This document shows, one piece after another, positions 1 through 64,000 of a stretch of DNA of 64,000 bases. The translations under genes were made by a program, and so were the position numbers. The notes under the pieces are model-generated. The model was not told the origin of the DNA, did no database searches, and was given only the letters and a program-made list of their open reading frames with translations. Each line of letters opens with the position of its first letter. The stretch's first letter is position 1. The stretch is from Gammaproteobacteria bacterium (lineage in GTDB: Bacteria; Pseudomonadota; Gammaproteobacteria; Pseudomonadales; Pseudohongiellaceae): positions 1 to 64,000 of the forward strand of contig VMDC01000001.1 of the NCBI GenBank assembly GCA_008081045.1, in the 5' to 3' direction.

Positions 1-87
1 CTGATCAGCTGTGACCCCGTCGTGGGCGCATTGAGGAGTTCTCTTTGCGCGCTCCATGCCGCAGTCGCGCCACTGGCGCGCTCACCC

Positions 88-771
88 TCAGGAAAGTGGT
101 TCTGCCCGTCTGGTTTCCACGCCGTCTGCCGTGCCGAGCAGCAGAATATCGGCGCCCCGCTGCGCAAAAAGCCCGTTGGTGACAACTCCGGTAATCTGAT
201 TCAGATCCCGCTCCAGCTGTCTGGGGTCGAGGATGTCCAGATTGTAGACGTCCAGTATGTGATTGCCATTGTCCGTCACGCACCCTTCGCGATAGACCGG
301 ATCACCGCCGAGCTTGACGATTTCCCGGCCCACATAACTGCGCGCCATCGGAATAATCTCGACAGGCAGAGGAAACTCACCGAGCACACCGACCATCTTC
401 GATGCATCCGCGATACAGACGAACTCTTTCGAGGCGGCAGCGAGAATTTTCTCTCGGGTCAGAGCGGCGCCGCCGCCCTTGATCAGCTGCAGGTGCGCAT
501 TGCTCTCATCGGCGCCGTCAACATAGATCGCAATCTGACCGGCGCTGTTGAGGTCAAAGACCGGAATATTGTGTGATTTGAGGCGCCGGGCGGTTTCTTC
601 CGAACTGGCGACTGTGCCTTCGAGCCGGTCACTGATTTTACCGAGTTCCTCAATGAAGAAATTTGCGGTGGACCCGGTGCCCACGCCGAGAATCATGTCG
701 TCTTCCAGTTTGCTCTCGACATAATCGAAGGCAGCTTTCGCTACCGCCTGTTTGAGTTCATCTTGTGTCAT
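88..771 (-). CDS. rpiA: Ribose-5-phosphate isomerase A
   Basis: 227-aa ORF; motifs [46 protein letters not shown] typical of RpiA. Confidence 0.96.
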
Positions 772-795
772 AGTGGCCTCTGTGGGTTCTGGGCG

Positions 796-1638
796 TTAAG
801 TGGATTGTGCAAGCAGTTGACCCATGCGCACGCTAGAGTGGGTCTGCAGGGTGGGGTCGAGTTGAACCGCATCTGGCTCGAACAGCACAATGGCGGTCGA
901 CCCCAGACAGAATCTGCCGAGTTCCGCCCCCTTGGCCAGCTCGACCGGCGGGGCTGTCCCGGCATATTCAGTCAGCCGGCGGGATTTCGCCGGCCCCGGG
1001 CAGACCTGCCCTGACCAGACCGTCTGAATTCCGGCGACAATCATTGCGCCGACCAGCACCACCGCCATCAGTCCCTGATCAGTCTCGAACAGACTTACCA
1101 GGCGTTCATTGCGGGCGAACAGCCCGGGGACGGAATCGGCCGTGAGGCGATTGACGGAGAACAGTTTGCCCGGCACATAGATTGTTCGCAGTAGCCTGCC
1201 CGCAAGCGGCATATGAACCCGATGATAGTCACGGGGCGAAAGATAGACGGTGGCGAAGCTGCCACCGACAAAGCGATGGGACTCCTCATCGGTCAGCAAC
1301 TGCGCCACGGTGTAGTGCTTGCCTTTGGCCTGCAGGATTCTGTTTTCGTCGATGCGGCCCAGCTCACTGATGGTGCCATCAGCGGGACACACCACCGCGC
1401 CGACAGAGGCATCAATGGGGCGGGCGTCGGGCGTCAGTGCGCGGGTAAAAAAGGCGTTGAAGTTGTCGAACTCCGCCGGATCCTGAATGACGGCCTCGCT
1501 CATATCGACCCGGTAACGGCGGATAAACCAGCGGATCAGCCACCTGCTCGCCCACGTGCTTTCTGCCAGTCTGCCGGTCAGGCGGGACAGCCCATGATGC
1601 GGTACCAGATATTGCAGAAGTATAAAGAGTCGCGACAA
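796..1638 (-). CDS. psd: Phosphatidylserine decarboxylase proenzyme
   Basis: 280 aa; FNAFFTRALTPDARPID, YLSPRDYHRVHMPLAGRL, NERLVSLFETDQGLMAVVLVGAMIVAGI, late GS(T) cleavage motif (LGSTAIVLFE). Confidence 0.95.
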   Translation of the reverse strand: MSRLFILLQYLVPHHGLSRLTGRLAESTWASRWLIRWFIRRYRVDMSEAVIQDPAEFDNFNAFFTRALTPDARPIDASVGAVVCPADGTISELGRIDENRILQAKGKHYTVAQLLTDEESHRFVGGSFATVYLSPRDYHRVHMPLAGRLLRTIYVPGKLFSVNRLTADSVPGLFARNERLVSLFETDQGLMAVVLVGAMIVAGIQTVWSGQVCPGPAKSRRLTEYAGTAPPVELAKGAELGRFCLGSTAIVLFEPDAVQLDPTLQTHSSVRMGQLLAQST

Positions 1639-2050
1639 ACCGATTTCCCAATGCGCAGCCGGGCCTATTCTACTCTGTCAGCCGGCCCGACTGATAGGCG
1701 AACGCGACAGTCCGCGACCGGCTGCCCCCTGTTTGTCTGCGGTGTTATCATCCGACGCAATCCACTTCAGTCAATCGCCCGCGCAAACCCGCGCGGTGAA
1801 AAGAACTCATACCGCTCATGCGCGCTGCGACCCAAGCCTTCATGCACACCCCTATTCACCCGCTCAGGTCAATCTGTCAGGTCAGTGGGTCCGTTACGCA
1901 CAGCGGGCAGTGGCCTGTTCACGGCGCGCACGCCCAGTCAGGCGCATGCCGTCTGCCTCGCCCCTGCCGCAGGCTCGCGCGTTCAACCGCTGTGCCCTGC
2001 GCTGGTCGGTTGGCGGCAGCCTCTCGCTCCGGCCGCGTCGGGGGATTGTC

Positions 2051-3106
2051 ATGACCGATGCCGCCCTGCGCGCCTACTCGCTTACCGAACTCGGATGGCA
2101 GGGGGTCTTCCGGCAGCAACTGACGCTTGAAGAACACGGCCGGTTGCAGCCAATGCGGCTGATTGAACAAAGCCGTCAGGAGGTGACGCTGATCGGGGAG
2201 CAGGGCTGCTTCACGCTCGCCCTGCTGTCGTCCATGCCGCAGATGGTTGTCGGGGATTGGGTGCTGGTGAACAGCGAAGGCAGCTTTGAGCGCCTGCTTG
2301 ACCGGAGTACCTGCTTTCGACGCATCGCGGCAGGCCACCAGAAGCAGGAGCAGCTGATTGCCTCAAATGTCGATACCGCTTTTATCGTCTGCTCTCTCAA
2401 CGATGACTTTAACCTGAACCGGATCGAACGCTATCTGGCCATGGTGCATGATGCGGGCGCGGAGCCGGTGGTGGTGCTGACCAAGAAGGATCTGCGCACG
2501 GACGGGGACGAGCTGTCAGCTCAGGTGCGGGCACTGTCAGCAAATCTGGTCGTGGAAAGCGTCAACAGTCTTGAGCCTGAAACGGCTCAGATTCTGTCAC
2601 CCTGGTGCCGGCAGTCCCACACCGTCGTCATGCTGGGCTCTTCCGGCGCCGGCAAATCGACGTTGACCAACACCCTGCTGGGCGAACAGCGGCAGCTGAC
2701 CGCACAGATCCGCGAAGACGACAGTAAAGGCCGTCACACTACCACGGCCCGGTCGCTGATTCCGATGGCAGGCGGTGCCATGCTGCTGGATACGCCGGGC
2801 ATGCGCGAGCTGCAGCTGGTAGACATGGAAGCCGGTGTCGCCGCGACATTTTCCGATATTGAGACACTCGCCGGTCAGTGCCGGTTTAATGACTGTCGTC
2901 ATGATTCTGAACCGGGGTGTGCAGTGCAGGCCGCCATTGCTGGCGAAACGCTCTCAGCCCGGCGCCTGGAGAACTATAACAAGCTGATGCGCGAGCAGGC
3001 ATTGAATGCGGCAACACTGGCGCAAAGGCGCGCCAGTGACAAAAGCCAGGGGAAATTCATCAAAAAGACCCTCAATCAGTCCGTCCGCAACAAGCGCGGC
3101 CTCTAG
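2051..3106 (+). CDS. rsgA: Ribosome small-subunit-dependent GTPase A
   Basis: Circularly permuted GTPase motifs: VVVLTKKDL, MLGSSGAGKSTLTNTLLGEQ, GRHTTTARSLIPM, LLDTPGMREL, C-terminal Cys/His zinc motif CRFNDCRHDSEPGC. Start chosen at the internal ATG, not the 1733 ORF start. Confidence 0.93.
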   Translation: MTDAALRAYSLTELGWQGVFRQQLTLEEHGRLQPMRLIEQSRQEVTLIGEQGCFTLALLSSMPQMVVGDWVLVNSEGSFERLLDRSTCFRRIAAGHQKQEQLIASNVDTAFIVCSLNDDFNLNRIERYLAMVHDAGAEPVVVLTKKDLRTDGDELSAQVRALSANLVVESVNSLEPETAQILSPWCRQSHTVVMLGSSGAGKSTLTNTLLGEQRQLTAQIREDDSKGRHTTTARSLIPMAGGAMLLDTPGMRELQLVDMEAGVAATFSDIETLAGQCRFNDCRHDSEPGCAVQAAIAGETLSARRLENYNKLMREQALNAATLAQRRASDKSQGKFIKKTLNQSVRNKRGL

Positions 3107-3256
3107 TCGGACGGATCGACTTCAGCACAGGGTGTCAGATCGGTGCCGTTCTCTGGCCGGGTGCGCCTGTCCATGCCTGTTCCGGTGGCAGGCCGTCGCG
3201 GTTGTGCGGCGGGCTTGCTACACTGCACCCAACGCGTACTGGCTGAGGACACAGGC

Positions 3257-3799
3257 ATGGATAAATCTCAGAATCTGATCTGGATTGATCTGGAGATGAC
3301 CGGGCTGAAGCCCGATACCGACCGCATCATTGAAATCGCCACGCTGGTTACGGATGCCGATCTGAATATCCTGGCTGAAGGTCCGGTGCTGGCGATCAGC
3401 CAGAGTGAAGAGAGGCTTGCCGCGATGGATGACTGGAACCAGCATCATCATGGTCAGTCCGGCCTGATTGATCGCGTTAAAAACAGCACGCTGGACGAAG
3501 CGGCTGCGGCGCAGCAGACGCTCGACTTCCTGTCACGTTACTCAGACAAGAACGCCTCCCCGATGTGTGGTAACAGCATTTGTCAGGACCGGCGCTTTCT
3601 GGCGAACTACATGCCTGAGCTGGAGGCATTCTTTCACTATCGCAATCTGGATGTCAGTTCACTCAAGGAACTGGTCAAGCGATGGAAGCCGGACATTCAG
3701 GCCGGACTGCAGAAAAAGGCTACCCACCAGGCCATGGAAGACATCAAGGATTCGGTGAACGAGCTGATTTACTACCGGGAACATTTTCTGGCGGTGTAG
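3257..3799 (+). CDS. orn: Oligoribonuclease (DEDDh 3'-5' exoribonuclease)
   Basis: [62 protein letters not shown]. Confidence 0.97.
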
Positions 3800-3807
3800 C
3801 CTGAGCC

Positions 3808-3905
3808 GGGCTCAGGGCTCAGGGCTCAGGGCTTAGGACTTAGGGTTTGGAGTTTGGGGCTCAGGGCTAACGGTTCAGAGTTCAGGGCTAACGGTTCAGA
3901 GCTCA
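3808..3905. repeat. Degenerate tandem heptamer array, 14 units of 7 bp (consensus about GGGCTCA / GGGTTCA)
   Basis: Direct reading: GGGCTCA GGGCTCA GGGCTCA GGGCTTA GGACTTA GGGTTTG GAGTTTG GGGCTCA GGGCTAA CGGTTCA GAGTTCA GGGCTAA CGGTTCA GAGCTCA. Confidence 0.93.
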
Positions 3906-4964
3906 GGGCGCCGCCCCGCCATGCTGCGCCAGCGCCCAGTCAATATGCTCTTTGACCATGGCGCTGGCCGAGTTTCTTCTGCTGCGCAGCGCAGCAAGCA
4001 CCTGCGGTGAACTCTCGGCGTTCCCCAGACCCACCGCCAGATTTCGCAGCCAGCACTCATAGCCAATTCGCCGGATCGGCGAACCTTCAGTGCGCGCCAT
4101 AAATTCCTGCTCGCTCCACATGAACAGATCCAGCAGTGCAGAGCGGTCGAGCGCGTGGCGGGGCGAGTAGTCAGTCTCTTCGCTGATGCGGGTGAATTTG
4201 TTCCACGGGCAGACCAGCTGACAATCATCGCAGCCGAAGACCCGGTTACCCATGGCCCGGCGGAACTCGACCGGGATACTGCCGCGCAGCTCAATGGTGA
4301 GATAGGAGATGCAGCGTTTCGCATCCATCTTGTTGGGCGCGATAAACGCATCGGTAGGGCAGACATCGAGACAGGCGCGGCAGCTACCGCAGTGGTCTGT
4401 TGCGGGTTCATCGACCGGCAGGGGCAGATCGGTGAAAAGTTCACCGAGGAAAAACCATGAGCCGGCCTGCTTGTTAATCAGCATCGTATTCTTGCCGATC
4501 CAGCCCAGCCCGGACTTCTCTGCCAGCGCCCGTTCCAGAACCGGTGCGCTGTCGACAAACGCGCGATAGCCGAACTGGCCGACTTCTGACTGGATTTTAT
4601 CGGCCAGCTTCTGCAGGCGTTTGCGCATGACTTTATGGTAGTCCCGACCCCTTGCGTAACGGGCAATATAGGCAGTGTTGCGCTCCGACAGCGGGGCGAG
4701 AGAATTGTCCGCCACTTTTGCATAGTCCATGCGCACAGTGATGATGCGACAGGTGCCTTCATGCAGGCGTTCAGGATAAAGACGCTTATCGACGTTGTCA
4801 GCCATATAGGCCATGTCGCCGTGACAGTCCTCGCTGAGCCACTGTCGGTAGCTGTCGTGATAGTTACCAAGATCGACGTCGGTGATAGCCAGTTGCGCAA
4901 AGCCAAGCTCATGACCCCACGCTCTGATGGATTTGGTGAGCTGCTTGTAATTCGGTTCTGACAT
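3903..4964 (-). CDS. queG: Epoxyqueuosine reductase
   Basis: DHCGSCRACLDVCPTDAF and FGCDDCQLVCPWNKF 4Fe-4S motifs; start taken at MSEPNYKQLTK. Confidence 0.93.
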   Translation of the reverse strand: MSEPNYKQLTKSIRAWGHELGFAQLAITDVDLGNYHDSYRQWLSEDCHGDMAYMADNVDKRLYPERLHEGTCRIITVRMDYAKVADNSLAPLSERNTAYIARYARGRDYHKVMRKRLQKLADKIQSEVGQFGYRAFVDSAPVLERALAEKSGLGWIGKNTMLINKQAGSWFFLGELFTDLPLPVDEPATDHCGSCRACLDVCPTDAFIAPNKMDAKRCISYLTIELRGSIPVEFRRAMGNRVFGCDDCQLVCPWNKFTRISEETDYSPRHALDRSALLDLFMWSEQEFMARTEGSPIRRIGYECWLRNLAVGLGNAESSPQVLAALRSRRNSASAMVKEHIDWALAQHGGAAP

Positions 4965-4968
4965 GACC

Positions 4969-6108
4969 TTAGAGTGCGCAGAGGATCTCGGCGGCGCGCT
5001 CCAGTGTGCTGTCATCCTTGCAAAAGCAGAAACGGATGATTCGGGTATCAGGTGCCTCCCGATAGAAAGGCGCGAGCGGAATCGCGGCCACGCCTTTCTC
5101 CTGAGTCAGCTCCGTCACAAAAGCCATGTCATCCTTGCTGCTGATTGCACTGTAATCCACCAGCTGGAAATAGGTTCCGTTTGAAGGGCTGAAGCGAAAC
5201 CGGGAATCCTGCAGCAGCGTGCAGAAGTAATCCCGTTTGGCCTGATAGAAGGCAGGCAGCTCGGTTGCGTGCTCGGCGCACTCCTGCATGAAGTCGGCGA
5301 TGGCGTACTGCAGAAAGCTTGTCGTTGTGAAGGTGACAAACTGATGAATTTTCCTGAATTCTTCAGTTAGCGCCGGTCTGGCGATGCAGTAGGCGAGTTT
5401 CCAGCCGGTGGCGTGATAGGTTTTGCCGAATGAAAAAACGGCGAAGCTGCGCTCTCTGAGCAGTGGGTGGCTCAACACGCTCAGGTGCTGCTCGCCATCA
5501 AATACCATATGCTCATACACTTCGTCGGACAGTACCAGAATTGCCGTGTCTTTGATGAGTTCCGCCAGAGCGTCCAGATCGCTCGGCGCCAGCGTCACAC
5601 CGCAGGGATTATGCGGGGTATTGATGATGATGAGTCGTGTTCGTGACGTCAGGCTGTCCGCAACCCGATTCCAGTCAATCGAATAATCCGGCAGCTGCAG
5701 CGGCACCCTTACCGGGATGCCGCCCGCCATCAGAATGGCGGGCTCATAGGAATCGTACGCCGGGTCAAACATGATGACTTCATCGCCGGCCTGTACAGAA
5801 GCCTGCACGGCATCAAACAGCGCTTCGGTGGCACCGGAGGTCACCGTGACTTCAGTCTCATGATCCGCAGCAAAGCCATACAGCGTATCAACCTTGCGGC
5901 TAATCGCCTGGCGTAGAGCGGGTATGCCTGCCATCGGGGGGTATTGATTCCTTCGGTCGTTAAGATAGTGAGACACCAGATCCTTCAATCGTTCGGGGCA
6001 GTCGAAATCCGGAAACCCCTGAGAAAGATTGATGGCACCGTGCTCCTGAGCCATCTTCGACATGACGGTAAAGATTGTGGTGCCGACGTCCGGCAATTTA
6101 CTTTGCAC
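4969..6108 (-). CDS. PLP-dependent fold-type-I aminotransferase (YbdL / methionine aminotransferase-like)
   Basis: INLSQGFPDFDCPERL, TVTSGATEALFDAVQA, INTPHNPCGVTL, SDEVYEHMVFDG, SFGKTYHATGWKLAY. Confidence 0.88.
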   Translation of the reverse strand: MQSKLPDVGTTIFTVMSKMAQEHGAINLSQGFPDFDCPERLKDLVSHYLNDRRNQYPPMAGIPALRQAISRKVDTLYGFAADHETEVTVTSGATEALFDAVQASVQAGDEVIMFDPAYDSYEPAILMAGGIPVRVPLQLPDYSIDWNRVADSLTSRTRLIIINTPHNPCGVTLAPSDLDALAELIKDTAILVLSDEVYEHMVFDGEQHLSVLSHPLLRERSFAVFSFGKTYHATGWKLAYCIARPALTEEFRKIHQFVTFTTTSFLQYAIADFMQECAEHATELPAFYQAKRDYFCTLLQDSRFRFSPSNGTYFQLVDYSAISSKDDMAFVTELTQEKGVAAIPLAPFYREAPDTRIIRFCFCKDDSTLERAAEILCAL

Positions 6109-6299
6109 AGCGAATCCCCTATGGTGCGTGTCTCCGAGCCTGCAGTATAGCCTCGTCGGGCCTCATTCTAACCGAATATGGCCCGCGCACAGTATGTGTT
6201 AACAGAGTGAATAGATGCAGTTTCAGTCGCAGTTTGTCTGGCGACACTCCCACACGCTGAGCACCAACGATTACTCAAACAGTCTTCCGAAGGTGAATC

Positions 6300-8594
6300 A
6301 TGTCGACTCAACAAGCTTTGCGGGAACCGCCGCAAACCGCAACCCAATCCGCCGATGCTTCTTCCGATGCCGGCTCTTTACCGCTGCTTAATCTTGCGTC
6401 CGGCCGTGAGGCCGTGCTGGAGTATTTTGAGAATACCTGGGCGCTGACCGAACAGCTGTTCTCCAGTCTGGCCAGCGACGAAGCCTACTACGTCAGACCC
6501 TATCACAAGACACGCCATCCGCTGGTTTTTTACTACGCCCACCCGGTGTGCTTTTACGTAAACAAAATGCTGGTAAGCGGCCTGATCGACAAGCCGGTCA
6601 ATCAGGAGTTCGAGTTGCTGTTTGAAACGGGCGTCGATGAAATGAACTGGGACGATCTGCACGAAGGTGAGCAGGACGTCTGGCCGGCACTGGATCAGGT
6701 GAGACAGTATCGCGATGCGGTCTATGAACTGGTGCGAGAGGTGATCCGGACCCATCCCTCGCTGGACAAGCCGATCACCATGGCCTCGCCAGCCTGGTCG
6801 CTGGCCATGGGCTTCGAACACGAGCGCATTCATCTGGAAACCTCTTCTGTGCTGATTCGGGAGCTGCCGCTGGAATATGTCAAGGAACCGGATGTCTGGC
6901 CGGACTGGTTAACCGCACCGGCAGCACAGAACTATGAGCCTGTGGAGGGCGCGGATTACCCCACCAACGAATTGCTGGAGGTAGCGCCTACCCGCGTCAG
7001 TCTCGGCAAGCCGCATGGCTGGCCGACTTTCGGCTGGGACAACGAGTACGGCCAGGATCAGCGTGAGGTCAATTCTTTTCAGGCCAGCAAGTTCCTTATC
7101 AGCAACGGGGAATACTTCCGGTTCGTCAAGGCCGGGGGTTATGAGCAGCGCCGCTACTGGTCTGAATCCGGCTGGGGGTGGCGTCAGTTCAGAAATGTAA
7201 AGTGGCCGACTTTCTGGGTGCAGGATGGCCCGGCAGGCTCTCATCGCTACAAGCTGCGGACAACCTTCAGCGAAATACCCATGCAGTGGAGCTGGCCGGC
7301 CGTGGTCAATTACTACGAGGCAAAGGCCTATTGTGCCTGGCTCACCGAGCAGGATGAGGCGAAGATGCCCTATCGTCTGCTGCAGGAAAGCGAGCATCTG
7401 GCGATTCGGGATCCGGCACTGAGTGCCGCCATCGATTTTGAGCCCGGCGCAGCCGAACAGATTGATCTCGACAGCGTAATGGCCTGCGGCACGGTGCCCG
7501 CAATCAATCACAATCTGCGTTATGGCAGCGAGGGTGCCGTTGACGCGCTCCATGCCAACGAGCAGGGGTTTCACGACACGTTCGGCAATGTCTGGCAGTG
7601 GTGCGAGGACCCGTTTCACCCCCTGCCGGAATTTAAAATTCACCCCTTTTACACCGACTTCAGCACACCCTGCTTTGACGGTGAGCACCAGATGATTTTA
7701 GGCGGCTCCTTCATCAGCACGGGAGATGAGGCGAGCATCTGGTCACGGTTTCATTTCCGGCCCCATTTCTTTCAGCATGCCGGCTTCAGGGTTGTCCTCG
7801 ACACCGGTGCCGCGGGCAAAAAGGGGGACAAGTACGATACCGACGAACTCGTCAATCAGTATCTGCTGTTCCATTTTGGCTCACAGGCGGAGCAGCAGGA
7901 TGAAGCGCTCGCGAAGCGAATTGAATTTCCGTCGGTGGTTAACCTCATCGACCGCACGGTTGAACTGATGAACCAGTTCGCGCCCCGGCGGTTGAGGGCA
8001 CTGGATCTTGGCTGCGCGGTAGGCCGCTCGACTTTTGAATTGGCAAGAACCTTCGACTCGGTGGTCGGACTTGACTACAGCGATGCGTTTATAGATGCCG
8101 CGGAGCATCTGCGGCAACAGCGGTCAATGGAATACAAGCGCTGGGACACCGGCGCGCATCACACCCGCCTTAAGGCGAGCATCGATGAGCGCATTGATCG
8201 GGAGCGAATCGGATTTGTGCAGGGTGATGCGGCTAATCTGGCCGGCGCGCCCATGGTACAGAACAACGAGCAATACGATGCCATATTGCTCAGTAATCTG
8301 ATGTGCCGCCTGTCGGCACCGGCGCACTGTCTGCAGCAGTTCACTGAATCTGATCGCTACCTGAAGTCCGGTGGCATTCTGGTCATCAGTTCGCCGAATA
8401 CCTGGATGGCTCAGTACACCGATCCGGTGAATTTTCTGGATGGTGCAGACAGCGCTGAAACGCTTGCTGCTCTCGGTGAGTGTCTGCCCGGCTTTGAACT
8501 GCTGCATGAAGAGGATTTGCCCTTCATGATCCGCGAACACCGGAGGAAGTACGAGTACATCGTCGCGCAGGTTTCGGTGTGGCGCAAACTCTAG
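6300..8594 (+). CDS. ovoA: OvoA-like 5-histidylcysteine sulfoxide synthase with C-terminal SAM methyltransferase domain (ovothiol biosynthesis)
   Basis: 764 aa; DinB/FGE-like sulfoxide synthase region (HKTRHPLVFYYAHP, MGFEHERIHLETSSVLIRELP, FGWDNEYGQ, HDTFGNVWQWCEDPFHP) followed by a SAM-MTase motif (RALDLGCAVGRSTFELAR). Confidence 0.9.
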   Translation: MSTQQALREPPQTATQSADASSDAGSLPLLNLASGREAVLEYFENTWALTEQLFSSLASDEAYYVRPYHKTRHPLVFYYAHPVCFYVNKMLVSGLIDKPVNQEFELLFETGVDEMNWDDLHEGEQDVWPALDQVRQYRDAVYELVREVIRTHPSLDKPITMASPAWSLAMGFEHERIHLETSSVLIRELPLEYVKEPDVWPDWLTAPAAQNYEPVEGADYPTNELLEVAPTRVSLGKPHGWPTFGWDNEYGQDQREVNSFQASKFLISNGEYFRFVKAGGYEQRRYWSESGWGWRQFRNVKWPTFWVQDGPAGSHRYKLRTTFSEIPMQWSWPAVVNYYEAKAYCAWLTEQDEAKMPYRLLQESEHLAIRDPALSAAIDFEPGAAEQIDLDSVMACGTVPAINHNLRYGSEGAVDALHANEQGFHDTFGNVWQWCEDPFHPLPEFKIHPFYTDFSTPCFDGEHQMILGGSFISTGDEASIWSRFHFRPHFFQHAGFRVVLDTGAAGKKGDKYDTDELVNQYLLFHFGSQAEQQDEALAKRIEFPSVVNLIDRTVELMNQFAPRRLRALDLGCAVGRSTFELARTFDSVVGLDYSDAFIDAAEHLRQQRSMEYKRWDTGAHHTRLKASIDERIDRERIGFVQGDAANLAGAPMVQNNEQYDAILLSNLMCRLSAPAHCLQQFTESDRYLKSGGILVISSPNTWMAQYTDPVNFLDGADSAETLAALGECLPGFELLHEEDLPFMIREHRRKYEYIVAQVSVWRKL

Positions 8595-8642
8595 CACGAG
8601 CCTGAGTGAGTCGCTCCGGTTTGCCGGGCGGCGGCGGGCATT

Positions 8643-8672
8643 AAAAAAGGGCCACACAGTGGCCCTTTTTTA
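8643..8672. terminator. Intrinsic terminator-like hairpin between ovoA and tolC (possibly bidirectional)
   Basis: AAAAAGGGCCAC-ACA-GTGGCCCTTTTT. Confidence 0.85.
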
Positions 8673-8717
8673 TACCGGGTTGATACCGGCGACGCGCACC
8701 GGTCAGGTGGCGTACCG

Positions 8718-10115
8718 CTAGCCTTCTGACTGCAACCACTCATTCAGGGCAATAATGTCGTCCGGAGTGAGAATGCCGGCAACCTGCTTAAGCAGCAGCG
8801 TGTCCAGCACGTAATTGAACCGGGCATCGGCATATTGTCTGAGTGCGCGGAACAGATTTTCCCGGGCTCTTAGCACCTCAACAATGTTGCGGGTGCCAAC
8901 CTCAGCGCCGAGCTCGGTAGCATCCAGAGCCAGCTGGGCGGAATCAATGGATTGCTGCCGTTGAGCGATAACCAGTACGTCGGTGTTGACACGCCGATAG
9001 GCATTGCGAATATTCTGGGTCAGTTGGCGCCTTGTCAGTTCGAGCGATTCCTGTGCCGCAACGAGATTCTGTTCGGCCTGACGGCGACGTGAGCTGACGG
9101 CGCCACCAGTATAGATTGGAATATTGATACTCAGAGCCAGTGAGGTTCTGTCGAACGCGCCACCGCCGATCTGAATACCCTGACTGATAATCGGAGCAGT
9201 TACGTTGTGACCATACTGTCCCAGAAAGTCTACCGTAGGCAGCCGGTCGGCTTTGCGGGCACGTAGATTTTTGCGCGAGGCTTCGAGATTGTATCGGGCG
9301 GCGGCGATGGCCAGACTGTTGTCTTCGGCCTGATCCTCCCAGTCGATCAGGCTGCCGTCGACCTCAAGTATGGGAAAGTCTGCGCGTAATTCGTCGATGT
9401 CGCCGTGGGGCTGTCCGGTTATGGCTTCGAGCGCCTCAAACCGGGCCCGCAGCAGGTCTCGCTGCAGTATCGTCGTGTTCCGGGCCAGATCATAGGCGGC
9501 CTGGCTGTCGAAAACGTCAGTGATGGCAACCAGGCCAACCTCTTCCCGCTGCCTTGTCTGTTCCAGTGATCGCAGCGCGGCTTCTTCTTCCTGCAGGTTG
9601 GTGGCCAGCAATTCCTGAGCGCGCAGCACATCGAAGTAGGCCATGGCCACACGCATGATCAGATCCTGTTCCTGCGCGGCGAGATTGACCGCAGCTGCGC
9701 GGTCGCTGGCTTTGGCGCTCTGGAAGGTATACCAGCTGGCGAGATTCAGCACACTCTGACTGAGGTTGACGCCCCAACCGTGGTTATTCAGGCCATTGCC
9801 GTAGCTGTGGCGTGGCTGCACCAGCACGCTGGTGGGTGCGCCGGTCAGGGGATCGGGAAAAGTGCGGAAGACGTCATCTGCCGGGCCTGATGTCACCCGG
9901 GAGGTACTGCCACCGGCACCGAAGCTCGGCAACAGCGCGGAACGGCTTTGGCTGAGGTTCTCGCGGTTCGCCCGATACTGAGCCTCAGCTTGTTTCAGAG
10001 TGGGATCATTCTCCAGCGCCAGCTCGAGGATCGTATACAGATCCTGAGCGTAAGCCATCGAGCAGAGCAGGCTGCCGAAAAAAGTCAGTCCAAGGTTCCG
10101 GATAAGGTGTTTCAT
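8718..10115 (-). CDS. tolC: TolC family outer membrane efflux protein
   Basis: 465 aa; signal peptide, DLYTILELALENDPTLKQAEAQYRANRENLSQSRSALLPSF, repeated OEP helices, EVGTRNIVEVLRARENLFRA. Confidence 0.92.
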   Translation of the reverse strand: MKHLIRNLGLTFFGSLLCSMAYAQDLYTILELALENDPTLKQAEAQYRANRENLSQSRSALLPSFGAGGSTSRVTSGPADDVFRTFPDPLTGAPTSVLVQPRHSYGNGLNNHGWGVNLSQSVLNLASWYTFQSAKASDRAAAVNLAAQEQDLIMRVAMAYFDVLRAQELLATNLQEEEAALRSLEQTRQREEVGLVAITDVFDSQAAYDLARNTTILQRDLLRARFEALEAITGQPHGDIDELRADFPILEVDGSLIDWEDQAEDNSLAIAAARYNLEASRKNLRARKADRLPTVDFLGQYGHNVTAPIISQGIQIGGGAFDRTSLALSINIPIYTGGAVSSRRRQAEQNLVAAQESLELTRRQLTQNIRNAYRRVNTDVLVIAQRQQSIDSAQLALDATELGAEVGTRNIVEVLRARENLFRALRQYADARFNYVLDTLLLKQVAGILTPDDIIALNEWLQSEG

Positions 10116-10284
10116 ATTGTTGGCCTTGATGCGTTTTAGAGTAGACGGCCCGTTGTCAGTCGGGCCTGATGACAGCGATGTGATTCAAACTGCTGTTCAC
10201 AGCGGCGCTGGATTCTACACAGTGTAACCAAAAGTGACAATTTTGGATTTGCCGATGCGGCAGGCGGAGGGATTTACGCTGTGA

Positions 10285-12378
<2,094 letters not shown>

Positions 12379-12410
12379 CGTATGCGGGCGGCGCCATGAC
12401 GGCCGCGGGC

Positions 12411-13553
12411 TCAAGCTTTCCAGTGCAGATAATCAATCATGGCCTGCAGGCAAGACTCTGCCAGCCTGCCTGAGCGCTCCGGCGACCACCCATAATCCGG
12501 GTCCGGCGTTGCGCTCGTGTCCTTGAACGGCATTTCCAGCGTCATCGCCAGACAGCCATAGAGCGCGGCCGTCTGGGCGGTGCTCATGCTCATATTGGCC
12601 TCACCCGGATTTTTTACCGGATAGCCGTACTCCGTTTGAAAATCCGGATTCAGCGAAGCCAGATGCGCCCGGTAATAATCGAGCTGTGCTTGATCCGTGT
12701 CACCCCAACCGGCCAGGCCCTCAGTGCCGGCGATGAAGCAGTAAGGCAGCGATTCATCACCATGGACGTCCATAAAAAAGTCGACACCGGTAGCCGCCAT
12801 CGCCTGCTTGGCGAGAAACACTTCCGGCGCCGATTCCATCGCGGGGTTCACCCATTCACGGTTGAGGTTTCTGCCGGCGGCATTGGTGCGAAGATGGCCG
12901 CGCCGACTGCCGTCCGGATTCATGTTGGGGATCAGATAGAGATCGCAGGATTCCAGTATTTCCCGCGTGAGCGCGTCCTGCACATTCAGCAGCCTTTTTA
13001 TGGCGCCCTCCATCCACCACTCTGCCATGGTTTCACCCGGGTGCTGACGCGCGATAAACCAGCATTGCTTCCTGTTGCCCGGCTTGCCGGTGTCCGGCTC
13101 CAGACTGAACCTGAGCAGATCAAGGTCCTGCCCGTCCAGCGTTTGGCCAAGCAGCCGATGTGAACAGTGTGCCGCTGTCTGAGCCTCCGCGATCAGTCGG
13201 TGATGCCGCTCCATGGAGTAGGGAGCGAAGTAGGCGAAGTACACACTGTCGTGACCGGAGACGAAATCAAAGGACAGGACACCATCCGTCAGATCAGTGT
13301 CGTGGCGCAGCCAGTTTTCGCGATCATAAGAGTAGCAGACGCGATAATCCCGGAAGCCGTCAGGGTAGGCAGCGCCGGCGGCATTCAGAATCCTGATCTG
13401 ACAGCGCGAATCTTTGGCGCCGCTGAGCCGGAAATAGAACCACTGATAAAACTCAGAAGACTGGTCTGACCGAATTTCCAGACAGATCTCATCGGCATTG
13501 CTGCCTGCCAGGACAACGATGTTGCCGCCATCAAACTGCTGGGTGATCTGCAT
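12411..13553 (-). CDS. M14 family zinc carboxypeptidase (cytosolic carboxypeptidase/AGBL-like)
   Basis: ARQHPGETMAEWWMEGAI (HPGE), YLIPNMNPDGSRRGHLRTNAAGRNLNREW, DVHGDESLPYCF; start placed at MQITQQFDGG. Confidence 0.85.
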   Translation of the reverse strand: MQITQQFDGGNIVVLAGSNADEICLEIRSDQSSEFYQWFYFRLSGAKDSRCQIRILNAAGAAYPDGFRDYRVCYSYDRENWLRHDTDLTDGVLSFDFVSGHDSVYFAYFAPYSMERHHRLIAEAQTAAHCSHRLLGQTLDGQDLDLLRFSLEPDTGKPGNRKQCWFIARQHPGETMAEWWMEGAIKRLLNVQDALTREILESCDLYLIPNMNPDGSRRGHLRTNAAGRNLNREWVNPAMESAPEVFLAKQAMAATGVDFFMDVHGDESLPYCFIAGTEGLAGWGDTDQAQLDYYRAHLASLNPDFQTEYGYPVKNPGEANMSMSTAQTAALYGCLAMTLEMPFKDTSATPDPDYGWSPERSGRLAESCLQAMIDYLHWKA

Positions 13554-13775
13554 CGGATGATTCCCTCCCGGTCGGTGGTGGTTGTCTGCCATGGCATTAT
13601 CCGCGAAATGACTTCGTAATTCACATTCTGCTATCATTGCCGCCCTTTTTGACCCGCCTGCCGTCAGGCATGCGAAAAGCGTCAGCTGGAACAGTTTTCA
13701 ACCACCGGTGCACCGGCGTAAAACGAGTCGCGAGCCGGGGCAACAGACACAAATCTAGGCGTAACGAGACCGGTC

Positions 13776-14843
13776 ATGACCGCAATGACAGACAATTTAA
13801 ACGTAGAGTCCAACAATCCATTAATTACGCCGCAAATGCTCAAAGCCGAGCTGCCGCTGGCGGGGTCTGCACTGGACACGGTGCAGCAGGCGCGCCAGAC
13901 CATCTTTGATATCCTTGATCGAAAAGACCATCGTCTGTTTGTTGTGGTCGGCCCCTGTTCCATTCATGATCCGCAGGCGGCAATGGATTATGCGCACCGA
14001 TTGAAGGAGCTGGCACCGAAGCTGGCCGACACTCTCTTTCTGGTGATGCGTGTCTATTTCGAAAAACCCAGAACGTCAATCGGATGGAAAGGGCTGATCA
14101 ACGACCCTCACCTTGATGACTCGTTTCAGATCGAAGAGGGGCTGCGCATCGGTCGCAAGCTGCTGTTGGATATTGCAGACCTGGGTCTGCCTACCTCTAC
14201 CGAAGCGCTCGATCCAATTTCCCCGCAGTATTTGCAGGATCTGATTGCCTGGTCGGCGATTGGTGCGCGCACCACTGAATCCCAGACTCATCGGGAGATG
14301 TCTTCCGGCCTGTCTTCTCCGGTGGGTTTCAAGAATGGCACAGACGGTGGTCTTATGGTGGCGATCAATGCGATGCAGTCCGTTTCCAGTCCCCATCGTT
14401 TTCTGGGCATTAACGGTGACGGCCAGGTATCGGTGGTGACGACCCGCGGCAACCCATACGCACACGTGGTGCTGCGCGGTGGCAGTCAGGGGCCCAATTT
14501 CGATCAGGCTCACGTTGCACAGTGCGAGCAGGCGCTGGCGAAGGGAGGCGTAAGCCAGAACATCATGATCGACTGCAGCCATGCCAATTCCGGCAAGAAC
14601 CCTGATCAACAGCCGGCAGTGCTGAAAGATATGACGGAGCAGATTCTGGGCGGGAACCGCTCGATCATCGGCGCCATGCTGGAAAGCAATATTCATCATG
14701 GCAATCAGTCCATTCCGGCCGACCTCGGCGAGCTGAAGTACGGTGTCTCCGTCACTGATGCCTGTATGGACTGGGAAATGACAGAAGCCGCTCTGACCGA
14801 GATGGCGGATAGCCTGAGACCGGTATTGTCTGATCGGGCATAA
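13776..14843 (+). CDS. 3-deoxy-7-phosphoheptulonate synthase (class I DAHP synthase)
   Basis: VVVGPCSIHDPQAAMDYAHRL, MRVYFEKPRTSIGWKGLINDP, IDCSHANSGKNPDQQP. Confidence 0.96.
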   Translation: MTAMTDNLNVESNNPLITPQMLKAELPLAGSALDTVQQARQTIFDILDRKDHRLFVVVGPCSIHDPQAAMDYAHRLKELAPKLADTLFLVMRVYFEKPRTSIGWKGLINDPHLDDSFQIEEGLRIGRKLLLDIADLGLPTSTEALDPISPQYLQDLIAWSAIGARTTESQTHREMSSGLSSPVGFKNGTDGGLMVAINAMQSVSSPHRFLGINGDGQVSVVTTRGNPYAHVVLRGGSQGPNFDQAHVAQCEQALAKGGVSQNIMIDCSHANSGKNPDQQPAVLKDMTEQILGGNRSIIGAMLESNIHHGNQSIPADLGELKYGVSVTDACMDWEMTEAALTEMADSLRPVLSDRA

Positions 14844-14870
14844 AAAAAGGGGCCCGGGGGCCCCTAACAC
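14843..14870 (+). terminator. GC-rich hairpin downstream of DAHP synthase
   Basis: AAAAAAAGGGGCCC-GG-GGGCCCC; A-rich upstream, no long T-tract on + strand. Confidence 0.5.
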
Positions 14871-14902
14871 ACTTCACAGGATATCGATCTGGGTGAAAGC
14901 GA

Positions 14903-15562
14903 TTAAGCCGAGCTCGCGTAGGCTACGGTAAGCGGTTCCTTCTCACGCCGGCCCAGCGTTTTCCATTTCTGGACGAAGGGGTTATCCAGCACGGTCTGCA
15001 TATAGGTGTGCGCCTCTGCGCTCAGCTCGGCGCCGTAAGCCTCGAAGCTGATGGCCACCGGAGCAAACATGCAGTCGGCTATCGAAAACCGGCCGAACAG
15101 GTAGTTACCGTTTTCTCCGTAGCGGCGACGGATGCAGCTCCAGATGGCGTCGATGCGCGCAATCTCATTCATCAGTTTATCGGAAGGGCTCAGCTGGCAG
15201 CTGGCCTTACAGTTCATTGGCCACTCTTCTTTCAGCTGCGGGAATTCAGAATGCATTTCTGCGCTGATAGCGCGTGCGCTGGCTTTGCGCTTCGGGCTGC
15301 CTGGCCAGCCGGATCCTCCGAGAAATTGTTCAGAGACATATTCGCAGATAGCCAGAGAGTCCCAGACGGTAACATCTTTATGAAGTAGAACTGGCACTTT
15401 CAAAGAAGGCGAATAAGGGCCAAGTTTTTCGGCAGTATTATCCTGATACAGGGCGATCTGAATTTCTTCAAATTCGATATCGAACATCTTCAGCAGCAGC
15501 CACGGGCAAAGCGACCAGGAAGAGTAGTTTTTATTGCCAGTGACGAGTCGGACATCTTTCAT
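14903..15562 (-). CDS. Glutathione S-transferase family protein
   Basis: YSSWSLCPWLLLKMFDIEFEEIQIAL, KVPVLLHKDVTVWDSLAICEYVSEQF. Confidence 0.88.
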   Translation of the reverse strand: MKDVRLVTGNKNYSSWSLCPWLLLKMFDIEFEEIQIALYQDNTAEKLGPYSPSLKVPVLLHKDVTVWDSLAICEYVSEQFLGGSGWPGSPKRKASARAISAEMHSEFPQLKEEWPMNCKASCQLSPSDKLMNEIARIDAIWSCIRRRYGENGNYLFGRFSIADCMFAPVAISFEAYGAELSAEAHTYMQTVLDNPFVQKWKTLGRREKEPLTVAYASSA

Positions 15563-15598
15563 CAGTGTATCTCCAATTGCATACCGGATTTGTACGGC

Positions 15599-16384
15599 TC
15601 AGTCTTCTCTGGAGTCGGTAAGCAACTGCTGACTGGTATCAACCAGACGAACAATTACCCGTCGATCAAAGAAATCGGTTTCCACGCTCTGGGTGTCATG
15701 CAGAGGCCGGGATTCACCGTAGGCAACGGTGGTGATGACTTCACTGTCCAGCCCCAGGCCCTCAATGAATGATTTGACGCTGGCGGTTCTGGATTCGGAC
15801 AGTCTCAGATTGGCCTCGGCGTCTCCGTTCCGGTCGGCGTACCCGCTGATTTCTATGGCGCCCGTTGGCAGTTGCTCAGCGATCGCGGCGAGCGCGGTGA
15901 GCTGTGCCTGATAGTGCGCCTCTACGGTGCTGGATCCGGTGCGGAAGTGCAGCGATATCGACGAATCGTTAAACAGGCCCGCGTCGGGCGAGCTGCTCAG
16001 AAAGGCGGGCAGGACCTGGGCCGGAGCATCCCGGAGTCTTGCCAGTTCAGCCTGTGCCTCCCGGTTTTCCCGCTGCAGACTGGCGAGCTGCGCCCGCGCC
16101 TCATCGGCTTCAAGCTGGAGTGAGATCCACGCCGCCTCAATGTCCCGGTATTCGCGCTTGGTAATCCAGCCGTCACCGACAAAAATGCCGAGGGCGGCAC
16201 CGATTACTGCGCCGGGCGGGCCGCCGGCTGCAGCCCCGATGAGGGCTCCGCTCATCAGACCGACGGTTTCCTCCTTCTCGGGGATCTGACGACGGTCGGA
16301 CTCCGCGTTGGCGGTGGCTGACAGCGTGCCGGCAAGCACGGTCACGGCGAGGATGGCGGCAAGGGGTGCTGGATGATGCTTCAT
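15599..16384 (-). CDS. pdsO: OmpA-family protein resembling PdsO (proteobacterial dedicated sortase system OmpA family protein)
   Basis: Signal peptide; glycine-zipper-like GLMSGALIGAAAGGPPGAVIGAALGIFVGDGW; coiled region; OmpA C-terminal domain EISGYADRNGDAEANLRLSESRTASVKSFIEGLGL. pdsO call supported by divergent PdsR/PdsS-like neighbours. Confidence 0.72.
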   Translation of the reverse strand: MKHHPAPLAAILAVTVLAGTLSATANAESDRRQIPEKEETVGLMSGALIGAAAGGPPGAVIGAALGIFVGDGWITKREYRDIEAAWISLQLEADEARAQLASLQRENREAQAELARLRDAPAQVLPAFLSSSPDAGLFNDSSISLHFRTGSSTVEAHYQAQLTALAAIAEQLPTGAIEISGYADRNGDAEANLRLSESRTASVKSFIEGLGLDSEVITTVAYGESRPLHDTQSVETDFFDRRVIVRLVDTSQQLLTDSRED

Positions 16385-16724
16385 GGTAGAAATCCTCAAT
16401 TGTTGGGGGTTCGTACTGCGAACCGGGAACAAATCCGAGTGTTACAGCGTGTTAGCACGGCCTACGGCAGGTAGGTGAGACAGGGAGCGCTGATGAGTTC
16501 GGTGAGGGTATTAAACAAAAGCATTATTACCAGCCGGGGGAGGTTTTGAGGCCATGTGGTGATTAAATATGGCAGAATGATGGCAAAGCGGTCCAAGGCA
16601 GAACCAGCACTCTGTTTCCGGGGTCGAATACAGTATAGTCGCCGCCGAAGCGACTGATATTTGGCGTAAAAATCCGCCAGTATCGATTGAGGCAACTGAC
16701 AAGCCAGAAGGTTTTGGAACCAAA

Positions 16725-17441
16725 ATGAGCCGAAGAATAGCTATCGTTGAAGACGAAGCGGCGATCCGTGAAAACTACGCTGACGTGCTGCGCAAGCAGG
16801 GTTATGAAGTCCAGACCTATGCCAATCGGAAAGACGCCATGGCGGCGTTCGACATCCGGCTGCCCAATCTGGCGATCATTGATATCGGGTTGGAAAATGA
16901 AATCGACGGCGGCTTTATGCTGTGTCAGGCCCTGCGCTCGATGTCCGACACGCTGCCGATCATCTTCCTGACTGCTCGTGACAACGATTTTGACACTGTC
17001 TCCGGATTGCGCATGGGCGCGGATGACTATCTCACCAAAGACATCAGCCTGCCGCACCTGACTGCACGCATTGCGGCGCTGTTTCGCCGGCTCGATGTGA
17101 TCGATCAGCCAACCTCTCCGGAGAATTTGCTGCAAAGAGGGAAGCTGTCTCTGGATATTGGCCGGCTTACCGTGCAGTGGGAAGAGCAGCCGGTGCCGTT
17201 GACGGTGACCGAATTCTGGATGGTCCATGCGCTGGCAAAATTCCCCGGGCATGTGAAAAGCCGGCAGGTCCTGATGCAGGAATCCAAGATTTTTGTGGAT
17301 GGCAGCACCATTACCTCCCACATCAAACGGATCCGGAAAAAATTTGTCCAGCTTGATGGCGCGTTCGACTGTATTGAAACGGTGTACGGTATGGGTTATC
17401 GCTGGAACGTAGAAACGGCCCCGTCGGAGCAGTGTGCCTGA
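16725..17441 (+). CDS. pdsR: OmpR-type response regulator resembling PdsR
   Basis: RRIAIVEDEAAIRENYADVLRKQGYEV, LAIIDIGLENEIDGG, LTARDNDFDTVSGLRMGADDYLTKDISL, winged-helix C-terminus. Confidence 0.8.
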   Translation: MSRRIAIVEDEAAIRENYADVLRKQGYEVQTYANRKDAMAAFDIRLPNLAIIDIGLENEIDGGFMLCQALRSMSDTLPIIFLTARDNDFDTVSGLRMGADDYLTKDISLPHLTARIAALFRRLDVIDQPTSPENLLQRGKLSLDIGRLTVQWEEQPVPLTVTEFWMVHALAKFPGHVKSRQVLMQESKIFVDGSTITSHIKRIRKKFVQLDGAFDCIETVYGMGYRWNVETAPSEQCA

Positions 17442-17478
17442 GCGCACAGAGCCTGCGCCCGTCACCGGTAGCTAGCCC

Positions 17479-19662
17479 ATGTCTCTTGCCCTGAAAAATC
17501 CGTTCGGCATCCGCTCCAAGCTGGTCTTCCTGTCCAGTTTTTTGCTGGTCATCCCCTGGCTCGGCTACCAGTACATTCTTGGCATGGAGGATTACCTCCG
17601 TCGCGGTCAGGAGCAAACTGTTCTGGGGACTGCACAGGCGCTGGCTACCGCGCTCAACGAACGACCGGAACTGTTCAACGAGGGGAGTTACAGCCCGGCA
17701 ACACGCAGTGAAGATCTGTACGTCTATCCGATCTACTCTCCACTGTCTCTGGTGGACTCTTCTTTGAATGACTGGGGTGCCTATCAGCAGTATGAGGTGC
17801 TTCATGACAATCGCGACTTTCTGGCAACCGATCTGAATCCGGCCCGTCTGTACGTGGATGATGAGTCGCTGCGCTTTGAAAGTATGCTGGGTGAGTACAA
17901 CGGCAATCTCTATGCGTACTTCAAGGTGACTGATGATGCAGTGATCTATCGCGATCAGGATGCCTTGACGGTTTACCGGTCTGATTTTCTGCAAATCTCC
18001 ATGCTCTCCCGGGAGGGCAATGAGGTGACGCGCTATGTCATCGCGCCCTATCAGGCAGAGCCGGTGTACCCCTTCCGGGTCGAGGAAGACTACTCAAACC
18101 CGGTCTATGAAGATCGGATCATCGGCCAGTGGTACGACACCAGTGACGGCTATGTCGTTGAGCTGCGAATACCGATGGAAATGCTCGGTGACCGTCTGGG
18201 CTTTGCCGTCTTCGACGTCGATGACCCGGAGTCGCGCACGGTGAGCACTGTTGTTGCAACCTACCGGGCGGATGACGCGGAGCGACTTGGCTCCCTGCGC
18301 CTGCCGACACCGGAGATTGACCGTATCGTGGCAGGCATGGGTTACAACAACTCCCGGATTCAGATTGTTGACCGTACTGGCCGGGTCTTGCTCACGGCCG
18401 GAGATATTCAGTCCGCTACGGGCATTCAGCTGGCGTCGGTGGCAGACGGTGAGAAGGTGAACAAGTACTGGCTGTTTCTGCAGAATAAAATTCTTGACCC
18501 GCTGTACTATCAGATCCTGACAAAGCCCAGCAATGATTTTATTGATGAGCTGTACTCAGAAGTCACGCGGGAAGGTGCGCATATCAGCTCCGCCTTGAGA
18601 GGCGCGCCCCTGACGCAGTTCCGCAATCTCTCCGACTCTCAGACCAGGCTGCTGGAGGCGGCTCATCCGATCATGGCAAACAATGAGGTGATGGGCGCGG
18701 TGGTGGTTGACCAGAATATGAACGGGCTGCGCACCTTTCGAAACGAAGCCCTGGAACAGCTATTCAATACGCTTATCGCTGTGATGCTCATCGTGGTGCT
18801 GGGGCTGTTTTTCTTTGCGTCACGTATCTCGACGCGGATTCTCGGACTCAGAAATCAGGCTGAGGCAATCATTGACGACGCCGGTCGGGTTCAGAATACG
18901 ATTGTCCCGTCACGGAATTCCGATGAGATAGGTGACCTTTCCCGCAGCTTCTCCAGTATTGTTGAGCGTCTGACGCAATACACCAATTATCTGGAAAACA
19001 TGTCATCAAGACTATCCCATGAGCTTCGCACGCCGGTCACCGTGGTGCGCTCTTCCATCGAGAATCTTGGCCTGACAGAAAAGAGCGCAGAGTCTGCCGT
19101 GTACATCGAGCGCGCAGAAGAGGGCATAAACCGCCTGAATCTGATCCTCACGAATATGAGTGAGGCCACACGACTTGAGCAGATGCTGCAGACATCAGAA
19201 AAAGAAAAGATTGATCTGGTGAAGGTCATCAGCGGCTGTGTTGAGGGCTATAAACTGGCGTATCCGGATGCCAGCTTTGAGCTTGACGCGCCCGACAGCG
19301 TCATCCATGTGGCCGGCGTGCCTGAATACATTGCCCAGCTGCTGGATAAGCTCATTGCCAATGCGGTCGAGTTCACCTATCCGGATAAGCCGATTCTGAT
19401 TGACTGTCGTGCGCTTCGGGATCACGCTGTGATCAGAGTAAGCAACGCGGGCCCGCTACTGCCGGAAGAAATGAAAGACCGTTTATTCGATTCGATGATC
19501 TCGGTGCGCCCACAGGAAAAACAGCGCCAGCCGCACCTTGGCATGGGGCTGCATATTGCCCGGTTAATTTCAGATTTTCACGGCGGCCAGATCCGCGCCG
19601 AGAACCGGCAGGATCAGGAAGGGGTCACCATTACGGTCGTGATTCCGCTGTTTTACAAGTAA
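17479..19662 (+). CDS. pdsS: Sensor histidine kinase resembling PdsS (proteobacterial dedicated sortase system kinase)
   Basis: 727 aa; N-terminal TM, large periplasmic CBM9/DOMON-like region, second TM, HAMP, MSSRLSHELRTPVTVVRSSIENL H-box, HATPase motif MGLHIARLISDFHGG. Confidence 0.78.
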   Translation: MSLALKNPFGIRSKLVFLSSFLLVIPWLGYQYILGMEDYLRRGQEQTVLGTAQALATALNERPELFNEGSYSPATRSEDLYVYPIYSPLSLVDSSLNDWGAYQQYEVLHDNRDFLATDLNPARLYVDDESLRFESMLGEYNGNLYAYFKVTDDAVIYRDQDALTVYRSDFLQISMLSREGNEVTRYVIAPYQAEPVYPFRVEEDYSNPVYEDRIIGQWYDTSDGYVVELRIPMEMLGDRLGFAVFDVDDPESRTVSTVVATYRADDAERLGSLRLPTPEIDRIVAGMGYNNSRIQIVDRTGRVLLTAGDIQSATGIQLASVADGEKVNKYWLFLQNKILDPLYYQILTKPSNDFIDELYSEVTREGAHISSALRGAPLTQFRNLSDSQTRLLEAAHPIMANNEVMGAVVVDQNMNGLRTFRNEALEQLFNTLIAVMLIVVLGLFFFASRISTRILGLRNQAEAIIDDAGRVQNTIVPSRNSDEIGDLSRSFSSIVERLTQYTNYLENMSSRLSHELRTPVTVVRSSIENLGLTEKSAESAVYIERAEEGINRLNLILTNMSEATRLEQMLQTSEKEKIDLVKVISGCVEGYKLAYPDASFELDAPDSVIHVAGVPEYIAQLLDKLIANAVEFTYPDKPILIDCRALRDHAVIRVSNAGPLLPEEMKDRLFDSMISVRPQEKQRQPHLGMGLHIARLISDFHGGQIRAENRQDQEGVTITVVIPLFYK

Positions 19663-19667
19663 GCCGA

Positions 19668-20255
19668 TCAGCTTTTCTCGTCCTGCGCGGGCTTCCCGGT
19701 AAAGTATTTAGGCGCATTCTCCCTGACAACGGGCGAATCCGAAGCCCAGGCATGACAGGTATCCAGCACGACGGGGCGCTTACCCTGAGGTTGCTTCTCT
19801 TCAGTATCGGATTCCTGCTTTCGCTTGCTCCTGATCGGCCAGATGGTCTGCATGGCCACGGTTGCCATGGGAAACAGCAGCTCAGTCAGGTGTGTGCAGC
19901 CTTCCGTGCCGCCAACTTTCATGCGAATCGCCTTGCGCCAGCCGGGCCCCATTTTGATGCCGATCAGCTTTTTGTAATTGGGCGCAATCGCGGGACACAT
20001 TTGAAAGGGACTGTGCTCTGTGGCGGCGAAAATGTCCTGAATTACGAAGCTGTCATCGATCGTGACGCGCAGCAGCATTTCATGCATCGGCTCCCCGACC
20101 GGCACGGTTCCCCGCCACTTGTTACTGAACTCGTAGGTTTTGGTATCGGTCATGTGTGCTTCGATATCCCAAAGACCGTCTTCGCGCTCGTAGCCGCGGT
20201 AATCAATGGCGCGGGTATGAACATGTTTGCGGGGTGAAGCGTCTGGAAAGGGCAT
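19668..20255 (-). CDS. DUF2889-like conserved protein
   Basis: HTRAIDYRGYEREDGLWDIEAHMTDTKTYEF..., GCTHLTELLFPMATVAMQTIW. Confidence 0.75.
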   Translation of the reverse strand: MPFPDASPRKHVHTRAIDYRGYEREDGLWDIEAHMTDTKTYEFSNKWRGTVPVGEPMHEMLLRVTIDDSFVIQDIFAATEHSPFQMCPAIAPNYKKLIGIKMGPGWRKAIRMKVGGTEGCTHLTELLFPMATVAMQTIWPIRSKRKQESDTEEKQPQGKRPVVLDTCHAWASDSPVVRENAPKYFTGKPAQDEKS

Positions 20256-20469
20256 GATTTTACCTAGCGATGTTGGCTGCTTGCTGCGGTGTGAATTGGC
20301 GCTTAAGTAGGCATTCTACCGACTACAAGCTCATGGTGGGGCTTGGGCGGCGGCGCATTATAACGCATTGTGTGATCTCTTTCTGTCAATCGGGCATAAT
20401 GCCGGCTCGGGCCCGGATTGATCTGACGATCAATTAACCGCCAGCCACTTCATGATGCAAGGAGAATGT

Positions 20470-20748
20470 ATGACTACTGCAACAGCGCGCCACATTCTGG
20501 TGGACACAGAAGCTCAGTGCCTCGAGCTCAAAGAGAAGATTGAAAACGGTGAAGACTTTGCAGACATTGCCAGACAGTTCTCCAGCTGTCCCTCTAAAGC
20601 GCAGGGTGGAGATCTGGGTCAGTTCGGACCCGGGATGATGGTGAAAGAATTCGATGAAGTGGTGTTCAGCGCGGAAGTGAATTCGCTGCAGGGCCCGGTG
20701 AAAACCCAATTTGGCTATCACCTGCTGGAAGTGACCAGCCGCAGCTAG
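20470..20748 (+). CDS. ppiC: Parvulin-type peptidylprolyl isomerase (PpiC-like)
   Basis: ARHILVDTEAQCLELKEKIENGEDFADIARQFSSCPSKAQGGDLGQFGPGMMVKEFDEVVF; RBS AAGGAGA before ATG 20470. Confidence 0.95.
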   Translation: MTTATARHILVDTEAQCLELKEKIENGEDFADIARQFSSCPSKAQGGDLGQFGPGMMVKEFDEVVFSAEVNSLQGPVKTQFGYHLLEVTSRS

Positions 20749-20754
20749 TGCGCC

Positions 20755-21822
20755 GTGCACATCCTGTTTCTTTGTACGGGTAATTCCTGTCGATCACAAA
20801 TGGCAGAAGGCTGGGCACGTGCCTCAGCGGCGCAGCTTTCTGACCCGGAGGCTTTTTCCTTCTCCTCGGCCGGGCTGGAAGCACACGGCCTCAATCCCCG
20901 CGCCGTTGCTGTTATGGCCCAGAATGGCGTCGATATCAGCGCGCACACCTCTGACATTCTGACAGACGAGATGCTGGCCGCCGCCGATCTGGTTGTGTCG
21001 GTGTGCTCCCATGCGGATACCAACTGCCCTCTGTTGCCAGCAGGGACCGCAAAGCGTCACCTGCCTTTTACCGATCCGGCACAGGCAACGGGCCCGGAGG
21101 CAGATATCAATGCCTGCTTTGAGTCGGTATGCGGTGAGATTCGCGATGCCATGGCCGATCTGATTCACGAACTCAGTGCGAACCGGCAGATGTCTGTCAG
21201 ACAGGATTCAGATGAACCGTTGTTTCAACAAAGTGACGTGGAGATCCAGAGCCAGTCTGCCGTCTACCAGGGCTTTCTGAAAGTCGAAAAGCTGCACCTC
21301 AAGCATCAGTTGTTCGGGGGCGGCTGGAGTGAGCGTCTTGAGCGCGAGCTACTGATCAAGGAGCAGGCCGTCGGAGTGTTATTGCTCGACCCGGATACTG
21401 ACCGGCTGGTGATGGTGCGCCAGTTCAGAGCGGGGATGCTGTGGCAGCCCGAATCGCCCTGGCCGCTGGAACTGGTGGCCGGAATGGTGGACAAGGAAGA
21501 GACGCTGGAGGCCGTTGCCCTGAGAGAAACCCGGGAAGAAACCGGTCTGACGGCCAGCGGGCTGGTCAAAATCTGTGAATACTTCAACAGTCCGGGGGCC
21601 TCGACTGAAAAGGTCACGCTGTTCTGTGCGAAAGTCGACGCTGAGGCTGCCGGCGGCATTCATGGCCTGGAACAGGAGCATGAAGACATTAAAGTCGTTG
21701 TATTGCCGCGTGAGCAGGCGCTGCAAAGGGTAAGATCCGGCGAAATCAATAATGCCATGTCAGTGATTGCGCTGCAGTGGCTGGAACTCAATCAGAAAAC
21801 TCTCCAGAAAACATGGACCTAG
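20755..21822 (+). CDS. nudF: Apparent fusion: N-terminal ArsC/low-MW tyrosine phosphatase-like domain + C-terminal Nudix ADP-ribose pyrophosphatase (NudF-like)
   Basis: GTG start; HILFLCTGNSCRSQMAEGWA P-loop then about residue 145 onward MSVRQDSDEPLFQQSDVEIQSQSAVYQGFLKVEKLHLKHQLF... with Nudix box ELVAGMVDKEETLEAVALRETREETGL; no stop between domains. Confidence 0.85.
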   Translation: MHILFLCTGNSCRSQMAEGWARASAAQLSDPEAFSFSSAGLEAHGLNPRAVAVMAQNGVDISAHTSDILTDEMLAAADLVVSVCSHADTNCPLLPAGTAKRHLPFTDPAQATGPEADINACFESVCGEIRDAMADLIHELSANRQMSVRQDSDEPLFQQSDVEIQSQSAVYQGFLKVEKLHLKHQLFGGGWSERLERELLIKEQAVGVLLLDPDTDRLVMVRQFRAGMLWQPESPWPLELVAGMVDKEETLEAVALRETREETGLTASGLVKICEYFNSPGASTEKVTLFCAKVDAEAAGGIHGLEQEHEDIKVVVLPREQALQRVRSGEINNAMSVIALQWLELNQKTLQKTWT

Positions 21823-22087
21823 TCTCATACGGGCCGGCGCGAACCGGGGAAAATTCTCATGACAATCGCGCCTGATTGGTTAAAATGTGATGCTGTCGAC
21901 AGTTGTCGCCAAAGCCGCATGGTAGCTTTAGTCTGCCGTCCGTAGGCGGTGAATTACCCGAGGCTCTGGGTCCGGCAGGTCGCAGTCGCAGCACCGTGTC
22001 CGGCGGATCGCCCTGCTGAATGCCGGGAGCCGGCAAGTGTCGCCTAAGCCTGTCGGGAAAATCGTAAAAACGTATACCAGAGAATCA

Positions 22088-22645
22088 ATGCCAAAATCCG
22101 ATTACAGTGTCGATCTGATCAAGCAGATGGCCGAATGCGACGCCAATTACATTCGCTTGCTCAAGCTGGTGCCTGAAATGAGCGCCTACCTCGACCGCTC
22201 CTTTGCGGACATTGCCTCGACCGATGAGGGCCCGGGTCAGGCGATTTCAGACGAAGAGCCGGAGAAGGCGCTGGAAGGCCGGGTCACCCGCTTTTGTCTG
22301 GCAGACTATGATGACATGGACGGAGTGAATGAGCCGGTCACCGTAGAGATCAAGATCCTTGAGGCATTCAAATACACCAGCACTCTGGAAATTGTGCAGA
22401 AGCCCGAGTTAACAAAATGGATGACCAACCCGTCCATGCTGGTGCGCGTTTACCATGATGCCAGCACTGCGGAAGTGGTCTCCTATCAGGGCCATCGTAA
22501 GCTTAAGCCCCGTTATGCCAAGCCAAACCCCGAGATGTATCACTCGGATGAAAAAATGCAGGTTAATCAGTTTTTGGGCGAGTGGCTGACGCACTGCCTG
22601 AAATCCGGTATCAGTGAGAAGGTGCCAGAGCTCACCTATTCCTGA
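22088..22645 (+). CDS. yqiB: DUF1249 (YqiB-like) protein
   Basis: CDANYIRLLKLVPE; VYHDASTAEVVSYQGHRKLKPRYAKPNPEMYHSDEKMQVNQFLGEWL; located between nudF and cpdA. Confidence 0.88.
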   Translation: MPKSDYSVDLIKQMAECDANYIRLLKLVPEMSAYLDRSFADIASTDEGPGQAISDEEPEKALEGRVTRFCLADYDDMDGVNEPVTVEIKILEAFKYTSTLEIVQKPELTKWMTNPSMLVRVYHDASTAEVVSYQGHRKLKPRYAKPNPEMYHSDEKMQVNQFLGEWLTHCLKSGISEKVPELTYS

Positions 22646-22665
22646 GTGAGCCTGTGAAATAGCAG

Positions 22666-23481
22666 ATGGCAAAAGATCAACACAGTCCGGTCCGAATCGT
22701 TCAGATAACAGACACTCATCTGTACAGTGAGGGGTCGGGCACGCTGTTGAAAATGAACACCAAGCACAGTTTTGAACAGGTGCTTGAGCTGGTCCGGATG
22801 CATGACAGCCCGCCTGATCTGATCTTGGGTACCGGTGACATCGCACAAGACGCCTCCGAGCCAGCCTATGAATACTTCAAGTCCAGTATCGGGATGCTGA
22901 ACGCGCCTTTCATGTGGCTGCCCGGAAATCATGACAACGCGCTGCTGATGCGGTCGTTGGCTGAAGGGACGTCGGCGGCACACAAGCATATGCAGTTGGG
23001 CCACTGGCTGATTGTGATGCTTGATACCAGCGTGGACGGGCAGGTGCATGGCGCGCTCTCAGAGGATGAGCTGGCGTTTCTCAGTGCCCAGCTTGAAGCA
23101 TCGGAGCTCAGCGATTCAGTGGATCATATTCTGGTCAGCATGCACCACAATCCCGTCAAAGGCACAGCCGGCTGGATGAAAGACATCGGTCTGCAGAATC
23201 CTCGGAATTTCTGGGAGACAGCCAAAACATCCAGCAAGCTCCGGGCGGTAGTTTATGGTCACATCCATCAGGAGCTCGATTTCGAGTTTGAGGGTATCCG
23301 GTGTCTGTGTACCCCCTCCACCTGCATTCAGTTCAAACCTGATGTGGTTAACTTTGCGCTGGACAAGCAGAATCCGGGCTATCGAAATCTGGTGCTTCAT
23401 TCGGATGGCAGTATTGAGACTCAGGTGATACGCGTCGCCGGTGAGCAATTGGAAGCAGATTTCAGCAGCGGTGGCTACTGA
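22666..23481 (+). CDS. cpdA: 3',5'-cyclic-AMP phosphodiesterase
   Basis: VRIVQITDTHLYSEGSGTL, ILGTGDIAQDASEPAYEYF, WLPGNHDN, SMHHNPV, YGHIHQELD. Confidence 0.94.
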   Translation: MAKDQHSPVRIVQITDTHLYSEGSGTLLKMNTKHSFEQVLELVRMHDSPPDLILGTGDIAQDASEPAYEYFKSSIGMLNAPFMWLPGNHDNALLMRSLAEGTSAAHKHMQLGHWLIVMLDTSVDGQVHGALSEDELAFLSAQLEASELSDSVDHILVSMHHNPVKGTAGWMKDIGLQNPRNFWETAKTSSKLRAVVYGHIHQELDFEFEGIRCLCTPSTCIQFKPDVVNFALDKQNPGYRNLVLHSDGSIETQVIRVAGEQLEADFSSGGY

Positions 23482-23561
23482 TCTGCTGCCCTGCGCGCCT
23501 CGTTTTCCGTTCCGGGCTATCTCCCTTCTCCCGCCAGTCGCTGCTGTGCTGAGATACTGTC

Positions 23562-24164
23562 ATGGGCACTGATCATCATATTCTGTATCTGCACGGGTTT
23601 TTGAGCGCGCCACAGTCCAGTAAGGCCCGTGAGACAGTGGCCTACTGTAACGGCAGAGGCATGTCGGACCGGATTCACGTGCCGTTTATGAAGCACGGCC
23701 CGGCCGCCACCATGGCAGAACTCACGGCGCTGATTGATAATCTGCCACAAGCCAAGTTGGGCCTGATTGGCAGCAGCCTTGGCGGATTCTACGCCGCTTG
23801 CCTGTCTGAGCAGTTCAATCTGCCGGCGGTGCTGATCAATCCCGCGGTTGGCCCATTTGACAGGTGGGAATCCTATCTCGGTGATCATCAGAATTACTAC
23901 ACTGACTCTGTTCATACGGTGACGCCTGCTTATATCCGGGAACTGAGACAACTCGACTGCAAGACGCTCAGGTATCCGCAAAATTTCAGAGTGATGGTGC
24001 AGACCGGTGACGAGACTCTCGATTACCGTCTGGCCGCTGAAAAGTTCAGTAAAGCCGAACTGGTAATCCGGCAAGGAGGCAGTCACAGTTACGACGGATA
24101 TGCAGAGGAATTGCCTGCGATAGAGGCGTTTTTGCTATCAAGAATTACTGAATCTGTGCGATAG
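23562..24164 (+). CDS. yqiA: YqiA-like esterase / alpha-beta hydrolase
   Basis: ILYLHGFLSAPQSSKA, GLIGSSLGGFYA, GGSHSYDGY; position between cpdA and parE. Confidence 0.9.
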   Translation: MGTDHHILYLHGFLSAPQSSKARETVAYCNGRGMSDRIHVPFMKHGPAATMAELTALIDNLPQAKLGLIGSSLGGFYAACLSEQFNLPAVLINPAVGPFDRWESYLGDHQNYYTDSVHTVTPAYIRELRQLDCKTLRYPQNFRVMVQTGDETLDYRLAAEKFSKAELVIRQGGSHSYDGYAEELPAIEAFLLSRITESVR

Positions 24165-24175
24165 AATATTATTGA

Positions 24176-26134
<1,959 letters not shown>

Positions 26135-26170
26135 TCGTCATGCAACCTGCGGTTGCTAGCGAGCAAACCT

Positions 26171-28423
26171 ATGAACGAAGACATTATCCTCAGTGACGAC
26201 GGCGTCGAACAGATAGCTCTGCGCAGCTATACGCAGCAGGCCTATCTGAATTATTCGATGTACGTCATCAACGACCGTGCTCTGCCCAGTATCGGTGACG
26301 GGCTTAAACCGGTTCAGCGCAGAATCATCTATGCGATGTCTGAGCTTGGCCTGAAGGCTTCGGCTAAGTTCAAGAAGTCAGCCCGAACCATCGGTGATGT
26401 TATCGGCAAGTTTCACCCGCACGGTGATTCCGCCTGCTATGAAGCCATGGTGCTCATGGCGCAGCCGTTTACCTATCGATATCCGCTGGTGGATGGACAG
26501 GGTAACTGGGGTTCGCAGGACGACCCAAAGTCTTTTGCGGCGATGCGCTATACGGAATCGCGACTGCGTAATTATGCAGATGTACTGCTGGGTGAGCTAG
26601 GCCAGGGCACGGTCGAATGGAAGCCGAATTTCGACGGCACACTGGACGAACCGGAAATGCTGCCGGCACGGTTGCCTAATGTGCTGCTTAACGGCGGTAG
26701 CGGGATTGCTGTGGGGATGGCGACAGACATTCCACCGCACAATCTTCATGAAGTTGCCCAGGCGCTGATCCATCTGCTCGATAACCCCAAAGCAACGCTG
26801 CAAGACATCGGCAAGCACATCAAGGGTCCGGATTTTCCCACTGAAGCGGAGATCATCACCCCTCAGTCTGAAATTGAAGAAATGTACCGCACCGGTCGCG
26901 GAACCATGAAGGCCCGCGCGACCTACGTGAAAGAAAATGGCGAGATTGTCATTACCGCACTGCCATATCAGGTTTCCGGTGCCAAGATTCTTGAGCAGAT
27001 TGCTGCGCAGATGCAGAAAAAGAAGCTGCCTATGGTGGTTGATCTGAAAGACGAGTCGGACCATGAAAACCCGACGCGAATCGTCATTGTGCCGCGCTCG
27101 AATCGGGTGGATATCGACAGTGTCATGTCGCACTTGTTTTCCACCACGGACCTGGAAAAGAACTATCGTGTGAATTTCAACATGATAGGGATCAACAAGC
27201 GCCCTCAGGTTAAAGACCTGGTAAGTCTGCTGAAAGAATGGCTGCAGTTCCGAACTGTCACGGTCCGGCGCAGACTCCAGTTTCGTCTCGACAAGATACT
27301 TGATCGTTTGCATATCCTTGACGGCCTACTGATTGCTTTCCTGAATATTGATGAGGTCATCAAAATTATTCGTCAGGAAGACAAACCCAAGCAGGCGTTG
27401 ATGAAGGCGTTTAAGATCAGCGAGCGCCAGTCAGAAGCAATCCTTGAGCTGCGCCTGCGACAGCTGGCCAAGCTTGAGGAGATCAAGATTAAAACCGAGC
27501 AGCAAGAGCTGAGTGACGAACGTAAAACTCTGGAGCAGCTGCTGAAGTCAGCTACCCGCCTGAAAACGTTTATCAAGAATGAAATCAAGACCGATGCGGA
27601 AAAGTTCGGCGACGCACGGCGCTCCAGGCTGGTGGAGCGCGAAGAGGCCAGAGCCTTCAGTGAAACCGAGCTGCTCTCTACCGAGCCCGTCACCATTGTT
27701 CTGTCGGAGCGCGGGTGGATGCGCTCGGCCAAAGGTCACGATGTGGATCCCCGCGCACTGCAGTACAAATCGGGGGACGGTTTTAAAATCGCTGCGCGTG
27801 GGAAAAGCAATCAGCTGGCCATTTTCCTCGATTCCACCGGTCGGGCTTACTCTCTGCCCGCGCATACCCTGCCTTCGGCACGCGGCCAGGGGGAGCCGGT
27901 TTCCGGTAAAGTGAACCCGCCGTCGGGTGCAACGTTCGAGGGAGTTGTGATCGGCGATGACGACAGAGATGTCTTGCTGGCCAGTGATGCCGGTTATGGC
28001 TTCGTCGCCAAGCTCGGAGACCTGATCAGCAAAAACAAGTCAGGTAAAGCCATCTTGCGCTTGCCGAAAGGGTCGGTATTGCTGCCGGCTGTGATGATTC
28101 AGAATTATGACAGCGATCGAATTGTTTCGGTGACCAACGAGGGACGCATGCTCATGTTCCCTCTGAGTCAGCTTCCCCGTTTAGCCAAAGGCAAGGGCAA
28201 CAAAATCATTAACATCCCGAGCGCCCGTGTTGCCGAGCGGATTGAATTTGTTGTCGCCATGACAACGGTGACCGCGGAAGACACCCTGACGGTTTATGCC
28301 GGTCGGCGTCATCATAATCTGAAACCGGCTGATCTGCAGCACTACCAGGGTGAGCGCGGGCGCCGCGGTAATAAGTTGCCCCGGGGCTTTCAGAATGTGG
28401 ATCGCATCGAAGTCCTGACATAG
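26171..28423 (+). CDS. parC: DNA topoisomerase IV subunit A
   Basis: [62 protein letters not shown]. Confidence 0.98.
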
Positions 28424-28483
28424 CCGGGTGCGCTCGCCGCAAGCGCGGCGCCTGTTTTGCCGGACTGCGGTGAAGTAAGGAAC

Positions 28484-29923
28484 CTAGTCAGCGAACAGCG
28501 TCACCAGCTGCATCGCCTGCCGCTCTATCAACGGTTTGTATTCGGCCATTGGCTCCCTCGCGAGAAAGGTGGCAATGCGCACGTCATCGCCAATCTCGAA
28601 CTCTTCCTCGGCGTCCAGTCGGCTCAGACCGCCGGCCTGCTCAAAGCTGACCGCTGAAATCAGCAGGGCATTGTCCGGGCAATGCTGACAAATTGTGCGT
28701 GCCTCATCCAGCGTCTCGCCGCTGAGGTTATTGCTGGACTGTGTGATGGGCGAATAGAGACTGTTGAGCGACTGCCCGCTGTGCACTGCTATTCGGTATT
28801 TTGCAGGTATCGGGTCGTCTCCCACGTCATTGACATCGCCAATTATTTGTAGAAACAACTGTGCGCAGCAGGCTCCGAAAAAGGCCTGATCCTCTTCCAT
28901 TTCAACGTCATTGAAATGGATGACAGCTTCACCGTCTGCACAGAAACAGACGCTGCCGTTATAGAGGCGAGAAGCTTTGTCGATGTAGAAATAATATTTG
29001 TTGAGCAGTTCAAAGAGCGTCTCGCCGGGCAGCGTCGAGGCAAGGTACTGGTAGTTCGCCATGCTGATTACCAGCAGGGTTGTGGCCTGCCCGCCGGCCG
29101 CTGTGCCTGAAGACTGATGGTCCGCACTGGGTGCTCGGGTGCTGAGCTGGTTCAGAAAGGTATTTTGGGCAAGAAATTCTGCGGTTGCATTGTACTGCCG
29201 AATGGCTGCGCTGAGTTCATGATTGGATTCCGGCTCCGGGCAGGTATCGATCTCGCCCTTGCGGATATTGCTGAGAGCGAACGCCAGCAGATTGGCCGGG
29301 AAACTCACCACATACTGGAAGTAGATTCCGCTCAGCAGCACACAGACCGTCAGCAACAGAAAAGTGGCACCGACAATCAGCAGAAGACTGTTCGCTGCTC
29401 CCGCCTCGATATAGTCGAGGTTAAGCTCAAGCCGCACCGTCCCCGCAACCGCGCCGTTGAGCGTAATCGGTGCTTCATATTCTGCGCGAATGGATGCCTG
29501 CGGGACGGGCAAAGGCACCAGTGGGCGTATGGCTTCTTCGCGACCCTCCGCTTCGGCCAGCACGGCATCATCGACGCTGAGTACTGAGATTCGCTGAATG
29601 CCGGTGGCTTCAGTCAGGCTGTTGAGGACCACGTTCATGCTGATCAGATCGTTAGCCAAAACCAGTTCGGTCAGCTGCATGGCGGTTTGCTCGGCGAGAG
29701 CCTGACCGAGCCCGTCTGCTTGCTGCTGCAATAAACTGCGATTGCTGTAGCTGCTGATCAGCCAGAAGACGCACATGGCGAGGACCAGAAGCAGACATCC
29801 GGTGACCGTAAATTTGGTCGAAACCCGGCTCAGCGTCGGCCTGTGCTGAGAAGGTGCTTCTGCGTCTGTGTCAGGTGTTTTTGTCAAGCCAGAAAATCTT
29901 TTCGATGCGCCATGCAGGGGCAA
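28484..29923 (-). CDS. AhpA/YtjB-like membrane protein with cyclase-like cytoplasmic domain
   Basis: Two TM segments flanking a periplasmic region, C-terminal nucleotide-cyclase-like region (VISMANYQYLASTLPGETLFELLNKYYFYIDKASRLYNGSV); adjacent to parC. Confidence 0.6.
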   Translation of the reverse strand: MPLHGASKRFSGLTKTPDTDAEAPSQHRPTLSRVSTKFTVTGCLLLVLAMCVFWLISSYSNRSLLQQQADGLGQALAEQTAMQLTELVLANDLISMNVVLNSLTEATGIQRISVLSVDDAVLAEAEGREEAIRPLVPLPVPQASIRAEYEAPITLNGAVAGTVRLELNLDYIEAGAANSLLLIVGATFLLLTVCVLLSGIYFQYVVSFPANLLAFALSNIRKGEIDTCPEPESNHELSAAIRQYNATAEFLAQNTFLNQLSTRAPSADHQSSGTAAGGQATTLLVISMANYQYLASTLPGETLFELLNKYYFYIDKASRLYNGSVCFCADGEAVIHFNDVEMEEDQAFFGACCAQLFLQIIGDVNDVGDDPIPAKYRIAVHSGQSLNSLYSPITQSSNNLSGETLDEARTICQHCPDNALLISAVSFEQAGGLSRLDAEEEFEIGDDVRIATFLAREPMAEYKPLIERQAMQLVTLFAD

Positions 29924-30065
29924 GAATAACAGGAGCGTCGCATTGTCCCAAACAGTTGGAACGTGGCCGATCGACGCGGTATGCGAAAGCGAGGCCTCTC
30001 AGGCGGGCAGATGCCGCTATACCCCTCCTGAATGACGCAATCTGGCAAGCGCTACTGATGAATAC

Positions 30066-31091
30066 TCAGCCCAGTCGCGTTTTACTGTCACTGCCCGGGT
30101 CTTCTCTGACCAGCCGAGGGACCAGATAGCCGGGCAGCAGGGCACGGATTTCGGTGATCAGGTTCAGGCCTTCTTGTTCGTCGACCAGAAAATGTCCGGT
30201 TCCGGCAACCCGATCCGGCAGGTGCAGATAGTAAGGCAGTACATTCATGTCAAACAGTTTATGACTCAGCGAAACCAGACATGCTGCATCATCATTGATG
30301 CCTTTGAGCAGTACTGACTGATTCATCAACGTTGCGCCCGTTGCTCTGAGCTTTTGCATGGCGAGCTGCACCGAGGAGTCAATCTCCTGACCGTGGTTGC
30401 AATGAATGACAATTACCAGTTTGCTATTCAGCGACGCGAGCGTCTGGCACAGACTGCGGGTAATCCGCTGCGGGATCACTACCGGCAGACGGGTGTGGAT
30501 ACGAATGGTGGTGATCTGTCTGAGTGTGTCGATCTGAGTCAACAGCCAATTGAGATAGTTGTCTCCCGCGGCCAGCGGATCACCGCCGCTCAGAATGACC
30601 TCGGAGATGCTGCTGTCCCTGCCGATCTGCCCCAGAGTTTCCTGCCACTGCTGCTTGCCCGGCGTGTTGGTCGCATAGTCAAAGTGTCGCCTGAAGCAAT
30701 ATCGGCAGTGCACTGCACAATGAGGCGCTGCGGTAAGCAGAACACGACCCCGGTATTTTTGCAGCAGTCCTTGCGCCTGATTGAAGCTTCTTTCCTGCAG
30801 GGGATCTTCACTGAGCGAGGAATCCACCTCCTCTTCCAGCTGGCTCGGCCAGACCTGCCGCAACAGTGGGTCGTCCCATTTGCCCGGCTGCATGCGCCGC
30901 GCAAATGGTCTGGGCACCTTGAGAGAAAACCTGTCCAGTCCGGACTGGGCCAGTAGGCTATCGGAGCCCTGGTTGCTGTCGAGCTGGAGAATTTCGGTTA
31001 ATTCCTTTGGATCTGTGATGAGATCAGCTAATATTTCCTGCCATTTTTCAGGCGGGTCAGAAGTGATGACCGATAGGGCAGCGTTGCTCAT
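30066..31091 (-). CDS. epmB: EF-P beta-lysylation protein (lysine 2,3-aminomutase-like radical SAM)
   Basis: LLTAAPHCAVHCRYCFRRHFDY, EVILSGGDPLAAGDNYL; divergent from efp-epmA. Confidence 0.95.
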   Translation of the reverse strand: MSNAALSVITSDPPEKWQEILADLITDPKELTEILQLDSNQGSDSLLAQSGLDRFSLKVPRPFARRMQPGKWDDPLLRQVWPSQLEEEVDSSLSEDPLQERSFNQAQGLLQKYRGRVLLTAAPHCAVHCRYCFRRHFDYATNTPGKQQWQETLGQIGRDSSISEVILSGGDPLAAGDNYLNWLLTQIDTLRQITTIRIHTRLPVVIPQRITRSLCQTLASLNSKLVIVIHCNHGQEIDSSVQLAMQKLRATGATLMNQSVLLKGINDDAACLVSLSHKLFDMNVLPYYLHLPDRVAGTGHFLVDEQEGLNLITEIRALLPGYLVPRLVREDPGSDSKTRLG

Positions 31092-31271
31092 GACTGGATA
31101 CGGGCGTTAACTGTTCGGAATTCAGACCGGGTCACAATTTGTGCGGTGGTTTCGTCGCATCATAGCAACAATGCGGATGACAAGCAGGCTTATCCGTGAA
31201 AACACAGGTAAACTTTTCGTCCGGGGTCCGGTCGCCTCCGAGATACCCAGACAGAAGAAAGGAGACAGCAA

Positions 31272-31844
31272 ATGGCAAGCTACGCAACCAACGAATTCAA
31301 ATCAGGACTGAAAGTGCTGGTCGACGGAGAGCCCTGCTCTATCCTTGAAAACGAGGTGGTTAAGCCCGGTAAAGGCCAGGCTTTCAATCGCGTGAAATTT
31401 CGCAATCTGCGTAACGGCAGAGTCTGGGAACGTACGTTTAAATCCGGAGAGTCGATTGAAGCGGCCGATGTCATGGAAATCGACATGGAATATCTCTATG
31501 CGGACGGTGAGTTCTGGCACTTCATGAAAACTGACGGTAGTTTCGAGCAGGTGGCGGCGGACGCAAGCGCAATCTCTGAGGCGAAAGACTGGCTCAAGGA
31601 ACAGGATGTCTACCAGGTGATTCTCTGGAACGAGGCGCCAATCTCGGTGTCGCCACCGAATTTTGTTGAGCTTGAGGTCACGGAAACAGACCCCGGACTT
31701 AAAGGCGACACGGCTCAGGGCGGCACCAAGCCGGCTACTTTGAGCTCGGGCGCGGTGGTCAAGGTGCCACTGTTCGTCAATATCGGCGATGTGCTGCGTG
31801 TCGACACCCGCACGGGTGAGTATCAGAATCGCGTCAGCAAATAA
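31272..31844 (+). CDS. efp: Elongation factor P
   Basis: [60 protein letters not shown]. Confidence 0.98.
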
Positions 31845-31875
31845 ATCACCATCCGCCTTTGAGCGTTGACTTAGC

Positions 31876-32823
31876 GTGGCTGAAAGGAAGCATCACTCCT
31901 TGCCGGGTAGCCTGAAGTTGCGTGCCTCGGTGCTGGCCGAGGTCAGGCGCTTCTTTGCTGAGCGGGAGGTGATGGAAGTTGAAACGCCGCTGCTGGGAAC
32001 CAGTACCGTCACGGATGTGCATTTGCATTCCTTTGAGGTGCGTACGCATGATCCTTCGCAGCTCCCCTTGTTTCTTCAGACCTCACCTGAGTACGCGATG
32101 AAGCGGCTGTTGGCCGCGGGCTCGGGCCCGATTTACCAGATTGCCAAAGCCTTTCGGGCCGGCGAGCGAAGCCGCTTGCATAATCCGGAATTCACGCTCA
32201 TTGAATGGTATCGTCCCGGGTTCTCGCTGGCTGATCTGATGGATGAAGTGGAGCAGCTCATTGCTCGTTTGTTGAGCCGTCAGAATATTCCAAGAGTTAC
32301 CTACGGAGAATTATTCAGGACGCATCTCAATCTTGATCCGCACACCATCGCCCTTGAGGAACTGAAGCAGCGCAGCGATGAGTTGATTGATGTCCGCAGC
32401 GCTGATCTGGATGCGACCGATTATCTACAGCTGTTGATGGGTCAAAAAATTGAGCCAAGCTTGCCGGATAGCTGCTTTATCTATGAATATCCAGAAGCGC
32501 AGGCCGCACTGTCGGTTGTAGCGCCTGATGCTGAGGGCGTTCCTGTCGCGCAGCGCTTTGAACTCTATGTAGACGGCATGGAGCTGGCCAATGGTTACTT
32601 CGAGTTGACTGACGCGGCAGAGCAGCGGGCGCGGTTTGAGAGGGACCTTGTCAGACGGCAGCAACTTGGCCTGCCGGCTGTGCCTGTCGATGAAGAACTG
32701 CTTGCTGCTATGGAGGCGGGCCTGCCGAGCTGCGCAGGTGTTGCGCTCGGTCTCGATCGTTTATTGATGGCGCTCGGTCAAAACCGGGATATTTGCGGTG
32801 TAATCAGCTATCCGCTGGACTGA
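31876..32823 (+). CDS. epmA: EF-P--(R)-beta-lysine ligase
   Basis: Class II LysRS-like: LQTSPEYAMKRLLAAGSGPIYQIAKAFRAGERSRLHNPEFTLIEWYRPG; GTG start. Confidence 0.96.
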   Translation: MAERKHHSLPGSLKLRASVLAEVRRFFAEREVMEVETPLLGTSTVTDVHLHSFEVRTHDPSQLPLFLQTSPEYAMKRLLAAGSGPIYQIAKAFRAGERSRLHNPEFTLIEWYRPGFSLADLMDEVEQLIARLLSRQNIPRVTYGELFRTHLNLDPHTIALEELKQRSDELIDVRSADLDATDYLQLLMGQKIEPSLPDSCFIYEYPEAQAALSVVAPDAEGVPVAQRFELYVDGMELANGYFELTDAAEQRARFERDLVRRQQLGLPAVPVDEELLAAMEAGLPSCAGVALGLDRLLMALGQNRDICGVISYPLD

Positions 32824-32827
32824 ACGT

Positions 32828-33685
32828 TCAGCCCTCGCGCGCCTCCTGCAACACCCGGTCCGTATACATCGCGCGCATTTTCATTGTGACAGGGCCGGGT
32901 GTCCCATTTCCTATCCGGGTCCCATCAATCTCAACAACGCCAAGCGCCATAGTCGTCGCGCTGCTGATGAACGCTTCGTCCGCTGCCAGCGCCTCTTCCA
33001 CGGTAAACAGTCGCTCCTCAATCTCGATGCCTGTTTGCTCGGCCAGCTCTAACAGCGTTCTGCGTCTGATGCCCGGCAAGATGGAGTTGGACAGCGGTCG
33101 GGTGACAATCTTATCGCCAATGACAATATAGGCAGAGGAAGACACCCCCTCAGTGACATAACCGTCTTCCACCATCCAGCCTTCTTTCGCCCCTTTGCTG
33201 ACCGCGTCCTGCTTCGCCATGCACTGTCCAAGCAGGTTGATCGATTTGATGTCGCGCCGTTTCCAGCGCAGATCAGGAGTGGTTGCGACTTTGATACCTT
33301 CAGTGGCAGCCGGGTTGTTGAGCAGGTTCATCTGGGATGAAAACGCCATGAAGCCGGGCGCGGTATCGGCGGGGAACGGGAAATCCCGCTCGGCAATGCC
33401 CCGGGTCACCTGAGAGTACACCACGCCTTCGCGAAGATTATTGCGGCTCACCAGTTCTGACATCACGTCAAGATACGCCTGCTGACTGCAGGGCCAGTCG
33501 AGCTGAATCTGGCTGAGGCTCCGATCAAGACGCTCCAGAAAATAGGCTTTGTCGACAACGGCTCCTTCGAATACAGGGACGACTTCATAGACGCCGTCGC
33601 CGAAAATATAGCCTCGGTCAAAGATGGAGACTTTGGCTTCATCGGCAGGCAGATACTCGCCATTGAGATAAACAATTCTGGTCAA
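32828..33685 (-). CDS. Class IV aminotransferase, D-amino acid aminotransferase-like
   Basis: IVYLNGEYLPADEAKVSIFDRGYIFGDGVYEVVPVFEG; KRRDIKSINLLGQCMAKQDA. Confidence 0.88.
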   Translation of the reverse strand: MTRIVYLNGEYLPADEAKVSIFDRGYIFGDGVYEVVPVFEGAVVDKAYFLERLDRSLSQIQLDWPCSQQAYLDVMSELVSRNNLREGVVYSQVTRGIAERDFPFPADTAPGFMAFSSQMNLLNNPAATEGIKVATTPDLRWKRRDIKSINLLGQCMAKQDAVSKGAKEGWMVEDGYVTEGVSSSAYIVIGDKIVTRPLSNSILPGIRRRTLLELAEQTGIEIEERLFTVEEALAADEAFISSATTMALGVVEIDGTRIGNGTPGPVTMKMRAMYTDRVLQEAREG

Positions 33686-33787
33686 AGCAGGGTCCTTACT
33701 GGGTCAATAATCAATACGATCGCTCAAGCGTGTGCGGTGCGTTAAGGGTCCGGCAGCCATCAGGCCGGCGGGGAATAACACATGCGC

Positions 33788-34291
33788 TCAGAATTCTCTG
33801 GCGAAGCTCGCCAGGGCTTCGCCATCAAGCCGCTGCACTGTCCATTCATCCATAGGTGCTGCTCCGATCGAGCGGTAGAACTGGATCGAAGGTTCATTCC
33901 AGTCCAACACCGACCACTCAACGCGCGTGCAGCCCTTGTCGACAGCCAGTCTGGCAAGATAGGCCAGCAGGCACTTACCAAAACCTTTGCCACGCATGTG
34001 CGGCTGTACATATAAATCTTCCAGATAGATACCCGGTCTCCCGGTGAAGGTGGAGAAATTATGAAAGAACAGGGCATAGCCGACCGCAGTACCCTGATAT
34101 TCTCCGATGACAGACTGGGCATAGGCCACCTCACCAAACAGGGTTTCTTCCAGTGTTTCAACGCTGGCGACGACTTCGTGCAGCAGCTTCTCATATTCCG
34201 CCAGTTCCCTGATGAAACTCAGGATTAGGGGACAGTCTTCGACCGTTGCCTTTCGCAAGACAAAGTCCGGTAGTGAAGTGTTTATGATCAT
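33788..34291 (-). CDS. GNAT family N-acetyltransferase
   Basis: YLEDLYVQPHMRGKGFGKCLLAYLARLAVDKGCTRVEWSVLDWNEPSIQFYRSIGA. Confidence 0.93.
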   Translation of the reverse strand: MIINTSLPDFVLRKATVEDCPLILSFIRELAEYEKLLHEVVASVETLEETLFGEVAYAQSVIGEYQGTAVGYALFFHNFSTFTGRPGIYLEDLYVQPHMRGKGFGKCLLAYLARLAVDKGCTRVEWSVLDWNEPSIQFYRSIGAAPMDEWTVQRLDGEALASFAREF

Positions 34292-34362
34292 TTTTTACCC
34301 GTTGCGGCAGGTGGTTCCGGCGCTATAAGGCTCGACCCGGCGTTTGCGCACGCTTCTTCAGT

Positions 34363-34390
34363 TTTAACGGTATGCCTGGACTGCTATAAT
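34363..34390 (+). promoter_or_regulatory. Candidate sigma70 promoter for icd
   Basis: TTTAAC-16 bp-TATAAT about 55 bp before icd start. Confidence 0.45.
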
Positions 34391-34440
34391 CCGCGCCTCT
34401 TTTTTCAGGTCGATCGCCAGGTCGAGTGCGCGCTAATTAA

Positions 34441-36678
<2,238 letters not shown>

Positions 36679-36787
36679 GTGCGCTCTGAGGCAGCGTGAG
36701 GGCCTTCGATAGACCTGTCCGCGGTACAGGTCGCGACTGAAGGCAACTGAAGCTAGAAGGTAAAGGTGCCTGGATTCAGCCCGAGGC

Positions 36788-36820
36788 ATAAAAAAGCCCA
36801 CCAGATGGTGGGCTTTTTTG
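36788..36820. terminator. Intrinsic terminator between icd and the NHL protein gene
   Basis: AAAAAAGCCCACCAGATGGTGGGCTTTTTT. Confidence 0.9.
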
Positions 36821-36834
36821 TGCGCGCAGTCGGC

Positions 36835-37899
36835 TTATTTTACTGCTCTGAGGTAGCGCTTGATTCCGCCTACCGGGCCTACTTCTGCGCCAAAGATGTT
36901 GCCATGACTGTCGGCGACCACGCCTTCAGCGGTGCAGGTGCCGCGGCAGTCTGGCTGAGGGTCCGGGATCAGGAATTCGACCTCCCCGGTAATCGCACTG
37001 CCGATCCGTATCCCCCGGGTCCAGTCTCCGTGATCGGGGTTTACCGAGCCGGACTCCGAGTCCGCTGCATAGAGCACATCGTTGTCATCAATAAAGATTC
37101 CGCTGTTGCGGCTGAACTGATACCAGACGTCGAGCAGATTGCCGTCCTGGTCAAATATCTGGATGCGGTTGTTGCCGCGGTCAGAGACAAACAGTCGCCC
37201 CTGAGAATCCATGGCAAGCGCATGCGGCTGACGGAAATTGCCGGGCTCCATGCCCCACTCACCCCATTTCTTGATCAGATTGCCTTCGGCATCATACTTG
37301 TACATGGCATTAGGTGTGCCCTCGGCGCTGGAGTGACCTTCACCGATGAAAATGGAGCCGTCCGGTGCAACCAGCACATCGTTCGGGGTATAGCAGCATT
37401 CCCCGTTGCTGCCGCCGCCCTTCACGCCGATAGACATCAGATGCACGCCGGTCGGGCTGAATTTGTGGACCTGATGACCGTAAGGTTCGCCGTCATAGCC
37501 CTCGATCTGGTTGGTGCCGCGGGCATCGGCAATCCAGACATTTCCGTCATGATCGACCTCAATGCCATGTGGCCAGGTGATATAGCCGGCGCCGAAGCTG
37601 CGAACCATATTTCCATCTTTATCGAACAGCATCACCATGTTGGTGTCAGGGCTGTTGACGCAGGCGTTGATGTTGCCGCCGCAGCGCTCGGCAATCCAGA
37701 TACTCTCGCCATCCGGATGAACATCCACTGTGCTTGAGGAGCCCCAGTCACGTCCGGCCGGCATCTTAAAATAGCCTGACTGGGTAATGTAGGGGTTGGG
37801 CAGATCATTGACCGGAGGCATGTCTGCCTGTGCGAAGACCAGAGCGGGTGCCGCCAGTAGCGCGAGGCAAGCTGCTTTGAAACGCGTGTGATTAGACAT
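36835..37899 (-). CDS. Secreted NHL-repeat protein (peptidyl-alpha-hydroxyglycine alpha-amidating lyase-like)
   Basis: Signal peptide; repeated six-bladed propeller strings: WPHGIEVDHDGNVWIADARG, FRQPHALAMDSQGRLFVSDRGNNRIQIFDQDG. Confidence 0.82.
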   Translation of the reverse strand: MSNHTRFKAACLALLAAPALVFAQADMPPVNDLPNPYITQSGYFKMPAGRDWGSSSTVDVHPDGESIWIAERCGGNINACVNSPDTNMVMLFDKDGNMVRSFGAGYITWPHGIEVDHDGNVWIADARGTNQIEGYDGEPYGHQVHKFSPTGVHLMSIGVKGGGSNGECCYTPNDVLVAPDGSIFIGEGHSSAEGTPNAMYKYDAEGNLIKKWGEWGMEPGNFRQPHALAMDSQGRLFVSDRGNNRIQIFDQDGNLLDVWYQFSRNSGIFIDDNDVLYAADSESGSVNPDHGDWTRGIRIGSAITGEVEFLIPDPQPDCRGTCTAEGVVADSHGNIFGAEVGPVGGIKRYLRAVK

Positions 37900-38251
37900 C
37901 GGATTTTCTCTCATTGTTGTTGTAGTAGGACCAGCATCAGAGGATAAACCAGCAATCCCGCAGGTTCAATCGCAGCCCGGTGCTTCTTTCTGATAGTTCA
38001 ATCTGGCCGGTGAAGGCGAGACGGTCACTGACTGGGTTGAGGGCTCTCTGATCTGGCAGAGGCTTTGTTATGGCGCTGATTGAGGGTCAGGTAGCCCAAT
38101 TTACTGTACCGGATATGTTGAAAAACAGTACCTGGTTGAGTGCGTTTCTGACCCTGAGGGGCATGCCGGGGCCTGGCTTGATCTGACATGCGGGTTTAAG
38201 CCTGCGTGGTTGATGTCTGAAGCCGCCTGCGCCGAGTCGCAGAGCGCGCGG

Positions 38252-38689
38252 TCAGCTACGCTGCGAGACAAGAATGCCGAACTGATCAATCTCGACCAGG
38301 ACATTCCCGAAGTCAGTAATCTCTATGGGTGGGCGTGTCGAGCTGTCATGCTGTCCAAAGACGAACACTTTTATCGCCTGGCCACGACGCTGCGGCAGGC
38401 TGGCCATTTCAGAGTCGAATCCCTGCGGAACAAAAATGCTGACCAGGTCGATGTTGTCCCCGGCAGATTCCAGAAAGCTTCTCTTATTGGCATACCATTC
38501 AGTTTTTGTTGTCGGAAAATTCTCCAGTATTGAATCGTTGTAAACGAATACCACATCAACTTCCGTAATCAATATGGCGTTGTAATCGAGCCGCGACTGC
38601 ACGAACACAGACTGCACTTCTGCCTGCGCGGTCATGCCTGTGAGCGCCATAAGCAGGAGAACTACCCGGCGGAGCCTGGCTATTTTCAT
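38252..38689 (-). CDS. Small secreted protein of unknown function
   Basis: Start at ATGAAAATAGCCAGG; signal peptide KIARLRRVVLLLMALTGMTAQA; remainder not assigned with confidence. Confidence 0.55.
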   Translation of the reverse strand: MKIARLRRVVLLLMALTGMTAQAEVQSVFVQSRLDYNAILITEVDVVFVYNDSILENFPTTKTEWYANKRSFLESAGDNIDLVSIFVPQGFDSEMASLPQRRGQAIKVFVFGQHDSSTRPPIEITDFGNVLVEIDQFGILVSQRS

Positions 38690-38831
38690 GACCATTTTGG
38701 AGATTTGCGGGGAATGAATGCGCATGTTCGGAGCAGGGAAATTACGCCAGATCGGTTCGGTTCGCAAATAAAAAGCCGGCTCGCTTCTGCGGCCGGCCTT
38801 TTGCCCGAGACCATGCTGATGAGTGCCGGTG

Positions 38832-39839
38832 TTACTCGGAAGTCGGCACAACGCCGGTGTCAGATTTAGGCGAGCCATCGCCGTTGAAGCCCATGACCTC
38901 ATAGCGACGCCAGCCGGCCAGGATGCCCATCAGACCGTGATTGCCCTCGTGGCAGGCGTACTCGAATACCGGATCCGGCGAAGCGCGAAGGGGAACCCGC
39001 GCTGACCAGGGCTCGTCCCACGACAAGGGGTCGGTTACGGTGAAATCATATTCCAGCGTGTTGTCGTCCGCTCTGCTGAAGCGCTCAACCACGTACGCCT
39101 CATTGGACATGCCACGCAGATTGTAGGTGTGGTACCAGCCCTTGGTTTCGATGACCAGCGTGTCATCTTCCCAGCGCGCAATGGAGTTGCCTTCCCACTT
39201 GCCCTGCTTGATGTCGAAGTCATCGGCGTAGGGAATGATGCGGGCGGTATGCACCATCTCATTGAGAATCATCACGTGATCCTCGGTCTGCACCAGCTGC
39301 ATGTTGTTGTTGTAGGATCCCGGTATCATCGGTGGGCCACCGACGAAGCCGGTGATACAGCGGTCTACCGTCGTGCGCCCCTCAGGACCGGCACTTTCAA
39401 AAACCATCTGCTGGTAGGCAGACCGGCGCTGCTGTCCCGCCTCATTCAGGCTGGGAATGCGGCCGTTAGGCGGGTCGTAAATCAGTGAGGTACGGCGATC
39501 GGCGATGGTCTCGCTGCCGCGCTCATACCAGAATTCATTATAGGAGATGACCCCCGGGGGATAGCCAGCTCCACCGACCGAATCGATGATGAGATCACGG
39601 TTCTGACGCCGGTTCTCATAAGCTTCCCATTCTTCCGCCTGCTCAGGCGTGAGCACCTCCAGATTTTCCAGTTCCCGCGGACGCTGCAGGGGCGTGATGG
39701 TCCGGAACGTATAAAAACCCTGAAAATCCGGGTGGCCGTACTCGGTCCTCGGAATCTCGCTGTCCTGAGCGGACAGCAGCGGCGCCAGGCATAAACCGGC
39801 TGCAGCCAGCGTGAGTTTGGTCAGGCTTTGCTTGCACAT
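38832..39839 (-). CDS. Conserved secreted protein of unknown function
   Basis: 335-aa ORF with signal peptide (LTLAAAGLCLAPLLSAQDSEIPRTEYGHPDFQGFYTFRTITPL); coding quality good; family name not recalled. Confidence 0.7.
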   Translation of the reverse strand: MCKQSLTKLTLAAAGLCLAPLLSAQDSEIPRTEYGHPDFQGFYTFRTITPLQRPRELENLEVLTPEQAEEWEAYENRRQNRDLIIDSVGGAGYPPGVISYNEFWYERGSETIADRRTSLIYDPPNGRIPSLNEAGQQRRSAYQQMVFESAGPEGRTTVDRCITGFVGGPPMIPGSYNNNMQLVQTEDHVMILNEMVHTARIIPYADDFDIKQGKWEGNSIARWEDDTLVIETKGWYHTYNLRGMSNEAYVVERFSRADDNTLEYDFTVTDPLSWDEPWSARVPLRASPDPVFEYACHEGNHGLMGILAGWRRYEVMGFNGDGSPKSDTGVVPTSE

Positions 39840-40021
39840 GGCAACCTCCAAATCTTGTTATTCAACTGCCGCTTTGTTACGGCCAGAGCATCGAAATTAC
39901 GCCTGTTTTACCGCTTTTTCAAGGCTGATGAAGGCCGGCCAAATCTGCCGGGTCAAATTGAATTGGCCCGATAGCTGGTTTATCCTCTGGCTGGTCGTTT
40001 TGAGTGGGCACGAGGAGCAGT

Positions 40022-41611
40022 ATGGCCACCCTTGCACAAAGTCACACCAAGCAGGCAACTGAGCCTTCAGGATCCCCTGAGGCGGACATCAGTCTCAGCC
40101 CCTATAAATTTTCCGCCGCGCTTACCGCTGGTCTGTTCCTGCTGGCCTTTACGCCGCGGGTGCAGAGCAATGAGACGCTCGCCTATTCAGTGATCGGTGC
40201 CGCGCTGGTACTGGGCGTCTGGCAGATTTTCCAGATTCTGACGGCGCGTCGAACAGGCCAGACTTTTGGTTTCAACGTGGTGTTGCGCCAGCAGCACTAC
40301 ATCCAGATGATGGTGCAGTTCAGCGTCTATCTCTACTGGGGCTACTACTGGAGACCGGTCTACGAACATCTCTGGTTACTGGCGGCGCAGGTATTGTTTG
40401 CCTTCAGTTTCGATATGCTGCTGTCCTGGTCGCGCAAACGCAATTACACCCTCGGTTTTGGCCCGATTCCGATCATCTTCAGCACCAATTTGTTCATGTG
40501 GTTCCGGGATGACTGGTTCTATCTTCAATTTTTGATGATTGCCGTCGGCTTCATGGGTAAAGAGTACGTTCGCTGGCACCGGGAGGGGCGCAATGTCCAT
40601 ATCTTCAATCCCTCGGCCTTTGCGCTCGGTATCTTTTCGCTGCTGTTGATAGCGACCAACACCACCAGCATTACCTGGGGTCAGGAAATTGCGTCCACAC
40701 TGACCCTGGCGCCCAACATTTACACATTCCTGTTTCTGATTGGCCTGGTGGTAATGTATTTTTTCTCCATCACTCTGGTTGCCGGCATGGCGGCAATTAC
40801 GCTGTTCAGTTTCTCAACGCTTTACTCCTTCGGTGCCGGTGTTCCTTACTTCATTGATTCGGATATTCCAGCGGCCGTATTTCTCGGCCTGCATCTGCTG
40901 GTGACTGACCCGTCCACTTCGCCCCGGACTCCGCTGGGCAAGCTGATGTTCGGCATGCTTTATGGTATCGGCGTGTTTGCCCTCTACACACTTTTGGATC
41001 TGGTCGGCGCGCCGACCTTCTATGACAAGCTATTGTGTGTGCCTTTGCTGAACCTCAGCGTCATTGTCATAGACAGAATGGTGCGGTCGATTGATTCAGA
41101 GGCGGCGCTGAACCTGTGGAAAAGCTCGTGGTTCGGTGGCCGCGGCAATCTGGCCCACATGAGTGTCTGGATTCTGGTGTTTGGCCTCATGAGTGTCATT
41201 GGTAAAACAGACGGCAAGCACACCGGTGACAGCCTGCCGTTCTGGCAGCAGGCCTGTGCAGACGGGGTTGCGAACAGCTGTCAGCGGCTGGTCCAGCTGC
41301 AGTCAACCTACTGCGCTGACAATGCCGGCTGGGCCTGCAACGAGTTGGGTATCCTGTATCGCTCAGGAGCCGTTGTTGCGAAAGATGAAATGCTGGCCAG
41401 CGCCTATTTTTCCCAGTCCTGTGAGCTGAAGTTTCAGGCGGGCTGTCTGAATCTGCTGGCGGAAGACCGGTTTGCCAGTGCTGATCCCAGACCCCTCGAC
41501 CTGCGCCTGCTGTTGCGCGAAGGCAGCCGCAATCTCCTTCAGTGGTCGGAAGCCGATCTCTACGCACGGGCCTGCGAGCACGACTGGTCCTTTGCCTGCA
41601 GTAAAAGCTGA
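40022..41611 (+). CDS. RnfD/NqrB (UnbU-like) multi-TM protein with C-terminal Cys-rich Sel1-like repeats
   Basis: About 10 hydrophobic segments; FNPSAFALGIFSLLL and GLHLLVTDPSTSPRTPLGKLMFG RnfD/NqrB-like motifs; tail CADGVANSCQRLVQLQSTYCADNAGWACNELGILYRSGAVVAKDEMLASAYFSQSCELKFQAGCLNLL. Confidence 0.75.
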   Translation: MATLAQSHTKQATEPSGSPEADISLSPYKFSAALTAGLFLLAFTPRVQSNETLAYSVIGAALVLGVWQIFQILTARRTGQTFGFNVVLRQQHYIQMMVQFSVYLYWGYYWRPVYEHLWLLAAQVLFAFSFDMLLSWSRKRNYTLGFGPIPIIFSTNLFMWFRDDWFYLQFLMIAVGFMGKEYVRWHREGRNVHIFNPSAFALGIFSLLLIATNTTSITWGQEIASTLTLAPNIYTFLFLIGLVVMYFFSITLVAGMAAITLFSFSTLYSFGAGVPYFIDSDIPAAVFLGLHLLVTDPSTSPRTPLGKLMFGMLYGIGVFALYTLLDLVGAPTFYDKLLCVPLLNLSVIVIDRMVRSIDSEAALNLWKSSWFGGRGNLAHMSVWILVFGLMSVIGKTDGKHTGDSLPFWQQACADGVANSCQRLVQLQSTYCADNAGWACNELGILYRSGAVVAKDEMLASAYFSQSCELKFQAGCLNLLAEDRFASADPRPLDLRLLLREGSRNLLQWSEADLYARACEHDWSFACSKS

Positions 41612-41620
41612 TCTGCGCGG

Positions 41621-42586
41621 ATGAGTCAGGGCAGTCCGTCAATTGAAACGCCCGTACCCAGTCGTACGCTGGGTTTCATGCTGATGAGTGCGGTGATTGT
41701 GGCGGTGGCACTGTTTCTGGCGCAGCAGCGCAAGCAGCAGGACGCTGATGGGCAGATACCGGCCTTGCCGCTGCCGGCAAGTTTGCCGGGATTCTCAGCG
41801 GAGCACTGGTATCTGCCGGACGACTCGGCCCTGGGCTTCGTCCACATCCCGGCGGGTCGCTTCACCATGGGCAGCAATCCGGCGGTTGATCCGATGGCCT
41901 ATGGGAATGAACGCTGGTCAGCGACCCGCCGACAGGGTCGTCCGGAGTTGCCTTCCTATTATATTGCCCGCTATGAAACGAGCGTTGCGCAGTTTGCGGC
42001 TTATCTGAATGCCACCGGTCAGTCCTCGAGTGCCGTTGAGGGATTGGCACCCGACTTGCCGATTACCGGAATCACCTGGCCTGAGGCCCTGGCCTATACC
42101 CGCTGGCTTGACCTTGTCCTGCGGCAGTCTGATCAGACGCCGGCAGAGCTGAGAGCCTTTCTGGAAGGCGGGGGTCGCGTAACGCTCCCGTCGGAGGCGG
42201 AGTGGGAGAAAGCCGCGCGTGGCACCGAGGGCCAGGTTTTTCCCTGGCGCAGCGGGCCGCCGCCGGAGAGTGTCAATTTTAATGGCGGCGAAATACGCGC
42301 TGTCAACGCGGTGGACTGTTCTGAATGCGTCTGGGGATTGTCCGACATGGCGGGCAACGTCTGGGAAATGACCGCGAGTCCCATGCAGCCCTATCCCTAC
42401 TCTGAAGCTGATGATCTGGAAGCCCGCGATGGCGAGGCGCTTTGGGTCATGCGGGGCGGATCGTTTGCGGACGGTATCGGTAACGTCCGAGCTGCGGTCA
42501 GAGGTGGCGTCGACCCGGGTGTGCGCAACGAGGCCATCGGTTTCCGGCTCGTCATCAGCGCCCGCCCCTCTGCTCGGAATCCGTAA
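41621..42586 (+). CDS. Formylglycine-generating enzyme/SUMF1-like protein with N-terminal TM anchor
   Basis: GFVHIPAGRFTMGSNPAVDP, YYIARYETSVAQFAAYLNATGQ, VTLPSEAEWEKAARGTEGQVFPW, NVWEMTASPMQPYPY, RGGSFADG, GFRLVI. Confidence 0.9.
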   Translation: MSQGSPSIETPVPSRTLGFMLMSAVIVAVALFLAQQRKQQDADGQIPALPLPASLPGFSAEHWYLPDDSALGFVHIPAGRFTMGSNPAVDPMAYGNERWSATRRQGRPELPSYYIARYETSVAQFAAYLNATGQSSSAVEGLAPDLPITGITWPEALAYTRWLDLVLRQSDQTPAELRAFLEGGGRVTLPSEAEWEKAARGTEGQVFPWRSGPPPESVNFNGGEIRAVNAVDCSECVWGLSDMAGNVWEMTASPMQPYPYSEADDLEARDGEALWVMRGGSFADGIGNVRAAVRGGVDPGVRNEAIGFRLVISARPSARNP

Positions 42587-42697
42587 ATTTCCTGTCAACC
42601 AATCTTTGTTCGTCGCGTTCTAATAAGCAAGCCAAGACAGTTGGTGTTTATTGAACCGCCTGGACTATCCGGTGGGACTTGAACAGGAGATGAAAAA

Positions 42698-43120
42698 ATG
42701 AAATCGCTTATCCTCGCAGCAATCCTGGGCGCTTCGATGACCCTTGGACTGAATTCAGCCGAGGCGCACCCAAGGTCCGGGCCTCATCGGCATACCACGC
42801 GGGTTGTTGTTACCAAGCCCGTCATCGTCAGACCCGCTCCGGTTCGCACAGTGGTCACCCGGGCTGTCGTCGGGCAGTTTTTTGAGTCGGTGCCGGGGCC
42901 ACACATCCGGGTGGTTCACGCAGGTCGAACGTACTTTGTTCATGATGGGGTCTACTACGCCAGGCAAGGCCGTGGCTACACGGTGGTCAGACCGGTAGCC
43001 GGTGTCAGAGTGACGACTCTGCCGCGCGGAGTCGCGAAAGTCCGAATCGGTGGCAGAACGCATTACCGTTACCAGAATGTGACTTACCGGCGGGTCAATA
43101 GTTACTACGTCGTCGTCTGA
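42698..43120 (+). CDS. Small secreted basic/Val-Tyr-rich protein (DUF6515-like)
   Basis: Signal peptide MKSLILAAILGASMTLGLNSAEA; VRPVAGVRVTTLPRGVAKVRIGGRTHYRYQNVTYRRVNSYYVVV. Confidence 0.65.
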   Translation: MKSLILAAILGASMTLGLNSAEAHPRSGPHRHTTRVVVTKPVIVRPAPVRTVVTRAVVGQFFESVPGPHIRVVHAGRTYFVHDGVYYARQGRGYTVVRPVAGVRVTTLPRGVAKVRIGGRTHYRYQNVTYRRVNSYYVVV

Positions 43121-43149
43121 CTCCGGTGCTGTCGTCAGCACGGCGCTTA

Positions 43150-43189
43150 TCCGGGGATCAGGGTATGCTCTGACCCCCGGAGTCTTTTT
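43150..43189 (+). terminator. Candidate intrinsic terminator after the DUF6515-like gene
   Basis: TCCGGGGatCAG...CTGAcCCCCGGA followed by gTCTTTTT. Confidence 0.6.
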
Positions 43190-43207
43190 CTGATTCGGGT
43201 GCGGCCG

Positions 43208-43717
43208 CTACCGAGGCCGGTCAGCTGAGCCTGGACCCTCAACACCTTCTTTTGTCATCTGTCTGATTCGGCGGATGGCGTCCTCATCAAGCTGCCGATA
43301 GGCGGCTTGTAAATAGACGCCGATGTCCGATTGTTCATCAGATTCGCTCAGATCACGCTGATAGAAAAAGAGCACGAACAGCGCGCCCTCTTCAGGTTGC
43401 TCGATGCGGGTTCTGCTCTGAGCCGAGAATGGGTTGTCCCGTGCCGTTGTCCGGGTGACTATCTGCCTTTCAGGATAAAGGATTACCTCTTCGCAGAAAC
43501 TGTCCGCGCCTGCCTCGATGGTCCGTTCAAAGGTATTGATGCCGGTTGCTCTGGTGGTGCAGCGTAAGTGGGGGTTGAAAGCCTGTGGTTCTCGGGCACG
43601 CAGCACCAGACCCTGCCACAACTCGCTGCGGCTGATGGGCGGTAGAGCGCAATCGCCGGGACAGTTCACCTCGATAGTATGTTCAAATTCCAGCATTGAG
43701 ACCTCTGCATTGTTCAT
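43208..43717 (-). CDS. SRPBCC / DUF1857 (AtaL-like) family protein
   Basis: MLEFEHTIEVNCPGDCALPPISRSELWQGLVLRAREPQAFNP...; start at MNNAEVS rather than the long ORF start. Confidence 0.7.
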   Translation of the reverse strand: MNNAEVSMLEFEHTIEVNCPGDCALPPISRSELWQGLVLRAREPQAFNPHLRCTTRATGINTFERTIEAGADSFCEEVILYPERQIVTRTTARDNPFSAQSRTRIEQPEEGALFVLFFYQRDLSESDEQSDIGVYLQAAYRQLDEDAIRRIRQMTKEGVEGPGSADRPR

Positions 43718-43910
43718 ACCCTGCTCGGCAGTCGGGCGCAGGCCGCCGAGGGAAACGTTCACCCGGTCCGGCCCGCTGAGGCGGCACATCCGCCGACCGC
43801 TCGCTGAGCAGAAAATGCGGTAACCCGGAGCTACCTGCATTCGACAAACAGTGGTCTGACTCAGTAGACTGCCGCTTCCCAGTTTTATGCGCGTTGATAA
43901 CGGAATACTA

Positions 43911-45005
43911 ATGAATACGGACATACTTTTCAGACCCTTTACGCATCCTAAACTCCAGCTGCCCAATCGCATTGCCATGGCACCGATGACGCGACAGTTC
44001 TCGCCACAGGGAATTCCCGATGCCGCGGTGTGTGATTACTACCGCCGCCGCGCAGAGGGAGAGGTCGGCCTGATCATCACAGAGGGGACTACGGTTCCCC
44101 ATCCGGCGGCTTCGTCTCATATTCAGATTCCAAAATTTCATGATGAGTCACTGGAGGGGTGGGCGAAAGTCGTTGAGACCGTGCATGCTGCGGGGAGCAA
44201 AATTGCGCCGCAGCTCTGGCATGTTGGCGTGATTCGCAAGCCGGGCCAGGGCCCGTATCCGGACTATCAAACCGTCTCTCCGTCCGGCTACCTGCGGCCC
44301 GAGAAAAAGGTGCTGCAGCCGCTTTCAACTGCTGAAATAGACCAGATTATTCAGGCATTCACCCAGTCCGCGGCCAACGCGAAAGAGCTGGGATTCGATG
44401 CGCTTGAGCTGCACGGAGCGCACGGGTATCTGATTGATAATTTCTTCTGGGAAGGCACCAATGTTCGCGAAGATGAATATGGCGGTTCTCTGGTCAAGCG
44501 CACCCGATTTGCGGCAGCGATCGTCGAATCGATCAGAGCAGAAATTGGCGAAGACTTTCCGATTATCCTGCGATTCTCCCAGTGGAAGCAGCAGGATTAT
44601 GAAGCGAAGCTTGCTCACTCCAAAGAGGAGCTGGCGCAATTTCTTACGCCGCTGTCCGACGCCGGCGTAGACATTTTTCACTGCAGCACCCGACGCTTCT
44701 GGGAACCGGAATTCGAAGACTCACCCCTAAATCTGGCTGGCTGGGTCAAACAGATTACCGGCAAACCGACCATCAGCGTGGGCAGCGTGGGGCTGTCCGA
44801 AGAATTCGTGGCCACTTATCGGGAGGGCACTGCAGAAGTTCGCGGAATCGAAGATTTGCTTGCCCGCATGGAAAAGGACGAGTTTGATCTGATTGCGGTC
44901 GGTCGAGCGCTCCTGGCGAATCCCGACTGGCCGAAACTGATTCGGGCGGGTGAAACCGATAAACTCAGGACCTTCAACAAGGAACAGCTTGCGGAACTGA
45001 TCTAG
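43911..45005 (+). CDS. NADH:flavin oxidoreductase / Old Yellow Enzyme family
   Basis: LFRPFTHPKLQLPNRIAMAPMTRQFSPQGIP; GFDALELHGAHGYLIDNFFWEGTNVREDEYGGSLVKRTRF. Confidence 0.95.
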   Translation: MNTDILFRPFTHPKLQLPNRIAMAPMTRQFSPQGIPDAAVCDYYRRRAEGEVGLIITEGTTVPHPAASSHIQIPKFHDESLEGWAKVVETVHAAGSKIAPQLWHVGVIRKPGQGPYPDYQTVSPSGYLRPEKKVLQPLSTAEIDQIIQAFTQSAANAKELGFDALELHGAHGYLIDNFFWEGTNVREDEYGGSLVKRTRFAAAIVESIRAEIGEDFPIILRFSQWKQQDYEAKLAHSKEELAQFLTPLSDAGVDIFHCSTRRFWEPEFEDSPLNLAGWVKQITGKPTISVGSVGLSEEFVATYREGTAEVRGIEDLLARMEKDEFDLIAVGRALLANPDWPKLIRAGETDKLRTFNKEQLAELI

Positions 45006-45019
45006 ACGGAACTGTTGGC

Positions 45020-45901
45020 ATGAATAGATTCTCAGTAACGCTCTTATTGTCAGGCCTCACGGTCATGGCCGGCACGTTATTCTGGGTGTTCGCCCCTCCG
45101 CCTGCTGCAGTTAACGCCACGATCCCGAGCGGCGGCGAGGCACTGGCGCGTGGGGAATATCTGTTCAGCGCCGGCGGCTGTATCAGCTGTCACAAAGGTG
45201 AGGAGCGTGCTGAAAGCCCCAGCGGGGGTCTTGCGTTGCGCACAGATTTCGGGGTTTTTTATGCTCCGAATATTACGCCCGATCCGGTCAGCGGCACCGG
45301 TAGCTGGTCCGGCGCCGACTTTATCAATGCGATCAAGCACGGCCGGGCACCGGACGGCAGTTATTATTTCCCTGTATTCCCCTATCGCTCCTACGCCGGA
45401 TTGAGTGATGAAGATGTGCTGGATATGGCGGCTTACATCCTATCGCTGGATGCAGTTGATTTCCGGGCACCAGAGCCTGAAGCGGCGCCATGGTTGCGTC
45501 GCTGGATGATTGCCGGTTGGAACAGGCTTGCTGATCTGTCGCAGCCGGACAATGAGGTATTTTCTGATGAAACTGTGGCTCGTGGCGCCTATCTTGCAAG
45601 AAATCTCGGGCATTGCGGAGAATGTCATACCCCCAGAAACGACCTTGGTCTACCGGACTGGAGTCGCGAGTTCGGCGGCAGTCAGCTGGGTGATGAGATT
45701 ATTGAGCCCATTGACTCAGACGCACTTGCGCACTGGACTGCTGCCAATTTTGACCTGTTTCTCATTCTGGGTATGAAGCCTGAAGGTGAATTTGTCGGTG
45801 GTGACATGAACGAAGTGATTGAGTTCAACACCAGCAGACTGACCGACGAAGACCGTGGGGCACTGGCTGCATTTTTCACGCGCCACCAGCGCCCTGACTG
45901 A
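45020..45901 (+). CDS. Secreted diheme cytochrome c
   Basis: Signal/TM; two CxxCH motifs (CISCH, CGECH): GEYLFSAGGCISCHKGEE, GAYLARNLGHCGECHTPRN. Confidence 0.93.
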   Translation: MNRFSVTLLLSGLTVMAGTLFWVFAPPPAAVNATIPSGGEALARGEYLFSAGGCISCHKGEERAESPSGGLALRTDFGVFYAPNITPDPVSGTGSWSGADFINAIKHGRAPDGSYYFPVFPYRSYAGLSDEDVLDMAAYILSLDAVDFRAPEPEAAPWLRRWMIAGWNRLADLSQPDNEVFSDETVARGAYLARNLGHCGECHTPRNDLGLPDWSREFGGSQLGDEIIEPIDSDALAHWTAANFDLFLILGMKPEGEFVGGDMNEVIEFNTSRLTDEDRGALAAFFTRHQRPD

Positions 45902-46209
45902 CAGCGGCGGCTTGCCGGGTTAACCCGGATTTCTCATTATCTGATTTCGCCTGTCAGGCCGGCGGATGTCGCCAGCGCTGTCGGCGGCGCGGTACCCCAG
46001 CATTGTCTGCTCTCCTGCACAGCCGGAGCGTATCAGTTTCGTGCGCGGGCCAGCTTCACGCGCTGCGTCATCTCATGAAAGCTGCGATGTGCCAGTGCTT
46101 CGCTAAAATCTGACCGGAGTGAACCCGTTGTGTCCGGTTTTGCCAAAAATTGTTAGCTTTCGTGAAAATTTGTCTACACTGAAGGCGTCGCACCGGTAGT
46201 GTCAGGGCG

Positions 46210-46225
46210 TTGACCCCTGGGTCAA
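46210..46225. promoter_or_regulatory. Candidate operator: 7-2-7 inverted repeat
   Basis: TTGACCC-CT-GGGTCAA, 111 bp before the start of the double-glycine peptide gene. Confidence 0.5.
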
Positions 46226-46335
46226 CAGTCCGAGGGTTATTCCGGCAGGTGAAGTCAATCAGCTTTGCCGGGGTGTCCGGGGCTGCCGGTGCTGCTGAAA
46301 TCAGAAGCAGAGTGATTCACACAAGGAGATGGTAG

Positions 46336-46599
46336 ATGAGGGAACTCACACTCGAAGAAATGGAACAGGTGGCCGGTGGGCTGGGTCCGGCCGGTGCCGT
46401 GATTGGCGGTGTCGCCGGCGGGTTAAGCTCATACGTCGGCAGTGTCGGTGGCATCATCGGCGGTGCAACGCTAGGAGCAGTCGGAGGATTCTTCGGCGGT
46501 ATTGCCTCGGCAACAACAGGGTTGGGCCGGGCCATGTTCGGAGGCTACGCAGTCGGGGCAAGCGTTCTGGGCTCGGCAACCGGAGAGCCCAGCTCGTAA
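46336..46599 (+). CDS. Bacteriocin-like precursor with double-glycine leader and glycine-rich hydrophobic core
   Basis: MRELTLEEMEQVAGG leader then LGPAGAVIGGVAGGLSSYVGSVGGIIGGATLGAVGGFFGGIASATTGLGRAMFGGYAVGASVLGSATGEPSS; RBS AAGGAG at 46323-46328. Confidence 0.82.
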   Translation: MRELTLEEMEQVAGGLGPAGAVIGGVAGGLSSYVGSVGGIIGGATLGAVGGFFGGIASATTGLGRAMFGGYAVGASVLGSATGEPSS

Positions 46600-46610
46600 C
46601 AGGGGGTATT

Positions 46611-46916
46611 ATGGAGACGGTTTACTTGAACGCCGTGGTGATTTCTTTGTTCGCAACCTGGTTCATCCCGGCTACGATTCGAGACCCCCACAGCGGAGAG
46701 TTTCTGGGGTTTGCTCATGGAAAGTTCCTGGGCTTACTGGCCGCATTAACCCTCGTGGAAAGCTTCGTGGTCTCGCAGAGCTTCGGGTTCGGGCTTGAGG
46801 CGCTGCTGAGAGTGATCGCACAGGTCCTGATCGCTGTGTTTGCCGGGCTGATTTTTGTGAAATATACCCATCCCCGACTGTTCGGTTCGAGCATCAACTT
46901 TACCAAATGGTGGTAA
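46611..46916 (+). CDS. Small (101 aa) membrane protein, candidate immunity/partner protein of the double-glycine peptide
   Basis: ATG 12 bp after preceding stop; about three hydrophobic segments: VVISLFATWFIPATI, FLGLLAALTLVESFVVSQ, VIAQVLIAVFAGLIFVKYT. Confidence 0.65.
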   Translation: METVYLNAVVISLFATWFIPATIRDPHSGEFLGFAHGKFLGLLAALTLVESFVVSQSFGFGLEALLRVIAQVLIAVFAGLIFVKYTHPRLFGSSINFTKWW

Positions 46917-47062
46917 TCGCTCGGGCCGTTCGGGGCAGTCAGGCGGGTTGCAGAAGTTGTAGGTCTGCGCCTCCCGAGCAGGGCTAAAGACGGGGCTTGA
47001 GTCAACACACGACAGCGGGGCAGCTGCCTGCCCCGCTATTGTGCGCCTACCTGATGGAATAC

Positions 47063-47545
47063 TCAGTCGTTGTCGACCCGGTAGGTATCATGACAATTGC
47101 CGCAGGAGCCGCCCAGCGCACGGAAGGCGCCCATCGCGGTTGCAAACTCCCCGGTTGAAGCCGCTTCGGCAAACGCAATCGCATTGTCTTCCAGTGCCTG
47201 AGCCTTATCGCTGAGGTCACTCATGTTGTCCCAGATACTGTCGAGCGCGGTGGTCTCTACCGCGAACCCCCGTGTGTCTTCTGCCATTACTTCCGGAATC
47301 ATGCTGGCGATCGCGGCTATTCTCCGAGCGTTACGCTCGGCGACTTCCGCATTAAAAGGCGCGCCCTGAGCCATACCGGCGATAGGGATCAAGTTAAAAC
47401 GGAGTGTCTTAAACAGGGCCTTGCGTTGATCAACAGCTTGCGCTGCGCGTTGCTCGGGAGTGATGTTGTCTTGCGCAGACACGACCATCAGCAATCCGGA
47501 AACAGTCACGCAAAACGCGGACACCAGAATCAGTATTTTTCTCAT
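47063..47545 (-). CDS. Cytochrome c' (c-556 type)
   Basis: Signal peptide MRKILILVSAFCVTVSGLLMVVSAQD; C-terminal CGNCHDTYR haem motif, four-helix pattern. Confidence 0.92.
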   Translation of the reverse strand: MRKILILVSAFCVTVSGLLMVVSAQDNITPEQRAAQAVDQRKALFKTLRFNLIPIAGMAQGAPFNAEVAERNARRIAAIASMIPEVMAEDTRGFAVETTALDSIWDNMSDLSDKAQALEDNAIAFAEAASTGEFATAMGAFRALGGSCGNCHDTYRVDND

Positions 47546-47707
47546 TATTGAACCTCCACCTAGGTGAGTTTGCAGGCCAGACGGATCGATATAGCAGCTT
47601 GGAACCTGCGGGATTGGCTGATTACCCCCGAATGCCACGGGAACCCGTTCAGCGTGGGCTGACTATATTACAAAGCGTGAGGGCATGCCATTGGCGAGGG
47701 TGTTCGC

Positions 47708-48808
47708 CTAGCTTGCCACTTCTTTCCAGAGGAAGAGCCGGGTGGCAGCCAGGAAACTGATCGCCAGCCACACAGCGATACCCAGCAGACTTGGGAGAAT
47801 GTCAGTCAGAGCAGCTCCGGCGTTGGCGATTTCGCGCATCCCAGTGGAAACGAAAGACAGCGGCAGCAGTTGGGCCAGCGGTTGTATCCATTCGGGCATC
47901 GACTCTATCGGATAAAAGATCCCTGACAGGAATATCTGCGGCATGATGACAATGTTGCCAAGTGCGCCGATAGTCTCCTGAGTTTTTGCCAGACTGCCCA
48001 AGCTGAATCCGAGGCACAGAAAGACTACCGTCCCCAGAATGACGACAAAATAGTAAGCGAAGAAATTGCCGACAATCCGGATATCGAGCAGCACCACTGC
48101 CAGAACAATCAGCACGGTAAGCTGAACCAGAACGATGGTCATCCGGGCAAAGACTATCGCAGTGATAAAATCTTTTGGCTCAATCGGGGTGACGAACAGC
48201 CGCTTAAGAATGCCCTTGCGGCGATATTCCACAATGTTGAAACCACTGCCGGCAATAGACAGGTTCATCAGTGTCAATGCCATCAAGCCCGGCAGCAGAA
48301 AATCAATATAGCGCTGCGATCTGGCCTGGACATCTTCTATGGCGATGGTAAACAAAGGCGCGATTCCGCGAAATTCTCGCTCTATGGACAGTAGCGTTTG
48401 TTCCAGCACAGGCATGATCAGACCTAACTGGCTCACCTGGGCCGCATCCACCACCACGTTGATCTCAGAACTGCGCGTCTCAGGGGACTGACCGAAATCA
48501 GTGGGCAACTCCAGCACCATCGTCTGATCGCCGGCAATCAGCGCTTCTCTGAGTGGAGCCGACTCGCCGATGACAGTATTGAATACCGGAGAATCGCTCA
48601 GCCTCTGGACAAAATCTGAGGCGACCTGGTTTGACGACAGGTTGGCCACTCCAATGTTGATGGGCTCCTGTTCACGATCATTTGCCAGACTGAAGACGGT
48701 CATGAATATGACCGGGAAGAATAAGCTGAAGAAGATTGAGCGCCGATCTCTCAGGAAAATTTTTAAAAAGACCGACGTCAGATGTCGCTGGAGGGGATTG
48801 AGGATCAT
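47708..48808 (-). CDS. ABC-2 type transporter permease
   Basis: Large extracytoplasmic loop; FLLPGLMALTLMNLSIAG..., LFVTPIEPKDFITAIVFARM, MPQIFLSGIFYPIESMPEWIQPLAQLLPLSF. Confidence 0.92.
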   Translation of the reverse strand: MILNPLQRHLTSVFLKIFLRDRRSIFFSLFFPVIFMTVFSLANDREQEPINIGVANLSSNQVASDFVQRLSDSPVFNTVIGESAPLREALIAGDQTMVLELPTDFGQSPETRSSEINVVVDAAQVSQLGLIMPVLEQTLLSIEREFRGIAPLFTIAIEDVQARSQRYIDFLLPGLMALTLMNLSIAGSGFNIVEYRRKGILKRLFVTPIEPKDFITAIVFARMTIVLVQLTVLIVLAVVLLDIRIVGNFFAYYFVVILGTVVFLCLGFSLGSLAKTQETIGALGNIVIMPQIFLSGIFYPIESMPEWIQPLAQLLPLSFVSTGMREIANAGAALTDILPSLLGIAVWLAISFLAATRLFLWKEVAS

Positions 48809-48811
48809 TGG

Positions 48812-49576
48812 TTACTCCCTCAAGCCGTGGCCTGTTAAGGACAGAAAAACGTCTTCGAGGTTGCCGTGCAGCGGGGCTTCAGGTGGCTCGGGTGCAAATT
48901 CGAGTATCAATGCTTCAGGCGTACCTTCCGCGATGATCTTGCCGTGGTCCATGATGGCGATGCGATCGCAGAGCTCTTCAGCCTCTTCCATGTTATGGGT
49001 GGTCAGCACAATGGTCATGCCACCCTCATTCAGGCCCTGCACCAGATCCCACAGATTGCGCTTGGCCTGAGGGTCGAGGCCCGTGGTTGGCTCATCAAGA
49101 AACAAGACCTTAGGCTCGTTTACCAGCGCACAGGCGATTGAGAAGCGCTGTTTCTGACCGCCCGACAGAGCTGCAGGTTTTGCTCTGGCTTTATCTTCCA
49201 GCTGAACTTTGGCGAGCAACGCCATGGGGTCTATCGTTCTGTGATACAGCGCGCCGAACAGTGAGAGGAGCTCTTCAAGGCTGACGTTGTCGAAATATTC
49301 GTTGGCCTGGAGCTGAACGCCAATGCGCTCTTTGACCCGGTAGGGGTTGGTCCTGACGCTGATGCCGTCAATAAGAGCTTCTCCGCCGTCGATATCGTTC
49401 AGGCCCTCGATCATTTCCAGCGTGGTAGTCTTGCCGGCTCCGTTAGGGCCGAGGATACCGAACACCTCGCCCTGCTTTATCGAGAGGGACACGCCGTTCA
49501 CGGCAAAGAATTTTTGCGATTTGTCATCCGGCAGAGGGTATTGCTTCTGCAGGTTACAGACTTCGATGATGGGCAT
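48812..49576 (-). CDS. ABC transporter ATP-binding protein
   Basis: GILGPNGAGKTTTLEMIEGL, LSGGQKQRFSIACALVNEPKVLFLDEPTTGLD, TTHNMEEAEELCDRIAIMDHGKI. Confidence 0.96.
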   Translation of the reverse strand: MPIIEVCNLQKQYPLPDDKSQKFFAVNGVSLSIKQGEVFGILGPNGAGKTTTLEMIEGLNDIDGGEALIDGISVRTNPYRVKERIGVQLQANEYFDNVSLEELLSLFGALYHRTIDPMALLAKVQLEDKARAKPAALSGGQKQRFSIACALVNEPKVLFLDEPTTGLDPQAKRNLWDLVQGLNEGGMTIVLTTHNMEEAEELCDRIAIMDHGKIIAEGTPEALILEFAPEPPEAPLHGNLEDVFLSLTGHGLRE

Positions 49577-49869
49577 GGTAGGTCTAGTCCGGCGGCATTA
49601 CTGGGCGGCGATGATAACCTAACTTGACCACTGAATACGCGGCTAAAGCGCAGTGCGATTGCTTTTCCAGTACCAACAGTCCTTTCGCTGTTGTGAGAAG
49701 ACTCCAATCAACGGGATTCCTTGAATGTTGCTCTTGCCAACCTCTGAATTCATCCGACTGACAATCGATTTCTGAGGATGGGTTCAAACTGCGGGTCGCA
49801 TTTCTGCCGTTCATCCGGTGGCGAGAACAAACGTTCGGAAATTACTGAGCCCGCTGAGCACGGGATAAT

Positions 49870-50277
49870 CTACAGTAGGGGGTGCAGTTCGATTGGAATC
49901 GAGTCGTTCCTGCCTCCCACCAGCGCCCCGATGTATGTGTCGCTCCAGGTGTATTTCGCCTGCATCAGGGCGTTAATTCGGCTGCTTTTGTCTTCCCGGA
50001 GCACGGTTCGATAACGAATAGTTTCACCGTTCCGGGTCAGTTTGACAGCATTGCTTGACAGGATGCGGTTAAACCAACCTGATCCGTCAGCACCTACCCT
50101 GAGATACTGTAACCCTTCATCATCGACGATCCAAAGCCTCGTAGTCTGCTCTTCTCCCGACTCATCCGTGGTGTGAAGTTCCACCACTTCGACTCGCTCA
50201 GCGGCCATGCGCTCCAATTCCGCGACCAACAGCAACAAGCAAACAAAGATCCCAATTCCCCAATGGAGTTTGTTCAC
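49870..50277 (-). CDS. Small TM-anchored protein, nitroreductase/DUF2255-like
   Basis: GTG start at VNKLHWGIGIFVCLLLLVAELE; RLWIVDDEGLQYLRVGADGSGWFNRILSSNAVKLTRNGETIRYR. Confidence 0.55.
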   Translation of the reverse strand: MNKLHWGIGIFVCLLLLVAELERMAAERVEVVELHTTDESGEEQTTRLWIVDDEGLQYLRVGADGSGWFNRILSSNAVKLTRNGETIRYRTVLREDKSSRINALMQAKYTWSDTYIGALVGGRNDSIPIELHPLL

Positions 50278-50306
50278 AAGCAGCTCTCTGATGTTAATAA
50301 TCTTTT

Positions 50307-50597
50307 TCAATAGTGATACTGGCCAAACCGATCGCTGAACCGTTTGGGTTTGATGGGCGCGAGGAAAAAGTAGAATACCCAGGCAAACCAGCTTAAACAG
50401 ATCATGGCCAGGAGCCAGGCGATTTTCTCGAATCCCGTTGTCTTCTCGGAGGTTGCAATGATCCAGAAAGGCAAGAACCACAGTGCCAGACAGAAAATGC
50501 TGAGCACAATGCCGGCACCCGTCGCGGCGAGCGGAATGAGTGCCAGTGTGCCGAGTATGACCAGAAAGATGACGACTAAGTTGCCCAGTGTTTTCAT
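50307..50597 (-). CDS. Small membrane protein with PLDc_N-like region
   Basis: LSIFCLALWFLPFWIIATSEKTTGFEKIAWLLAMICLSWFAWVFYFFLAPIKPK. Confidence 0.6.
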   Translation of the reverse strand: MKTLGNLVVIFLVILGTLALIPLAATGAGIVLSIFCLALWFLPFWIIATSEKTTGFEKIAWLLAMICLSWFAWVFYFFLAPIKPKRFSDRFGQYHY

Positions 50598-50854
50598 AAT
50601 TGTGCTTCGCTTTCGCGACCCTGCCTTATATGTTTGAGTTGAATCACAAAATGACTAGTGTCCCGTTAGCATTGCGAAGGGCGTGCCAATATACTATGAG
50701 CAATAAAAACAGAGACTTAGCTGCAGTCGCTTCGCAGCCGAGTTGGCAAAAAGCACGAAAAGTGGCGGATTTCGCCACAATAATAGGCTCCTGTCAGCGT
50801 CTTGGCTGAGCGTTCGTTGGCAAGGAAAAACAGAAAATCGGTGACAGGTGATCA

Positions 50855-51367
50855 TTGGTGAGTGTTCCACAGGATACAGACCGTCTTCAGCTTCGACAGG
50901 CCCAAGTTGAAGACGCCCCGTTTATGCTGAAACTGCTCACGGAGCCGGCCTGGCGAAAGTTCATCAGTCAGCATGAGGTGAAGTGCGAAGCGTCTGCCCT
51001 GCGCTACATGGAAGAGCGTATTTTTCCGCCGTACCGTGAGGCTCTGGGGTTCTGGGTGGTTGTCTTTCGGGACACGCAGCAGCCGATTGGTATTTGTGGC
51101 CTGGTCAAGCGGCCTTATCTGGAGAAACATGATCTCGGCTTTGCTTTTTTGGAAGAAGTATGGGGCACTGGCGTCGCCAAAGAAGCGGCGGTGTCTTGCC
51201 TGAGCTACGCCAGGGACAGTCTTGGCTTGGCCGAGATATGGGCAATTACCGTCGAGGAAAACATACAGTCGATTGGTCTGTTAAAGAAACTGGGATTCAG
51301 GTTTCTCAAACACACCGTCAACCCTGATGAAGAAACCCTGGAAGTGTACAGCCGGATCTTGGGCTGA
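50855..51367 (+). CDS. GNAT (RimJ/RimL-like) N-acetyltransferase
   Basis: LQLRQAQVEDAPFMLKLLTEPAWRKFI; DLGFAFLEEVWGTGVAKEAAVSCLSYARDSLGLAEIWAITVEENIQSIGLLKKLGFRF. Confidence 0.93.
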   Translation: MVSVPQDTDRLQLRQAQVEDAPFMLKLLTEPAWRKFISQHEVKCEASALRYMEERIFPPYREALGFWVVVFRDTQQPIGICGLVKRPYLEKHDLGFAFLEEVWGTGVAKEAAVSCLSYARDSLGLAEIWAITVEENIQSIGLLKKLGFRFLKHTVNPDEETLEVYSRILG

Positions 51368-51401
51368 GGCGCTTCTGGTCAAAGATTCGGAGAATAGGTC
51401 G

Positions 51402-52541
51402 ATGACAAGCTGGCGCGCCCGGTTTTCGGGCTTAACACTCATTGTTGTTCTGGTGCCTTCCCTCGCCGGAGCCGACGATTTCAACGACAGTGTGGATGCC
51501 ATATTTGCCCAGATAGACGCTGCCACTGATCCCGGCTGCAGTGTCGGTGTCATTGCGGAAGGTGAATTGATCCACCGGTCCGGGTATGGCTTGGCTAACC
51601 TTGAACTGGATGTCCCGCTCGATGGCACGCAGGTACACCGGATCGGTTCGGTATCCAAGCAGTTTACCGCGTTTGCAGTTCTGCTCCTGGCCGAAGAGGG
51701 TAAGGTTGATCTTGAAGAGGATATCCGGGTGTACTTACCGGAACTGCACAGTTACGGCTACCCCGTCAGTATCAATGCGGTGCTCGGACATGTTGCCGGC
51801 ATGGCAGACTATGACTATGTCTCCGGAGGTGATGACGGTCCGGTCGAGGGAGGGCTGAATCTTAGCTCCGTTGCCGGAGGGCCTTTCCGACTCGGCAATG
51901 AGGACTATCTCAGCATCCCGGAGTTCTTCGACGTGGTGAAACAGATTCCGTTGCGACAGGCGCCGAATGAATCCTATCGCTACAGCAACCTTGGATATTT
52001 TCTGCTTTCCATGCTGATAGAGACAGTGTCCGGTGAATCGTTGCGGGAATATGCCGCCAGGCAGATCTTTGAACCTCTTGGGATGCGCAACACTTTTTTC
52101 AGTGACGATCCGGTTGAAATTGTAAAGAACAGAGCCAGTGGCTATCGCCCTGAGGCCGGTGGCTATGTGACTGATATGACCAATCTCTTTTGGGTCGGGG
52201 ATGGTGGTTTACATACTAATGTAGATGACCTGGCGCTTTGGGATGCTCATTTTTATCATCCGACTCTGGGTCTTAACCCCGAAGCGCTGATGGCCCGGTT
52301 TCTGACACCCAACAGCCCGCTTCCGTCCGCGCCGGATACGCTGTATGCCAATGGCCAGAACATCGGCAGAGCCAACGGTAAAGAGCGGATTTATCATTCC
52401 GGCGGATGGCTCGGAGTGACCACTTTTTATGCGCGTTATCCCGCGGAACAATTTTCGACCGTCCTGCTGTGTAATGACGTCAGCCAGTCTCCGTCCAGCT
52501 TGTCAGAGCAGATCGAGCAACTTTATTTCAGCTCGAGATAA
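51402..52541 (+). CDS. Serine hydrolase, class C beta-lactamase-like
   Basis: HRIGSVSKQFTAFAVLLLAEEGKVDLEEDIRVYLPE (SxxK); YRYSNLGYFLLSMLIETVSGESL (YxN); IYHSGGWLGVTTF (HSGG). Confidence 0.93.
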   Translation: MTSWRARFSGLTLIVVLVPSLAGADDFNDSVDAIFAQIDAATDPGCSVGVIAEGELIHRSGYGLANLELDVPLDGTQVHRIGSVSKQFTAFAVLLLAEEGKVDLEEDIRVYLPELHSYGYPVSINAVLGHVAGMADYDYVSGGDDGPVEGGLNLSSVAGGPFRLGNEDYLSIPEFFDVVKQIPLRQAPNESYRYSNLGYFLLSMLIETVSGESLREYAARQIFEPLGMRNTFFSDDPVEIVKNRASGYRPEAGGYVTDMTNLFWVGDGGLHTNVDDLALWDAHFYHPTLGLNPEALMARFLTPNSPLPSAPDTLYANGQNIGRANGKERIYHSGGWLGVTTFYARYPAEQFSTVLLCNDVSQSPSSLSEQIEQLYFSSR

Positions 52542-52543
52542 CA

Positions 52544-53653
52544 CTAGGGAAAGTCGATGTCTTCGTTGATGTCTTCCAGGGGAATGTAGTCGAGGTCAAA
52601 CCCAAAGGCGCGGGGCTCGGTTACGGACAGTGCCTGTGCAGTGCGGTAGTGTTGGGTACAGCCTATGCCAAAAACGGCGATTCTCTGTCCATACCGCATG
52701 CGTTCAGCATTCAGAGGTCGCGCCGTTTCCTGCTCTACGATGCAGATAAGATCCGGTACGCTGGCCACCGTCCGGCCATTAATGCTGGCGACGAGATACT
52801 CGTTTTTAATCAGGAGTTCCATCCTGCGGCCGGCGTCTTCAAAGCTTTGCACAGTGGCTGTGCCTACATCGTATCCGCCTACGATCTTCCGGGTGGTATC
52901 AATCACTTTGCCGGTGAACAAGCGCTTGATAACGCCATAGTCGCTTGCCTCAAACAGCGCAAAAAGTTCTGGCTCAATGGCGTCAATGTGGCCGTCATGG
53001 TGACGCAGCAGCGCGCCGAGTCTGGTGGCGAAGCTGAGGGTGTGCGGAATCGCACTGCGCTTCACCAGAGCGCCGGTCATCCCGTGTTCCGCGGAAGTGA
53101 CCATGCCGCCCATGGCCACTGCCTTGGCACGAATTTCCTTTTCAAAACTCATCGCGTCCGCGCATTCCAGCAGTTCCCAATTACCGAATGCATCCATGAT
53201 GACGGCGGGCGTCGGCTTGGCACCGTATATCGGAAAAGTCATCATCTGGGCCTCGGGGAGTGCCCGACCCATGCCGTCGCCATCGACGCAGGGAATGCCT
53301 TTCATTGCAGCGACGAAGGGCGGAATGGTGCTGTTTCCGCCGCCGACTTCAAATGGAATGACGGCATCGATATGCTTTCCCGTCACAGCTTCATAGCGGT
53401 TCAGTGCTCCGATAGCCTCATCGACAGTCGGCAGTTGCTCCAGGGTCACCGTGGGTGCACCAACCATGCCGATGCTCACCACGAACGCATCGTCCCGCAA
53501 ATCTCCGGGAGAGATAAGCTGAGCCGGTCCCACCTGATGCAGTATCCGTTCGGCCAGTAATTGCGAAACATAGGGGTCGCCGCCTCCGCCGGTTGCGAGA
53601 AATGCCGCACCGGTGCACAGGTCCTTGATGTGCTCTGCTCCGATAGTTTTCAT
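52544..53653 (-). CDS. DUF917 domain protein
   Basis: IKDLCTGAAFLATGGGGDPYVSQLLAERIL; PFEVGGGNSTIPPFVAAMKGIPCVDGDGMGRALPEAQMMTF. Confidence 0.9.
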   Translation of the reverse strand: MKTIGAEHIKDLCTGAAFLATGGGGDPYVSQLLAERILHQVGPAQLISPGDLRDDAFVVSIGMVGAPTVTLEQLPTVDEAIGALNRYEAVTGKHIDAVIPFEVGGGNSTIPPFVAAMKGIPCVDGDGMGRALPEAQMMTFPIYGAKPTPAVIMDAFGNWELLECADAMSFEKEIRAKAVAMGGMVTSAEHGMTGALVKRSAIPHTLSFATRLGALLRHHDGHIDAIEPELFALFEASDYGVIKRLFTGKVIDTTRKIVGGYDVGTATVQSFEDAGRRMELLIKNEYLVASINGRTVASVPDLICIVEQETARPLNAERMRYGQRIAVFGIGCTQHYRTAQALSVTEPRAFGFDLDYIPLEDINEDIDFP

Positions 53654-55194
53654 GGTGAGTGACGAAGGTCTCCGACAACCTTTACCCGAATTCTTGCCGC
53701 ATCATCATCCATATAGCTTACGCTGGTCTCTTCGATGTCCAGCACACGTAGCGTCTTCGGCTCGGCGCCTGCGGCGACCGCTTTGGCCTGTGCTTCTCGG
53801 GTCATATCTGCCAGCACGCGGTCCCGACTGTGCTTACTGAAGCTGACCAGCTGTTCGACCTCACCTCCAACCTGTGCGATGGCCGCACCGATGGCATTGG
53901 CGACACCCGCATGCTCTGGCACGATGACGCTGGATGCAGTTGCCAACTCACGGGACACCAGAATAGCGCCACCACCGACCAGGATGACCGGTACCGGTGC
54001 TTCGCTGGGGCGCATCTTGTCGATGGCCTCGTCGATCATCCGGTGAATGCGCTGCGTTGCCCGCTCCACTACCGCTCGATCCAGCGTCTGTACGCGGGCG
54101 GGCTGGCCGACGCTGACCGAACCATTGGCTACTGCGATATCGGTTGCCGTCAGGGTTGAGCCACCGAATACCAGCGCCTCTTCGACCAGTCTGTGGCCGA
54201 CGGACTGTGGCCCCACCGAGGCGCCTTCGTCGGCGATCAGGCTGCCGCCGCCCAGACCGATAGGAAGAATGTCGGGCATTCTGAAATTGGTCCGTACTCC
54301 GCCAACTGTGATATGGCTGTTACTCTCTCTTGGAAATCCATTCGCCAGCACGCCGACGTCCAGCGTGGTGCCGCCGATATCGACGACCAGCGCATCTTGC
54401 ATGCCGGAGAGAACCGCGGCGCCCCGAAGACTGTTGGTTGGCCCGCTTGAAAAGGTCAGGGCCGGATAGCGTGCGATGAACTGGGCAGACATCAAAGTCC
54501 CGTCATTCTGACTGATATAGAACGGGCAGCGTAAGCCGCGTTCAGCAAGAGCAGCTTCCATGTTCGAGACGACCTTTGTAGCAAGTTCGCCGAGACTGGC
54601 ATTCAGCAGCGCTGCATTTTCCCGCTCAAGAATGCCCAGACGGCCAATTTCATGGCTCATGGAGATATTGGCGTCAGGGATGCGCCGTCTGATTCGTGCA
54701 GCTATCTCGAGTTCATGGGCATTGTCGGCGGGCGAAAACGCCGCAGAGACCGCAATGGATTTGACGCCACTGTGGATGATATCGGCAATTGCTTCATCCA
54801 GTGCCGTTTCATCAATCGGAGCGATTTGCCGGCCGTCAAACATATACCCGCCGCCGATCATGTGGCCGTGATTACCCAGCGCGGAGGCGATGTCGGTGGG
54901 CCAGTCACACAGCGGAGGAAGCCCCGAGCCGGTCGGGAGGCAGGCTCTGATGATGGCTGTCGGACTCAACTGCTTGCGCTCAATGACGGCATTAGTAAAG
55001 TGGGTCGTGCCGATCATTACAGCCTCAATCGCCGTTACATCGACCCGGCCTTCAGTCATCACCCGGTCAAGCGCCTCGATAATTCCCTGACGCACATCGC
55101 TGCTGGTCAGTGCTTTATGGGCGCAGAGGATTTCCATGCCGTTCATCAGAACCGCATCAGTATGGGTACCACCGACATCTATACCGATTCTCAT
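53650..55194 (-). CDS. Hydantoinase/oxoprolinase family protein (HyuA-like)
   Basis: MRIGIDVGGTHTDAVLM; IGTTHFTNAVIERKQLSPTAIIR; ALVVDIGGTTLDVGVLANGFPRES. Confidence 0.93.
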   Translation of the reverse strand: MRIGIDVGGTHTDAVLMNGMEILCAHKALTSSDVRQGIIEALDRVMTEGRVDVTAIEAVMIGTTHFTNAVIERKQLSPTAIIRACLPTGSGLPPLCDWPTDIASALGNHGHMIGGGYMFDGRQIAPIDETALDEAIADIIHSGVKSIAVSAAFSPADNAHELEIAARIRRRIPDANISMSHEIGRLGILERENAALLNASLGELATKVVSNMEAALAERGLRCPFYISQNDGTLMSAQFIARYPALTFSSGPTNSLRGAAVLSGMQDALVVDIGGTTLDVGVLANGFPRESNSHITVGGVRTNFRMPDILPIGLGGGSLIADEGASVGPQSVGHRLVEEALVFGGSTLTATDIAVANGSVSVGQPARVQTLDRAVVERATQRIHRMIDEAIDKMRPSEAPVPVILVGGGAILVSRELATASSVIVPEHAGVANAIGAAIAQVGGEVEQLVSFSKHSRDRVLADMTREAQAKAVAAGAEPKTLRVLDIEETSVSYMDDDAARIRVKVVGDLRHSP

Positions 55195-56489
55195 GCTGCA
55201 GACGGACTCCGGTTGAGTCGAGAGGGCCAGCATCTGCGGCAAACGAGATAAATAGGAGCAGTCACCACCAGCGCGTCCAGACTCGGGATATTAGACACAG
55301 ACACTTCGGTGACGAAAATGATCGCGGAGAGGATGGTGCCTATAACCCAGGCAGCCATCGCTGCCCGATCATAGTCGGGAAGGGAGGCGCGCAATTCCGA
55401 TGGGAATCGCTGTTGTCCGAGCAGAAAGTAGTCGACGAGATAAATGCCAGCGATCGGCGGCACAATCACGCCCAACCACTCCAGAAATTCGATGAAATGA
55501 TCGGTAATACCCAGCATGGCCAGGCCTGTTCCGACCGCGCCACTGACAAGCATCAGCTGCCATTCCGGTGTTTTCGTCCGGACAACGGCCACCGCGAGAG
55601 TCGTGCTGTAGAGATTGACGCTGTTGGTTGTCCAGGTTGCAAAGACCAGAATGATGAATGCGCTGCCAGCCAATCCGAGGGCGATCATATAGGCCATTGG
55701 GTCAACCAGGCCGGTGATCATGGCGGGGAGCACTCCCATGAGCATGGAAAAGAAATTGCCCAGACCATTGCCCAGCAGCGAGGCGGAAACACAGTCTCCT
55801 GTGGTGCGGGCGTACCTTGACAGATCAGGCATCAGGACCACACCAACGATCAGGCTACCGACTACGGTCGAGACGGCAGTGTAGAAGTAGTCCGGATTGG
55901 CGCCCCTGATGTTCAGCACCGCGGGCCAGCTGACGTCGGTCATGGCAAGCTTGCTGACATAGATGAGAAAACAGATCAGTAAAGGCACCGCAAACAACGC
56001 CAGACGATCAATGGCTTTGAAGCCAAAAAGAGTAGTCACAAGAATCAGTGCCGAGGAGACCAGGGTAAGTGACCAGGTCGGCGGCGCGAGGCCCCAGATT
56101 TCCTCAAGTGCAATAGCGAGAGTCTGACCGAAGAATCCCGCGGTCACTGCGAACCAGCCCAGCAGTGTCAGAGCCAGCAGGATATTGACATAGTCAGACC
56201 CTTTTTTGCCGAACACGAATTCGATGATCAGGTAGCTGCTGAGTCTGGTTTGGGCACCAACAATGGCGGCAGGAATTGACATCAGGGCCAGTACTGCAGA
56301 GGCCAGCCCGATTGCTTTCGCAGCATCGACAAAGCCAAGTTGCTCGGCAGTAATTGCTCCGGTGTACAGCGTAGGCAGAGTGAGACAGATGCCAAAGAGA
56401 ACCAGCCCGACGGACCAGCCGGACACTGTGTCCTCTGCTGTCACCGCAGTTCGTGCGCTTTCGTCAAGTAGCTGGCTTAAATGGCTCAA
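55191..56489 (-). CDS. NCS1/cytosine permease (CodB-like) family transporter
   Basis: 12-TM-like profile; GLVLFGICLTLPTLYTGAITAEQLG; MPDLSRYARTTGDCVSASLLG. Confidence 0.88.
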   Translation of the reverse strand: MSHLSQLLDESARTAVTAEDTVSGWSVGLVLFGICLTLPTLYTGAITAEQLGFVDAAKAIGLASAVLALMSIPAAIVGAQTRLSSYLIIEFVFGKKGSDYVNILLALTLLGWFAVTAGFFGQTLAIALEEIWGLAPPTWSLTLVSSALILVTTLFGFKAIDRLALFAVPLLICFLIYVSKLAMTDVSWPAVLNIRGANPDYFYTAVSTVVGSLIVGVVLMPDLSRYARTTGDCVSASLLGNGLGNFFSMLMGVLPAMITGLVDPMAYMIALGLAGSAFIILVFATWTTNSVNLYSTTLAVAVVRTKTPEWQLMLVSGAVGTGLAMLGITDHFIEFLEWLGVIVPPIAGIYLVDYFLLGQQRFPSELRASLPDYDRAAMAAWVIGTILSAIIFVTEVSVSNIPSLDALVVTAPIYLVCRRCWPSRLNRSPSAA

Positions 56490-56606
56490 AGTCTATTTCT
56501 CTCCGCCCCGGCAGGCGGTGTCCGTGCGATGCTGTTACCATCTCTGTGATCTGCCGGACTCATCCAGCCCGAGGAGTGGTTGCGATATCCGCCGCGCTTT
56601 GTCATC

Positions 56607-58160
56607 TCAGTTTCTGCCCAGTTGGGTCAGCACGACTCCGTAAACCATCATCGCATCCCAGAGATTCTGCAGCCGAAGATTTTCATTCTCTCCATGCTGA
56701 TTGTTGTCATGATTGGCCAGCGGCAACACGATGATCGGCGTTTCCATGCGGTTGGCGAACGCGTTCAGGGGCAACCCGCCTCCCATGGTCGGAGTCAGAA
56801 TGAGCTCCGGCGTCAGTTCCCGCATCACACGGATCAGACGTTGAGCCATGGGGCCATCCATTGAAGTTCTCAGTCCGGGTGATCCGCCGCCGCGCCAGTC
56901 CAGTTTGACGACCTTGGAGTTGGCCCGAAGAATGTCGTCAGTGGGATCCTCGTAAACAATGAAATATCCCTCCCCGGTGATGTGGTTCTCGATGATCTGG
57001 CGAATGCGCTCGGGTCGCTGATTCGGGACGAGGCGCAGATTCAGTGAAACCGTCGAGCTGCTCAGGATAATGTTGCGGCCCTGATCGCCGACACCGCCGC
57101 CCGCGACACCTCTGGCATTGAAAGCAGGCAAGGTGACGAGCTCCTCAATTCGCGTGCCACCGCCTTCCGGCGTATGCACGGCCAGTTCATCCTTGAGCCG
57201 GGCCTCTATGTCCGGCATGGCATCGATGGCCGCGCGCTCCGACTCGGTCAAGGCTGCCACGTTGTCATAATACCCCTCAACCAGAATGCGGCCTGTTTCA
57301 TCGCGCATGCTGGTTAACAGATACGCCATGGACATGATTGGGTTGGGGGCCCAGTTTCCGTAGTGGCCAGAGTGCAGTGGCCGATTGGCACCGTAGGTCG
57401 TGATATCGAGAGTGCGGCCGCCACGCACGCCAAATACCAGCTGCGCCTGGCGCGACTGGTGCATGGGTCCATCGCAGAAAAGCAGCAGGTCAGCATCGAA
57501 CAGACCGGGATTGTCATCAATCACCCTGCCCAGAGTCGGTGAGCCGCGCTCTTCTTCGCCATCCAGCAGCAGCTTGAGGTTGACTGACAGTTCCATGCCG
57601 TTTGCCCGAAGCGCGTCAAGCATGTGGATCAGTGCGATCACGGGCATCTTGTCGTCACCGGCGGATCGGGCATAGATGCGCCATTCTGGATCGAACTGAT
57701 CTGCGACTGAACTCAGGTCGACGGGTTTGCCTCCCTCCTGAATCAGACCGTCCAGCAGGGTTGGTGTAAAAGGCGCGTAGGTCCAGTTTTCGCTCTGCAC
57801 AGGTTGTCCATCAAAATGCGCATAGATAAGAACCGTTTCACTAGCGCCAGGTGAACTTAATTCAGCAAATACATAAGGCGCTCCACCTGAGCGCAGGGTG
57901 CGCACAGTAAATCCTCTCGGTTCAAGCAGCGCGGTGATGTGCCGGGCATTCGCCTGCATATCCGGCAGGCTGCTGGCCACATTGGGCAGCGCGAGAAACG
58001 CAGTGAAGTCCTCAATGATCTGTCTTTCGCGTGTGGCCCGAAAGGTATTGACCGCGTCTGCGACCTCTAACACTGAAGAAGTCTGGCCCAGACAGGAAAA
58101 TGCCTGTAGCGAGAGCAGGCACGTGAGCGCCCAACAGGTGGTTGATTTGGCGGGTATCAC
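56607..58160 (-). CDS. Secreted M20 family metallopeptidase
   Basis: VLIYAHFDGQPVQSENWTYAPF; GDDKMPVIALIHMLDAL; LLLDGEEERGSPTL; SGHYGNWAPNPIM. Confidence 0.93.
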   Translation of the reverse strand: MIPAKSTTCWALTCLLSLQAFSCLGQTSSVLEVADAVNTFRATRERQIIEDFTAFLALPNVASSLPDMQANARHITALLEPRGFTVRTLRSGGAPYVFAELSSPGASETVLIYAHFDGQPVQSENWTYAPFTPTLLDGLIQEGGKPVDLSSVADQFDPEWRIYARSAGDDKMPVIALIHMLDALRANGMELSVNLKLLLDGEEERGSPTLGRVIDDNPGLFDADLLLFCDGPMHQSRQAQLVFGVRGGRTLDITTYGANRPLHSGHYGNWAPNPIMSMAYLLTSMRDETGRILVEGYYDNVAALTESERAAIDAMPDIEARLKDELAVHTPEGGGTRIEELVTLPAFNARGVAGGGVGDQGRNIILSSSTVSLNLRLVPNQRPERIRQIIENHITGEGYFIVYEDPTDDILRANSKVVKLDWRGGGSPGLRTSMDGPMAQRLIRVMRELTPELILTPTMGGGLPLNAFANRMETPIIVLPLANHDNNQHGENENLRLQNLWDAMMVYGVVLTQLGRN

Positions 58161-58374
58161 GTAGCACTCCTCTTATCGATCCATCAGTCCGGGGTTCGGC
58201 GCATTAAACCATCAGTCTCAGCACACTGGATAGCCCCGGTGACCGGCAGTGGACGGCGACATTCGGTGGCGCGCAGATGATCCGTCGCGATCCGGCAAGC
58301 GGGGTGCTGACGGCAGCGGCAGACCCGAGGCGAGAAGCCTACGCCATTGCCTACTGACAGTCAGGCAGAGGGTT

Positions 58375-59976
58375 TTATCTGGCGTTATATCCCGGTCCGT
58401 GCAGTATGCGGCCGGGCCTGCTACCGGTATGGACTCCGTCTTCGACAACCAGCTCTCCATTGACCAGCACAAACTTCATCCCTGTCGCATACTGATGGGG
58501 TTGCTCAAAGCTCGCGCGGTCGATGATTTCGTCTGCATCGAAGATTGCCACATCGGCAAAGTAGCCTTCGGTAATGAGTCCGCGATCGTGAATCCCCAGT
58601 CTCCGGGCAGACTGACTGCTCATCTTCTTGACGGCTTCTTCCAGCGAAATGACGCCGCGTTCCCGGACATAGTGTCCGAGGACCCGGGCAAACGTGCCAT
58701 ACTGCCTGGGATGGGGCGCGCCTTCGCCAAACACTCCGACCGGCCCGTCCGACCCGATGGCAGTCGCTGGATGACGCATGATCCGGTCAACATCCTCTGG
58801 CCCGATGGCGTGATAAACAGCAGTGGCGCCGCCACCCCGTATAATGTCAAAGACAACCTCTGCAGCGTTTTCCGGTGTGGGTTCCATGCCGGCTTCCAGG
58901 GTCAGCTCCGCCAGATTCTTGCCCGCCATGTCCGGATTCCAACTGTTGCGTGAGATAAATACGTTTTTCGGGTCACCACCTCCGCGGTCATAGAGAATTT
59001 TGGCGACGACTTCGTTCTTGATCGTGGCCCGGGTTTCCGGGCTGTTGATGCGGGTCAGCATCTGATCCCTGCCCCCTTCTTGTGCCCACTGCGGAATCAG
59101 GGCAGTGATTCCTGTCTGCGACGCGGTGTACGGATACTGGTCAATCGAGACGTCGATGCCTCTGCGTCTTGCTTCATCGACCAGGCGCAGGCTCTCTACC
59201 GAGGCGCCCCAGTTGTCCACCCCAATAACCTTGTGGTGCGTCATCTGCACTGGGATATCCGCTTCTTCTCCGATGCGGATCGTTTCGCTGACTGAATCAA
59301 TCAGCCTGGCGGCTTCTTCTCTCATGTGAGAGATGTAAATACCACCGTATTCGGCTGCCACTCTGGACAGTTCGATCACCTCTTCCGTTGAGGTGAAGCT
59401 GCCCGGCACATAGAACAGGCCGGTAGAGATACCGAGAGCTCCCTGCTCCATGGCGTCTCTCACCATCTGCTTCATCTGCTCCATTTCTGCCGCTGTGGCT
59501 GCACGGTCTTCGGCGCCAATGACTGTCTGGCGAATCGTGCCCTGTCCGACGAACACAGCCCAGTTGGGACTGATTCCCAGTTCGGCTATCTCGGCATAAT
59601 GTTTATCGATAGGGTAGGGCGAAGATCCGTCATTGCCTTCCGTAAGCGTGGTGACGCCCTGGAGTAGCGCGCTTTCCGCGTTGGGTACCTCGAATATGCC
59701 ACGCAGGGCATGGGTGTGAGGATCGATGAAGCCCGGTGCCACGACCAGGCCCGCTGCATCGATGATGCGCTCGGCACTCGCCTCAGAGAGATTGCCAACG
59801 CGGGCAATCCGGTCGTCCACGATGCCGACGTCGGCTTCGTACCAGGGCGTGCCTGTGCCATCAACGATGCGCCCGTTCTTGATCAGCAGGTCAAAAGATT
59901 CCTGAGCTGCAGCATAAAGGGGCAGCATCGCTGTTGAGATAGCCAGAAAGGTCAGTGAATGAAGTTTCATTTTCAT
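58375..59976 (-). CDS. N-acyl-D-amino-acid deacylase (D-aminoacylase) family amidohydrolase
   Basis: Signal peptide; LLIKNGRIVDGTGTPWYEADVGIVDDRIARVG; GFIDPHTHALRG; YISHMREEAARLIDSV; IGSDGPVGVFGEGAPHPRQYGTFARVLGHYVRERGVISLEEAVKKMSS. Confidence 0.95.
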   Translation of the reverse strand: MKMKLHSLTFLAISTAMLPLYAAAQESFDLLIKNGRIVDGTGTPWYEADVGIVDDRIARVGNLSEASAERIIDAAGLVVAPGFIDPHTHALRGIFEVPNAESALLQGVTTLTEGNDGSSPYPIDKHYAEIAELGISPNWAVFVGQGTIRQTVIGAEDRAATAAEMEQMKQMVRDAMEQGALGISTGLFYVPGSFTSTEEVIELSRVAAEYGGIYISHMREEAARLIDSVSETIRIGEEADIPVQMTHHKVIGVDNWGASVESLRLVDEARRRGIDVSIDQYPYTASQTGITALIPQWAQEGGRDQMLTRINSPETRATIKNEVVAKILYDRGGGDPKNVFISRNSWNPDMAGKNLAELTLEAGMEPTPENAAEVVFDIIRGGGATAVYHAIGPEDVDRIMRHPATAIGSDGPVGVFGEGAPHPRQYGTFARVLGHYVRERGVISLEEAVKKMSSQSARRLGIHDRGLITEGYFADVAIFDADEIIDRASFEQPHQYATGMKFVLVNGELVVEDGVHTGSRPGRILHGPGYNAR

Positions 59977-60020
59977 CGTGTTGGCATGCCCCCTGAACAG
60001 TTTTGGTTTTTCAGTGCAAA

Positions 60021-60047
60021 AAAAGGGTAGCTACAAGCTACCCTTTT
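60021..60047. terminator. Intrinsic terminator between D-aminoacylase and M13 peptidase genes
   Basis: AAAAGGGTAGCT-ACA-AGCTACCCTTTT. Confidence 0.85.
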
Positions 60048-60060
60048 CTGCCCTATTGAT

Positions 60061-62178
60061 CTACCAGATCCTGATGCGTTGCTCTGGCGGCAGGTAAAGC
60101 GCTTCATCAGACTGTACGTTGAAAGCCTCGTACCACTCAGTAAAGTTGCGCACGACGCCGTTCACTCTGAATTCAGACGGAGAATGTGGATCGGTCGTCA
60201 GCCGCTGGATGAGAGCATCCTCGCGGTATTTGCGCTGCCAGACTTGGGCCCACGCCAGAAAGAAACGCTGGTCGCCGGTCAAGCCTTCGATCACCGGCGC
60301 TTCCTCGCCGTTGAGTGCCATTTTATAGGCTCGGTAGGCCAGTGACAGACCACCGACGTCACCGATATTTTCTCCGAGGGTAAAGCGACCGTCGATGAAG
60401 TAGCCGGGCACCGGTTCGAACTGGCTGTATTGCTCGGCGAGGGCATCGGCTTGGGACTCGAAGTTGGCGCGGTCCGCATCAGTCCACCAGTTACGCTGGA
60501 CTCCCTGCCAATCTGATTTAGAGCCTTGGTCATCGAAGCCATGGCCCATTTCGTGGCCAATCACTGCACCGATGCCGCCATAGTTGACTGCAAGGTCAGC
60601 AGCAGGGTCGAAAAACGGTGGCTGCAGAATACCGGCCGGAAAGACAATCTCATTGAAAGAGGGATTGTAATAGGCATTGACTGTTTGTGGCGTCATGCCC
60701 CATTCCTCGCGGTCAGTCGGCTGACCCAGCCGGCCAATTTCGTCCTCATAGTTGAACAGTCGGATGTTCTGCGCGTTCTGAAACAGGTTGTCCCTGCTGA
60801 TAGCGATAGACGAAAAATCTTTCCATTCATCTGGATACGCGATTTTCGGTCTGAAGGCTTCCAACTTTTTATAGGCTTCCTCTTTGGTATCTGCACTCAT
60901 CCAGTCGTTCTGTTCAATGCTCTGACGCAGTGCTGTACGAAGATTCTCCACCAGCTCATCCATCTGTGCCTTGGCAGATTCGGGAAAGTGACGTTGGACG
61001 TAAACTTGTCCGATCGCTTCGCCCAGGCTGCTCAGGGAGCCAACCCGCATCACGCCTCGCTCCCAGCGTTCGCGCTGCTCAGGCACGCCATTCAGCACTG
61101 TCGAGTAGAAATGGAATGCCTCTTGATCAATCTCTTCCGACAGTACGCTCGCGCTGTCGACGATAAAGCGGTAGGTCATGAAGCTCTTCCATTCTTCCAC
61201 GGGCCGTGAGGCAACAAGCTCAATGATGGGAGACATGGCGCTTGGGTAGGACACGTTGAGGTCAGTAAGATTCTCTATGCCTGCCGCGGCGAAATAGCTG
61301 TCCCAGTCGAGGCCGGCATACTCGGCCTTGAAATCCTCATAGGACATCGGATTGTAGGTTAGATCGCGATTACGTCGCTGGGACCTTGGCCAGGTATGCT
61401 CCGCAACCCGCGTTTCGAGTGCCAGTATCGCTGCTGCTTTGGTGTCGCTGTCTTCAATGCCGGCGAAATCCAGAATCCGGGTGATATGTGCAACATACTC
61501 TTCACGGACTTTGATGAATTCTTCGGTGTCTTCAAGGTAATAATCACGATCCGGCAACCCCAGACCACCGACCGACAGGTTGAGCTGATGGCGGTCTGCA
61601 TCGGAGCGGTCAGCGCCGATATAAAAGCCGAAAGGGCTGGCGGTATTGTCAATCTGTGCTCGACCGAGGGCGGCGATGAGTTGCTCGCGAGTCTCAATCT
61701 GATCGAGCGTGGTCAGACCCGGCAGCAGGGGACTGATTCCCAGCTCATTCAGGGTTTCGACATCCATGTAGCTCAGATAGTAATCGCTGATCTTCTGTTC
61801 GATTGAGCCCATGGCCGGCTCTCTGGAGGACAGATCGTCGATAATGGTGCGAACACGCTGATCGGACCGGTCACTCAGAACCGTAAACGACCCGTAGTTG
61901 CTGCGGCTGGCCGGCAGCTCAAAGCTGTCCAGCCATTTGCCGTTGGCGTAGCGGAAAAAGTCATCCCCCGGGCGAATGTCCGGATCCTGATGGCTCAGGT
62001 CTACGCCAAAACTGCCAAGTTCGGGTCCGGCATTCTCGGACTCGCCGCCAGCGCCGGCGCTTTGCGGGGTTGCAGCGGTGACTTGAGGGCTGGCCTCCGG
62101 GGCGGGCGTGTCTTCAGAGCCGCAGGAAATCAGTAGTACACAGAAGATGGCTGCTAATACTTTTACAGGCGATGACAT
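60061..62178 (-). CDS. M13 family (neprilysin/PepO-like) metallopeptidase, lipoprotein signal
   Basis: Lipobox-like VLLISCGS; VNAYYNPSFNEIVFPAGILQPPFFD; GAVIGHEMGHGFDDQGSKSDW (HExxH); GENIGDVGGLSLAYRAY. Confidence 0.96.
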   Translation of the reverse strand: MSSPVKVLAAIFCVLLISCGSEDTPAPEASPQVTAATPQSAGAGGESENAGPELGSFGVDLSHQDPDIRPGDDFFRYANGKWLDSFELPASRSNYGSFTVLSDRSDQRVRTIIDDLSSREPAMGSIEQKISDYYLSYMDVETLNELGISPLLPGLTTLDQIETREQLIAALGRAQIDNTASPFGFYIGADRSDADRHQLNLSVGGLGLPDRDYYLEDTEEFIKVREEYVAHITRILDFAGIEDSDTKAAAILALETRVAEHTWPRSQRRNRDLTYNPMSYEDFKAEYAGLDWDSYFAAAGIENLTDLNVSYPSAMSPIIELVASRPVEEWKSFMTYRFIVDSASVLSEEIDQEAFHFYSTVLNGVPEQRERWERGVMRVGSLSSLGEAIGQVYVQRHFPESAKAQMDELVENLRTALRQSIEQNDWMSADTKEEAYKKLEAFRPKIAYPDEWKDFSSIAISRDNLFQNAQNIRLFNYEDEIGRLGQPTDREEWGMTPQTVNAYYNPSFNEIVFPAGILQPPFFDPAADLAVNYGGIGAVIGHEMGHGFDDQGSKSDWQGVQRNWWTDADRANFESQADALAEQYSQFEPVPGYFIDGRFTLGENIGDVGGLSLAYRAYKMALNGEEAPVIEGLTGDQRFFLAWAQVWQRKYREDALIQRLTTDPHSPSEFRVNGVVRNFTEWYEAFNVQSDEALYLPPEQRIRIW

Positions 62179-62333
62179 GTTTTCCTCCAATCATCATTTG
62201 TCGAGCGAGGCGGAAGTATACCCGAATCCCGGGGACAGTTGGCCCGGGTGCTCCCCGAACCTCCGCAACGTTGACGGTTCACTGCCACTGAGTGATTGAC
62301 TGTGTCGAAGCGTTTACCTACCGCTGGTCTCGC

Positions 62334-62401
62334 TTTATCAATAGTCTTACTTTATCAATGGTCTTACCTTATCAATGGTCCTACCTTATCAAAGGTCTTT
62401 G
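62334..62401. repeat. Four tandem 17-bp direct repeats
   Basis: TTTATCAATAGTCTTAC | TTTATCAATGGTCTTAC | CTTATCAATGGTCCTAC | CTTATCAAAGGTCTTTG. Confidence 0.93.
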
Positions 62402-62405
62402 ATAA
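62386..62405. promoter_or_regulatory. Perfect 20-bp palindrome (9-2-9) overlapping the last direct repeat and a possible promoter
   Basis: TTATCAAAG-GT-CTTTGATAA; TTATCA-17 bp-TACACT candidate -35/-10 (62386-62414). Confidence 0.6.
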
Positions 62406-62477
62406 CGATACACTGCCGCCTGATCAGAAGACGCGGCTACCAGAGTCATACGCAGGTTCAGAGCAGGAGGTTGACCC

Positions 62478-64000
62478 ATGACGCGAATTACCCGCATTTT
62501 GGCGTATCAGATTGTTTCCACTGTGGCCGCAGTGACACTGTTCAGCAGTCTCACAGTTCAGTCCACGGCTCAGGAAACCTCGACGCCAAACGGCATTGCC
62601 GATAATCGCGCCGGTGCGTACGCGCTGACGAACGCCCAGCTCTATCAGTCAGACGGCAGTTACCGTAACGGCAGCCTGTTAATCAGGAACGGTCGCATTG
62701 TTTCAGTGCAGGACAATGAACGGGTTCCTGACGGCTTTTTTGCGATTGATCTGGGTGGGAAGTATCTGTATCCCGGTCTGATTGATATTTACACCGATTT
62801 GGGCTTGCCTGAACTGGAGTCAGTCGACGGCAATGGTGCGGCAGAAAATCTGTTTCCTTCCAACGGCGCACTGAATGCCAACGATGCGATTCGCGCCAAC
62901 TTCCGCGCCAGTACTGCTTACCGCACCGATGAAAATGCCGTGCGCAACTTTCGTGAACTGGGGTTTTCCACGGTGCTCAGCCATCGCGCGGACGGTATTG
63001 CCCGCGGCACATCTGCGCTGATTACGCTGGGTGACCAGAATGCGAATGAGGCCATTATTCTGCCTGATGTGGCAGCGCATTATTCACTGGATAAGGGCAG
63101 TTCGACTCAATCCATGCCAACCTCTCTGATGGGGTCATTCGCCCTGATCAGGCAGACCTTTCTGGATGCAGCCTGGTTCACGAAGCAGCAGCCGCGACCG
63201 TTTACTGATGACACGCTTGAAGCGTGGCAGGCGATTCAATCACTCCCCCAGATTATGGAAGTAGAAAACTGGCAGCAGGCGCTGACCGCAGACAAAGTTG
63301 GGGATGAATTCGATACCCAGTACATCCTGAAAACGGCCGGAGACAGTTACAAACGCGCCGATCTGATTGCGGCAACCAATGCTTCTCTGATCGTGCCCCT
63401 GAATTTCCCGGAAGCGCCTGAGGTGACTGATCCGATTGCGGCGGAAGATGTCTCTCTGGACGCGCTCAAGCATTGGGAGCTGGCACCGTTTAACGCGCGC
63501 CTGCTCGTCGAAGCCGGTATAGAGTTTGCGCTGACCAGTGGTGCCGATCCCGGCTTCTGGTCCGATTTGAGAAAGGCCGTGGCCAGCGGTCTGTCCGAGG
63601 CTGACGCCATCAATGCGCTGACCAGCGTACCGGCGGCGATGCTTGGCGCATCCGATCAGATCGGGTCTCTGCGGGAAAATGCACTGGCGAATTTTCTGAT
63701 TACCAACGGGCCGCTACTGGAGGAAGAAACGGTCCTGCTGGAAAACTGGATAGCGGGCGAGCGTTATCTGCTCAACGAAGATTTTGACAACCGGGCCGGT
63801 CGTTACCAGCTGAACGTCGGCTCTGAGAGCTACGAACTCTCTCTGACTGTTGACGGTGGCGAGCCCAGTGCAGAGCTGCTGTTGCCGGGTGAGCAGACCC
63901 GTCCGGTCAATCTGGAGCTGGGCCCTGATCTGATTACCCTCAATTTTGTCTACGATGAGGAAGGAAATCAGCTGCGCCTGACAGGCTGGTCGACCGAGCA
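62478..64000 (+). CDS. Secreted amidohydrolase family protein (3' end runs off the window)
   Basis: Open to window end; RBS-like GGAGG before ATG 62478; signal peptide; LTNAQLYQSDGSYRNGSLLIRNGRIVSVQDNERVPDGFFAIDLGGKYLYPGLIDIYTDLG; repeated ANDAIRANFRASTAYRTDENAVRNFRELGFSTV. Confidence 0.85.
   Translation, partial: MTRITRILAYQIVSTVAAVTLFSSLTVQSTAQETSTPNGIADNRAGAYALTNAQLYQSDGSYRNGSLLIRNGRIVSVQDNERVPDGFFAIDLGGKYLYPGLIDIYTDLGLPELESVDGNGAAENLFPSNGALNANDAIRANFRASTAYRTDENAVRNFRELGFSTVLSHRADGIARGTSALITLGDQNANEAIILPDVAAHYSLDKGSSTQSMPTSLMGSFALIRQTFLDAAWFTKQQPRPFTDDTLEAWQAIQSLPQIMEVENWQQALTADKVGDEFDTQYILKTAGDSYKRADLIAATNASLIVPLNFPEAPEVTDPIAAEDVSLDALKHWELAPFNARLLVEAGIEFALTSGADPGFWSDLRKAVASGLSEADAINALTSVPAAMLGASDQIGSLRENALANFLITNGPLLEEETVLLENWIAGERYLLNEDFDNRAGRYQLNVGSESYELSLTVDGGEPSAELLLPGEQTRPVNLELGPDLITLNFVYDEEGNQLRLTGWSTE

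Follow-up and report, generated by a model that had tools for sequence, protein, structure and literature searches.

The window, the whole stretch of 64,000 nucleotides that was analysed, contains a pair of adjacent small genes on the forward strand. The first is an intact open reading frame (ORF) of 87 aa (46336-46599, +), preceded by the Shine-Dalgarno sequence AAGGAG (46323 to 46328, +) 7 nt before the ATG; GGAG is found at the same spacing in the homologous precursor genes. Its translation starts with a 15-aa double-glycine (GG) leader, MRELTLEEMEQVAGG (46336 to 46380, +), whose pattern is conserved in the host family. The leader is followed by a 72-aa core, which with the stop codon spans 46381 to 46599 (+) and could be aligned with its homologues. 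Class II microcins have leaders of 15-18 aa that end in GG or GA, and this leader agrees with them; the core, estimated at roughly 6-7 kDa, falls in their range of ~5-10 kDa. Gly, Ala, and Ser make up 58% of the core, which carries two charged residues and ends in SS. The core contains 12 GxxxG steps, compared with 6.7 +/- 1.8 in shuffled sequences of the same composition (p=0.005). An earlier reading of this DNA, made without database searches (the sequence-only reading), had described the ORF, its good ribosome-binding site, the leader, the core length, and the richness in GxxxG steps, all of which were borne out. The AF2 model of the precursor contains helices at residues 17-31, 37-59, and 63-82, with modest confidence (pLDDT 68). 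We saw no ORF for a second GG peptide upstream of the pair, as found in G326 and G334.

The second gene, also intact, encodes a hydrophobic membrane partner and putative immunity protein of 101 aa (46611 to 46916, +), as judged from alignments and the AF2 model. The sequence-only reading had the right protein directly downstream and was off by one on the spacing: the gap between the precursor stop and the partner ORF is 11 bp, not 12. It had also suggested a check for membrane helices, and the AF2 model of the partner does contain three long helices (residues 3-23, 37-58, and 62-91) with good confidence (pLDDT 85). The motif IPATIRDPHSGEFLGF follows the first helix. The partner had no Pfam match and matched no known immunity protein, and a PDB fold search with its model gave no match at E < 2. 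Used as a single-sequence query against the genome contigs, it found no relative, and an order-level search found one weak relative; homology became clear only once the precursors had been collected.

Searches of Pfam, NCBIfam, and PHROGs returned no match above cut-off for either protein. The nearest model was TIGR03949 (lactobin A/cerein 7B), on which the window precursor scored 17 bits (E 0.0039), below the curated cut-off of 21.5 bits, and the precursor had no match to PF10439 (Bacteriocin_IIc) in Pfam. It is similar to the peptides of both models in having a GG leader and a Gly-rich core, but differs in these scores. Among seven homologues, four scored on TIGR03949 and two on PF10439 (best 4.3e-6), and the Pfam MccV model was matched weakly by three relatives (best E 0.026).

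We scanned genomes of the host family (Pseudohongiella/OM182-type) with the leader pattern MREL-x7-[IVM]xGG, using the reversed pattern as a control. The pattern had 107 matches in 67 of 137 genomes and the control had 0, so the conservation of the leader in homologues, which the sequence-only reading had named as a check, was found. Outside the host family, a class-level leader scan yielded only ~8 plausible GG peptides. From the family loci we read 103 distinct precursors. A hydrophobic ORF of 70-200 aa was located at most 200 bp downstream at 65 of 105 precursor loci, and several families are represented among these ORFs. The partner family of the window was found downstream of GG precursors at 27 loci, which, with the leader matches, puts the pair far beyond chance, and its 27 members share the motif [IL]P..[IVW].[RW]D..[TS]G.Y.G[FY] just past the first helix. 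Some loci carry tandem copies: L216 (in G395) has three precursor-partner pairs at the cytochrome c' site, and L222 (in G326) has two partners. A literature search for Pseudohongiella with bacteriocins found no earlier description. This repertoire of microcin-like toxin/immunity pairs is large and apparently undescribed, in an abundant uncultured marine group.

We then considered how such peptides could be exported. In two relatives, G341 (L070) and G345 (L282), an HlyD adaptor, a C39-ABC exporter, a GG peptide of the window type, and its partner are encoded in one run. Across genomes at least 90% complete, 43 had both GG peptides and a strong C39 match, 12 had GG peptides only, 19 had C39 only, and 19 had neither; this co-occurrence gave a Fisher p of 0.007, and of 0.001 within genus, with kinship ignored. 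Five congeners (L275-L279) have the exporter between gcvP and pepQ, as part of a fixed cassette. The cassette also holds two conserved genes whose products have no Pfam match, a ~322-aa membrane protein (FYPFYDPYR...; L275:3148-4116 and homologues in L276-L279) and a ~225-aa protein (L275:4386-5063 and homologues in L276-L279), the latter with a weak Y1-transposase likeness (PF01797, sub-threshold, in one homologue). Many family genomes, including G302, G300, G329, and G185, additionally encode ~320-aa non-ABC proteins with weak matches to PF03412.

The C39-ABC exporter and HlyD-type adaptor that serve class II microcins are present in G341 and G345 and absent here. The sequence-only reading had seen no C39 exporter in the window, and indeed none is near the pair. 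It had also proposed that the peptide is exported by a C39 peptidase-containing ABC transporter (PCAT) encoded elsewhere, and had asked for a C39 exporter to be sought anywhere in the genome, naming the lack of one as a refuting outcome. This proposal was not supported: a PF03412 (C39) profile search of the window genome (G000, 96% complete) gave no match, near the pair or elsewhere, and PF00664 detected only two ABC proteins, an MsbA-like one and one of 644 aa, neither with a C39 domain. The C39-less 644-aa ABC exporter (L064; G000:C1:87428-88240) is encoded beside a LysE-type gene, ~41 kb from the pair. On a 200-kb contig of the window genome, gcvP directly neighbours pepQ, with 1.3 kb and no cassette between them; nothing convincing was found when the 1.3-kb gap was searched for cassette remnants. 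The gcvP-pepQ site is likewise without the cassette in two sisters, G409 and G358. An assembly gap was considered as the cause of the missing exporter and rejected, as gcvP and pepQ are contiguous on the 200-kb contig.

Scars of the cassette were found in further genomes. In G356 (L295), part of the LpxL-like gene of the cassette and the end of the membrane-protein gene are fused into one ORF, and G357 (L338) has similar pieces. In G398 (L337) the C39-ABC gene is gone, the adaptor is truncated, and the LpxL-like gene remains; this genome has kept an intact pair (L223) despite that loss. The empty sites, together with the scars in G356, G357, and G398, therefore indicate that the exporter was deleted more than once. 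The scars in these three genomes appear to be independent deletions, and all three still carry GG peptides.

The pair itself is located between two cytochrome genes. A cytochrome c gene (45020 to 45901, +; PF00034) lies upstream, in the same order as in sisters in which the site is empty (L178-L180), and a cytochrome c' gene (47063 to 47602, -; PF01322) lies downstream, serving as a syntenic anchor outside the system. Public relatives of this cytochrome c' come from Pseudohongiella sp., an OM182 bacterium, or unclassified Gammaproteobacteria, which places the host in that group as a marine member. The alignment of the window with L178, L179, and L180 showed that a segment (45941 to 46831) is absent from sister G409, whose cytochrome c' is 97% identical to that of the window and whose flanks differ by 8-10%. 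The segment has a CTGAT repeat at each end (window 45941-45945 and 46827-46831), one of which is left in G409. G409 has no pair, and the 3' end of the partner gene remains in decayed form, interrupted by a premature TAG and missing 2 bp. This stub implies that the common ancestor had the pair and that the window carries the survivor. No trace of the pair was seen at the syntenic site of G358 and G405 in the alignment. The cytochrome c' locus (window 45900-47060, L185, L189, L191, L192, L196, L198, and L216) is a genus-wide hotspot of differing GG peptides and pairs.

Our reading, to which we give a probability of about 0.72, is that the pair consists of a class II microcin-like precursor and a membrane immunity protein, that the exporter has been deleted, and that the precursor is now an orphan while the partner may still be protective. 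We read the two genes as a class II microcin-like toxin and its immunity protein because of the leader repertoire, the recurrent partner, and the linkage to HlyD and C39-ABC genes in relatives. The bacteriocin and immunity pair of the sequence-only reading is supported by its conserved precursor and partner, with an exporter beside them in relatives; the placing of the exporter elsewhere in this genome is not supported. The window locus is an orphan within a new microcin-like repertoire, and the pair is probably either kept for immunity or decaying.

The mechanism in relatives most likely resembles, by analogy, that of class II microcins (PMC9746304, PMC10233263) and of the Cdz system (PMC5380434). 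The C39-ABC exporter with its HlyD adaptor would cut the precursor after GG and then release the Gly-zipper peptide or display it on the surface. Related cells would be attacked through insertion of the peptide into their inner membrane, and the three-helix partner, residing in the membrane of the producer, would guard the producer. In the window genome, from whose conserved site the exporter cassette has been deleted, the precursor is probably not secreted, and the partner may still protect the cell against relatives that have the exporter. We infer the toxicity, the insertion into membranes, the immunity function, and why the pair has been retained. Against retention for immunity alone, the precursor is no less intact than the partner, although retention of that kind would not call for an intact precursor. 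If the reading is right, the lineage has been caught after exporter loss and before pair loss, so that comparative genomics could test the idea of 'keep the antidote, drop the weapon'.

The pair can be placed among known systems only in part. Like class II microcins (MccV/class IIa; PMC9746304, PMC10233263), it combines a 15-aa GG leader starting MR.L and a ~70-aa Gly-rich core with an adjacent small immunity-type gene, and relatives of the window have a C39-ABC and HlyD-type exporter. Unlike them, it lies in a genome without the exporter and in a marine host outside Enterobacterales, and its core and partner have no measurable homology to any validated microcin. In Caulobacter crescentus contact-dependent killing (Cdz), the three-TM protein CdzI provides immunity to the Gly-zipper peptides CdzC/D (PMC5380434). 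By description, that system resembles the pair in its Gly-zipper precursors of 84-86 aa, its type I exporter, and its three-TM immunity protein. However, Cdz is a two-peptide toxin with the exporter CdzAB in the same cluster, whereas in the window each partner goes with a single peptide and no exporter is encoded. The window locus therefore does not show the combination of two peptides, CdzAB, and CdzI that defines Cdz.

We weighed other explanations of the same observations. The pair could be a recent pseudo-system, with both genes free of selection and decay merely not begun. This is unlikely, in our estimate, even though the exporter is gone and the pair has been deleted in G409, G358, and G405, with the decayed stub in G409: neither ORF has acquired a stop or frameshift over the 8-10% divergence of the flanks from G409, and a second lineage, G398, keeps its pair intact after C39-ABC loss, both of which are suggestive evidence against it.

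The GG peptide could also be no toxin at all, acting instead as a signal or as a surface or membrane structural peptide, with the partner as its chaperone or receptor. GG leaders are also found on pheromones and other peptides, and the cytochrome c' hotspot also holds GG peptides that are not Gly-zippers (NPLTVTFGTP type). However, the cores are very diverse, the small membrane proteins that follow each of them are just as diverse, and whole pairs are duplicated in tandem, so toxin-immunity diversification fits better than a signal or structural role. The partners also diverge faster than the precursors, with identities between the window and its homologues of 31-43% and 59-64%, respectively (for the precursor, dN is ~0.3 and dS is saturated). 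We consider a role other than toxin improbable.

Similarly improbable, finally, is a working secreted microcin whose exporter lies in the unassembled 4% or is replaced by a C39-less ABC exporter and a separate peptidase. In its favour, both ORFs, the ribosome-binding site, and the leader are intact, 12 of the 55 genomes that are at least 90% complete and have GG peptides show no strong C39, so that GG peptides often persist without it, the C39-less 644-aa ABC protein at C1:87428 is available, and an exporter may be placed elsewhere in a genome that is 96% complete. Against it, the conserved site on the 200-kb contig holds no exporter, just as in G409 and G358, neither of the two ABC proteins has C39, and the scars show that exporter deletion recurs.

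The precursors of the family have a further feature in common. Among distinct precursors, the last residue is Ser in 76 of 103, compared with 7% (26 of 373) of the long ORFs at the same loci, and Ser-ending precursors are in the majority in 13 of 19 unrelated core clusters. The feature is confined to the end, with Ser at 74% in the last position and only 12% at position -2, and there is no Ser-rich tail. By contrast, of the plausible GG peptides outside the family, counted from translations, 0 of 8 end in Ser. Class IIb microcins bear a siderophore on a C-terminal Ser (PMC10233263), which makes modification of the C-terminal Ser an obvious idea here, and the GG peptides of the family may carry such a modification.

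A candidate enzyme is encoded at the exporter. An LpxL-like gene of the acyltransferase family (PF03279) precedes the exporters of two genera, one of them that of the window, and some exporters of a third, in the order LPLAT - HlyD - C39-ABC. It is the gene immediately before HlyD and C39-ABC in L275-L279, L281-L283, L304, L306, L308-L310, L315, L317, L319-L321, L325-L327, L329, L332, and L335. PF03279 was above cut-off in 7 of the 8 clusters first seen, and in the eighth (G397) the gene was identified by its similarity. We scored the presence of the gene by profile search over all 137 family genomes. Precursors ended in Ser in 63 of 78 cases with the LpxL-like gene and in 2 of 11 with C39 and without the gene (Fisher p 8e-5, kinship ignored). 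The Ser-ending exceptions are G341, where the contig ends just before the adaptor and the LpxL-like gene may be cut off, and G368, whose exporter is a different one, only 27% similar. In genomes with neither the LpxL-like gene nor C39, a group that takes in the window genome and others with deleted cassettes, 13 of 16 precursors ended in Ser.

These patterns raise the tentative possibility that the final Ser of the family peptides is modified, perhaps acylated, by the exporter-linked LpxL-like enzyme, and that the window pair is a relic that has kept SS without the enzyme. The usual catalytic motif of LpxL enzymes is HX4(D/E). Against the proposal, this motif is not kept, since 12 of 12 aligned LpxL-like enzymes are without the acid at +5 and have H[FM]G[DNE][FY] instead, and kinship accounts for part of the association between Ser and the LpxL-like gene. 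A literature search for acyltransferases together with C39 and bacteriocin found no earlier description. The family resembles the class IIb siderophore microcins (PMC10233263) in its conserved C-terminal Ser and in the modification-type gene near the exporter of relatives, but it has no Gly/Ser-rich tail, the linked gene is LpxL-like (PF03279) rather than a siderophore-transfer set, and nothing of that gene is left in the window genome. If true, a Ser-modified class would be a lipid-type analogue of the siderophore microcins, and terminal Ser modification would be a new way of arming Gram-negative bacteriocins. The NPLTVTFGTP-type GG peptides, which have a Pro-rich core (L132, L144, L147, L150, L152, L155, L174, and L175), mostly have no terminal Ser and often adjoin cytochrome c'.
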